A DNA stretch of 36,501 nucleotides from a virus. Position 1 is the stretch's first letter. Each line of letters starts with the position of its first letter. The translations under genes and the position numbers were made by a program. Below the pieces are notes generated by a model that was not told the DNA's origin, searched no databases, and saw nothing but the letters and a program-made list of their open reading frames with translations. The stretch covers positions 1-36,501 of IMG/VR virus record IMGVR_UViG_3300044678_002107; one strand, given 5' to 3'. Positions 1 to 36,501 of the stretch are shown here, piece by piece.

Positions 1-185
1 AGCCCGCCGCCGCCTGCCCGCGAGAGCCCGCCGCCGCCTGCCCGGCTTCTCCCGCCGCCGCCTGCCCGGCGTAGCCCGCCGCCGCCTGCCCGGCTTCTCC
101 CGCCGCCGCCTGCCCGGCTTCTCCCGCCGCCGCCTGCCCGCGAGAGCCCGCCGCCGCCTGCCCGCGAGAGCCCGCCGCCGCCTGC
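1..185. repeat. 24-bp coding tandem repeats, left contig end
   Basis: Seven full copies of a 24-bp unit run from the contig edge to about 185. Each has an invariant 18-base core (CCCGCCGCCGCCTGCCCG on the plus strand) and a variable hexamer. The hexamers read, left to right, CGAGAG, GCTTCT, GCGTAG, GCTTCT, GCTTCT, CGAGAG, CGAGAG. On the minus strand, in the frame of the gene they belong to, each unit encodes G-(E/Y/S)-(A/R)-G-Q-A-A-A. The array continues at the right end of the window. Confidence 0.95.
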
Positions 186-562
186 GCAAACATCGGGGTC
201 TGGGTATTGTCCGGCCGGTGCGCAGCGATGACGTTTGCGATCGTCGATTTGTCCCCCACCGCTGCGATGCGGCACCAGGGAAACTTCACCTTGCCGCCGA
301 GGTCGATCACGTCCGCTTCGATGACGGCCAGCGCCATCCACACGGCGTCGTCGGTCTTGGCCCTGCCACCCGCGGCACTCAGATCACCAAGGCCCCACAG
401 CCACCCGTGCAGGCCGTTGCCGCAGGACGCCGCCGGGCTCCAGTCGGGCGCCTCGACGATCGCGCCGACCTTCGTCGGCCAGATGAACGAGCCGTGCGAT
501 TCGCCGTTGGGTCCCACGCACTTCATGACGAGCACTTCGCCACGCTTGGTCAGCTTCTTCAT
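1..562 (-). CDS. Octapeptide-repeat protein, N-terminal part (crosses contig ends)
   Basis: This is the first 187 codons of a protein whose remainder lies at 36501-35807. It starts at ATG 562 after an AGGGGA ribosome site. Residues 1 to about 120 form a globular head (MKKLTKRGEVLVMK..., then HGSFIWP, ASCGNGLHGWLWG, GGKVKFPW and VGDKSTIANVIAAH). From my knowledge of phage families this resembles the N-terminal domain (DUF7666-like) of proteins that carry a long octapeptide array and a short conserved C-terminus. The repeats G-[EYS]-[ARC]-G-Q-A-A-A start at about residue 128, right after MFAQAAA, and probably form a beta-solenoid or glycine-rich rod. The molecular function of the family is not known to me. 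It is translated with the leftward early operon. The repeat count is uncertain, because short-read assemblies break or collapse such arrays. Confidence 0.85.
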   Translation of the reverse strand, partial: MKKLTKRGEVLVMKCVGPNGESHGSFIWPTKVGAIVEAPDWSPAASCGNGLHGWLWGLGDLSAAGGRAKTDDAVWMALAVIEADVIDLGGKVKFPWCRIAAVGDKSTIANVIAAHRPDNTQTPMFAQAAAGSRGQAAAGSRGQAAAGEAGQAAAGEAGQAAAGYAGQAAAGEAGQAAAGSRGQAAAG

Positions 563-575
563 ATTTCCCCTGTGT

Positions 576-863
576 CTATGGCCAGCAGTCGCGGCCGGTG
601 TGTGTTACGCGAGCCACGCGCAGATTGTCCCGCTCGGGCACCGCCAAAACGCAGCGGTCGCCGAGCTCGTGCAGTGCCTCTCCCATCGTGTCGAGCCGCT
701 GCATGCAGTCGGCCCGGTCGAAGCGCGCGAGCTCGTCGCACGTTTCGAGCACGTCGGCGACACCCGCGGCCATCTGCTCGCCGTTGCGGGCGCCGACCAT
801 GACCGCTGAGACGAAGCCGGAGGCGAACACGGCGACGATAAAGAGTGCCCGCTCGCCGCTCAT
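576..863 (-). CDS. Small membrane-anchored hypothetical protein
   Basis: A 95-residue protein with a single N-terminal transmembrane segment (about residues 6-24, FIVAVFASGFVSAVMVG). A soluble, mostly helical acidic domain follows, with three cysteines in its middle and one near the C-terminus. The ATG at 863 overlaps the stop of the upstream gene (ATGA), so it is translationally coupled in the leftward operon. It lies 13 bases before the repeat-protein gene. I recognise no family. The segment could be an uncleaved signal anchor, placing the rest in the periplasm. Confidence 0.8.
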   Translation of the reverse strand: MSGERALFIVAVFASGFVSAVMVGARNGEQMAAGVADVLETCDELARFDRADCMQRLDTMGEALHELGDRCVLAVPERDNLRVARVTHTGRDCWP

Positions 864-1192
864 GCCGGCCCCCAGTGCGCGTCCATCCACGCCGTCAGCT
901 TCGGGCCGCTCCGGGGATGCTTCCGCGCGTACTGTGCGGCGCCGGCACGGAAACAACTCGCAATCGGCAGGTTGCGCTTGCGACCGTACTTCACGACCTC
1001 GCGCGTCTTGGTGTCGACCGTCACGGCCGTCTCGACGACGCAGAGCTTGTCGTTCACGAGCTTGTAGCCCGCGAACTTCCACACCGTTTCCGTCTCGGGC
1101 TCGGCGTAGTAATCCCGCGAGTCGTCCGGTGGGTTGAAGTCGCCGGGGCCGATGGTTACGCGCGGACCCATGGTGTGATTGATCCAGCTCAT
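860..1192 (-). CDS. Hypothetical protein in the leftward operon
   Basis: A 110-residue protein beginning MSWINHTMGPRVTIGPGD, with a basic C-terminal half (VVKYGRKRNLPIASCF, AAQYARKHPRSGPK). There is no transmembrane segment or recognisable catalytic motif. Both ends overlap neighbours by four bases (1189-1192 and 860-863), so it sits inside a coupled operon with the recombination genes. Function unknown. The basic tail would suit nucleic-acid contact, but that is only inference. Confidence 0.8.
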   Translation of the reverse strand: MSWINHTMGPRVTIGPGDFNPPDDSRDYYAEPETETVWKFAGYKLVNDKLCVVETAVTVDTKTREVVKYGRKRNLPIASCFRAGAAQYARKHPRSGPKLTAWMDAHWGPA

Positions 1193-1893
1193 GCCGCATC
1201 TCCGTCAAAGGGGTTGTCGTCGTCCACTGGCGGGGGCGGCGCGAGGTACGTCCGCAGGCCCGCCGCCCACTCGCCGCGGACCTTGCCCGCGAGGTACTTG
1301 GCCGTGCGCTCGTTCCACGTCTCGGGCGGGCCGGGGGACTTGCCCGTCTTGGCCTCGCAGAACTCAAGGAAGCCCACGAGGTCGCAGCCCATCTCGCGCA
1401 GCACGGCGCGCACGCTGGCGCGGTAGTCGTCGACGCCCGGGGCCGGCGCGTCGTCCTGCTGCACGGCGCGGGGCTGCGGTCGCTTGGGCTCGTCGCGCAG
1501 GACGTCGATGCGGTGCTCGACCTTGGACTTCTTGCTCGCGGCGAGGGTGATTTTCTTTGGCCCGTCAATGTGGCTCATTCCCGAGATGCGGATTCCGCCG
1601 ACCTCGACGCCGCCATACTTGACGGTCGGGTCGCGGTACAAACGCACCAGGCGCCCGGCCCACGCGGACGGGGCGGAACCCCAGAGCGCGGCCAGCACGC
1701 GCATCGTCGTCTTGCAGGGCTTCCACGGGCGGTGGCCGCCGTCGAGCTCGACCGTGACCGGCTGCTCCATGCCGCCCGTGATGCGCGCTGAGATGACGCG
1801 CACGGTCACGGGGCCGGCAATCAAGTCGTCGGCGTTGAGCTGGTCGCTCTTTGCGGCCAGAAGAGGGGTGATGTCGTCGTTGTCGTTGCTCAC
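1189..1893 (-). CDS. Conserved phage recombination-module protein
   Basis: A 234-residue protein. Residues about 25-115 match a pattern I know from phage proteins encoded beside recombination nucleases: a region ending in RPWKPCKTTMRVLAALWG, then W-x-G-R-x-V-x-L-Y-x-D and a V-x-G-I-R-I strand, which looks like a small beta-rich (possibly OB-like) fold. A low-complexity hinge (PQPRAVQQDDAPAPG) leads to a helical C-terminal domain and an acidic tail (PVDDDNPFDGDAA). Acidic tails are typical of single-stranded-DNA-binding proteins that recruit partners. A role as an accessory of the adjacent RecE-like protein is therefore plausible but inferred. Its end overlaps the next gene, and its start overlaps the nuclease stop by four bases. 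Confidence 0.8.
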   Translation of the reverse strand: MSNDNDDITPLLAAKSDQLNADDLIAGPVTVRVISARITGGMEQPVTVELDGGHRPWKPCKTTMRVLAALWGSAPSAWAGRLVRLYRDPTVKYGGVEVGGIRISGMSHIDGPKKITLAASKKSKVEHRIDVLRDEPKRPQPRAVQQDDAPAPGVDDYRASVRAVLREMGCDLVGFLEFCEAKTGKSPGPPETWNERTAKYLAGKVRGEWAAGLRTYLAPPPPVDDDNPFDGDAA

Positions 1894-2765
1894 GTTTCGT
1901 CTCCAGCGTCTTCAATGGTCATCTCGTCGGCGGGGTAGGCCCACGCCGGCAAATCAAAGTCGACCTCGCCCACGACCGGCCCCGGCCACACGCCCGACGC
2001 CTCGCACTCGGCGAGCGTCGTCATGGCCGCCATGTACTCCTGTCGCCCGCGCTCGAGGACATGCTCCGGGATGCGGTAGACCGCTACCGCGTGGGGCGCG
2101 GCGCTCTCGACCACGATTTCCACCATGAGGGGCAGGCGCCCCGTGATGGCCTGGAAACCGTCGCAGTAGAACGCCCACTGCCAGTGATAGGCCAGGTCGG
2201 CAGCATGCGCGGCGAACTTGCGGGGCCGCAGGTCGCGCGTGGTCTTGAGACCGACCACAACGTCGCAGCCGTCGATGGCGGTCAGCCAATCCACGCGCCC
2301 CTTGCAGGCCGTCCCCGTCTCCGCGTCGTGCCATGCCATGCTGACTTCGGCGTGGCCGTGGCGCAGGTACACCATGGCCTCGGGGCAGCCGCGAACGGCA
2401 GCGGCGATGGCGAGGGCGTCGGCCTCCTCGTCTTCGGTCAGCACGGGCAGCCCGCGGGCCTCCGCGTCGGCCTTGAACGATTCCCACTCTTTGCCCGCGC
2501 GCCGGCCTCCAGTCCACACGGCGAACGAGTCGGCGAAGTGCTCCGGCTCCAGAGTCGCACAGTGCGCTGCGGTTCCGAGCGCCATGGCCGCGCTCGTCGG
2601 CTTCGGGTTGTCCTTCGCGTGGCGGTAGTGCAGCGGGGATCGGTTAAACTCCTTAAGGCTCGACACGTTGACGCCGGCCGCGGCGCGGTATCGGGCAAAG
2701 TCGACGCCGGCCACGATGCGGCCGGCCTTGTTCGATTCGAGGACGGCAGGGTTGATGGCGTTCAT
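1890..2765 (-). CDS. RecE-like PD-(D/E)XK exonuclease homologue, catalytic Asp replaced
   Basis: This 291-residue protein has the layout of the exonuclease VIII/PDDEXK-12 (DUF3799) group. It opens with an SSLKEFNRSPLHYRHA start motif and GTAAHCATLEPE with His68. Glu140 follows (HAEVSM), then KGRVDW with Asp159, a D-V-V-V-G-L-K-T-T strand with Lys174, and QWAFY (Q196xxxY200). Active relatives of this family degrade duplex ends 5' to 3' for single-strand annealing. Here the acid expected in the D-x-K motif is Gly172, reachable by one base change (GAT to GGT), so the enzyme may be inactive or the base may be an error. It is coupled to the genes on both sides by four-base overlaps. No RecT/Erf annealase was recognised, unless the downstream 234-residue protein serves that role. 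Confidence 0.88.
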   Translation of the reverse strand: MNAINPAVLESNKAGRIVAGVDFARYRAAAGVNVSSLKEFNRSPLHYRHAKDNPKPTSAAMALGTAAHCATLEPEHFADSFAVWTGGRRAGKEWESFKADAEARGLPVLTEDEEADALAIAAAVRGCPEAMVYLRHGHAEVSMAWHDAETGTACKGRVDWLTAIDGCDVVVGLKTTRDLRPRKFAAHAADLAYHWQWAFYCDGFQAITGRLPLMVEIVVESAAPHAVAVYRIPEHVLERGRQEYMAAMTTLAECEASGVWPGPVVGEVDFDLPAWAYPADEMTIEDAGDET

Positions 2766-2974
2766 GCCGCCTCCGTGGTATGCGGAGCCCAGATGCGGAT
2801 GGCCTCGCGCTGCCCCTTCTCGTATTCGTCGTTGAGCGCGGCGACGTATGCGCTGTTGGATGCGGACCCGAGTTCAAGCGCGACGCCAAACATGTTGCCG
2901 GCCCCCAGGGCGGCGATGGCCCGCTCGATGTTGGCGCGGATGGTGGCGAGCTGATGCTCGCGCAGGGCGCTCAT
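2762..2974 (-). CDS. Small hypothetical protein
   Basis: A 70-residue helical protein (MSALREHQLATIRANIERAI...) that overlaps the genes before and after by four bases. It has no cysteine motif, transmembrane segment or recognisable domain. Position and coupling make it a real gene of the early leftward operon, probably a small accessory protein. Function unknown. Confidence 0.75.
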   Translation of the reverse strand: MSALREHQLATIRANIERAIAALGAGNMFGVALELGSASNSAYVAALNDEYEKGQREAIRIWAPHTTEAA

Positions 2975-3216
2975 GCCGCCGCCCCCATCGCCGCGCGGCG
3001 GCACGCCGGGCAGGACCCGCGCTCGCTCAGGAACTCGCTCACGGCCTCGGCCTGGATGTCGGAGCGGAGCACTTCGGCAGCCATCTTCTGCGTCTCCCGC
3101 TCCATGCGGCGGCACTTGGCGATGAGCTCGCGGTTGACCCGGGCGAGGCTGGTCACGCGACCCTGAAGCCGGTACAGGTCGGCCCGCAGGTTGTCGTTGC
3201 TCTCTCTCAGTTTCAC
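2971..3216 (-). CDS. Coiled-coil protein with C-terminal CPxC, first gene of leftward operon
   Basis: I place the start at GTG 3216 (VKLRESNDNL) rather than at the longer in-frame ATG 3378, because AGGAG lies 6-10 bases upstream of 3216 and a start at 3378 would lie across the opposing HTH gene. The 81-residue product is a heptad-rich helix (about residues 8-60) ending in GSCPACRR, a CPxC pair that could bind half a zinc site in a dimer. It is the first gene after the divergent control region and overlaps the next gene by four bases. Function unknown. Confidence 0.72.
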   Translation of the reverse strand: MKLRESNDNLRADLYRLQGRVTSLARVNRELIAKCRRMERETQKMAAEVLRSDIQAEAVSEFLSERGSCPACRRAAMGAAA

Positions 3217-3263
3217 TCTCTTTCTCCTCTGCAGTGGGCGCTCTGTGCGCCGGTTGTGAGATG

Positions 3264-3292
3264 AAGGTACGCCGGGCAGATTCTTTGCGCAA
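3264..3292 (-). promoter_or_regulatory. Candidate leftward early promoter
   Basis: On the minus strand TTGCGC (3292-3287) is followed, after 17 bases, by TACCTT (3269-3264), about 48 bases before the GTG of the first leftward gene. TTGCGCAA at 3285-3292 is a perfect 8-base palindrome overlapping the -35 hexamer and could be an operator. The -10 match is weak. Confidence 0.35.
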
Positions 3293-3328
3293 GTCGTTTC
3301 GTAGCCTTTTTTTAGCACACTTTTACTA

Positions 3329-3357
3329 TTGACGTGCGGCGCCGACCTCTTTACGGT
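3329..3357 (+). promoter_or_regulatory. Rightward promoter of the HTH gene, probably leaderless
   Basis: TTGACG (3329-3334), a 17-base spacer and TACGGT (3352-3357) end six bases before ATG 3364, so transcription should start at or next to the A of ATG. There is no ribosome site. An AT-rich stretch with a run of T (about 3303-3330) lies upstream in an otherwise GC-rich region. Confidence 0.6.
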
Positions 3358-3363
3358 TGTCGC

Positions 3364-3570
3364 ATGCTGAACGAACAAATCGAGATTTGGTGCGCGGCGA
3401 ACGGCAAGAACCGGGCTGCACTGGCCGAGGAGCTTGGGACGACAGCGAACGCCATCAGCAAATGGGCGTCCAGGCGCTCGGTCCCGCGCGTCGAGACTAA
3501 CAAGCGCATTGCGGAACTGCTCGGGCTCGACCCGGTGAAGCTCCGTGAATGGTTCAAGTCTCGCCCGTAA
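3364..3570 (+). CDS. Cro/CI-like helix-turn-helix regulator
   Basis: A 68-residue single-domain XRE-type DNA-binding protein. The HTH spans about residues 18-40: NRAALAEELGTTANAISKWA is the turn and recognition helix, followed by RVETNKRIAELLGLDPVKLREW, the usual closing helices. Its small size is more like Cro than a full repressor with a dimerisation or cleavage domain. It faces the leftward operon across a 147-base intergenic region and probably controls both directions. I chose ATG 3364 over an in-frame start at 3334 because the -10 hexamer and the +1 position sit directly in front of it. Confidence 0.88.
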   Translation: MLNEQIEIWCAANGKNRAALAEELGTTANAISKWASRRSVPRVETNKRIAELLGLDPVKLREWFKSRP

Positions 3571-3574
3571 GGCT

Positions 3575-3603
3575 CTGCCCGACCCGTCAGCAGCGACGGG
3601 CAG
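3575..3603 (+). terminator. GC-rich hairpin after the HTH gene
   Basis: CCCGTC (3583-3588) and GACGGG (3595-3600) form a 6-bp stem with a 6-base loop. CTGCCCG (3575-3581) with CGGGCAG (3597-3603) offers an alternative longer pairing. It starts four bases after the stop codon of the HTH gene but has no T-tract, so termination may be partial or the hairpin may be a processing or attenuation site. Confidence 0.4.
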
Positions 3604-3665
3604 GGGTCCGCGCCGACAATGCCGGGAATTCGCTCGGCGTCGGAGATATGGCGCGCACCGGCCGC

Positions 3666-3694
3666 GTGCGGGAAGCCGGGAACGTTTCTAGCGT
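3666..3694 (+). promoter_or_regulatory. Candidate promoter of replication genes
   Basis: GTGCGG (3666-3671), 17 bases, then TAGCGT (3689-3694), nine bases before the GTG start at 3704. The same TAGCGT hexamer precedes the portal gene. The predicted transcript would have an untranslated leader of only a few bases. Confidence 0.45.
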
Positions 3695-3703
3695 GGGGTC
3701 ATC

Positions 3704-4603
3704 GTGTCGTATTGGCTGAAGCTCTATCAGGACACCCACGCCGACGCCCGATTGCGCAAGGCCCGCGCTCGCGCAATCTGGCCTTGGATTCTCTGCCGCT
3801 TGAAGGACGGGGACGGGTTCGCGACCGACGCAGACCTCGACCCGTGGCGCGCATCGGACGACCATGACGAGGTGTTTTCCGAAGCCGAGGCCGCAGGGAT
3901 GATTGAGCGGCTGAAGTCGGCCGGCCTGCTCGTGTCGACGGATTGCGGGTGGGCCTGCCCCGAGTGGGAGCGCCACGTCGGCGACCCTACGAACGCCGAC
4001 CGGCAGAAGCGGTTCAGGGATAGGAAGCGAGCGCAGGATCAATCGAAGGAAACAGTAACGCCGAGTAACGGTTACGAACCGTTACTAACGTTACGTAACG
4101 GGAGTAACGGTAGAGCAGAGCAGAGCAGAGCAGAGAAGAAAGACGGTGATGAAGTGGAGGTTACGCGCGTGTGTGCGGTTGAAACACCGGCGCCGACCGT
4201 GGCCGAGGCCACCCAGGACGAAGTGCAGACGAAAATCCAGAATCACCCGGCGCACGACGCAATCCTCCCGATTGCCCGCGCCGCGTTCTCCATCCTCGGC
4301 GTCTGCCCAGAGGTCTACACCCTCGAATCCTGGCTCCAGGCCGGCTACTCGCTGGCGCGAATCGAATACGGGTTGCGGCAGGCCAAGCAATCCGCGGCTG
4401 GCCAATGGATGCCCATGGGTAAGATTATCATCTCCGCGGGGCGATGGATGCAGCGGGCCGCCCCGGAAGAGTATCAGAAACGGCCCCAGCAGGCCGCAGG
4501 AGGCGCGAAAGCGGTGCAACCCATACCCACACCGCAGGAGCCGGCCAAGCAGTCCCTAACGGCCGAAGAGACGGCCGCGGCGTTTGCGGAGATTCTCGGA
4601 TGA
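3704..4603 (+). CDS. Replication initiator / replisome organiser-like protein
   Basis: A 299-residue protein starting at GTG 3704. The N-terminal domain (residues 1 to about 110: YWLKLYQDTHADARLRK, then a winged-helix-like region ending CPEWERHVGDPTNADRQKRFRDRKRA) resembles the DNA-binding end of phage replication organisers. A low-complexity linker (about 110-165) is encoded by the iteron cluster. The C-terminal helical domain (about 180-250, PEVYTLESWLQAGYSLARIEYGL) resembles helicase-loading or DnaD/DnaT-like segments. The product probably binds the origin inside its own gene and recruits the helicase encoded next, whose ATG overlaps its stop (ATGA). Family assignment rests on layout and context rather than a signature motif. 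Confidence 0.75.
   Translation: MSYWLKLYQDTHADARLRKARARAIWPWILCRLKDGDGFATDADLDPWRASDDHDEVFSEAEAAGMIERLKSAGLLVSTDCGWACPEWERHVGDPTNADRQKRFRDRKRAQDQSKETVTPSNGYEPLLTLRNGSNGRAEQSRAEKKDGDEVEVTRVCAVETPAPTVAEATQDEVQTKIQNHPAHDAILPIARAAFSILGVCPEVYTLESWLQAGYSLARIEYGLRQAKQSAAGQWMPMGKIIISAGRWMQRAAPEEYQKRPQQAAGGAKAVQPIPTPQEPAKQSLTAEETAAAFAEILG
4055..4138. repeat. Iteron cluster, candidate replication origin
   Basis: Within 55 bases there are four GTAACG hexamers (4055-4060, 4065-4070, 4095-4100, 4104-4109) and two on the other strand (CGTTAC at 4080-4085 and 4089-4094). They include a perfect 12-base palindrome CGTTACGTAACG (4089-4100) and an inverted repeat AACGGTT/AACCGTT with a 3-base spacer (4067-4083). 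Downstream, 4112-4138 is a purine-rich run of AGAGC pentamers. The set lies in the linker of the initiator gene, the arrangement known from lambda O and its origin. Confidence 0.65.
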
Positions 4604-5946
4604 AACTCAACAGGACTGAGCTAGCCGAGGTCTTGACCATCGCGTGCTGCCTTGTCGGCGGCACGGATGCCATGGACATTGCCTCGGACCATTGCAGCGC
4701 CGAGGACTTCGTGAACTCGCGGGCGGCATCGGCATTCCGCGCGATGTCGCAGCTAGTGGCCCGCGGCGACCCCATCGATATCGTAACCGTGGCCACGACC
4801 ATGGGCGGCGCAGCATGGAACCGCGAAACCGGGTCGGAGCGCATCGACTCTGACGCCCTTTCGTGGCTTGCGGAGCTTGAGGGCAACGCGCCGTTTGTGC
4901 GCGACGTCGGCCACCATGCGAAGCGGGTCCGGACCGCCGCGCGCCTCCGTGGCATTGAAGAGGCATGCCGCGCCGGGCTCGCCGCCTGCCAGTCTGCCAG
5001 CGACGACACCGACGCCGCGGCACAGGTCGCGGACGGCATCGTAGAGGGCCTGCTCGCGGTTGGCGACAAGGCGAGCGGAGCGACGTCCATTCGCATCTCG
5101 GGTGCCGTGAAACTCATGCTCGCCGACTTCAAGGCCCGGCAGACGACGCCGATTGAACGGCAGTACGTGCGGACCGGATTGAGCAAGCTCGACAACCTGG
5201 TCGACGGCTACCGGCCGGGGCACCTGTACCTGGTCGGCGGCGCCCCGGGGCACGGCAAAACCGGCTTTCTCACCTTCGCCGCGGTGCAAGGCGCCATCGC
5301 CGGGGCCGCAGTGCTCTACGCCTCGGCCGAGGTGCCCGCGGAGGCCATCGCGCAGCGTGTCGTGTGCAACGTCGCCCGCGTGGACGGCCGGAAGTTGGAA
5401 CGGCTCGACCTTGACCGCGACGAGACGACGCAGGTTGTCGGCAGTACGCATCGCATCGCCGAGTGGCCGCTCTCCATCCTCGACGCGCCTGCCTTGACCG
5501 TGGGCCTGCTTGACCGCGAGGTGCGCCGGCACGTCAAGCGCAACCCGGAGCGCATCGGCGTTCTGGTCGTGGACTACCTGCAGCTTGTCCGCGCCAGCGG
5601 GAAGCACGGCAGCCGAGAGCAGGAGGTCGCCGAGGTCGCGGACGGCCTGCTCGAACTCTCAAAGCGGCACCGCATCGTGGTCATCGCCGGGGCGCAGCTC
5701 AATCGTGCGGGCGGGCAGCGGTCGGACAAACGCCCCGTCAGTGCCGACCTCCGCGAGTCGAGCCGCGGGGAGCACAATGCGTCCGTCGTGCTGATGCTGT
5801 ACCGCCCGGGGATGAACGGCGAGGACGCCGCCGACCCGACGCACGCCGAAATCATCGTACGCAAGAACCGACTCGGGCCGCTCGGAACCGCGCTCTGCGT
5901 ATTCGACGCCGCCCGCAACACATGGAGGGACCGGGATGGATTCTGA
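4600..5946 (+). CDS. DnaB-type replicative helicase
   Basis: A 448-residue hexameric helicase homologue that would unwind the fork for phage replication. The N-terminal primase-interaction domain covers about residues 1-110. The RecA-like domain begins at about 190 with TGLSKLDNLVDGYRPGHLYLV; GGAPGHGKTG (213-222) is the Walker A loop. A Walker B strand VLVVDYLQLV lies near 330. Q-L-N-R is the switch region, and SSRGEHNASVVLML with KNRLGPLGT corresponds to the DNA-binding and arginine-finger motifs H3/H4. Length is close to bacterial DnaB. It starts at ATG 4600, overlapping the initiator stop by four bases. An upstream extension to 4444 is open but would run through the initiator gene. Confidence 0.93.
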   Translation: MKLNRTELAEVLTIACCLVGGTDAMDIASDHCSAEDFVNSRAASAFRAMSQLVARGDPIDIVTVATTMGGAAWNRETGSERIDSDALSWLAELEGNAPFVRDVGHHAKRVRTAARLRGIEEACRAGLAACQSASDDTDAAAQVADGIVEGLLAVGDKASGATSIRISGAVKLMLADFKARQTTPIERQYVRTGLSKLDNLVDGYRPGHLYLVGGAPGHGKTGFLTFAAVQGAIAGAAVLYASAEVPAEAIAQRVVCNVARVDGRKLERLDLDRDETTQVVGSTHRIAEWPLSILDAPALTVGLLDREVRRHVKRNPERIGVLVVDYLQLVRASGKHGSREQEVAEVADGLLELSKRHRIVVIAGAQLNRAGGQRSDKRPVSADLRESSRGEHNASVVLMLYRPGMNGEDAADPTHAEIIVRKNRLGPLGTALCVFDAARNTWRDRDGF

Positions 5947-6148
5947 ACTCCCCTTCGACGACGAGACGAACGCGGCCTTGCGCGAGAATCAGCGGCAGCG
6001 CGTGGCAGTGAGTCGCAAGTTGCTGGCCGCGCACAAGGCCCGTGACATCGACGGCACGGACGCGGCTCAGGCGGAACTGACGGCACTCAGCGCTGAGGCC
6101 GTCGAGATTCAGTGCGCCGGGTTGCGACGTGCGCAGGGGGCAGCATGA
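5936..6148 (+). CDS. Small hypothetical protein after helicase
   Basis: A 70-residue acidic helical protein (MDSELPFDDETNAALRENQR...) whose start overlaps the last 11 bases of the helicase gene and is preceded by GGAGGG. It is predicted to be one long helix or a coiled coil. Its stop overlaps the next start (ATGA at 6145). No known family; a helicase or replication accessory is possible from position only. Confidence 0.72.
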   Translation: MDSELPFDDETNAALRENQRQRVAVSRKLLAAHKARDIDGTDAAQAELTALSAEAVEIQCAGLRRAQGAA

Positions 6149-6435
6149 GCGAAATCACGATGAAGGCGCTTCAGCCGATTCAAGCCGGCCATCCGGTAAT
6201 GCTCGGCGTCGACGTGGAGCACATCCCGGCCCGCGACCCGCTGCACATCCCCGGCATGCTCAAGGCCGCGGCGTCCGACCTTGAGTCCGCGCCGCCGAGC
6301 GTGGAGCGCGCCCTTGCGTTGCTTCGGCTGGCGCAGGAGGTCCGCCTGTACCGTGCGAGCCTTGAGCAGCCCGCGCCGAAGCCTGCGCCCAAGCCCGCAA
6401 CCCGCCGCGCCTCTCGCGGCCTGCACGTTGATTGA
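6145..6435 (+). CDS. Small hypothetical protein with Pro/Ala/Lys tail
   Basis: A 96-residue protein starting MSEITMKALQPIQAG. ATG 6145 overlaps the previous stop. Residues about 10-75 look like a compact alpha-helical domain, and the C-terminus is a proline-, alanine- and lysine-rich tail (PAPKPAPKPATRRASRG), typical of a flexible basic tail. Function not recognised. Confidence 0.72.
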   Translation: MSEITMKALQPIQAGHPVMLGVDVEHIPARDPLHIPGMLKAAASDLESAPPSVERALALLRLAQEVRLYRASLEQPAPKPAPKPATRRASRGLHVD

Positions 6436-6443
6436 GCGCCCAC

Positions 6444-6863
6444 ATGACCACCATCGCCACCATCGTCGAGCACGCGCGCCTTTCCGACCTTGAGCGCGCA
6501 ATCTGCCGCGCCATCGCCAAAGACGGCAGCATCGGCGGAACTGCGCGCGAACTCGCCGAGACGTTCGGCGTGAATCGGTCGTCCCTCTTCCGCGCGCTCT
6601 CCAGCCTGGAGCGGCGCGAGGTCATCCTTCGCTCGTCGAAGCGCGGCAAGTCCGGGTCGATTCTCGTAACTTTCAACGGTCGCGCGGGTGACAAACTGCG
6701 GGCGTTGTGCGACCATTTGAGCGGTAAGAGTGACGCGGCCGGCACGGAATACACGGCGATTCCGGTAGGCCAGGAAGAGGCCGTGCGCGAGGACCGTGCA
6801 CGGTTGCTAAACGCAAAGAAGGCCCGGGTTGCGGCGATGCTGCAGCGCGTCGGGCAGGGGTGA
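6444..6863 (+). CDS. Winged helix-turn-helix DNA-binding protein
   Basis: A 139-residue protein. After a short leader, LSDLERAICRAIAKDGSIGG and TARELAETFGVNRSSLFRAL form helices 1-3 of a winged HTH, with the recognition helix at about residues 42-52. RREVILRSSKRGKSGSILVTF is the basic wing. A helical region follows that may dimerise. It is a likely regulator of the middle or late genes. Start choice: ATG 6444; a TTG at 6432 overlapping the previous stop is an alternative. There is no strong ribosome site. Confidence 0.78.
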   Translation: MTTIATIVEHARLSDLERAICRAIAKDGSIGGTARELAETFGVNRSSLFRALSSLERREVILRSSKRGKSGSILVTFNGRAGDKLRALCDHLSGKSDAAGTEYTAIPVGQEEAVREDRARLLNAKKARVAAMLQRVGQG

Positions 6864-6866
6864 TAC

Positions 6867-7049
6867 ATGGCACGTCCCGAAGTGGACAAGGCGATAGAGT
6901 TCGTCGAATCGGCCCTCGTGGTCGTATTTGCATACGGCGATGCGTTCGTCGCACAGTCTTTCGACCCCGACATCGCAAGTCAGGGCGCGACCGTGCAGGA
7001 GGCGTTGCGCAATCTCGCCGAGGCGCTCGACCTCGCGGCGGAGGGGTAA
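6867..7049 (+). CDS. HicB-like antitoxin-fold protein (solitary)
   Basis: A 60-residue protein whose pattern VVVFAYGDAFVAQSFD, then ASQGATVQEALRNLAEALDL, matches the HicB partial-RNase-H fold: two beta strands, a G-x-T-x-x-E-A-L turn and the amphipathic helix. In bacteria, HicB binds and inhibits the small RNase HicA. No HicA-like gene (a roughly 60-residue basic protein with a central His) lies beside it. Unlike two-domain HicB antitoxins it has no DNA-binding C-terminus, and it ends in AAEG. It lies three bases after the winged-HTH gene and three before the next gene. Confidence 0.75.
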   Translation: MARPEVDKAIEFVESALVVVFAYGDAFVAQSFDPDIASQGATVQEALRNLAEALDLAAEG

Positions 7050-7052
7050 GAC

Positions 7053-7973
7053 ATGCAACTGAGAGTCGTGGGCGGCGACGCCCTGATGATTCCATTCATC
7101 GCCGCGTGCAAAGAGTCGAATCTCGCCATATCCGCGGCGATTCGGCTCGCCGTCGAGTGGCACGCGAAACGGTCGGGCCGCCCGATGCCGGGACTCATCG
7201 AGGCGCACCGCTCGTGGAGCGCGAAGGCCGGCGAGAACGTGGCCAAAGGCGGAGTGCTGGTCTACGTTCCTGCCGAGTGGGCCGTCGCGCTCAGTTCCGG
7301 CAAGACCAGAATCGCCGAACAGTGCCGCGTCGCGATGCGCGCATGGCTCGCTGCGGGCTGCCCGCTCGACCTGGTGCAGCGGACATCCGCTCAACTCCGC
7401 GCTCGAGCGGCGAAGCTGGACAAGGACGAGACTGACAGCCGTTCGCAGGTCACAATCAAACTCGCCGGACTGCGGCACATGGTCAGCGGGCTCTCCGTCT
7501 CTCGCGGCGTGCCCATGGCCGTTGTCGTCCGCGAGATGATGGCGGCCGAATACCTGCGGCAGACTGGAAAGCCGCTGCCGACCATCTGCGGCGCGACCCG
7601 GGCTCCGGTCAACCGCGGCGGGCCGGCAGATGGCACCATTGGAATCTCGATGCCGGTCTCGTGGCTGATCGCCATCGACGAGATTTCAAGGCATGACCGC
7701 CAAGAGTGGATTCGCGGCGCCGTGCGTGCTCACTTCGGCGTGGACAACCCGGAGCCGAGCCGAAGCGAGGCCGCGGAGGCCGCATTTAGGGCGCGGCAGG
7801 AGAAGGCGCGCTCCGTGGCGCTCTCTCGCAGCGCGGCGCCATCTGAGGCCATGCGGGCGCAGGCGAAAGACGAATCGAGGTGGCCCGCCGGTCGCGGCGT
7901 GTTCACGGGCAGCATCACCGGCCGGCAGTATGTCGGGCCGGTCAACGTGGAGCGGATGGAGGTGGCGGCGTGA
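7053..7973 (+). CDS. Protein with four ribbon-helix-helix-like modules
   Basis: A 306-residue protein of no family known to me. Four segments read as a ribbon-helix-helix unit (one polar/apolar alternating strand, then two helices): QLRVVGGDALMIPFIAAC...AAIRLAVEWHA (residues 2-39), GVLVYVPAEWAVAL...RVAMRAWLAAG (about 67-102), QVTIKLAGLRHMVSGL...VVREMMAAEYL (about 131-168), and TIGISMPVSWLIAIDEIS...IRGAVRAHFG (about 194-229). A basic, disordered tail follows. Arc/MetJ-type proteins bind DNA as dimers of such units, so this chain could fold as two intramolecular pairs. It is located among regulators and overlaps the next gene (GTGA). Confidence 0.6.
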   Translation: MQLRVVGGDALMIPFIAACKESNLAISAAIRLAVEWHAKRSGRPMPGLIEAHRSWSAKAGENVAKGGVLVYVPAEWAVALSSGKTRIAEQCRVAMRAWLAAGCPLDLVQRTSAQLRARAAKLDKDETDSRSQVTIKLAGLRHMVSGLSVSRGVPMAVVVREMMAAEYLRQTGKPLPTICGATRAPVNRGGPADGTIGISMPVSWLIAIDEISRHDRQEWIRGAVRAHFGVDNPEPSRSEAAEAAFRARQEKARSVALSRSAAPSEAMRAQAKDESRWPAGRGVFTGSITGRQYVGPVNVERMEVAA

Positions 7974-8185
7974 GGCTCGCAGACGCGAAACCCGGAGACT
8001 TCTTGCAGGACGTCGACGGCGCGGTGTGGCTGTGCGGCAAGGATGCTGCGGTGTGCCTCCACGACCCGGCCGACAAGCGCACTGGCGACCATGCCAGCTT
8101 TGCCGCCGACCCGATGGTCATCGAAGAGGCCGAGAGGTTCGGCCCATTCGCCCGCCTCGTCCCCGAGGAGGAGGTGCAGTGGTGA
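7970..8185 (+). CDS. Small hypothetical protein
   Basis: A 71-residue protein from GTG 7970, which overlaps the previous stop. It begins VRLADAKPGDFLQDVDGAVW, a small beta-rich pattern common in short phage proteins of unknown role, and ends in an acidic segment. Cysteines at 22 and 29 flank a KDAAV strand. No function recognised. Confidence 0.7.
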   Translation: MRLADAKPGDFLQDVDGAVWLCGKDAAVCLHDPADKRTGDHASFAADPMVIEEAERFGPFARLVPEEEVQW

Positions 8186-8667
8186 AGCGATGCCCAGGAA
8201 CGAAGGTCGACGGCGAATGGACGGGCTTTATCTGCGTGCTCGACGCGGGTCATCCCGAGCGCTTCTGCCGGCCGTACATCCCGCCCGACGCGGACGAGTG
8301 GCGGGCGCTCAAGGCGCGGGCGATGGAGTTGGAAGTCCGATTGGGGGATTGGTCGATTCGGGCGCAGAGCGCCGAGATTGAACTCGCCGCCGCGCTCGAC
8401 CGTGAAAAGCACACCGACGCGACGTGCGCCCGCCTGCAAGCCGAGCTCGACGCCCTGCGCGCCGTGGTCGAGTCGGGCGCGTTGTCCGCAATCCAGGCCG
8501 CGGACATGCTCGCCAAGGTCAGAGATAACGCCTACGCATGGCCCTACGGCGTCGCGTGGGCCTGCAAAGAGGCGCACCGGCTGCTCACGGGCGGGCCGCC
8601 CGATGGGGTCTACGTGAAGGTGCAGCGTGACGACCTCGCGGGGTTGGCGCGCAAGGGGGACGCATGA
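8182..8667 (+). CDS. Cys/His motif protein with coiled coil
   Basis: A 161-residue protein starting at GTG 8182 (GTGA overlap; GAGGAGG is a strong ribosome site 6-12 bases upstream). It opens with C4...C18...H24...C29 (ICVLDAGHPERFC), a putative zinc-binding unit that recurs in the gene at 9218. Residues about 38-85 form a long helix or coiled coil (EWRALKARAMELEVRL, AEIELAAALDREKH, ARLQAELDALRAVVESG). The C-terminus (about 100-161) is a separate small domain. Possible nucleic-acid or protein adaptor; unproven. Confidence 0.72.
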   Translation: MKRCPGTKVDGEWTGFICVLDAGHPERFCRPYIPPDADEWRALKARAMELEVRLGDWSIRAQSAEIELAAALDREKHTDATCARLQAELDALRAVVESGALSAIQAADMLAKVRDNAYAWPYGVAWACKEAHRLLTGGPPDGVYVKVQRDDLAGLARKGDA

Positions 8668-9221
8668 CCGGCCTCGCCGCAGACGTCGCAGCAGCAGGGC
8701 GCTCGCACGCCGGACGCACCGCCCGCGCGACCGGCGAGGCATTCGAGCTCGCGCTTGACCGCTATCACCGCACGCTTGAGGCCCAAGGCCGCGCCTACGT
8801 TCGCCGCGTCGGTGCGCCGATTGCGGTGCTCGGCAGGGTGTCGCGGGATGCCCGCGGCCGGCACATCTTTCGGGCGGCGTGGGACGGATTCCAGGGCGTC
8901 GACTTCACCGGGCACACCCAAACCGGGGTTCACATCGCCATCGAGGCTAAGACGCACGCAGGGCTCGGCGCGTGGGACTGCGGCATCGACCCGACCGGAG
9001 ATGCGAGCGAGAACGGCGCGATTCAAGCCCGGCAGTGGGTCGAGCTTCGCCGCGTGGAACTCTGCGGCGGGATCGCGTTCATCATACTGCGCGCGTGGGG
9101 CCGAGAGTGGGCAATCCCGCCGCACATGCTGGCCCTGCACGTATCGACGAAGGGCCGGCGCACTGTGCGGCCGGACGAGATTGACGCGATTGGATTTCGC
9201 GGATTGGAGTGGATGCGATGA
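8664..9221 (+). CDS. RecU-like Holliday junction resolvase
   Basis: A 185-residue PD-(D/E)XK nuclease of the RecU type, which resolves four-way junctions to debranch replicating phage DNA before packaging. Visible motifs: an N-terminal helix with E25/E28 (GEAFELALDRYH), a strand GVDFTG with Asp80, H-I-A-I-E-A-K with Glu94 and Lys96, then a helix and strand RRVELCGGIAFIILRAW with the conserved G-G-x-A-F pattern. Length is typical of phage and Gram-positive RecU. Start at ATG 8664 overlaps the previous stop, and its stop overlaps the next start. Confidence 0.85.
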   Translation: MTGLAADVAAAGRSHAGRTARATGEAFELALDRYHRTLEAQGRAYVRRVGAPIAVLGRVSRDARGRHIFRAAWDGFQGVDFTGHTQTGVHIAIEAKTHAGLGAWDCGIDPTGDASENGAIQARQWVELRRVELCGGIAFIILRAWGREWAIPPHMLALHVSTKGRRTVRPDEIDAIGFRGLEWMR

Positions 9222-9439
9222 AGGCGAAGTGCATGAAGCTCGTGGACGTCGGCGACGGCGTGTCTTTCATCTGCGCGCTCGAATTCGGGCACGACTTGAA
9301 GTGTGCGCCGCGCGTCGAAGGCCGCGGCGATAGGCTTGCAAGTAAGGCGTGCTCTGAGCGCGACGGGCACGGATGGCAATGCCTGCGCCTTCCGCTGCAC
9401 CCGGGGCCGCACAAATTCGGGTCGGAGGTGACGCCATGA
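9218..9439 (+). CDS. Small double Cys/His motif protein
   Basis: A 73-residue protein with two candidate zinc-binding units: C5-x13-C19-x5-H25-x3-C29 (ICALEFGHDLKC) and C45-x9-C55-x5-H61-x3-H65 (QCLRLPLHPGPHKF). The first is clearly related to the N-terminal unit of the protein encoded at 8182. The segment joining the two units (residues 35-45) is encoded by the 32-bp sequence that is duplicated upstream of the lipoprotein gene at 30134. ATG 9218 overlaps the RecU stop; GGAGT lies upstream. Confidence 0.72.
   Translation: MKAKCMKLVDVGDGVSFICALEFGHDLKCAPRVEGRGDRLASKACSERDGHGWQCLRLPLHPGPHKFGSEVTP
9321..9352 (+). repeat. 32-bp repeat, copy A (inside small zinc-motif gene)
   Basis: These 32 bases occur again, exactly and in inverted orientation, at 30168-30199. 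Flanking bases differ immediately on both sides. In this copy the sequence encodes GRGDRLASKAC of the 73-residue protein. It contains GATAGGCTTGCAAGTAAG near its centre. Confidence 0.9.
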
Positions 9440-9870
9440 ACGCAGAACGCCTGAACATCGCGTGCCGGCTGGTCGCGTGTCCGAAGTGGATGTGGTTGCC
9501 GGGGATGCAGATGGTCGTCCACGGGTGCATGGAGTGCCGGCCATTGTGTGCGTTGGCCGGATCCGTGAACCGCATCGTCAGCAGCGACGGTGGATTCCGA
9601 AGCCACAAGGCCGGCCACGTTTCCGGCCCGACCCTTGACGGCGGAATGCACGACAACGTCCCTGACCTCGACGACGACCTGACGCGCCTCGGCGTGCTCG
9701 CGGTCGTGCGGCGGGCGTGGGATGATGATTCCATCGGCGTTGTGAGGATGTCGGACGGGTGGCATGTGACCCGCGGCATGATTCTTGGGAGCTGGATCGC
9801 AACGATTGTCGGTGGTGCACCGACCGAAGAGGATGCGCTACAGGCCGCGTTGCAGGTTGCGCCCCAATGA
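9436..9870 (+). CDS. Hypothetical protein
   Basis: A 144-residue protein starting at ATG 9436, overlapping the preceding stop. It has an N-terminal Cys-rich stretch with C10, C16, C32, C35 and C39 (ACRLVACPKWMWLPGM, HGCMECRPLCA) and a C-terminal half with a strand-rich pattern around DGWHVTRGM. The combination CxxC plus further cysteines could bind a metal. A similar W-x-W-L-P-G-M segment is common in short phage proteins of unknown role. Not assigned. Confidence 0.7.
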   Translation: MNAERLNIACRLVACPKWMWLPGMQMVVHGCMECRPLCALAGSVNRIVSSDGGFRSHKAGHVSGPTLDGGMHDNVPDLDDDLTRLGVLAVVRRAWDDDSIGVVRMSDGWHVTRGMILGSWIATIVGGAPTEEDALQAALQVAPQ

Positions 9871-10085
9871 CCGCAACCGTCGCCCACCATGCAACCGGCG
9901 TCGACCTGACCCTGCGCATTCCCGGCATTCACCCGGTCACGGTTCGCGCTGCGACGCTGGCCGACGCCGCGGCGTGCGCCCGCCTCATCATGGCCGACGA
10001 GCGCCACAAGATGATGGTGATGCTCGACGGCATCGACGCGGAGTTGGAAGTGTTGGCCGACCGCGCAGGCCATCCGGTTGCGTGA
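9867..10085 (+). CDS. Small hypothetical protein
   Basis: A 72-residue protein (MTATVAHHATGVDLTLRIPG...) from ATG 9867, overlapping the previous stop by four bases. It is the last gene of the replication/regulation block; the promoter of the packaging genes begins inside its final codons. It shows a beta strand, then helices; no known family. Confidence 0.68.
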   Translation: MTATVAHHATGVDLTLRIPGIHPVTVRAATLADAAACARLIMADERHKMMVMLDGIDAELEVLADRAGHPVA

Positions 10086-10106
10086 TTGCGTCTCGGCTGA
10101 TAGCTT
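10078..10106 (+). promoter_or_regulatory. Candidate late promoter for packaging genes, leaderless
   Basis: TTGCGT (10078-10083), a 17-base spacer and TAGCTT (10101-10106), six bases before ATG 10113. There is no ribosome site before that ATG. The -35 hexamer overlaps the stop codon of the upstream gene. Confidence 0.6.
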
Positions 10107-10112
10107 TTGCCT

Positions 10113-10505
10113 ATGGCCCGACCGACCAAATGCACGCCGGAAGTTGTCGAGCTCGTCTGCGAAGCTCTCGCGCTTGGGGTGTCGTGGGCTGCCGCTGCGG
10201 CTCACGCGGGGCTTGACGAGGCGACGCTGACCCTGTGGAAGCAGCGGGGTAACGAAGGCGAGGATCCGTTTTTCACGTTTCTCACGGAAGCAACGCGCGC
10301 GCGCGACGCCGCGGAAGTCCGCATGGCCCGCATCGTCATCCAGGCCGCCGAGGACGGCGACGCGAAGGCCGCGCAGTGGTGGCTTGAGCGCCGGCGCGGC
10401 GATTCGTGGTCGAGTAAGCAAACGGTCACGGTCGATACCCACGACCCGTCACGCGGCATCGCGGCCCTTCTGGGCAAGCTCGCGGAGCCCGGCGAGGGCG
10501 GTTAA
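10113..10505 (+). CDS. terS: Terminase small subunit-like protein
   Basis: A 130-residue protein directly before the terminase large subunit (TAATG overlap). The N-terminal part has a Terminase_1/HTH-like pattern: RPTKCTPEVVELVCEALALG, SWAAAAAHAGLDEATLTLWKQRG, a recognition-type helix at about residues 30-45. EATRARDAAEVRMARIVIQAAEDGDAKAAQWWLERR then forms the helical oligomerisation region, and a short C-terminal tail follows. TerS recognises the packaging site and hands DNA to TerL. ATG 10113 was preferred to TTG 10107 because of the promoter spacing. Confidence 0.85.
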   Translation: MARPTKCTPEVVELVCEALALGVSWAAAAAHAGLDEATLTLWKQRGNEGEDPFFTFLTEATRARDAAEVRMARIVIQAAEDGDAKAAQWWLERRRGDSWSSKQTVTVDTHDPSRGIAALLGKLAEPGEGG

Positions 10506-11956
10506 TGGCCGGGCTCCGGCTCGAATCGTTCGACCCGCTTCCGTGGCAGGCGCAGGCCCTCCGCGAGATACTGCGGCCGGGGTCGGTCGGTTGCGCGTGG
10601 GCGGGGGGCAAGGGCAGCGGCAAATCGGCCCTCGTGTCGGTCGCCGCGTGCATGATTGCGGCGACGCGACCAGGTTGCGAAGTCGCGCTCGTGATGGACT
10701 CCTACAAGTCCCTGCGAGACATCCACCTCCCGCTCATGTCGTCCATTGCGGCGAGCTGCGGCGGCGAGTGGCGCGCGACCGATACCGAGTTCCGGTGGTC
10801 GTCAGGGTCCGTCGTTCGCCTGCGCCACCTCGACACGAGCGGAGACCCGCGAATCGGAGGCTCGCCCATCGAGGGCATGAACCTGCACGCGCTGATTGCA
10901 GACGAGTGCCAGCAGATTGACGGGCGCTACTTCACCGTCTGGCAGGAGCGGACGCGCGTCGCCGCCGTTGACCTCGCCGGGCAGCAATGCGCGCCCGTGG
11001 TGGTGGCGTCAGGGCTTCCGGTGTCGACGTGGTGGTGTGCGGACACCCTGCGCCACGGCGGCCGCGTATGGCGCCCACAGACGCGCGACAACACGTACAA
11101 CGACCCGGGCTACGAGGCGAGAGTCCGCGCGACCATGACCGAGCGGCAGGCGCGCGCCATGCTCGACGGTCACGAGTGGTCGCCCGAGGGGCAGATTGTC
11201 GAGGAGTACGTCGCGCGTCTTGAGCCCGACGGCGTGCTCACGGACTGGGCTCCGACCGACTGGAGCAACACACGCTTCGTGCTCTCCATGGACCTCGGCG
11301 GCAATAATCCACACGCCATCCTCGCGGCCGAAGACGTCGAGCGCGGCCGGTGGGTCGTCCTGCGCGAATGGTTCCACGTCGGCCCGCCCGTCAAAGCAGG
11401 GACCGGCATCACCCTTGGCGCCTTCTGCCGGCGCATCTCGGCCGATTGCGTGCCGCGCCGCATGTGGGGCGGCGCGAAGGATCCGCGCTATCCGCTCGAC
11501 GAGGTGATTGCAGACCCGGCCGGCGCTGCGACATCCGCGCAGACGGGGCACAGCGACCTCGACCTGATAGCGAGCGCCCCGCCTGATGGCCTCGGCATCC
11601 GCCCGCACGTCGAGACGATTCCAGAGCGCCGGTCGGTGGTCGGGTCGTTGAATCGGATGCGGCTCGCCATCGAACGGCGCAAGCTCATGTTCTCGCGCGC
11701 CATGGTCGAAGCGCCCGGCGGCGAGTACCCCGCGCGCACGCTCCATGGGTCGCTTCTGGGCTACTCATGGGACCCTCGCGGGCGTGACGAGCCAACGAAG
11801 GACGGCATTCACGACCACGCCGTCGACTGCTTGCGCTATCTCAGTCGCCGCGTGCTTTGGCACCTCTTCGACTCGCCGGGCATCGCGACCACGCCACAGC
11901 ATGGGCAACCCCGCAAGCTCCCCGCGGCACTGCTCGCGTCACGGGGCGGGCGATAG
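10505..11956 (+). CDS. terL: Terminase large subunit
   Basis: A 483-residue packaging motor. The ATPase domain has Walker A GGKGSGKS (34-41), a Q motif-like PLPWQAQALREIL upstream, and Walker B ALIADE (129-134, with catalytic Glu134). A coupling SG motif-like VVASGLP lies at 167-172. The RNase H-like nuclease domain shows SMDLGGNN (Asp263), VIADPAG (Asp337) and IHDHAVDCLRY (Asp441), the three acids that bind metal. The length is in the normal range. It is followed by a 68-base gap with a promoter and then the portal gene. It cuts concatemers and translocates DNA into the prohead. Confidence 0.95.
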   Translation: MAGLRLESFDPLPWQAQALREILRPGSVGCAWAGGKGSGKSALVSVAACMIAATRPGCEVALVMDSYKSLRDIHLPLMSSIAASCGGEWRATDTEFRWSSGSVVRLRHLDTSGDPRIGGSPIEGMNLHALIADECQQIDGRYFTVWQERTRVAAVDLAGQQCAPVVVASGLPVSTWWCADTLRHGGRVWRPQTRDNTYNDPGYEARVRATMTERQARAMLDGHEWSPEGQIVEEYVARLEPDGVLTDWAPTDWSNTRFVLSMDLGGNNPHAILAAEDVERGRWVVLREWFHVGPPVKAGTGITLGAFCRRISADCVPRRMWGGAKDPRYPLDEVIADPAGAATSAQTGHSDLDLIASAPPDGLGIRPHVETIPERRSVVGSLNRMRLAIERRKLMFSRAMVEAPGGEYPARTLHGSLLGYSWDPRGRDEPTKDGIHDHAVDCLRYLSRRVLWHLFDSPGIATTPQHGQPRKLPAALLASRGGR

Positions 11957-11988
11957 GCCAAGGCTTTCACGCCACATCGCGCTGATAG

Positions 11989-12017
11989 TTGAAAGTTATC
12001 ACCGCCCCGTGTAGCGT
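11989..12017 (+). promoter_or_regulatory. Candidate structural-gene promoter, leaderless
   Basis: TTGAAA (11989-11994), 17 bases, TAGCGT (12012-12017), then seven bases to ATG 12025. No ribosome site precedes the ATG. This is the best match to the repeated promoter pattern found in front of unit-heading genes of this genome. Confidence 0.62.
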
Positions 12018-12024
12018 GGCGGCC

Positions 12025-13377
12025 ATGTTCGGCATCGTCGACAAACTGCGGGCACTGGTGATGCGCGACGACTCGCGACGAGTCGAAGCGCCCATCGGCC
12101 GCATCGGTGGCCCGACGACGACGAACGGCGCGGCCTACGAGCCTGCCCGCCGGTATCAGGCACACCCTGACCGCATCCTGGCCATGCGGTCGGCGCTGGT
12201 CTGCCCTCCGGTGTACGTGGCCCTCGGCATGTGGCGCGACCTGATGCGCGTGCCGACGCCGCGCATCGAACCGGGCAAGGTCGAAGGCGCCGAACCGACG
12301 CCGAACGCCATCGCCTACGCCGAGCACGTCAAAGCCTGCCTCGGCATCGGGTATGCAAGCCCGGCCGGAGTGCGGTGGTCGTCTCTGTGGGGCGAACTTC
12401 TCGGGTCCGTCGAGTACGGATTCGGCGTGTGGGAAACCATCGCGGAGGAACACCAAGGCGAGTGGTACACCGTCCTGAAGTACCGCGACCCCGCGAGCAT
12501 CGCGTGGTGGTTGATGGGCGAGGATGAAGAACTGGCCGGGTGCGTGCAGCAGCCGCTCTCGGGCTACGGTCGCGGCGTCGAGATTCCCGCCTCGCAGTTG
12601 TTCCGCCTTACGTGGCGCCCCGTCTCCCGCTCCGACTTCAGCGGCATCGGCATTCTGCGCCCGGCCGCAACCCTCGCCGTTGACCATGCCGCCGCCGCGC
12701 AGCTTCGGATTGTGGGCGTCCAGCGGTTTGCCGTGGGTACGCCGGTCGCCAAGGTCGACGCCGAGACGGCGGCCCGCCTCGGCCCGCAGGCGGTCAAAGA
12801 CGCCGACGACATTGCAACGATGTTGTCCGACTACGCATCGAGCGACCGCGCATACCTCGTCCCTCCGCCCGGGTGGGACGTGTCCATCTTCGGGGCCGAC
12901 TACGACGTCAGCCGCATCAACGCAGTACTCGCCGACATCTCGCGCTCCATCTATGAGCTCGTCGCGATGCAATGGATGCTCTTGGGCTCCGGCGAGGGTG
13001 GCGGCTCCTACTCGCTTGGCGAAACGCAGGTTGCAGCGTCGCGGCAGAGCGCGCAGGCGGTGTGCGATTGGCTCGCGGAGGAGGTCAACGCCGGCCTCAT
13101 TCCGCGCATCTGCAAGTGGCGGTTCGGTGAGGTTGACCCGGCCGACCTGCCGCGGCTGCACTTTGACGGGCTGGCGTCCGAAGCGTTCGTCACGCATCTG
13201 AACAGCCTGGCCGCGCTGAATGCGGCCGGCATCCTGCAGATTGGCCCCGAGTCTCGAGCGAAGGTCCACGCCGCGCTTGAACTGGCGCCGCCCGAAGAGA
13301 AACGCGCCGTGGGTCTCGGCCTGCGCCCGCAGACTCCTGCGGCGCCCGCGATGCCCACTCCGGCCGGGGGCGCGTGA
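12025..13377 (+). CDS. Portal protein, Mu gp29/DUF935 type
   Basis: A 450-residue portal that forms the dodecameric ring at the DNA-entry vertex. Recognition rests on the DUF935-like succession: PARRYQAHPDRILAMR near the N-terminus, then a long helical stem region with GSVEYGFGVWETI. FRLTWRPVSRSDFSGIGILRPA follows, then LVPPPGWDVSIFGADYDVSRIN with SRSIYELVAMQWMLLG, GGSYSLGETQ and a C-terminal PRLHFD. It is immediately downstream of terL and upstream of the protease. I use ATG 12025 because the promoter -10 lies seven bases before it; an in-frame TTG at 11989 would lie within the promoter. Confidence 0.88.
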   Translation: MFGIVDKLRALVMRDDSRRVEAPIGRIGGPTTTNGAAYEPARRYQAHPDRILAMRSALVCPPVYVALGMWRDLMRVPTPRIEPGKVEGAEPTPNAIAYAEHVKACLGIGYASPAGVRWSSLWGELLGSVEYGFGVWETIAEEHQGEWYTVLKYRDPASIAWWLMGEDEELAGCVQQPLSGYGRGVEIPASQLFRLTWRPVSRSDFSGIGILRPAATLAVDHAAAAQLRIVGVQRFAVGTPVAKVDAETAARLGPQAVKDADDIATMLSDYASSDRAYLVPPPGWDVSIFGADYDVSRINAVLADISRSIYELVAMQWMLLGSGEGGGSYSLGETQVAASRQSAQAVCDWLAEEVNAGLIPRICKWRFGEVDPADLPRLHFDGLASEAFVTHLNSLAALNAAGILQIGPESRAKVHAALELAPPEEKRAVGLGLRPQTPAAPAMPTPAGGA

Positions 13378-15005
13378 TGCCGATTCGCCGCACACCTCCT
13401 GCTGCCGTGTCTGCTGCCGCCCGTCGTGGCCTGAAGCTCTACGAGGACGGCAAGGGCGGCGACGGGCTCAAGCCCGAGACGGTTCGCCGCGCTCGCTCCA
13501 TCGCTGCAGGCGAGGCGCAGAGCGTCGAATGGTTGACGGTCGAAGCGCCCGCATGGTTCGCGCGGCACGACAAGACGCGACCCGAGGACGGGACCGCCGA
13601 TTCGCCGTGGCTGACCGCGTGGCTTCTGTGGGGTGGCAACCCCGGCCGCGCATGGGCCGACCGCGAGAAAGCCCGGCGCGCGACGCTGGAAGAGAAAGGG
13701 GAAACCCTGATGGCGATGACCATTCCGACGAGCGACGGGCAGAGCCTCGGCGATTTCCTCGAGGAGTTGCGCGACGCGGTGACCATGCGTCTGCGCGGCC
13801 TCGCCCCGATGGGCTCCGACCCGTGGATTCGCATTGAAGAGGACAGCATCACGGGCGAGTCCGTGGTCGGCGAGGTCTGCGGCACCGGCGAGGACATGTA
13901 CTACCGCATGAGCTACAGCCGCAGCGAGGACGGGCGCTTGGTCCTGTCCGAGCCCGTGCGCGTCGACGAGGTTACGACCTACGTGGACGCCCCCGGCCCG
14001 CTGCCTCTCTCCGCTGTGCTCTGTGAGATGGCCCCGGTGCACGCTCCTGCCGCCGAGGGCCTGGTGCGGGGCAAGGTCGCGCAGCTCATGCGCGTCGGCC
14101 CGCTTCACGACGCCTACACCGGCGCGCATCTGCTCGACGTGACGGACGAACTGCTTGCGTCCATCGTCACCGCGGCCGGCGCCGGGTTCTCCATCCCCAT
14201 CGACTACGCGCACGCCCTCTATGGCGCGCAGGCAGGCGGCACCGACGCCGCGGCCGTGCCTCTGTATGGCCGAGTGACCGCGCTTGAGCACCGTCCCGGC
14301 GACGGCCTCTATGGCGTTCCCGAGTACACCGCGGCCGGCGCTGCGATGCTCGGCGCGAACCCGGGGCTTCTCTTCTTCTCGCCCACGCTGGTCGGCACTA
14401 TGCACGACCCGGCGACGGGCAAGCCGCTCGGGCGCGGGCTCCATTCCGTGAGCCTGACCCCGACGCCGCGGCAGAACAACATCGACTCACTGGCCCTCGC
14501 ACGGGCCGCAGCCGGGGCCGAGAGCCCCAAAGGAGGCCCCATGGGGCTCAAAGATGGGGCCGGCACCGACAAGCCGGCCGACGTGGTGCAGCTCTCGCGC
14601 ACCGAGCACGATGCCCTCGTGCTCGCCCGCACCGAGCGCGACACCTTCAAGGCCAAGGCCGACGCCGCCGAGGCCGACGTGCTGTCCCTTGCGCAGCGCC
14701 TCGACGCGGTGGAGAAGGCCCGGCACGCCGAGGCCGTCGCCGCTGAGGTCAAGGGCTATGAGGCCAAGGGTCACATCGTGCCCGACGGCCTGAAGGCCGC
14801 CGTGGTGACGATGAGCGCCGAGGTCCGCGCGTGCGTGCTCGGCTCGACCGAGAAGCGCGCGGTGGTGGCCCTCGGCCACGGGCAGACGGCCGAGGCGGTG
14901 GACCTCGATTCGCCCGACGCCATCCGCGCCGCGGTCAAGCTCTCCCGTGAGAAGGGTCTCGACTTCAACGCCGCCCGCGCGGCCATCGCCGAGGGCAAGG
15001 TCTGA
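13377..15005 (+). CDS. Head maturation protease/scaffold fusion, Mu gpI-like
   Basis: This 542-residue protein begins at ATG 13377 in a TGATG overlap. Residues about 1-110 (ARRGLKLYEDGKGG, WFARHDKTRPEDG, AWLLWGGNPGRAWADREKA) form a small domain that I know from other phage structural proteins, usually recognised by its FARH and LWGG-x-x-G-x-x-W-A motifs. A middle segment follows. From about 215 to 370 it resembles the Mu gpI prohead protease: IPIDYAHALYG, then PEYTAAGAAMLGANPGLLFFSP and SLTPTPRQNNIDSLALA. The C-terminal 154 residues are a charged, alanine-rich helical scaffold that can also be made from an internal start (14541). It would assemble and then degrade the scaffold inside the prohead. 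Confidence 0.85.
   Translation: MPIRRTPPAAVSAAARRGLKLYEDGKGGDGLKPETVRRARSIAAGEAQSVEWLTVEAPAWFARHDKTRPEDGTADSPWLTAWLLWGGNPGRAWADREKARRATLEEKGETLMAMTIPTSDGQSLGDFLEELRDAVTMRLRGLAPMGSDPWIRIEEDSITGESVVGEVCGTGEDMYYRMSYSRSEDGRLVLSEPVRVDEVTTYVDAPGPLPLSAVLCEMAPVHAPAAEGLVRGKVAQLMRVGPLHDAYTGAHLLDVTDELLASIVTAAGAGFSIPIDYAHALYGAQAGGTDAAAVPLYGRVTALEHRPGDGLYGVPEYTAAGAAMLGANPGLLFFSPTLVGTMHDPATGKPLGRGLHSVSLTPTPRQNNIDSLALARAAAGAESPKGGPMGLKDGAGTDKPADVVQLSRTEHDALVLARTERDTFKAKADAAEADVLSLAQRLDAVEKARHAEAVAAEVKGYEAKGHIVPDGLKAAVVTMSAEVRACVLGSTEKRAVVALGHGQTAEAVDLDSPDAIRAAVKLSREKGLDFNAARAAIAEGKV
14541..15005 (+). CDS. Nested in-frame scaffold protein (internal start)
   Basis: ATG 14541 lies in frame inside the protease gene and is preceded by AAAGGAGG (14529-14536), the strongest ribosome site in the head region, with a 4-base spacer. 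The product would be 154 residues: a short linker, then a coiled-coil-like alanine/glutamate/lysine helix (ALVLARTERDTFKAKADAAE...) typical of scaffolding proteins. Mu gpZ in gpI and lambda Nu3 in C are precedents for nested scaffolds made in excess of the protease. The internal start is inferred from sequence only. Confidence 0.7.
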   Translation: MGLKDGAGTDKPADVVQLSRTEHDALVLARTERDTFKAKADAAEADVLSLAQRLDAVEKARHAEAVAAEVKGYEAKGHIVPDGLKAAVVTMSAEVRACVLGSTEKRAVVALGHGQTAEAVDLDSPDAIRAAVKLSREKGLDFNAARAAIAEGKV

Positions 15006-15007
15006 AC

Positions 15008-15412
15008 ATGTACACCGACAACGGGTGCATCGAGCGAATCTGCATCGCGGACGGCGCCATCACGGCGCGTCACGCGCTCAAGGTGACCGGGCAGTCGGGT
15101 GGCGTCCTGACGGTCGCGCAGGCGACCGCGGCCACGGACCTCTTCTTCGGGTTCGCCCGCGAGACGGTCGCGACCGGCAAGACGCTGCGCGTGGCCATCT
15201 CCGGAGTCTGCGAGGCCGTCGCCAACGGCGCCATCACGGCGGGCACGCACAACCTGCTCTCCGTGACGTCGGACGGCGAGGTCGAGCCCTACGCGGTCGG
15301 CGACTACCCCTGCGCCAAGTTCCTCGGCTCCAAGAAGTCGAGCGCGACCGCCGCTGCCAACGACGTGATCGATGTGCTCATCGTTCACGGCTTCATCGAC
15401 ACCATCGTGTAA
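15008..15412 (+). CDS. Head decoration protein-like
   Basis: A 134-residue protein between scaffold and capsid, the usual place of a capsid-stabilising (gpD/DUF2190-like) protein. It is beta-rich, with G/A-rich strands: ITARHALKVTGQSGGVLTVA, LRVAISGVCEAVANGAITAG, LLSVTSDGEVEPYAVGDYPC, then a C-terminal strand DVIDVLIVHGF. The capacity to replace early-adaptation capsid ions with recyclable surface subunits is typical of the fold, so it probably trimerises on the capsid. Two bases separate it from the upstream stop. Confidence 0.75.
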   Translation: MYTDNGCIERICIADGAITARHALKVTGQSGGVLTVAQATAATDLFFGFARETVATGKTLRVAISGVCEAVANGAITAGTHNLLSVTSDGEVEPYAVGDYPCAKFLGSKKSSATAAANDVIDVLIVHGFIDTIV

Positions 15413-15425
15413 GGGAGGCTGACCA

Positions 15426-16457
15426 ATGCCCGTTTCCTACTCCAGTTACCGGCCGGTCGACCCCGTTTACACGGGGTTCCTGGCCACCACGGCGCCGGTG
15501 CAGTCCTTCGTGGGCCGCCTCGCCACGCCCCGAATCAGCGTCGACAACCCGGCCTTCATCGGCAAGGTCTTCGTCGACACGCACACCACGGGCATGGGCA
15601 CGCCGCAGTCCCTCGTGGCGACGCCCGGCGCCCCGCTGCCGACCATCACGACCGCGGACCCCGCGACCGTGACCTACACCTGCGTGCCCTACGGCCTCAA
15701 GAGCAACGGCATCCCGAAGCTCAGCGCGGCCCGGTCGCAGCTTCCGGTCGACCTCGTGCAGCGCGAGCTCCGCATCCTGCGTGACTCGCTCGCCGCCGCC
15801 GAAGAGATTCGGTACGCGACTCTCTACCAGACCACGGGCAACTTCACGACCACGGCTGCGTGCTCGGCCCTCGCGACCGGCATCAAGTGGAACGCGGCCG
15901 GCGCGCAGCCGCTCGCCGACCTCCGCGGGTACCTGGACACCGTGCGGCAGGCCGCGCACGGGAACGACGTCAACGCCATCATCCTGCCGCACAGCGTGGC
16001 GGTGGCGATGGGCAGCAGTGCCGAGATGCGCGGGGTGTACTACGGCACGGCGGCCGGGCTCGCGTCCGCGTCGCTGTCGATGGGCGTCGCCGACGTCGTG
16101 GCCGCGCTGCAGAATGCCCTCGGCGTCAAGGTCTACATCGGCAAGGGCCGGAAGAACACCGCCAACTTCGGCCAGAGCCACACCGAGGCGGAAATCTGGA
16201 CGGATACCGTCTGGGTTGGCTGCCTCGCCGCCGACGCCGTGGCCGATGGCGCCAGCGTCCGCACCCTCGCGACCGCGACGCTCGCCGTCGACGAGATGTC
16301 CATCATGGGCGGCCTCGGCGACCTCGGTTACCTCTCGGCCGGCGTGGACGAGATTTCGCCGAGCATGGGCAACGTTTGGGTTCCCTACGTGCAGCACTCC
16401 TGCGCGGAGCTCGTGGTCAGCGCCGACCTCGGCGCCACCATCACGGACTGCCTCTAA
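15426..16457 (+). CDS. Major capsid protein
   Basis: A 343-residue protein following the decoration gene and preceded by GGGAGG 8-13 bases upstream. The succession N-arm, spine-helix-like region (QLPVDLVQRELRILRDSLAAAEEIRYATLYQ, about 100-140), P-domain, and A-domain-like strand (VKVYIGKGRKNTANF, TEAEIWTDTVWVG) fits an HK97-fold capsid of the lambda gpE/Mu gpT kind. There is no separate delta-domain, in line with a dedicated nested scaffold. Function is inferred from length, composition and position. Confidence 0.85.
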   Translation: MPVSYSSYRPVDPVYTGFLATTAPVQSFVGRLATPRISVDNPAFIGKVFVDTHTTGMGTPQSLVATPGAPLPTITTADPATVTYTCVPYGLKSNGIPKLSAARSQLPVDLVQRELRILRDSLAAAEEIRYATLYQTTGNFTTTAACSALATGIKWNAAGAQPLADLRGYLDTVRQAAHGNDVNAIILPHSVAVAMGSSAEMRGVYYGTAAGLASASLSMGVADVVAALQNALGVKVYIGKGRKNTANFGQSHTEAEIWTDTVWVGCLAADAVADGASVRTLATATLAVDEMSIMGGLGDLGYLSAGVDEISPSMGNVWVPYVQHSCAELVVSADLGATITDCL

Positions 16458-16458
16458 G

Positions 16459-16719
16459 ATGCGCGCCCGCTTCCTCCCCGAGCACCCCGGCGCGGTCTGC
16501 TACGTCGGACGGGTTCCCGTCCGCGCAGGCGAGACATGCGACGCGACCGCGGAGGAAGTGGCACGCATCGCCGGCCTCATCCCTTGCGACGAAGCCGCGG
16601 CAGCCGCTGCGGACTTCATCGCCGCCATCAGTGTGGCGACCCCGCACAACCCCGAAACCCCCGACGCTCCGGCCCCCGCGCCGGTCAAGCGTGGCCGCAA
16701 GGCCAAGGGCGAGGGCTGA
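16459..16719 (+). CDS. Small head-region protein
   Basis: An 86-residue protein that starts right after the capsid stop (ATG 16459) and ends with a flexible, proline/alanine tail closing in KRGRKAKGEG. The first half (FLPEHPGAVCYVGRVPVRAGETCDATAEE) is a small beta-rich domain. Proteins of this size and basic tail often follow capsid genes and may be minor head or completion factors. No family recognised. Confidence 0.68.
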   Translation: MRARFLPEHPGAVCYVGRVPVRAGETCDATAEEVARIAGLIPCDEAAAAAADFIAAISVATPHNPETPDAPAPAPVKRGRKAKGEG

Positions 16720-16720
16720 A

Positions 16721-17686
16721 ATGACGGCAGACCTCCACGCTTGTGCGTCGGGGCCTGTCGTCCCGTTTCTTGACGCTCTGACCCTGGAGCAGCCCGGCCC
16801 CGGCGCACCCCGCGTGCCCGAGGCCGTGCGCCGATGGATGGCAGAGCGCGACGCGATTGCACAGGATGCAGGCGCGGGCGTCGAAAACGCGCTCCAGCGA
16901 CTCGCAGACGGCCTCGGCAGTGCTCTCCTTGATTGGATCGAGCGCGGCGAGGGCGGCGACGTTCGCGGGCGTGTCCTGGCCATGAGCCTCGACGACGCGT
17001 TGACCATCATCGACGACGTGAACGACGGCGAACTGCCCATCTTGGCCGAAGCCCGCGAACAGTGGGCGGGCGAGTTGCGCAAGCTCGCGGACATGGCGCT
17101 GACCAACACGGCCGAAGCCGCGGGCCTGCCTCTCGCCGGCCTCGACGTCGAAGGGTGGACGGCCGTTCAGCGCGGCGCCCTCGAAAACGCTGCGTCGGCG
17201 TGGGACACGAACATCCGGCGCATCCTCGGCGATGCCCTGTTGCGCTCGTCGTCCGAGGCCATCTACGCGACGCCCGACGCCGTGCGTCAGCGCATCGTCG
17301 ACATGGTGACCGACCTCACGCCGCAGATGGTGACCGAGGCGCGCACGGCAACCGCGGCCTACGACCGCATCATCAGCAACACCATTGCCGACGAGGTCGA
17401 CCCCGAAGGTGATGTGTTCCTGTGGGTCTACTCTGGTCCGGTCGACGGCTTGCAGCGCCCGTTCTGCGTCGGCGCGACCGGCCTTGCGTTCACGCGCGAC
17501 CAGGTGGCGCAACTCCGAAACAAGACCCCAGGGATGCCCGTCGCGGACTTCTGCGGCGGGTACAACTGCCGGCACCAGTGGCTTCACATGCTGCCGGGGC
17601 AGGCCGACCGCGCCGGATTCAAGCGCGCGACCGCCGTTGACATCGCGCTCATCAACGCGCCGTCGCTGAAGAAGGGGCGCCGATGA
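16721..17686 (+). CDS. MuF-like minor head protein
   Basis: A 321-residue protein. The long N-terminal helical region (about 1-220) leads to a C-terminal MuF-type domain. There YSGPVDGLQRPFC (about 236-248) and FCGGYNCRHQW (about 276-286) give the conserved Cys/His set of the SPP1 gp7/Mu gpF C-terminal domain. In relatives this minor protein binds the portal and helps DNA entry or exit. It is unusual that it lies after the capsid gene rather than beside the portal. Its start is one base after the previous stop, and it overlaps the next gene by four. Confidence 0.86.
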   Translation: MTADLHACASGPVVPFLDALTLEQPGPGAPRVPEAVRRWMAERDAIAQDAGAGVENALQRLADGLGSALLDWIERGEGGDVRGRVLAMSLDDALTIIDDVNDGELPILAEAREQWAGELRKLADMALTNTAEAAGLPLAGLDVEGWTAVQRGALENAASAWDTNIRRILGDALLRSSSEAIYATPDAVRQRIVDMVTDLTPQMVTEARTATAAYDRIISNTIADEVDPEGDVFLWVYSGPVDGLQRPFCVGATGLAFTRDQVAQLRNKTPGMPVADFCGGYNCRHQWLHMLPGQADRAGFKRATAVDIALINAPSLKKGRR

Positions 17687-18702
17687 CTGCTCGCCGATAC
17701 GCCGCAAGCAACGACTTCAGCTTCATCTGGACGCCGCCGCACCCCAACGCGCGTGCGACCTCGGCGTCGCTGTCCATCTACTACGCGGCGGCGACGCAGA
17801 CGGTCGCGCTCACGCAGCGGGCAATGGACGAAATCGTCTCCATCAGCAGCGACCGCAAGTCCATCACGCTCGCGGACACGGCGACCGATTTCGCGCTCCC
17901 CGGCATCCTCCCGGTCCCTGCGCTCATCAGCTACGGCCCGTCCTCGCAGGTCCCCGTGCGCGTTCTGCGCATGGTGTCGCAGACCGAAGCAGCGTTCGTG
18001 GTCGAGTTGTCGGAGCCTTTGCCCCACACCATCGCATCGGGCGGCGTCGTGGCGTGGCAGGTCTGGTCGGTCACGCGCACGGCTCCGGCGACCATCCAAG
18101 GCCCGGTGCGGTACGCGGTCTCGTGGGAAGGCGTGGTCGACGGCCTCACCGCGCCGGACCCCATCGTCGACGAGGGCCTGCTCTACATCGTCCGCGCCCC
18201 GTTCTCGACCGGGCTCACGTCCGCGCGCCTCGTCGCGTCGTCGCCGTGGCTCGCGCAGCACATCCCGCCCGGCCAATCCTCGTGGGCGCCGCAGATTGAG
18301 ATTGCGCAGGACACGCTGATTCAGCGCGTGGTGGCCATCTTGCCCGAGGGCCGCACGATTCAGGACGTGACCGGGCAGCAGTTCCGCAACGCGCACGCCA
18401 TGGAGACGCGGCTGCTCGTGATGCGCGGGCTTCAAGAGGCCGGCGCCAATCGCCGCGACCAAATCGAGCAGCTTGAGCGCGACATCACGGCCGAGTTCGA
18501 CCGCATTTCCAAAGCAGGCGTCGAGTGGGTCGATACGGACGGTGACGGCGTGGTCGACGCGGGCGAATCGAACGTCACGCCGGGCCGCGTGTCGCTGCGG
18601 GCGTTCACCACGCGGTCGAGCATCATCGACGCATCGGACTCGGACGCGGTGACGCGCACGCCGTTCACGCGGTTCCGCTCTGACGAATGGCGTGAACGAT
18701 GA
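17683..18702 (+). CDS. Head-region structural protein with EF-hand-like calcium loop
   Basis: A 339-residue protein between the MuF-like and connector genes. Residues 1 to about 200 are beta-rich, then there is a helical segment (about 215-275, with ERDITAEFDRI). Positions 284-295 form a perfect EF-hand/dockerin-type loop, D-T-D-G-D-G-V-V-D-A-G-E, with ligands at 1, 3, 5, 9 and 12. The tail then runs on to residue 339. Such loops bind calcium in other proteins, which would suit a virion protein that needs Ca2+ for assembly or adsorption. Precise role unknown. It overlaps both neighbours by four bases. Confidence 0.72.
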   Translation: MTARRYAASNDFSFIWTPPHPNARATSASLSIYYAAATQTVALTQRAMDEIVSISSDRKSITLADTATDFALPGILPVPALISYGPSSQVPVRVLRMVSQTEAAFVVELSEPLPHTIASGGVVAWQVWSVTRTAPATIQGPVRYAVSWEGVVDGLTAPDPIVDEGLLYIVRAPFSTGLTSARLVASSPWLAQHIPPGQSSWAPQIEIAQDTLIQRVVAILPEGRTIQDVTGQQFRNAHAMETRLLVMRGLQEAGANRRDQIEQLERDITAEFDRISKAGVEWVDTDGDGVVDAGESNVTPGRVSLRAFTTRSSIIDASDSDAVTRTPFTRFRSDEWRER

Positions 18703-19349
18703 GCCTCCGCGTCATCCACACTGGCGAGCGCACGCCCGAATTCGTCTGGACGTCGGAACACATGCGCCGCTTCGCCGTGCTCATGCGCGACCATCTCGTC
18801 CGGCGCACCTTCGACCGCGGTGTCGGCGTGGACGGGCAGCCGTTCGCCAAGTACAGCACGCGGCCGCTCAAGGTCTACAGCCGCTCGCAGGCGTCGCGCG
18901 CCCTCGGCGGCGTCTCGACCCCCGGCCCGGGCGCAGGCCTGCGCGGTGGCATCGAATTCGAGTGGGTCAAAGGGCCGAAGAAGCCGGGTGGCGGATACGA
19001 CTCGTCGCGCATTGGCGACGTGGCCGGCAAGTTCTACGTCGGCGGGTACGCCGAATACAAAGACGCCAACCGCAAGGGCCTGACCAACTCGGCGGGCCGC
19101 GTCGGCACGGGCGTTGACCTCACTCTCTCAGGCCGTCTCTCGCGTTCTGTCCGCGTCATCTCGTCGACCCGCACGCAGGCCACCATCGGCATCACGGGCG
19201 AGGCTCAGGTCTACGGCGCGCGGGTCGATGGTGACCGGCAGTTCATGGGCTTCAGCGATGCAGACCACGCCGAGGGGCAGCTCATCCTCGCCGAGATGAT
19301 GACCATGGCACAGCGCAAGGCCGCAGGGGGTTCCCGTGGCTCTCTCTGA
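18699..19349 (+). CDS. Tail completion/connector protein, Mu gpG-like
   Basis: A 216-residue protein with a pattern I associate with the phage virion-morphogenesis (Mu gpG, HK97 gp10) group: an N-terminal helix FVWTSEHMRRFAVLMRDHLV, a glycine-rich variable middle, and a C-terminal DLTLSGRLSRSVRVISS strand-turn, QATIGITGEAQVYGARVD and RQFMGFSDADHAEG. Members cap or join the tail to the head. ATG 18699 overlaps the previous stop (ATGA). Confidence 0.75.
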   Translation: MSLRVIHTGERTPEFVWTSEHMRRFAVLMRDHLVRRTFDRGVGVDGQPFAKYSTRPLKVYSRSQASRALGGVSTPGPGAGLRGGIEFEWVKGPKKPGGGYDSSRIGDVAGKFYVGGYAEYKDANRKGLTNSAGRVGTGVDLTLSGRLSRSVRVISSTRTQATIGITGEAQVYGARVDGDRQFMGFSDADHAEGQLILAEMMTMAQRKAAGGSRGSL

Positions 19350-19794
19350 CGTCCTGAACGGCGTCGCCGCCGTCATCGCAGCGCTGACCCCGACCGTACA
19401 GGCCGGCGTCCCGTTCACCCGGCGCGCGGTCGAGACGCCCGTGGGCATCGACGAAATCGCGTTCATGGTGGCCCGCGCCTTCGAGGTCATCCCCCTCGGC
19501 GCGGTCTACGAGGGGCCGATGATTCGCCTCCCGTCCGCCGCCTACGTGCGCCACGGGTGCGCCGTCCGCGTCTGCTACGCCCGTGCCGCATTCCGCAGCG
19601 AGACAGAGCGCGCTGACGCCATGGCCCGTGACGGAGCGGCCATCATCGGCGCCCTGCGGACGGCGACCAACTGGTCAACGTTCGCGCACTACATCACGCC
19701 CGAACAGCCGGAGCGCGCCGAAGCCATCGGCAACAGCGGCGAGTCCATCGGGTCGATTCTCCAAATCCAGTTCCTCGCAGAGTGGGAGGTCTAA
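19336..19794 (+). CDS. Tail terminator-like protein
   Basis: A 152-residue protein from GTG 19336, which overlaps the connector gene by 14 bases. The small alpha/beta pattern (LNGVAAVIAALTPTVQAG, FMVARAFEVIPLGA, RVCYARAAFRSETERADAMARDGAAIIGAL, IQFLAEWEV) and its position just before the tube protein suit the tail terminator (lambda gpU-like), which stops tube growth. The assignment is positional. Confidence 0.65.
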   Translation: MALSDVLNGVAAVIAALTPTVQAGVPFTRRAVETPVGIDEIAFMVARAFEVIPLGAVYEGPMIRLPSAAYVRHGCAVRVCYARAAFRSETERADAMARDGAAIIGALRTATNWSTFAHYITPEQPERAEAIGNSGESIGSILQIQFLAEWEV

Positions 19795-21132
19795 ATGCCC
19801 GGCATCAACGACGGCGCAACGTGCATGATTGCGGCGGAATCCGCCTTCGGCTCCATCGACGCGACCGACGCGCGGGCGCTGGACGACACGACGATTGCGG
19901 GCCTTACCGCCCGTTCGGTGAAAATCACCATCGACTCGTTCGCCAACGCCGCGGGTGCGCTGCGACAGGTGGCCTACGACCGCTCTGACGTGACGCTCTC
20001 GGGCGGCATGTCGCAGGCCCGGGTCGAAGCCGCGGTGAACGCTTCGGGGCCGGTCAAGCGCCTCGTGGGCACCGTGAGCATGGAAGGCGAGTTGCGCGGC
20101 TTCGGCGCCCTGTCGCCGAGCAATACCGCCTTTGGCTTGCTGATGGCCTCCGGGTGCGCGGCGACCATTCGCACGCCGGGGACGAGCGCGACCGGGACTT
20201 ACATCTCGGCCAACACGTTCTCCACGCCGAGCCCGGGCAACGACGCGACCATCGCGGTCGGCGACATCATCGCGGTCACGCAGGCGGACGGGACCTATCG
20301 CTTCGTCAAGGTGACGAGCAAGGTCGACGCGGGCGCCACCAACACCATCACGACCCTGGAGCCCCACGGCATCGCGGCGGCCGGCACCGCGACCGTCCGT
20401 CAGTGTCACATGTGGTACCCGGCGCGCGGTGGGTCGGTGGGCTCGTCGGTGGTCGCTCAGTTCGCGCTCGCCGATGCCGCTCAGACGCTCATCGGCGTCG
20501 GCGGCCGGATGAAGAGCATGGAAGTCATGCGCACCGGCGCGAGCTCGCTCGCATGGCGCGCAGAGGTCGAGTTTCCCGACGGCGAGTATCGGGCGGCAGC
20601 GGTCATCACGGCCGCCGAACCGTTCCCCATGGGCGCGGCGTCCGGCGCGACGACCCCGCTCGTGACCCTCGTCGCGCCCATGCTCGTGACCGAGGACCAT
20701 GCCGGCGACGCGGCCCCGTGGTCGGGCACCGCAGCGGCGCTCCCGGCGCGCACGTGGTCGGCGAAAATCGTCAACGACCTGCAGCCGGTGGCGGACCAGG
20801 CCACGCGCAGCGGTCGCAGCGAGACGGCAGTGACCGCGACGAACCTTGAGGGGTCGTTCACGCAGACGGCCCCGACGAGCGGCGCGGACTGGCGCGAAGT
20901 CCTGCGCCTCGGCGAGAAGCGTTCGGTCGGCTTCACGGCGGCCGGAGCCAACGCGGCCGGGAACGGGTGTTGCGTGTGGGTGGGCGCGGCGGAGGTCGCC
21001 GCGGATCCCGGCGTGACGTTCGCGCCGACCGACAAGACGCAGGAGGTCAGCTTTCGGGCCGGTGACTACACCGGCGACAACGGGTCGAGCGGCGCCTGCA
21101 ACCTGGAATTCGTCCTCGCGTTCACGGCCTGA
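19795..21132 (+). CDS. Major tail tube protein
   Basis: A 445-residue beta-rich protein after the terminator-like gene and before the tail chaperones, the standard place of the tube protein. It starts MPGINDGATCMIAAESAFGS. Strand patterns TARSVKITIDSFANAAG, VKRLVGTVSMEGELRGF and VGDIIAVTQADGTYRFVKVT suggest a tube fold with an inserted domain. Residues about 325-445 (TAVTATNLEGSF...RAGDYTGDNGSSGACNLEFVLAF) look like an additional surface domain. At about 445 residues it is longer than typical tubes. Confidence 0.76.
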   Translation: MPGINDGATCMIAAESAFGSIDATDARALDDTTIAGLTARSVKITIDSFANAAGALRQVAYDRSDVTLSGGMSQARVEAAVNASGPVKRLVGTVSMEGELRGFGALSPSNTAFGLLMASGCAATIRTPGTSATGTYISANTFSTPSPGNDATIAVGDIIAVTQADGTYRFVKVTSKVDAGATNTITTLEPHGIAAAGTATVRQCHMWYPARGGSVGSSVVAQFALADAAQTLIGVGGRMKSMEVMRTGASSLAWRAEVEFPDGEYRAAAVITAAEPFPMGAASGATTPLVTLVAPMLVTEDHAGDAAPWSGTAAALPARTWSAKIVNDLQPVADQATRSGRSETAVTATNLEGSFTQTAPTSGADWREVLRLGEKRSVGFTAAGANAAGNGCCVWVGAAEVAADPGVTFAPTDKTQEVSFRAGDYTGDNGSSGACNLEFVLAFTA

Positions 21133-21143
21133 CGGGAGTTCCC

Positions 21144-21677
21144 ATGGCATTCAAGCGCGCACACAGGACCGGGCAAATCACGGTCCTGCCCCTGCTCTCC
21201 GACCCCGAGTATCGCGAGCGTCGGCTCGCTCGCATTCTCGCCGGCACCCCGGCCGAGGAAATCGAGGCCGAGGAGGACCGATTCCGGTCTACGCTTGACC
21301 CCACCTGCCTCCGAGCCGACCTCTCCGGTGTCTGCCGCGTCACGCTGCGGGCGCTCTCGGGCGAGGCGTTCGCGCAGGCCGAGGAGCATGCGGCATTGGC
21401 CTCGGCGTCGCTCAGCGACCCCAAGGCGCGCGCCGTTCGCTACTCGGGGGCCTACATCATGGGCGTCCTCGAGCGCGCCATCGTGGACAGCGGTATCGAA
21501 GGCATCCCGGCCGTCACCACGGGCCGCTTCCCGCTCGACACCTTGCACGGCCCGGGCGGCATCGGCGCGCACTGGCCGGCATACTCCGCGGAGGTCTTCG
21601 GCCTTGCGCACGCGTGGTCCCACATGGGGGAATCGGTCGGCTCGTCCTGCGCGCCCTTGTCCGACGGGCCGACCTAA
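21144..21677 (+). CDS. Tail assembly chaperone (short product)
   Basis: A 177-residue protein located between tube and tape measure. It is rich in helices (DPEYRERRLARILAGTPAEEIEAEEDRFR), begins 11 bases after the tube stop, and ends at TAA 21677. A second open frame in -1 begins before its end, the classic G/GT arrangement of long-tailed phages. Most product should terminate here; a fraction should shift at or near 21626-21632. It is thought to keep the tape measure unfolded until the tube polymerises around it. Confidence 0.75.
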   Translation: MAFKRAHRTGQITVLPLLSDPEYRERRLARILAGTPAEEIEAEEDRFRSTLDPTCLRADLSGVCRVTLRALSGEAFAQAEEHAALASASLSDPKARAVRYSGAYIMGVLERAIVDSGIEGIPAVTTGRFPLDTLHGPGGIGAHWPAYSAEVFGLAHAWSHMGESVGSSCAPLSDGPT

Positions 21678-22030
21678 TCCATGCGGGCGCGTCTCCCGGC
21701 ATCGACTGCGACGGCACTTGCGACGGCTCGGCGGAAGCCCACGTGGGCGATTGCGTGCCGCACCCTGAAACTCGGGAGCCCTCCATCTACGGCTGGACGT
21801 GCGGCGAGCTCGTGCCGTTGTGCATCGAATGGGCCGCCCGCTCTGAGTGGGTGGTGGCTGTAATGCGCGCGGTGGCATGGACTAACGCCGGGCAGCCGGT
21901 CGGCGCGCTCGACTCGCTTCCCCCGTCGCTCGCCGATGCCGTGTTGACGGTCAAGGCCGAGTGGCAGGCGGTCGAGGCGGACCACATGGCCGAGAGTCGA
22001 CGAAAGCAGGCGGCCCATGGCAATCGGTAG
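21614..22030 (+). CDS. Tail assembly chaperone, -1 frameshift extension
   Basis: This is the -1 frame downstream part. If slippage occurs at GGGGGAA (21626-21632), the fusion would be about 295 residues: 162 from the first frame and 133 from this one. The extension is acidic with many cysteines early (GIDCDGTCDGSAEAHVGDC). A helical part follows (IYGWTCGELVPLCIEWAARSEWVVAVMRAV). It has no good start of its own (GTG 21614 is internal to the first gene without a ribosome site), and it overlaps the tape-measure start by 14 bases. Confidence 0.68.
   Translation: MVPHGGIGRLVLRALVRRADLIHAGASPGIDCDGTCDGSAEAHVGDCVPHPETREPSIYGWTCGELVPLCIEWAARSEWVVAVMRAVAWTNAGQPVGALDSLPPSLADAVLTVKAEWQAVEADHMAESRRKQAAHGNR
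21626..21632 (+). other. Candidate programmed -1 ribosomal slippery site
   Basis: In frame ATG-GGG-GAA the heptamer reads G-GGG-GAA. The P-site codon can re-pair perfectly after a -1 slip, but the A-site codon cannot, so efficiency is uncertain. It is the only homopolymer-like slip site I see within the 64-base overlap of the two chaperone frames. Confidence 0.4.
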
Positions 22031-23768
22031 GACGGAATTCGAGTTCTCCGTCTCGGGCGCGGACGAGACTGCAGCCGCGCACCGCGACGTTGCGGCAGCC
22101 GAGCGCGCGCAGGCGAAAGCGGCGGACGAGGCGGCTCGCGCTGCGGCTCGACTCGACGAGGGATTGGTCCGCGAGCGGCTCGCGCTGCAAGACGCCGAGC
22201 AGGCCATCGTGAAGAAGATTCGCGCCGAGCAGGCCGCGAAGAAGGAACTCGACGGGCTGCTCAACCCGACGCGCGAACTTACGAAGGAGACGAGCGCGCT
22301 CGGCAAGGCCGGCTCCCTCGCATCCGCGGGCCTGACGATGCTGCGCAAGGCCGCGGAAATCATCCCGGGCGTGGAGCTTGGGACCATCATCGCGGGCGCC
22401 GCTGCGGGCCTGTACGGCCTCTACCAGCTGTTCAAGGACACGACGACTCAGACCGGCATGATGACCGACGCGATGACCGCCTACGGGCAGGAGGTCGCAA
22501 AGGTCGCCACGGAGTCGGCGAAGAAGTTCGACGAGTTGCGCGTGTCTCAGGCCCGCGCCGGACTCGCCATGGTCGGCGGTGCTCTCGGCGTGCGCGGCGA
22601 GCAGCTTCCGTTCGACCAAGCGATGGGCGCGCAGAAACTTCAAGGCGAGATTGAGGCCGCCCGCGAGACGCAGCGGAAGTCCTTGGAGGGCGTCGCCGAG
22701 TTGGAGCGGCGCCGGGCCGCGCTCGACATCGACAAGGCCCGCGCCGGCACACTTCTGCCGACCGACCCGCTCGCCATCGACCTGCGGCGCCGGCAGATTG
22801 AGATCAACGAGCAGCGCCGGGGATTCCGTGCGGCCTACGACGCGGCGGCGGCGGAACTGCGCAGCCTGTCCGCGCCCTACGAGTCGACGGGCCGCAGTGG
22901 CGGTCGTGGCGGTCGTGGCGGTCGGGCCGTCGACACGTCCCTCGGCGCCACGGTCGGACGCATCGCCGCCGAGCAGTCTCCGCGCCGTGCGATGGAGTCT
23001 GGCGCGCTCGCAGGCATCGGCGGCATGGCGGGCGAGAGTTACGACGCGTCGGCCGAAGCAGCGCGCGCGCGGGCTCAGGAATCGGCCGACTTCCAGATTG
23101 CGCAGGACCAGCGCAATGCCATGATGATTGCGCACATGCAGGGCGTGCAGGCCGAGGCGGCGAACACGGCGAACGCCATGGACATGCTCGCGGGCTCATT
23201 CGATGGGGCGTTCGCGCGGATGGTGTCGAGCGCCACCGACGCGGGCGGTATGTTGACGCAGGCGCTCTCCGTCATCACGGGCGCGGTCGGGTCGATGATG
23301 ACCAACCTCATCATCAGCGGCAGCGCGGGGTCGAAGGGCGTGGCCAAAGCCGCAGGGAACGCGTTGGCGGGCATCTCTGCGCAGGCGTTCGGCTATGGCG
23401 TACTCCTGGAAGGGCTCGCCGCAGCGTCGGCGCTTGTGCCCATCCTCGGCTTCTCCGCGCCGTCTCTCGCTGCGGCCGGTGCCGTTATGTTCGGCGTCGG
23501 CGCGGCCCTCGGCGTGACGGCGCGAGCCCTCGGCGCGGACAAGCTCGGCGCGGGCGGCAGGTCGAGCGCCGGAGCATCGGCAGGAGGTCGCGGCGGCGGA
23601 AGCTCTGCCGCGGTCGGCACGGGCAGCGGTGGCGGCCGAGGTGAGGCCCCGGTGTACGTCTCCGTCCAGATTGGTGAGGAGCCCGTGGCCGCTATCATGC
23701 GACGATCCAACGAACGCGAATCCCGCCGCGGCGGCATGAACGGTCACTTTGCGATGGGGGCCGCCTGA
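22017..23768 (+). CDS. Tape measure protein
   Basis: A 583-residue protein after the chaperones. It starts with a beta segment (TEFEFSVSGAD), then long alanine/glutamate-rich coiled coil (about 30-90). Next is a hydrophobic stretch (GTIIAGAAAGLYGLYQLF, about 122-140), helical rod (about 150-290), a GGRGGRGGR linker near 300, and a second hydrophobic region (LEGLAAASALVPILGF, AAGAVMFGVGAALGV). The C-terminal tail is glycine/serine-rich, then GEAPVYVSVQIGEEPV. If the tape rule of about 1.5 angstrom per residue holds, the tail is near 90 nm. Confidence 0.88.
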   Translation: MAIGRTEFEFSVSGADETAAAHRDVAAAERAQAKAADEAARAAARLDEGLVRERLALQDAEQAIVKKIRAEQAAKKELDGLLNPTRELTKETSALGKAGSLASAGLTMLRKAAEIIPGVELGTIIAGAAAGLYGLYQLFKDTTTQTGMMTDAMTAYGQEVAKVATESAKKFDELRVSQARAGLAMVGGALGVRGEQLPFDQAMGAQKLQGEIEAARETQRKSLEGVAELERRRAALDIDKARAGTLLPTDPLAIDLRRRQIEINEQRRGFRAAYDAAAAELRSLSAPYESTGRSGGRGGRGGRAVDTSLGATVGRIAAEQSPRRAMESGALAGIGGMAGESYDASAEAARARAQESADFQIAQDQRNAMMIAHMQGVQAEAANTANAMDMLAGSFDGAFARMVSSATDAGGMLTQALSVITGAVGSMMTNLIISGSAGSKGVAKAAGNALAGISAQAFGYGVLLEGLAAASALVPILGFSAPSLAAAGAVMFGVGAALGVTARALGADKLGAGGRSSAGASAGGRGGGSSAAVGTGSGGGRGEAPVYVSVQIGEEPVAAIMRRSNERESRRGGMNGHFAMGAA

Positions 23769-25015
23769 TGAGCAGCGCAATCATGGCCGGCCTGGACATG
23801 AGCGAGTGGGCGGGCTCGACGCTCTACTCGCGCAACGCCACGAACGTCGCCGCCCCCGCGCTCGCGTCCATGCACGACGCCGGGCACTACCCCGACGTGA
23901 TGGCCATGCTGACCGGGTGGGCGAGTTTCCGCACGCTGTCCGCCGAGGTCGCCGCGGGATGGGCCGGGGCTGGGCTCACGGGGACGCCGGCATTCTCCAT
24001 CAATTCGAGCGGGTTCCTGACGCTCACGGTCACCGGCGCCGCGGTCCCGTTGACCCTCTATGCCGGCGTCACGGACCCGTGGGGATGGGGCGGCACGCTC
24101 AACAGCGTCACGTCGGGCGGCGCCGAGGTCATCACGGGCACTTCGCGGTGGACGCGCGGCAGATTCCCTGCGACGACGCAGAGCCTGTTCACCATCGACG
24201 ACGGGTCTGGCACCGGGCAGTTCCCGAGTTATCAGGCCTACGTGCACAGCCTGCCCACCTACCTCACGACGGCGGGCGGGGCAGATGGCGACGCGGTGAC
24301 CGAGTGCTTGGAGAAGTGGGACAACAACGCCGTAGACGCGGGCAATAAGCGCATGCGGTGGGGCATCGACGCTGAGGGCCGCGTGTTCACGTCGTGGGAC
24401 GCCGACCTCGGCTCAGGCTACACGGTCACGTGGGTGTCGGCCAGCTTTAGACGGATGCTCGGCTTCACGGGCGACGAGGTGGCAATCAACGCCCTCGGCG
24501 TGCGCATGTTGACCGCGACGTACCCGCCGCAGGGGTTGCTTTTGATGCGCTCGGGCTTGCGCGTCGTCGACCACGCGCGAGAGCACGTCGGCTCCGCGCT
24601 CGACCTCGGCTCGGGGCGCGTCGCCGGGCGCTCTCGGGCAACCTGGCGCGAGGTGTCCGTGTCCGCTGACATTGTGGGCGGCGTGGGCTACGTCGAGGCC
24701 AACGCGGCGTATCTCGACGAAGAACAGCAGCTTCTGCACCGCGTCTCGCCCTACCTCTACCCCGGCGCGCGGGCGACGCTTGTTCCACGGTGGGACGACC
24801 CGCGAATCGGTCGTTCTCTCCACGCGCAGCTCGCCGCGGGCCTCACGCCGGCTGCGCAGAGTACGACCCTCGTCTCGAGCACCGGCGCCATCGTCGGCAG
24901 GATGCGCGCCGAGGTCGCCACGGGGGCCGACCGGACGATGCGGCTCGCGTTCGCGTCGGGCGCCCCTCGCACGCGTACGTCGGCCTCGTGGTCACTGCGA
25001 GCGCTCGATGGCTAA
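23768..25015 (+). CDS. Tail protein after tape measure (distal-tail candidate)
   Basis: A 415-residue beta-rich protein. ATG 23768 overlaps the tape-measure stop (ATGA-type). Strand-rich segments include SGFLTLTVTGAAVPLTLY and RWGIDAEGRVFTSWDADLGSGYTVTWVSASF, and there is an aromatic, glycine-rich first half (DPWGWGGTLNS). Its position directly downstream of the tape measure suits a distal tail or hub component. No family signature was recognised. Confidence 0.68.
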   Translation: MSSAIMAGLDMSEWAGSTLYSRNATNVAAPALASMHDAGHYPDVMAMLTGWASFRTLSAEVAAGWAGAGLTGTPAFSINSSGFLTLTVTGAAVPLTLYAGVTDPWGWGGTLNSVTSGGAEVITGTSRWTRGRFPATTQSLFTIDDGSGTGQFPSYQAYVHSLPTYLTTAGGADGDAVTECLEKWDNNAVDAGNKRMRWGIDAEGRVFTSWDADLGSGYTVTWVSASFRRMLGFTGDEVAINALGVRMLTATYPPQGLLLMRSGLRVVDHAREHVGSALDLGSGRVAGRSRATWREVSVSADIVGGVGYVEANAAYLDEEQQLLHRVSPYLYPGARATLVPRWDDPRIGRSLHAQLAAGLTPAAQSTTLVSSTGAIVGRMRAEVATGADRTMRLAFASGAPRTRTSASWSLRALDG

Positions 25016-26105
25016 CACCATCCCCGCATCCGAACCGGCGCCGGACATCGGTCAACTCATGGCCGGTCAGCAGTTGGACGAGTCCATTGCGGCGCTTTTC
25101 CAGGCGTCGAACTGGGCGCAGGCATACGCCGGGTCGGGCACGCCGCGGATACAGCAGGCGTTCCCGCTGCGGCACGCGAGCTCGCCGCCTGGGGCCGCGG
25201 TGGTCACGTACACGAGCTCGACCGCGCAGGTCGTGTGCGAATGGAAGATTCCCGACACGCGCGGGGCGACGTCGGTCGACTGCTACATCTACGCGAAGAA
25301 CGCGGCGGGCATCCTCGGCACGGCCGAATTTCGGGCAGGCTCTGGCGGTGTGACGGGCGTGCAGGCGTTGACCGCATCGTGGGCGCTATATGGCCCGCTC
25401 GCGCTCACGGTCGACACGAGCGGTGGGTCGGATGTGGTGCAACTATGGCTCGATGCCAACGGCACGACCATCAGCATCGGCGGCGTGATGGTCATGGTCC
25501 CCGCGCAGGCGTCACTTGCGGCCGGCGCAGACGGTGCTGGCGCCATCCCCTTCGACGAGGATGAACACCTCGCCGACGAGACGGTCGGTAGCTACGCGGG
25601 CGCGCAACTCGTCAACAATCTGACGGCAATCCGCGCAATTCCGCACGTTTACGTATCGTGGTCGGGCGTCGAGAACACCGCGCTCGGCAACGACGGGCGG
25701 CCGATGGTTGCCTGGCCGCACATCTGGACGGTTCCCGTTTGGGAGGACACCGCCCGCAAGGAGTGGACGGTCACGGTCAACGTGCGCGCGACTGAGGCCG
25801 CAAGCGCCACCGTCATCGGCGTGGTGGCGGTCGACTCGGCGACGCTTCAGCCGCTCGCCACGGCTGCAATCGACGTCGGCGTCGGCACGGCAACCGCGTG
25901 GTACAGTCAGACCATGACCCTGCCCCGTCGCCGAGTCCTGCGCAACATGACCGACAACCGCGGAGACGGATGGGGAACGGTCGCATTGCTCATCTGGACA
26001 AAGCCGACCGCGACCGATGCAGACGTGAACCTCTACGAACTTGAGGGCGCCGTTGACGGCCTGACGACCGCGGAGATTCGCGGCGTCTGTGTGTGGGGGG
26101 TCTGA
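25008..26105 (+). CDS. Tail tip/baseplate structural protein
   Basis: A 365-residue protein from ATG 25008 (overlapping the previous stop by eight bases). An N-terminal helix (DIGQLMAGQQLDESIAALFQ) is followed by beta-sandwich-like runs (VVTYTSSTAQVVCEWKIPDT, ALTVDTSGGSDVVQLWLDA, EWTVTVNVRATEAASATVIGVVAVD). These beta-sandwich patterns resemble virion receptor-binding modules. Role inferred from order in the tail operon. Confidence 0.65.
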   Translation: MANTIPASEPAPDIGQLMAGQQLDESIAALFQASNWAQAYAGSGTPRIQQAFPLRHASSPPGAAVVTYTSSTAQVVCEWKIPDTRGATSVDCYIYAKNAAGILGTAEFRAGSGGVTGVQALTASWALYGPLALTVDTSGGSDVVQLWLDANGTTISIGGVMVMVPAQASLAAGADGAGAIPFDEDEHLADETVGSYAGAQLVNNLTAIRAIPHVYVSWSGVENTALGNDGRPMVAWPHIWTVPVWEDTARKEWTVTVNVRATEAASATVIGVVAVDSATLQPLATAAIDVGVGTATAWYSQTMTLPRRRVLRNMTDNRGDGWGTVALLIWTKPTATDADVNLYELEGAVDGLTTAEIRGVCVWGV

Positions 26106-26725
26106 TGGGCTCGCCTGTCCCGATGGCATGGCGCCCGCCTGCAGTCGCCGAGACGAACATCGGACGCCTGGTGTCAGGCCGGACGTTGGTCACTGCGGCC
26201 GGCGCGCTCAATCATCTGAACGCGGTCCACGTGCGCGGGTTCGCCTCTCTCAGCGTCTACCAGGGGCCGAAACTCAGCGGCTCGACCGACGTGGGCTATC
26301 GGCTCGGCGAGGTCGACCACTACGAGACGGCCTACGGCATCTACTACGTGCCCGAGGCCGTCAGCATCGTGCATCTCGGCGTGTGGTGTCTTGCCTACGA
26401 GCACAGCACGCACGTCCCCTCGCTGACGGTCGACGTCGTGGACGCTTCTGGGACCGTCGTCGAGGTCGGCGCGACGTGGACCCGCGAGGCGCGCGACCTC
26501 CGCGGCGACGAGACGCTTGACCGGGGCGTCTACAAGCTGCGGCCGTTCCTCTGCGAGTCCGCCAACCGCTACACCACGGGCGACGAGGGCGGCGTGTCTC
26601 CGACGCCGCCGCGTCGATTCAACCTTGCGGACAAGGCCGGCTCCGTCGTGGTCTTCCGATTCTCCGGCACGTACTGCGCTATCGTCTCGGCCATCATCCA
26701 ACCCGTACCCCCGGATTCACTGTGA
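26105..26725 (+). CDS. Tail-associated hypothetical protein
   Basis: A 206-residue beta-rich protein from ATG 26105 in a TGATG overlap. It begins MGSPVPMAWRPPAVAETNIG and contains repeated short strands (SIVHLGVWCLAYEHSTHVPSL, TVDVVDASGTVVEVGATW). It ends VPPDSL and overlaps the next gene by four bases. It is probably a small tip or accessory fibre component. No family recognised. Confidence 0.65.
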   Translation: MGSPVPMAWRPPAVAETNIGRLVSGRTLVTAAGALNHLNAVHVRGFASLSVYQGPKLSGSTDVGYRLGEVDHYETAYGIYYVPEAVSIVHLGVWCLAYEHSTHVPSLTVDVVDASGTVVEVGATWTREARDLRGDETLDRGVYKLRPFLCESANRYTTGDEGGVSPTPPRRFNLADKAGSVVVFRFSGTYCAIVSAIIQPVPPDSL

Positions 26726-29700
26726 CGGCATTCTCCACGCTCGACCGCCGCCGCGTCGCCTACTGCATCGCCATCGAGGGCGTGCCGTACCGCTTCTGTG
26801 ACCTCGCGGCGCCCGGGACGAACGTCACGGCCGGCCGGGTCTACTACTCCGACGGCACGACGGCGCGCGCTCCTGTCGACCTGCTCGACGCCGTTCTCGA
26901 CGTGGGCGCGGTGGAAGCCCGCATTGACGACGTGGCACCCGTGGCGGGGCAGCCGTCGGTCACCGTGGTCATCCGCTCGACCGACGCGCGGACGTTGGCC
27001 GGCGCGCGCATCGACCCGCGTGACTACCTGATGCGCGTCGCCGGGCCTGCGTCATCGACTCGGCGCGTGAACCTCCTGACCGCGTTGACGCACGCGCCGG
27101 CCTTGACCGGCGCAACGACCATCGAGGTCACGAAGGACGTGAGCGGGTGGACGCTGCCCGGCGTGATTCACATCGGACACGAGGTCATCTGGGCCGACGC
27201 CGCAGCGGGCGCGGGCACCGGCGCCAATCCGTATCGGTTCACGGGCTGCGTCCGCGGCGCTGACAACTGGGTCTCTCAGGAACACCCGGTGGACACGGCC
27301 ACAAACGAACGGCCCGTGGTCACCTCGGACGTGACGACGTGGCGCGGGCGACATGCGACCATCCACGTCGCGGCGCTCGACGGGGCCGGCGTGCCTATCG
27401 ATTGGGAGTGCTATTGGGAAGGTGTCATCGAGTCCGTGCCGACGTGCGACGGGCCGACGTGCACGCTTCGAATTGCGCCCATGTCCGCGGTGGCCGCCTA
27501 CAAGCTCGGCGTCGGGCCGCTCGCGCGCACCGCGAAGTCGGTCGGCGGCGCGCATCAGTTCCGCGTGGGTAAGTGCGACCGGCTCGACCTGTCGATGCGC
27601 ATCGACCTCGAAGCGTTCTCAGGGTGGGCATCTGCTGCCGATGGCGCAACCGGGTCCGTGACGCTCCAGACGGCAGCGGCAGCGGCGGTCGACACGCTTG
27701 GGCGCGACCCGTTGATTGAATGGGAGTCATCGAGCGCGGCATCGACTGAGCGGGATACCGCGACCGCGTGGGCGTCCCCTGCGATGTCGTTCGCAGCGCC
27801 GAGCACGCTCGCGCAACTCGTCGATGACGAGCTCGCGGCGGGCCGCCCCTGCTACATCAGCGCTCGGACAGGTTCTATCTTCTCGACGCGCTGCCCGCTT
27901 CTGCTTGTCGACCCGACCGGCGCCGCTGACCAGGTGGTCGCATGGCCTCGGCGGCTCATGGACGTGATCAACACGCCGCAGACGTGGCAGACGGTCATCG
28001 CGTGCTGGGCAGACCCGACGGACACGGGCCGGCAGGACCGAATCACGCGGGTCAGTCTTGCCCCGGTCGGCGACTCGTGGGCGCTCATCGCGACGATTCA
28101 GCAGGACGGGCCGAACGGCGCGATTGCTGAGGTCTCGACCATTCGCGGGTCGAATCACTGCGTCGGTGGGTGGATGATTGGCGAGACGGCAGACGACGTG
28201 CGCGGAGAGAAGACCGCGAATCGGCCGGGCGGACGAAGCATCCCGTGGCCTGAGCCAATCACCGCGCACGAGACGCTTTCCCCGTCGCAGCGGTACATCC
28301 ATCAAGGCCCGGCCGCGTGGTGGTACCAGAGCGGGGAGCCCTACATCGGCCCTTTCTCCGCGGACATCTACACGGGCGGCGGCGGCAAACAGCAAATCGA
28401 GGTCATCGGCAGCGGTGACTCCGTGCGCATGTGGATCAATGGGTCGACGAGCGCGACGCACCCGGAGACGGGTGCCACGGTCTACTTCTTCGCGGTCGTC
28501 AACCCGGACAATCAGCGGACCATCGTGCAACTCCCGTCCGACCCGCCGCTGTCAGTGCAGGTCGTGGCCGCGGCGTATGACTCGGACCCGGGCGTCTACA
28601 TGCTGCGCCTGTTCGTCTCGGGCACCGGGGACGGAGACAATCACGGCACCTACGACACCATGCCCATCGGGTGCAATCTGCCGGCGAGGGCGCTCGACTT
28701 CCTGACGTTCACCGGGCTCGGCGCCCCCGGGCCGCTGATGGCGCAGGACTACGAGGCCGTTCGCGGCCGGTCCATCGCCGAGCAGTGCGCCGGGCTTCTG
28801 CTCGCGTCGGGCGCGCAGGTCGCATCGGTCTACAGCGAATCTCTCGACTCGTGGCGTGTGGCGCTCGTCCCGATGGGCGCGCTCGACGTGCGTGCTTCGG
28901 TCCTGACGCTCACGGACAACGACCTCGAGGCGCGCAACGGCCGCGACCCGGTGACCACGGAGATTGACGGGCGAACCGTCCGCAGCTACGTCGTGAAGCT
29001 CAACTATGCGGGCGACACGGCCGAAGAGGTCAACGTGTCGTGCGCGGTCGAGACGAACGCGGCCGGCTCCGACTCGGGCCATCCGTTGGTCATCGACCTG
29101 CCCGGAGTGCACGTCACGAGCGCAGGCGGTCGCGCGCAGGCCGCCGCCGAAATCATCGCCGATGCGCGAACCCGGGTCGGCGTGCCTCGAATCCGGTGGA
29201 AGTGCGCCATCCGCGCCGACATGCCGGGGGCCATCGCAATCGGCGTCGGGTCGGTCGTCACGCTGACCTCAAGCTACGCCCGCGGCATCGACCCTACGAC
29301 GAGCGCGAGTGGCACCGTCTGCCGCGTGGTGGGCTTCCGGCGCGACCTTGAAGCGAATCGCCTGGAACTCGAACTGCGGCCCTTTCCTGCCTACGTCGGC
29401 GGGTGGGCGCAGAGCGCGGTGGTCACTGCGACGCCGACCGCGAACACACTCACGGTCGACGCGGACACGTACAGCAGCGCCGATGCGGCGTCGTTCACGG
29501 CCGGCAACGTGGTCAACGTGTTTGCGCCGGGCGATTGGGCGAACCGGGTGAAGCACACCATTACCGGCGTCTCGGGCAACACCATCACCATCGTCGGCCA
29601 TGGTGCGAGCGTCGGAGACATCATCTCGGCGCGCATCTACGGGCAGGCGCAGGCGGCGCAGCGGACTTGGGCGTACATCGCGGACTCTGATGGCCTGCTC

Positions 29701-29730
29701 GGCACCGACGCGGGCCAGGTCATCGGCTAG
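26722..29730 (+). CDS. Large tail tip protein (central tip/host-specificity candidate)
   Basis: A 1002-residue protein from GTG 26722, overlapping the upstream stop, and the largest gene of the window. The start (STLDRRRVAYCIAIEGVPYRF, DLLDAVLDVGAVEARIDD, RIDPRDYLMRVAGP) resembles hub/baseplate domains. The middle (about 480-660) is a beta-sandwich region with carbohydrate-binding or LamG-like character (YTGGGGKQQIEVIGSGDSV, MWINGSTSATHPETGATVYF). The C-terminus (about 660-900) again resembles hub-like modules, ending with GNTITIVGHGASVGDIISARI repeats. It probably contacts the host. Stop TAG overlaps the stop of the opposing lipoprotein gene (CTAG). Confidence 0.78.
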   Translation: MTAFSTLDRRRVAYCIAIEGVPYRFCDLAAPGTNVTAGRVYYSDGTTARAPVDLLDAVLDVGAVEARIDDVAPVAGQPSVTVVIRSTDARTLAGARIDPRDYLMRVAGPASSTRRVNLLTALTHAPALTGATTIEVTKDVSGWTLPGVIHIGHEVIWADAAAGAGTGANPYRFTGCVRGADNWVSQEHPVDTATNERPVVTSDVTTWRGRHATIHVAALDGAGVPIDWECYWEGVIESVPTCDGPTCTLRIAPMSAVAAYKLGVGPLARTAKSVGGAHQFRVGKCDRLDLSMRIDLEAFSGWASAADGATGSVTLQTAAAAAVDTLGRDPLIEWESSSAASTERDTATAWASPAMSFAAPSTLAQLVDDELAAGRPCYISARTGSIFSTRCPLLLVDPTGAADQVVAWPRRLMDVINTPQTWQTVIACWADPTDTGRQDRITRVSLAPVGDSWALIATIQQDGPNGAIAEVSTIRGSNHCVGGWMIGETADDVRGEKTANRPGGRSIPWPEPITAHETLSPSQRYIHQGPAAWWYQSGEPYIGPFSADIYTGGGGKQQIEVIGSGDSVRMWINGSTSATHPETGATVYFFAVVNPDNQRTIVQLPSDPPLSVQVVAAAYDSDPGVYMLRLFVSGTGDGDNHGTYDTMPIGCNLPARALDFLTFTGLGAPGPLMAQDYEAVRGRSIAEQCAGLLLASGAQVASVYSESLDSWRVALVPMGALDVRASVLTLTDNDLEARNGRDPVTTEIDGRTVRSYVVKLNYAGDTAEEVNVSCAVETNAAGSDSGHPLVIDLPGVHVTSAGGRAQAAAEIIADARTRVGVPRIRWKCAIRADMPGAIAIGVGSVVTLTSSYARGIDPTTSASGTVCRVVGFRRDLEANRLELELRPFPAYVGGWAQSAVVTATPTANTLTVDADTYSSADAASFTAGNVVNVFAPGDWANRVKHTITGVSGNTITIVGHGASVGDIISARIYGQAQAAQRTWAYIADSDGLLGTDAGQVIG

Positions 29731-30134
29731 CGCGCGGAGTCCGCACCCTCCGCGCGCACGTCCGCCTTGTAGTAGCCATCGAGGACCTGCCACGCCGTTT
29801 CGCACTCGGCGTCCTCGCCGCTCGGCAAGTAGCAGTCACAGCCCTCGGACGGGTCGCCGACGCAGACCTCGGCAGGCAGGCCGCCCGGGTAGCACTTGAC
29901 GCGGTTCCCGCCCATGCTGACGGCGTAGGGGTCGCCGTTCGCGTATTGCGTCCAGTGCACTTGCTCGCCGTCGATCCACCCGATCCAACCCTTGGGGGCG
30001 CCCGCGTCGTTGATTCTGAATACGTCGTGAATGGGCGGCGGGTCGGACGCGCACATCGCCTCCGGGTCGTCGTGCTCACGGTTGGGCGACGTGCAGGCGG
30101 TCAGAACGGCGGCGATTAGGGCAAGGCGGTGCAT
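29727..30134 (-). CDS. Cysteine-rich lipoprotein, phage moron
   Basis: A 135-residue lipoprotein encoded against the late genes. The start at ATG 30134 is set by AGGAG 6-10 bases upstream. Signal peptide MHRLALIAAVLTAC ends in a lipobox LTAC (Cys14). The mature part has six cysteines (28, 81, 91, 99, 101, 111) that could form three disulfides in the periplasm. It also has aromatic repeats (GWIGWIDGEQVHW). Lone reverse-oriented genes inside a late operon are often morons expressed in the infected or lysogenic cell; superinfection-exclusion lipoproteins are one known kind. The specific role is not shown. Confidence 0.82.
   Translation of the reverse strand: MHRLALIAAVLTACTSPNREHDDPEAMCASDPPPIHDVFRINDAGAPKGWIGWIDGEQVHWTQYANGDPYAVSMGGNRVKCYPGGLPAEVCVGDPSEGCDCYLPSGEDAECETAWQVLDGYYKADVRAEGADSAR
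29730..29757. terminator. Strong GC stem-loop between convergent genes
   Basis: GCGCGCGGAG (29730-29739) and CTCCGCGCGC (29748-29757) form a perfect 10-bp stem with an 8-base loop, starting at the last base of the tail-tip stop codon and lying in the 3' end of the opposing lipoprotein gene. It lacks a T-tract on either strand. It could stop transcription in both directions or stabilise transcript ends. Confidence 0.5.
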
Positions 30135-30167
30135 GGTGACTCCTGTTCCATAGTGGCGCCAACGGTC

Positions 30168-30199
30168 GCACGCCTTACTTGCAAGCCTATCGCCGCGGC
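30168..30199 (-). repeat. 32-bp repeat, copy B (upstream of lipoprotein gene)
   Basis: Exact inverted copy of 9321-9352, located 34-65 bases upstream of ATG 30134. Read on the minus strand in the lipoprotein frame, it encodes the same RGDRLASKAC peptide as copy A, although the region is upstream of the chosen start. Both flanks differ from copy A at the first base. Confidence 0.9.
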
Positions 30200-30246
30200 G
30201 CGCTTGCGACCATGCTACGATTGATGGCACTCGCCCGCCGTGTGTC

Positions 30247-30275
30247 TACAAATCGCAGCGTGCGCGCGCTACAAT
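30247..30275 (+). promoter_or_regulatory. Candidate lysis-cassette promoter
   Basis: TACAAT (30270-30275) ends seven bases before ATG 30283, the same geometry as the other unit-heading genes, with no ribosome site. The 17-base spaced upstream hexamer is TACAAA (30247-30252), a poor -35. A second TACGAT lies at 30217-30222. Confidence 0.5.
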
Positions 30276-30282
30276 CCGCAGC

Positions 30283-30900
30283 ATGACGACGCCCGCCATG
30301 CTCACGCCGTTCGACCCTCGCCGCGGGAATGCAACATTGGCGGCGGCCCTCGCCGAGTGGAAAAGCATTGTGCGCGAGCCGCCCGCGGGTTCGCCCGACC
30401 GAATCCGCGAGTACCTGCGCGCGTGCGGCTTCTCCCGGCCGGACGACTACGACGCGAACGGGGATGCCGAGTGGTGCGGGGCGTTCGCCGCGTTCTGCCT
30501 CATCAGCAGCGGCGCGCGGCCGGAACTCCTGCGGCAGAAGTCGCCCCCGGAAGCTGGCGGCATGGGTTCCACGTACCGCCTGCACCGGCTGTGCATCCTC
30601 GACGAGCGGCGCCGCATCACGCGCCCCGAGGACGTGCGCGCGGGGGATGTGGTGGTCGTTGGCCGTGCGGGGCGCTCCTCGTGGGGTGAGCACATCACCA
30701 TCGCCGAGGCCACGCACCCGGAGCGGTCGTACATGACCACGGTCGAGGGCAACGCGGTTGGCCAACTCGGCAGCTTGCAGCACGGCGAAGGCGTCATCCG
30801 CCGCACTCGGCCGTATGCCCCGACCGCCAACGTCAAGGGTTTCGTTTTCGGATTCCGTCCCGTTTCGGGCGACTACATCGGAGAGGTGCACCATGGATGA
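30283..30900 (+). CDS. Endolysin, CHAP-type cysteine peptidase/amidase
   Basis: A 205-residue cytoplasmic-type enzyme that would cut peptidoglycan peptide bonds at lysis. The CHAP/NlpC-P60 signature is clear: EWCGAFAAFCL with nucleophile Cys65, then G-D-V-V-V-V and WGEHITIAEA with His137, and TVEGNA with Glu155/Asn157. The N-terminal 40 residues are helical (AAALAEWKSIV, RIREYLRACG). It has no signal peptide, so it needs a holin. First gene of the lysis block. Confidence 0.86.
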   Translation: MTTPAMLTPFDPRRGNATLAAALAEWKSIVREPPAGSPDRIREYLRACGFSRPDDYDANGDAEWCGAFAAFCLISSGARPELLRQKSPPEAGGMGSTYRLHRLCILDERRRITRPEDVRAGDVVVVGRAGRSSWGEHITIAEATHPERSYMTTVEGNAVGQLGSLQHGEGVIRRTRPYAPTANVKGFVFGFRPVSGDYIGEVHHG

Positions 30901-31342
30901 ACTACTCGCCAACCGGGCGCGGCGTCGCATGCTCGCGGCCGTCGCGTTCGTCGTCTTCGCCATCGTCTTCGGGCTGACCAGCATCGCCCGCGCCGAGGAC
31001 TCGCAGGACATTCGCGGCACTCGCCACGGGTGCACGGACCTCACGACCACGGGCGCGTGGGATGAGCTCACCTCGGCGAGCCTCGAAGACATGCGCGGGT
31101 CTTCGGCGCTCGCGGCTTCGCTGTACTGGACCGAGTTGTTCATCAAAGGCGGGTCCGCGCACGTCCATGTGTGCGAGGCCGCCGCGGCTGACTGCGGCAG
31201 CAACACCACGAACAAGCTTTCGGTGGCGTCGGGCGCGAGCATCACGATCCCCCTGCGCGGCCTGAGCCTTCGCACTGTGTCCATCCAGGCCACGGCATCG
31301 ACGACGGTGCAGGTCTGTGGATTCTTCCGGACGGCGCCATGA
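30893..31342 (+). CDS. Secreted hypothetical protein with signal peptide
   Basis: A 149-residue protein overlapping the endolysin end by eight bases. A basic N-terminus (NRARRRMLAA) leads to a hydrophobic core (VAFVVFAIVFGLTSI) and a likely signal-peptidase site ARA-ED. The mature part is a small Cys-containing beta domain (SASLYWTELFIKGGSAHVHVC...) with four cysteines. It is probably exported to the periplasm or surface. Association with lysis or receptor binding is inferred from position only. Confidence 0.74.
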   Translation: MDELLANRARRRMLAAVAFVVFAIVFGLTSIARAEDSQDIRGTRHGCTDLTTTGAWDELTSASLEDMRGSSALAASLYWTELFIKGGSAHVHVCEAAAADCGSNTTNKLSVASGASITIPLRGLSLRTVSIQATASTTVQVCGFFRTAP

Positions 31343-32349
31343 TTCGCGCACTCTTCATCCTGCTCTTCATCTCCGCGGGCATCCTCGCCGCGCCCCATGT
31401 GCTCGCCGGGTCGAGCTACACGCCTCCTTCGTCCGGTGGCGGCGTCTCGGGTGACGGGACAGGCGTCACTGATGCGAGCGCGTTCCGCACTGCTCTCAGC
31501 CTCGGCACGGCGGCGACCGTCAACACGGGCACGAGCAACGGGAATGCCGTCGTGCTCGGCATGGGCGGGTCGTTGCCCGCGGTTGACGGATCGAACCTGA
31601 CCGGCCTGCTCTCGTCGCAGATTTCCGGGCTCGGCACGGCGGCGTCGGCGAGTTCCGGCGACTTCGTGGCGGCGTCCAGCTTCTACGCTGCCGAGTCGTG
31701 GACGAACCGATGGAAGACCGCGGACGGCGACCCCACGTCGAACGGGTGGACGCAGGGCGGGTCGGTCAACATGACCATTGCGAGCACCACACAGGGTGGT
31801 GTGTCCTGCTACTCGCTGACGCCGGGCGGGTCGAGCGGGTCGAGCTACATCCAGGCGACTTGGACCGCGGCGAGTTCAAGCTATGAGCTCTACCTCAAGG
31901 TTTGGCTACCTGCCTCGACGCTCGGCGCGTCGACCGACCGCATGTCGATCAGCTACAGCCCCGACGCGACTGCGAGCGGGTCGAAGCGCATCGAGCTTGG
32001 GCTGTCGGCCACGGGGTTCGGATTGTTCGACGGCACGAACTTGACGAGCCGCGCCACAATTCCCGACGCGACGGGGCAGTGGGCGGACATTCTGATCCAG
32101 GTAACGCAGTCGACGAACGGCGCGGCTAACACGTGGCTGCGCGTGTTCATCGGCCGGGTCTTGGTCTACAACGCGCTCGCACCGACGCTCGGAGCCACAG
32201 CAGGCGCAGGGGCGGGCACGGTCTACATCGGCCGCATCAACGCCGGCACGCAAACGGACGTCTTCTACATCGCAGACATGGCGATGAGGACCGCGTGGAA
32301 TGAGGCGCCGGCCGATTACCGCTTCAGGTCCGCCGCATGGCCCCTGTGA
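31339..32349 (+). CDS. Tail-fibre-like protein with N-terminal signal peptide
   Basis: A 336-residue protein. A clear signal sequence MIRALFILLFISAGILAAPHV ends near VLA-G. Next is a fibre-type segment (TDASAFRTALSLGTAATVNTG, VLGMGGSLPAVDGSNLTG, LLSSQISGLGTAASA) of the repeating kind seen at the start of many tail fibres. The remainder (about 120-336) looks like a carbohydrate-binding beta-sandwich (MTIASTTQGGVSCYSLTPGG, YLKVWLPASTLGASTDRMSI). A signal peptide on a fibre is unusual (see findings). It overlaps both neighbours. Confidence 0.7.
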   Translation: MIRALFILLFISAGILAAPHVLAGSSYTPPSSGGGVSGDGTGVTDASAFRTALSLGTAATVNTGTSNGNAVVLGMGGSLPAVDGSNLTGLLSSQISGLGTAASASSGDFVAASSFYAAESWTNRWKTADGDPTSNGWTQGGSVNMTIASTTQGGVSCYSLTPGGSSGSSYIQATWTAASSSYELYLKVWLPASTLGASTDRMSISYSPDATASGSKRIELGLSATGFGLFDGTNLTSRATIPDATGQWADILIQVTQSTNGAANTWLRVFIGRVLVYNALAPTLGATAGAGAGTVYIGRINAGTQTDVFYIADMAMRTAWNEAPADYRFRSAAWPL

Positions 32350-32576
32350 CCGACCCCGCCGACACTCACCGCCCGGTGCGCATCCTGTCGCGCGACCGTA
32401 TGTCGCGGACGGTCCTCGTCGGCCTCGCGGGCGTGGTCTGTCTGACCGTGCTCGGGGTCGCGGCGCTCATCACCGGTCACGCGGACGGGGCCACGCTCGG
32501 CGCCATCGTCGCGGGTATATCCGGGTGTGTGGGAGCGGTCGCCGGCCGCTCCTCGAGCCCCGGCACTTCCACGTAA
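32337..32576 (+). CDS. Small two-helix membrane protein, holin candidate
   Basis: A 79-residue protein with two hydrophobic helices: TVLVGLAGVVCLTVLGVAALI (about 25-45) and ATLGAIVAGISGCVGAVAG (about 52-70), with a basic N-terminus and a Ser/Thr-rich C-terminus. Size and topology fit a class II holin. It overlaps the fibre-like gene by 13 bases and lies in the lysis block. Class II holins are known to be about 65-95 residues. Function inferred. Confidence 0.62.
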   Translation: MAPVTDPADTHRPVRILSRDRMSRTVLVGLAGVVCLTVLGVAALITGHADGATLGAIVAGISGCVGAVAGRSSSPGTST

Positions 32577-32585
32577 GGACTCGCC

Positions 32586-32831
32586 ATGCCGGTCAATCTC
32601 ACCCCGCCCCCGTTCGACCCTCCTGACCTCCCCGTCGCGTGGAACGCCCTCGGCTTCACCGCCCGCAAGGCGCTGGCGCGGCTGTGGCAACACGGCGACC
32701 AACCCGGCACGGCCGCGGCTGCGGAGCTCGCCGCAGCCACGCTGACGACGCTCGTGGGTGGTGTCTCGGCAATCACCCTGCGCGGGTACCAGGTCGCCGC
32801 GTGGGCTCTTGGCGCTGGCGTGCTCCCGTGA
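32586..32831 (+). CDS. Small hypothetical lysis-region protein
   Basis: An 81-residue protein preceded by AAGGA. A proline-rich start (MPVNLTPPPFDPPDLPVAW) leads to an amphipathic helix and a weakly hydrophobic end (AATLTTLVGGVSAITLRGYQ, VAAWALGAGVLP). It could be a peripheral membrane protein. No family recognised. Confidence 0.62.
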   Translation: MPVNLTPPPFDPPDLPVAWNALGFTARKALARLWQHGDQPGTAAAAELAAATLTTLVGGVSAITLRGYQVAAWALGAGVLP

Positions 32832-32989
32832 CCGCCATCGACCTCCTGCGCCGCATCTTCTGGCCCTTGGTCCGCCTCGCCCTCGACGCGGACGAACGTG
32901 CCGAAGTGGCGCGCGTCCGCCGCGCTCGCATCGCTCGGGAGGCTCGCGAAGCTGCCGAGGCGGTCGAGCGCGCACGGTGGCAGCGTTGA
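32828..32989 (+). CDS. Very small amphipathic membrane-associated peptide
   Basis: A 53-residue product from GTG 32828, overlapping the previous stop. The first 18 residues (TAIDLLRRIFWPLVRLAL) are a hydrophobic/basic amphipathic helix, and the rest is a highly charged helix (RVRRARIAREAREAAEAVERAR). It could associate with the membrane during lysis. Gene-likeness rests on tight overlap at both ends. Confidence 0.55.
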   Translation: MTAIDLLRRIFWPLVRLALDADERAEVARVRRARIAREAREAAEAVERARWQR

Positions 32990-33291
32990 CCCTCTCATCC
33001 GTCGTTCTCGGGCTCGCGGTCTACGCCTGCCCGTCGCTGCCCACGCGCGGCGAGTCGGTCGTCCTGTGGCCGGGGTGCGCGCTGCCTGATGCAGTGCTCG
33101 CCTACCCGCTGACGCACGCGGACGACGACGCGGAACTTTCAATCGCGGCCGGGCGAGCTGCCCGCGCCGCTCGTGAGTGCTCTGCGGAACTCGACGGGCT
33201 TGCGTCAGAGTCCGCGCCCACATGGGCTTTCGTCGCGGTGGGGACTGCGGCGGGGCTCGTTCTCGGCTTCATTGCCGGTCGGGAGTTGTGA
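32977..33291 (+). CDS. Membrane protein of the lysis cassette
   Basis: A 104-residue protein with a hydrophobic N-terminus (ALTLSSVVLGLAVYACPSLP) and a second hydrophobic C-terminal segment (TWAFVAVGTAAGLVLGFIAG). A periplasmic loop lies between them, with cysteines in PGCALP and ARECSAEL. Start is GTG 32977; TTG 32986 is an alternative. The topology suggests that both ends are in the inner membrane, with a role in lysis or exclusion. It sits directly before the i-spanin candidate. Confidence 0.64.
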   Translation: MAALTLSSVVLGLAVYACPSLPTRGESVVLWPGCALPDAVLAYPLTHADDDAELSIAAGRAARAARECSAELDGLASESAPTWAFVAVGTAAGLVLGFIAGREL

Positions 33292-33614
33292 TGGCTCAGA
33301 ACGCACCGGCGCCGGCGGCGCTCGGACTTGCTTGGAAACTACTTGGGACGCTCGGCGTGCCTGCGCTCGCCGTGGCGTTGTTGCTTTGGCGGGACGTTGC
33401 CCTTGACCACGCGCAGCTCGCCGCGGTCCGAGGCGACGTTGCGGCCCTGAACGCGGCGCTCCGCGCGCACCTCGACGCAGAGCGCGCCCGCCTCGACGCT
33501 GAGGCTCTGAAGAGAACCGATGACGCCGTTGCGCAGGCACGGCTTGAAGCGGCGATTGCCGCCGTGAGAGGACAGATTGATGCGTTGCTTTCTCGCCTGC
33601 CTCGTCGCGGGTAG
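33291..33614 (+). CDS. i-spanin-like (Rz-type) inner-membrane coiled-coil protein
   Basis: A 107-residue protein from ATG 33291 (TGATG overlap). One N-terminal transmembrane segment (LLGTLGVPALAVALLLW, about 17-33) is followed by a long periplasmic helix or coiled coil (ALDHAQLAAVRGDVAALNAAL, RARLDAEALKRTDDAVAQARL, RGQIDALL). With the overlapping small lipoprotein it makes a two-component spanin pair, which fuses inner and outer membranes in the last step of lysis. Confidence 0.76.
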   Translation: MAQNAPAPAALGLAWKLLGTLGVPALAVALLLWRDVALDHAQLAAVRGDVAALNAALRAHLDAERARLDAEALKRTDDAVAQARLEAAIAAVRGQIDALLSRLPRRG

Positions 33615-33780
33615 CGTCTCGGCCTGCGCGCCGATGCCGTCGTCCATGCCGGCCCCAACGCCTGCGTCTCCCGGGCCTGCGCGCCCCGTAGCGGCCCCTG
33701 CATCGCGCGGGGTTGCCGTGGAGGCGGCCGAACTGGAGCGCGCCGCGGTGAAGCTCGCGGCGGCCGTCAAGGCGTTGTGA
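33580..33780 (+). CDS. o-spanin-like (Rz1-type) lipoprotein
   Basis: A 66-residue outer-membrane lipoprotein from ATG 33580, overlapping the end of the i-spanin gene by 35 bases in another frame. Signal peptide MRCFLACLVAGSVSAC ends in lipobox VSAC (Cys16). The mature part is proline-rich (APMPSSMPAPTPASPGPARP), as in Rz1, then a short helix (EAAELERAAVKLAAAVKAL). GAGAGGA precedes the start. Overlapping, proline-rich and lipidated is the hallmark of o-spanins. Confidence 0.82.
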   Translation: MRCFLACLVAGSVSACAPMPSSMPAPTPASPGPARPVAAPASRGVAVEAAELERAAVKLAAAVKAL

Positions 33781-33786
33781 CGCGCG

Positions 33787-34209
33787 CTACTGCATAAACG
33801 AGCCGCGTCGCGCTTCAAGTAGCTGCGACATGGCTTCGCAGAGGCACTCTGCCATGCTTTCGCGCTCAATCGTCTCGTCGACACCGGATACGCCGAACGT
33901 GACGACGCTCACCCGACTCGATGTGCTGACAACGCCGTACGGCCCGCGTAATATCTTGTCGCCTATGAACACGGCGCAGACGCAATCCATACGCATGATT
34001 TGAGAGTACATGACGCCAATCGTTGCGGCGTCGTCGGTGTCGATTACGTGGTCCACGGGCAGAACTTCGCCACCGAAGTCTTCCATGTATGAGTCGTCGA
34101 CCCGAAGCGGGCGCCATATCCCTCCGGTCTCTTGCCTGATGAGCATCCCATGTTCCGGCAGGAACAGGCTTGTGGCCTCTCGGTCTGATTTGGTCGGATC
34201 TGTTTTCAC
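33787..34209 (-). CDS. Hypothetical protein, distal gene of leftward operon
   Basis: I take GTG 34209 as the start because GAGGAAAG lies just upstream; the longer frame from 34245 has no ribosome site. The 140-residue product (VKTDPTKSDREATSLFLPEHG) has an acidic centre (VDDSYMEDFGGEVLPVDHVIDTDD) and a beta-rich half (VCAVFIGDKILRGPYGVVS). Its base composition appears less GC-rich than the rest of the genome, which hints at separate acquisition. It is convergent with the o-spanin gene, only six bases apart. Function unknown. Confidence 0.7.
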   Translation of the reverse strand: MKTDPTKSDREATSLFLPEHGMLIRQETGGIWRPLRVDDSYMEDFGGEVLPVDHVIDTDDAATIGVMYSQIMRMDCVCAVFIGDKILRGPYGVVSTSSRVSVVTFGVSGVDETIERESMAECLCEAMSQLLEARRGSFMQ

Positions 34210-34320
34210 TTCTTTCCTCGTTCTTCTGCTTTGTGTGACTACCACGGCAGCGGGTCGTCGGGCGTGAGGTAGGTCACCCCCCGTTCCGCTGCCCCTCCGT
34301 CGATGGGGTGGGGGTGGGCT
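34210..34320 (-). other. Non-coding gap with C/G runs
   Basis: This 111-base gap in the leftward operon holds runs such as GGGGTGGGGGTGGG (plus strand) and one 16-codon frame (MKPTPTPSTEGQRNGG), but no gene I can support. It may hold a processing or regulatory element for the less GC-rich gene that follows. Confidence 0.4.
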
Positions 34321-34953
34321 TCATGGGGCCTCCACGATGACCGCGCCGGAGCCGCCGCACGTCTCGCAGTGCATCCCGCGCATGGCCCCGGTCCCGAACC
34401 CGTTGCAATCGCGGCACCGCTTCGCCTTTCGGTCAATCATCTCGGCCTTCAGCCGCTTGACCTCGGCGCGCAATCCGACAGTCTCGTCGGAAAGCCGCGT
34501 CGCCGATGCCTTGTAGCTGTCGTGCCGCTCGCGCATGAGTCGAACCGCGGTGAGCACCATCGGAACCTCGCCGACGACCGGGCCATTGCCGACGATGCGC
34601 CACACGTCCAGCAGTTCGCGCGCTCGCATGTCCGCGACCTCGCGCAATGCTTCCACGTCAGTCCGCGCCTCGCCGTGAATCTTCGCGCCGAATCGGTGCT
34701 CGAGCCACGGCTTCACCCACTCGGGGATGACGCAGTCTGAAGCGACTTGGTAGAACCTCCCGAGTATGAACACGCGGACGCCGTCGCCATCTCGGCAGAC
34801 GTAGGCACCGGGCGCGTTCGGGTCCACGCGGGCGGACTTGGTTCCGGCGCCATAGAGCGCATCCCCGATGGCGGACGCGATGGCAGCGCAGGCGCGGTCA
34901 TTCGGCGCGTCGTCTCCGATGGTGAGCTCGATGATTCGCGGGTCATTACTCAC
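34321..34953 (-). CDS. Hypothetical protein with C-terminal DnaJ-type zinc-finger motif
   Basis: A 210-residue protein from GTG 34953, overlapping the upstream HTH gene. The N-terminal part is alpha/beta (IIELTIGDDAPNDRACAAIA, YVCRDGDGVRVFILGRFYQV). A helical coiled region follows (about 150-180: RLSDETVGLRAEVKRLKAEMI). The C-terminus has two CxxCxGxG modules, CRDCNGFG and CETCGGSG, 11 residues apart, as in half a DnaJ cysteine-rich domain. It could bind one zinc and unfolded or partner protein. Function otherwise unknown. Confidence 0.74.
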   Translation of the reverse strand: MSNDPRIIELTIGDDAPNDRACAAIASAIGDALYGAGTKSARVDPNAPGAYVCRDGDGVRVFILGRFYQVASDCVIPEWVKPWLEHRFGAKIHGEARTDVEALREVADMRARELLDVWRIVGNGPVVGEVPMVLTAVRLMRERHDSYKASATRLSDETVGLRAEVKRLKAEMIDRKAKRCRDCNGFGTGAMRGMHCETCGGSGAVIVEAP

Positions 34954-35098
34954 GGTCTTGAATCTCCGGCAGCGCGCGACGAATCGCGGCGGCGACTTCG
35001 GCCGGCATCGGGCGCAGGCCGTTCAGTTGTAGGTGCAGGGTGGACGGAGCGAGCCCCAGGACCATCCGAACCGCTTCGTCTCGGCCAAGGGTCGTCAT
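34946..35098 (-). CDS. Minimal helix-turn-helix protein (50 residues)
   Basis: A small frame from ATG 35098 to TAA 34946. Product: MTTLGRDEAVRMVLGLAPS, then TLHLQLNGLRPMPAEVAAAI, then RRALPEIQDRE. The DEAVRMVLGLAPSTLHLQL stretch reads as an HTH (helix, turn, recognition helix) and RPMPAEVAAAIRRALPEI as the closing helices, like a stripped-down XRE protein. Its start overlaps the stop of the XF1762-type gene, and its end overlaps the next start. This supports a real gene. It would be a small repressor of the operon or of other promoters. Confidence 0.72.
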   Translation of the reverse strand: MTTLGRDEAVRMVLGLAPSTLHLQLNGLRPMPAEVAAAIRRALPEIQDRE

Positions 35099-35562
35099 TA
35101 CCCCGCCTCCCACTTCAGCTTCTCTTGTGTTGGATGCTTGTCCACTCGCGGGCGCTCAAGCCTTGACCATGAACCGCCGGCCGTCTCGCCAATAACCCGC
35201 CACCCGGCGGCCCGCAGCGAGATTCCCGGCTCGGTGGCAAGCGTGTAGGTCAGCAGCCGCCGCCACCCGAGAGCGCGGCACGCGCGCCACGCTGCGCCGT
35301 AGAGCATGGAGCAGGCGTTGGGCGTGCCGTCCGTCGCAACCCGCGTGACCTCGGCGGTCCAGCCGTCGTCAGACATCCGCGCCACGGGGCGGCCGACGAT
35401 GGCGACGCCATGGACCGTCTCTCCGAGTGCCACGGCAAGAGCGAACAACCCAGAGACGGGCGGAGGGTGGTGGCGATGGTGCGCGAGTACGAATGCCTTG
35501 GCGTCTTGAATCGAGCACGGAACGACCGTCAGCTTGCCGTCGTCCTTGGTCAGTGGTCCCAT
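35098..35562 (-). CDS. XF1762-family (GNAT-like) phage protein
   Basis: A 154-residue protein. I recognise the XF1762 pattern: LTVVPCSIQDAKAFVLAHHRHH, VSGLFALAVALG, VHGVAIVGRPVARMSDDG, then AEVTRVATDGTPNACSMLYG, AAWRACRALGWRRLLTYTLA, PGISLRAAGWRV and DKHPTQEKLKWEA. This family is widespread in phages and prophages and has an acetyltransferase-like fold by sequence pattern. The biological role is unresolved. The start MGPLTKDDGK at ATG 35562 overlaps the previous gene by 13 bases. Confidence 0.85.
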   Translation of the reverse strand: MGPLTKDDGKLTVVPCSIQDAKAFVLAHHRHHPPPVSGLFALAVALGETVHGVAIVGRPVARMSDDGWTAEVTRVATDGTPNACSMLYGAAWRACRALGWRRLLTYTLATEPGISLRAAGWRVIGETAGGSWSRLERPRVDKHPTQEKLKWEAG

Positions 35563-35807
35563 TCGTCGACCTCGGCTTTCAGTTCGCCGCCGTAGCCACC
35601 CGCGCCGATGACGGTTCCAACGCGCCCCTTCGCGCGCAACGTCAAGGGCATCGCGCACCGGAACCCAGTGGTCATCATCTGCCGCCCGGCCGTGTTGCGG
35701 ACGTCGGTCAGAATGACGTCGCGGCAGGCCCCGGCGATGCGCTCGACCACGGCGAAGAGCTCCACGCGGTTGCGGCGGGTGATGATTGCTCGGGTGCCGG
35801 GGGTCAT
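35550..35807 (-). CDS. Small hypothetical protein
   Basis: An 85-residue basic-then-acidic protein, MTPGTRAIITRRNRVELFAV..., with strands TLRAKGRVGTVIGAGGYG and an acidic end (ELKAEVDEWDH). Its ATG overlaps the stop of the repeat protein (ATGA) and its end overlaps the XF1762 gene by 13 bases. An accessory function is possible; no family recognised. Confidence 0.7.
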   Translation of the reverse strand: MTPGTRAIITRRNRVELFAVVERIAGACRDVILTDVRNTAGRQMMTTGFRCAMPLTLRAKGRVGTVIGAGGYGGELKAEVDEWDH

Positions 35808-36501
35808 CAGAGCTTTGCCCCGGTCGGCTTGATGGCCGCGTTGGTGGTCTTCGCGAGCGTGCCGGCCTGCGCCTCGTCGGCCTTGGCGGCGAGCGCCTCA
35901 CGCGCGGCCCTGCGTTTGTCGAACAGCGCCCACGCGGCGGTCCACTGCTTGACCCGCGCGTCGTCATCCGTGACTCGGCGCAACCCATCGGCGCTCCCCT
36001 CGTACCACACTCCAGCCTCGATACCGGCGCGTCCGACTTGGCCGGCCGAGTAGCTGAAGTCGCTGCGCGTCGGGCCCGTCAAGTACATGGCCACCAATAC
36101 GGCGTTGGCGCCGCCCTTGACCAGACCTCCGATTCCGCACGTAGCCAAGCCATCGGCATCGACCGCCGCCTGCCCGGCTTCTCCCGCCGCCGCCTGCCCG
36201 GCGTAGCCCGCCGCCGCCTGCCCGCGAGAGCCCGCCGCCGCCTGCCCGCAAGAGCCCGCCGCCGCCTGCCCGCGAGAGCCCGCCGCCGCCTGCCCGGCTT
36301 CTCCCGCCGCCGCCTGCCCGGCGTAGCCCGCCGCCGCCTGCCCGGCTTCTCCCGCCGCCGCCTGCCCGGCTTCTCCCGCCGCCGCCTGCCCGGCGTAGCC
36401 CGCCGCCGCCTGCCCGCAAGAGCCCGCCGCCGCCTGCCCGGCGTAGCCCGCCGCCGCCTGCCCGGCTTCTCCCGCCGCCGCCTGCCCGGCGTAGCCCGCC
36501 G
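35807..36501 (-). CDS. Octapeptide-repeat protein, C-terminal part (crosses contig ends)
   Basis: This is the continuation of the gene that starts at 562. Read from the right contig edge, 14 octapeptide units (variable pairs YA, EA, YA, SC, YA, EA, EA, YA, EA, SR, SC, SR, YA, EA) lead to a conserved closing segment VDADGLATCGIGGLVKGGAN, then AVLVAMYLTG, and a helical C-terminus (VKQWTAAWALFDKRRAAREA). Closing segments of this kind (GLAT..G...KG.A.A..V) follow the arrays of related phage proteins. The frame is preserved across the contig ends with or without the 9-base overlap; the overlap also restores the repeat register. Stop TGA at 35807 overlaps the next start. Confidence 0.85.
   Translation of the reverse strand, partial: AGYAGQAAAGEAGQAAAGYAGQAAAGSCGQAAAGYAGQAAAGEAGQAAAGEAGQAAAGYAGQAAAGEAGQAAAGSRGQAAAGSCGQAAAGSRGQAAAGYAGQAAAGEAGQAAVDADGLATCGIGGLVKGGANAVLVAMYLTGPTRSDFSYSAGQVGRAGIEAGVWYEGSADGLRRVTDDDARVKQWTAAWALFDKRRAAREALAAKADEAQAGTLAKTTNAAIKPTGAKL
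36163..36501. repeat. 24-bp coding tandem repeats, right contig end
   Basis: Fourteen copies of the same 24-bp unit as at the left end, plus partial flanks. Hexamers left to right: GCTTCT, GCGTAG, CGAGAG, CAAGAG, CGAGAG, GCTTCT, GCGTAG, GCTTCT, GCTTCT, GCGTAG, CAAGAG, GCGTAG, GCTTCT, GCGTAG. The 18-base core is invariant in all internal copies; the copy nearest the gene C-terminus has one changed base (GACCGCCGCC). Terminal bases AGCCCGCCG equal the first nine bases of the window. Confidence 0.95.

What the first reader, a model, noticed from the sequence alone, without database searches (positions are those of the whole stretch)
1..185. Variable-cassette octapeptide array with invariant 18-base core spans the contig ends
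Seen: about 21 repeats (7 left, 14 right) share an identical 18-base core, while the other six bases come in only four versions (coding EA, YA, SR, SC). Synonymous drift is absent in the core, so the array is kept uniform by recent expansion or gene conversion, yet its cassette order is irregular. Known: arrays of this layout occur between a conserved head and tail domain in other phage proteins. Inferred: the length and cassette order probably change fast between phages or populations, and may alter a surface rod.
Basis: partly seen in the sequence, partly recalled or inferred. Interest (0 to 1): 0.8.

Follow-up and report, generated by a model that had tools for sequence, protein, structure and literature searches.

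The report
Shuffling octapeptide-repeat early phage protein
The two ends of this phage genome both lie inside one gene for a rod-shaped repeat protein whose eight-residue units are constantly reshuffled by recombination; it is a member of the family that includes the long-unexplained 'variable region 2' gene of Bordetella phage BPP-1, and its function is still unknown.

Summary
The array is real: 21 visible 24-bp units, minus strand, split between the contig ends. The invariant core is 17 bases, not 18; the next base (GGA/GGC) travels with the cassette. The gene encodes a DUF7666-like head, an octapeptide beta-solenoid and a small tail. It is homologous to Bbp36 of Bordetella phage BPP-1 (heads 40% identical), whose array was annotated 'VR2' by its depositors and described as non-essential, isolate-variable and of unknown role. 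In about 60 relatives each array has a uniform core plus a few dipeptide cassettes. None of 763 same-dipeptide unit pairs differs synonymously. Core third positions differ at 2% within arrays and 51% between. BPP-1 and BIP-1 differ at about 5 other places in 42 kb, outside their known tropism region, yet carry different arrays (14 versus 20 units). Core variants near a cassette stay linked to it; distant ones are scrambled. This points to homologous recombination plus selection for cassette diversity, not slippage. Contigs of relatives also break in the array (23 of 58), seven with the tail half at the opposite end, so the window's ends very probably join. Identified neighbour genes are early ones, so a virion surface rod is unlikely. 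The biochemical role remains inferred.

The parts
185..562 (-). N-terminal head (residues 1-126): DUF7666-like domain with CGNGLHGW motif; ADP-ribosyltransferase-like / RIIB-C-like predicted fold
   Evidence: Pfam PF24703 E=1.4e-4, below its cutoff; phrog_18079 E=3e-31; 40% identity to Bbp36 head, E 9e-25; AF2 model
1..184 (-). Octapeptide array, N-terminal part: 7 units SR SR EA EA YA EA SR, running off the contig end
   Evidence: beta-strand every 8 residues in AF2 model
36163..36501 (-). Octapeptide array, C-terminal part: 14 units YA EA YA SC YA EA EA YA EA SR SC SR YA EA, starting at the other contig end
35807..36162 (-). C-terminal tail/cap of the same protein; its first half matches the family tail, followed by a charged extension
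   Evidence: in frame; hhalign to 19 family tails E=0.001, probability 21%
1..9 (.). 9-base sequence AGCCCGCCG shared with 36493-36501; merging it restores regular 24-bp spacing
1890..2765 (-). Upstream gene on the same strand: exonuclease VIII-like
   Evidence: phrog_412 E=7.8e-73
35098..35562 (-). Downstream gene on the same strand: Mom-like DNA modification protein
   Evidence: phrog_1384 E=1.5e-38
4444..5946 (+). DnaB-like replicative helicase (early region)
   Evidence: phrog_19 E=6.3e-74

Best explanation
This is a Bbp36/VR2-type gene, split only because the assembly of a circular or circularly permuted phage genome broke in the repeat. It encodes an early, probably intracellular accessory protein: a DUF7666 head (RIIB-C-like, ADP-ribosyltransferase-like predicted fold), a beta-solenoid rod in which each octapeptide contributes one strand (QAAA) and one turn (G-x-x-G), and a small C-terminal cap. 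Shown by sequence: in the family, units change number and order on a time scale on which the rest of the genome barely changes; cores are homogenised within each phage; cassettes move as intact blocks; variable residues fall in the turns of the predicted model. Inferred mechanism of variation: homologous or annealing recombination at the 17-19-bp cores, within an array and between co-infecting relatives, probably helped by the exonuclease/annealing genes often encoded nearby, combined with selection that keeps several cassettes. Inferred function (about 0.35 likely): the ladder of turn dipeptides is a variable contact surface in phage-host or phage-phage conflict, such as counter-defence, decoy or exclusion, and the head docks it or acts as effector. 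The confidence given is for identity plus mode of variation, not for the function.
For: Homology: heads 40% identical to Bbp36, E 9e-25; same head/array/tail layout in about 60 relatives. Rapid turnover: BPP-1 and BIP-1 differ at about 5 places in 42 kb outside VR1 but carry 14 versus 20 units in different order with an extra cassette; BMP-1 18 units plus a 3-unit off-register insertion; vB_BbrP_003 7 units; P. aeruginosa D14O versus plasmid 4 versus 15 units; L114/L115 13 versus 14 units at 99.6% identity. Homogenisation and selection: cassette diversity 0.289 per site, core third positions 0.022 within arrays versus 0.51 between arrays, 0 of 763 same-dipeptide pairs synonymous-different; the same dipeptides recur with different codons (YR as TACAGA, TATCGC, TACCGC). 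Recombination: distal core variants scrambled against cassettes (L006, L013, L138, L124) while adjacent ones stay linked (window EA, L100 YS, L140 DY); no lag-1 order correlation, against a strong one expected from single-unit slippage. Early location: cI, exonuclease, RecT, primase, methyltransferase and RusA neighbours. Solenoid: pLDDT 88.7 and 94.7 with 8-residue strand periodicity. Circular join: seven relatives carry the tail half at the opposite contig end in matching orientation; contig ends in the array 23 of 58 versus 1.7 expected.
Against: No function has been measured for any member that I could find; Bbp36 is reported non-essential for phage growth (cited in PMC2884959). Fold matches of the head to ADP-ribosyltransferases are weak (Z 3.4-5.2, below 8). 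The window's tail matches the family tail only marginally. The diversity contrast could also arise if the core, but not the cassette, is homogenised, without selection on cassettes. Near-identical relatives of the window itself were not available, so turnover is shown in the family, not in this phage.
Confidence: 0.65

Rival explanations
1. Neutral length-variable spacer: only the rod length and solenoid core matter, and cassette positions are simply unconstrained turn residues.
For: Bbp36 is reported non-essential; cassette order looks random; variable residues lie in turns.
Against: Unconstrained sites should vary no more than synonymous sites, yet cassette diversity is about 13 times core third-position diversity, and those third positions are free to change between arrays (0.51). 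The dipeptide menu is narrow and recurrent (D/Y/N/E then S/R/Y/G) with differing codons.
Confidence: 0.25
2. Virion surface rod, such as a fibre or decoration.
For: A predicted beta-solenoid rod between two domains.
Against: Every identified neighbouring gene is early: repressor, exonuclease, RecT, primase or methyltransferase. In BPP-1 the virion genes form a separate cluster and VR2 is not tied to tropism.
Confidence: 0.06
3. Ice-nucleation or ice-binding protein, as phage Mica gp52 is annotated.
For: Octapeptide beta-solenoid with TxT strands in many relatives; Mica annotation rests on a SwissProt match E 4e-10.
Against: The window's strands are QAAA and the nearest relatives' SAAA, with no TxT; TxT and SLT threonines are needed for full ice nucleation activity (PMC9418140). 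No Pfam ice-nucleation match; arrays can be as short as 2-4 units.
Confidence: 0.03
4. Assembly or sequencing artefact: the repeats at the two ends are collapsed or chimeric and the array has no biology.
For: Both contig ends fall in the array and share only 9 bases; the true unit number is not known.
Against: Both halves are in frame with conserved domains; the same layout occurs in isolate phages, a complete plasmid and a complete chromosome.
Confidence: 0.04
5. The array is diversified by a diversity-generating retroelement or other targeted mutator acting on the cassettes.
For: Variation is confined to 6-7 bases per unit; BPP-1 carries a DGR for another gene.
Against: No reverse transcriptase and no template copy of the core in the window; cassette changes are not adenine-specific; same-type cassettes never differ.
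Confidence: 0.03

Closest known systems
Variable region 2 (VR2) of gene bbp36, Bordetella phages BPP-1/BMP-1/BIP-1 (described as 24-bp element = 19-bp repeat + one of three 5-bp spacers, 9-20 copies by isolate)
   Same: Homologous head (40% identity), 24-bp octapeptide units with uniform core and few cassettes, tail domain, early location after cI and before an exonuclease
   Different: Core is QAAA instead of TATA; cassettes EA/YA/SR/SC instead of YR/ES/NY; longer C-terminal extension; no reverse transcriptase found in this genome
Mycobacteriophage Tweety gp54 tetrapeptide array (AAxx)
   Same: Phage gene with an Ala-rich repeat array of variable dipeptides, length-variable between relatives, proposed to be under selection for variation
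   Different: Head not detectably related; tetrapeptide period
Burkholderia phage Mica gp52 'ice nucleation protein'
   Same: Same family: head, octapeptide array, tail
   Different: TATA core; short array; annotation rests on repeat similarity only
Bacterial ice nucleation proteins (InaZ/PbINP)
   Same: Octapeptide-based beta-solenoid
   Different: 16-residue coils with TxT/SLT motifs and other terminal domains; none of these in the window protein
T4-type RIIB C-terminal domain
   Same: Predicted fold of the head and colinear C-x-x-GLH ... V-x-V-x-P-x-D-V motif
   Different: RIIB has no octapeptide array and carries an N-terminal HTH-like region

Membership tests
Bbp36/VR2-type phage repeat proteins (phrog_18079) | Homologous DUF7666-like head | tested here: met
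   BLASTP to Bbp36 head 40%, E 9e-25; phrog_18079 E 1.4e-52 for whole protein
Bbp36/VR2-type phage repeat proteins (phrog_18079) | 24-bp tandem units with uniform core and a small set of cassettes | tested here: met
   17-bp core, four cassettes, 21 units
Bbp36/VR2-type phage repeat proteins (phrog_18079) | Conserved tail after the array | tested here: inconclusive
   hhalign E 0.001 but probability only 21%
Bbp36/VR2-type phage repeat proteins (phrog_18079) | Array differs between close isolates | not tested
   No near-identical relative of this phage found; shown for other members
DUF7666 (PF24703) | Pfam gathering score 27 bits | tested here: not met
   22.7 bits for the window head; relatives L126, L099 and BPP-1 Bbp36 exceed it
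Ice nucleation proteins | TxT water-organising motif in the strands | tested here: not met
   Strands are QAAA in all units
Ice nucleation proteins | Match to Pfam ice-nucleation repeat | tested here: not met
   Not among Pfam matches up to E=1
ADP-ribosyltransferase fold | Structural match to solved ART-fold proteins | tested here: inconclusive
   Most top rows are ART-fold (TreTu, Arr, PARP15, IcmQ) but Z 3.4-5.2
ADP-ribosyltransferase fold | NAD-dependent transferase activity | not testable with these tools
   needs biochemistry
Diversity-generating retroelement target | Reverse transcriptase and template repeat in the genome | tested here: not met

The most novel reading that the evidence does not exclude
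The array is a readable, selected code: a RIIB/ART-like early effector carries a ladder of variable diresidues, comparable in logic only to TAL-effector repeat-variable diresidues or PRDM9 finger arrays. Phages rewrite it by recombination between cores to keep ahead of a co-evolving partner, such as a host defence protein or a competing prophage.
Probability: 0.2. Interest if true: 0.85.

Novelty: new member of a known kind. Interest (0 to 1): 0.5.

Why it matters
It connects an array noted in one Bordetella phage group in 2004 to at least 60 phages and prophages of Proteobacteria and Bacteroidota, and gives it testable rules: uniform core, small cassette menu, shuffling by recombination, cassette diversity far above synonymous diversity. 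It also explains why probably complete phage genomes appear as linear contigs cut in this gene, and links the head domain to the C-terminal domain of RIIB, a protein whose molecular role has been open for decades.

Tried and rejected
Searching the core 17-mer in IMG/VR gave only isolated, mostly single copies, no second array like this one. Searching the window's tail alone in viral contigs found no relative. The near-DNA phage search of the first 25 kb was empty. Foldseek against PDB with the window model gave no match under E 0.001; sequence profiles against PDB gave nothing. Odd/even specialisation of units, as expected if the two solenoid edges differ, was not significant (p=0.08). Single-unit slippage as the main process was rejected by lag statistics; the simulation is simple and only a guide. 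A direct comparison of the head with T4 RIIB alone was uninformative; only the 10-sequence RIIB alignment gave a colinear match. Tweety gp54 was tested as a homologue and rejected. L087/L088, the nearest relatives, did not show a tail at the opposite contig end. Searching Acinetobacter species for more relatives failed for want of a genome handle.

Full report
What is there. The window is a 36,501-bp IMG/VR virus record classed as linear. A gene on the minus strand starts at 562, runs off the left end, and its second part enters at the right end and stops at 35807. Between the two domains lie 24-bp units: 7 on the left and 14 on the right. The 17-base core GGGCAGGCGGCGGCGGG is found only in the array (20 exact copies plus one edge copy; 0.16 expected by chance). 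Four cassettes occur: EA 8, YA 6, SR 5, SC 2. The ends share 9 bases; merging them makes all spacings 24 bp and gives 415 residues. The left piece ends within a stretch of at least 140 bp that recurs in the right piece, a place where short-read assembly fails, so 21 units is probably a minimum.

Do the ends join? Among 58 array-bearing relatives in IMG/VR, 23 contigs end inside the array, against 1.7 expected if ends fell at random. Seven of those 23 carry the tail half within about 500 bp of the opposite contig end, always in the orientation that would close the gene. The window shows the same arrangement, so a circular or circularly permuted genome cut in the array is by far the simplest reading.

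What family is it? The head (residues 1-126) matches DUF7666 weakly (22.7 bits, cutoff 27), and the whole protein matches phrog_18079 at 1.4e-52, function unknown. Relatives with head, array and tail were found in about 60 viral contigs and 8 bacterial genomes, in Burkholderia phage Mica, Pseudomonas phage vB_PaeS-D14O, a P. aeruginosa plasmid, and Bordetella phages. The important one is Bbp36 of Bordetella phage BPP-1. Its head is 40% identical to the window head (E 9e-25), and the depositors annotated its array as 'variable region 2; VR2' in BPP-1, BMP-1 and BIP-1. A later paper summarises Liu et al. 2004: a 24-bp element made of a 19-bp repeat and one of three 5-bp spacers, 9-20 copies depending on isolate, role unknown, not tied to tropism, gene not essential (PMC2884959). 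The original paper is not held in the library.

How the array evolves. Across 50 arrays and 479 interior units (the two window halves and a few close relatives counted apart), diversity per site is 0.289 in the cassette, 0.0057 at core first and second positions and 0.022 at core third positions. Between arrays the third positions differ at 0.51. None of 763 pairs of units with the same dipeptide differ synonymously. Cores are therefore homogenised within each phage while cassettes are kept diverse. Unconstrained residues should not be more variable than synonymous sites, so selection for several cassettes is the simplest reading, although homogenisation confined to the core is not excluded. 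Recurrent dipeptides (DS, YR, YS, DY, DR, NY, ES) appear with different codons in different phages.

Recombination rather than slippage. Where a core carries a synonymous variant next to the cassette, it stays linked to it (window EA, L100 YS; in L140 DY an adjacent non-synonymous base does the same). Variants further away are scrambled with respect to cassettes (L006, L013, L138, L124). Cassette order shows no lag-1 excess (z -0.4), whereas simulated single-unit duplication gives z about 22 and two-unit blocks about 6; longer blocks come closer. L110 contains an 8-unit block duplication. Near-identical phages show the speed: L114 and L115 are 99.6% identical over 6.3 kb with 13 and 14 units; L119 and L121 share flanks at 99.3% but not array order; L089 and L092 have different arrays at 98.1%. 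The P. aeruginosa pair D14O and plasmid have 4 and 15 units with closely similar heads and tails. BPP-1 and BIP-1 differ at about 5 sites in 42 kb outside the DGR region VR1, yet have 14 and 20 units in different order, and BIP-1 has seven NY cassettes that BPP-1 lacks. BMP-1 has four more YR units and a three-unit insertion that breaks the register. vB_BbrP_003 has 7 units. All use the same core, 59 of 59 parsed units.

Structure and location. AlphaFold2 models of the window's N-terminal part (pLDDT 88.7) and of full-length relative L126 (pLDDT 94.7) show a strand every eight residues. In the window the strand is QAAA and the variable dipeptide lies in the G-x-x-G turn. The head is alpha/beta; most of its top solved-structure matches are ADP-ribosyltransferase-fold proteins, but with low Z (3.4-5.2). 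Among predicted viral structures it matches DUF7666 proteins and many RIIB proteins, and a profile comparison with ten RIIB sequences is colinear over the C-x-x-GLH region (E 4e-4). In every context examined the identified neighbours are early genes: cI, exonuclease, RecT, primase, methyltransferase, RusA. In the window they are an exonuclease VIII-like gene upstream and a Mom-like gene downstream. This argues against a virion surface rod.

Most likely working. Shown: early gene context, predicted solenoid, uniform cores, intact cassettes, very fast turnover in the family. Inferred: annealing recombination at the cores, with recombinases the phages often encode nearby, shuffles units within and between phages; selection maintains cassette diversity; the turn ladder contacts something that itself varies. 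A conflict role is my best guess at about 0.35. A neutral spacer is the main rival. Ice nucleation, the Mica annotation, is unlikely because the window and its nearest relatives lack the TxT motif that activity needs.

Novelty. The kind of array was already described in Bordetella phages. The window is a new member with a different core and cassette set. The family-wide rules, the assembly signature and the head's link to RIIB are the additions; I found no paper in the held library stating them (no paper on DUF7666), but that library is incomplete.

Noticed in passing
window 185-562 (head domain); L152 466-1404: The DUF7666 head resembles the C-terminal domain of T4-type RIIB in predicted fold (many RIIB matches, probability 1.00) and in a colinear C-x-x-GLH ... 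V-x-V-x-P-x-D-V motif (hhalign E 4e-4).
   Followed up: partly
window 185-562; models mb1bf045ecb2a and md94bd4ad4c38: Most top solved-structure matches of the head are ADP-ribosyltransferase-fold proteins (TreTu, Arr, PARP15, Tpt1, IcmQ), though with low Z.
   Followed up: partly
L141 8986-9645; L142 8992-9651: Family members are annotated 'ice nucleation protein' (phage Mica) and 'flagellar hook-length control protein fliK' (D14O); both look like misannotation driven by the repeats.
   Followed up: yes
L005, L008, L010, L014, L087-L089, L092, L093, L095-L098, L103, L107, L109, L111, L113, L117, L119, L122, L128, L132: 23 of 58 IMG/VR contigs of this family end inside the array; 7 of them have the tail half at the opposite end, so records classed as linear are probably complete circular or permuted genomes.
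   Followed up: yes
L005, L009, L011-L014, L119, L121, L123, L129, L139: A sister group has nine-residue units (27 bp, mostly G-x-x-GHASAT) with the same head and the same rule of uniform core plus few cassettes.
   Followed up: partly
L169 2897-3394 (BMP-1 VR2): BMP-1 carries a three-unit insertion at the array's 3' end that breaks the register (core-core junction and cassette joined directly to the tail) but keeps the frame.
   Followed up: partly
BFVD matches: Giant-virus ankyrin-repeat proteins and a phage pentapeptide protein match the window model; the same head may be fused to different repeat types.
   Followed up: no
window 35098-35562: Mom-like DNA modification gene in the same-strand cluster next to the array gene.
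   Followed up: no
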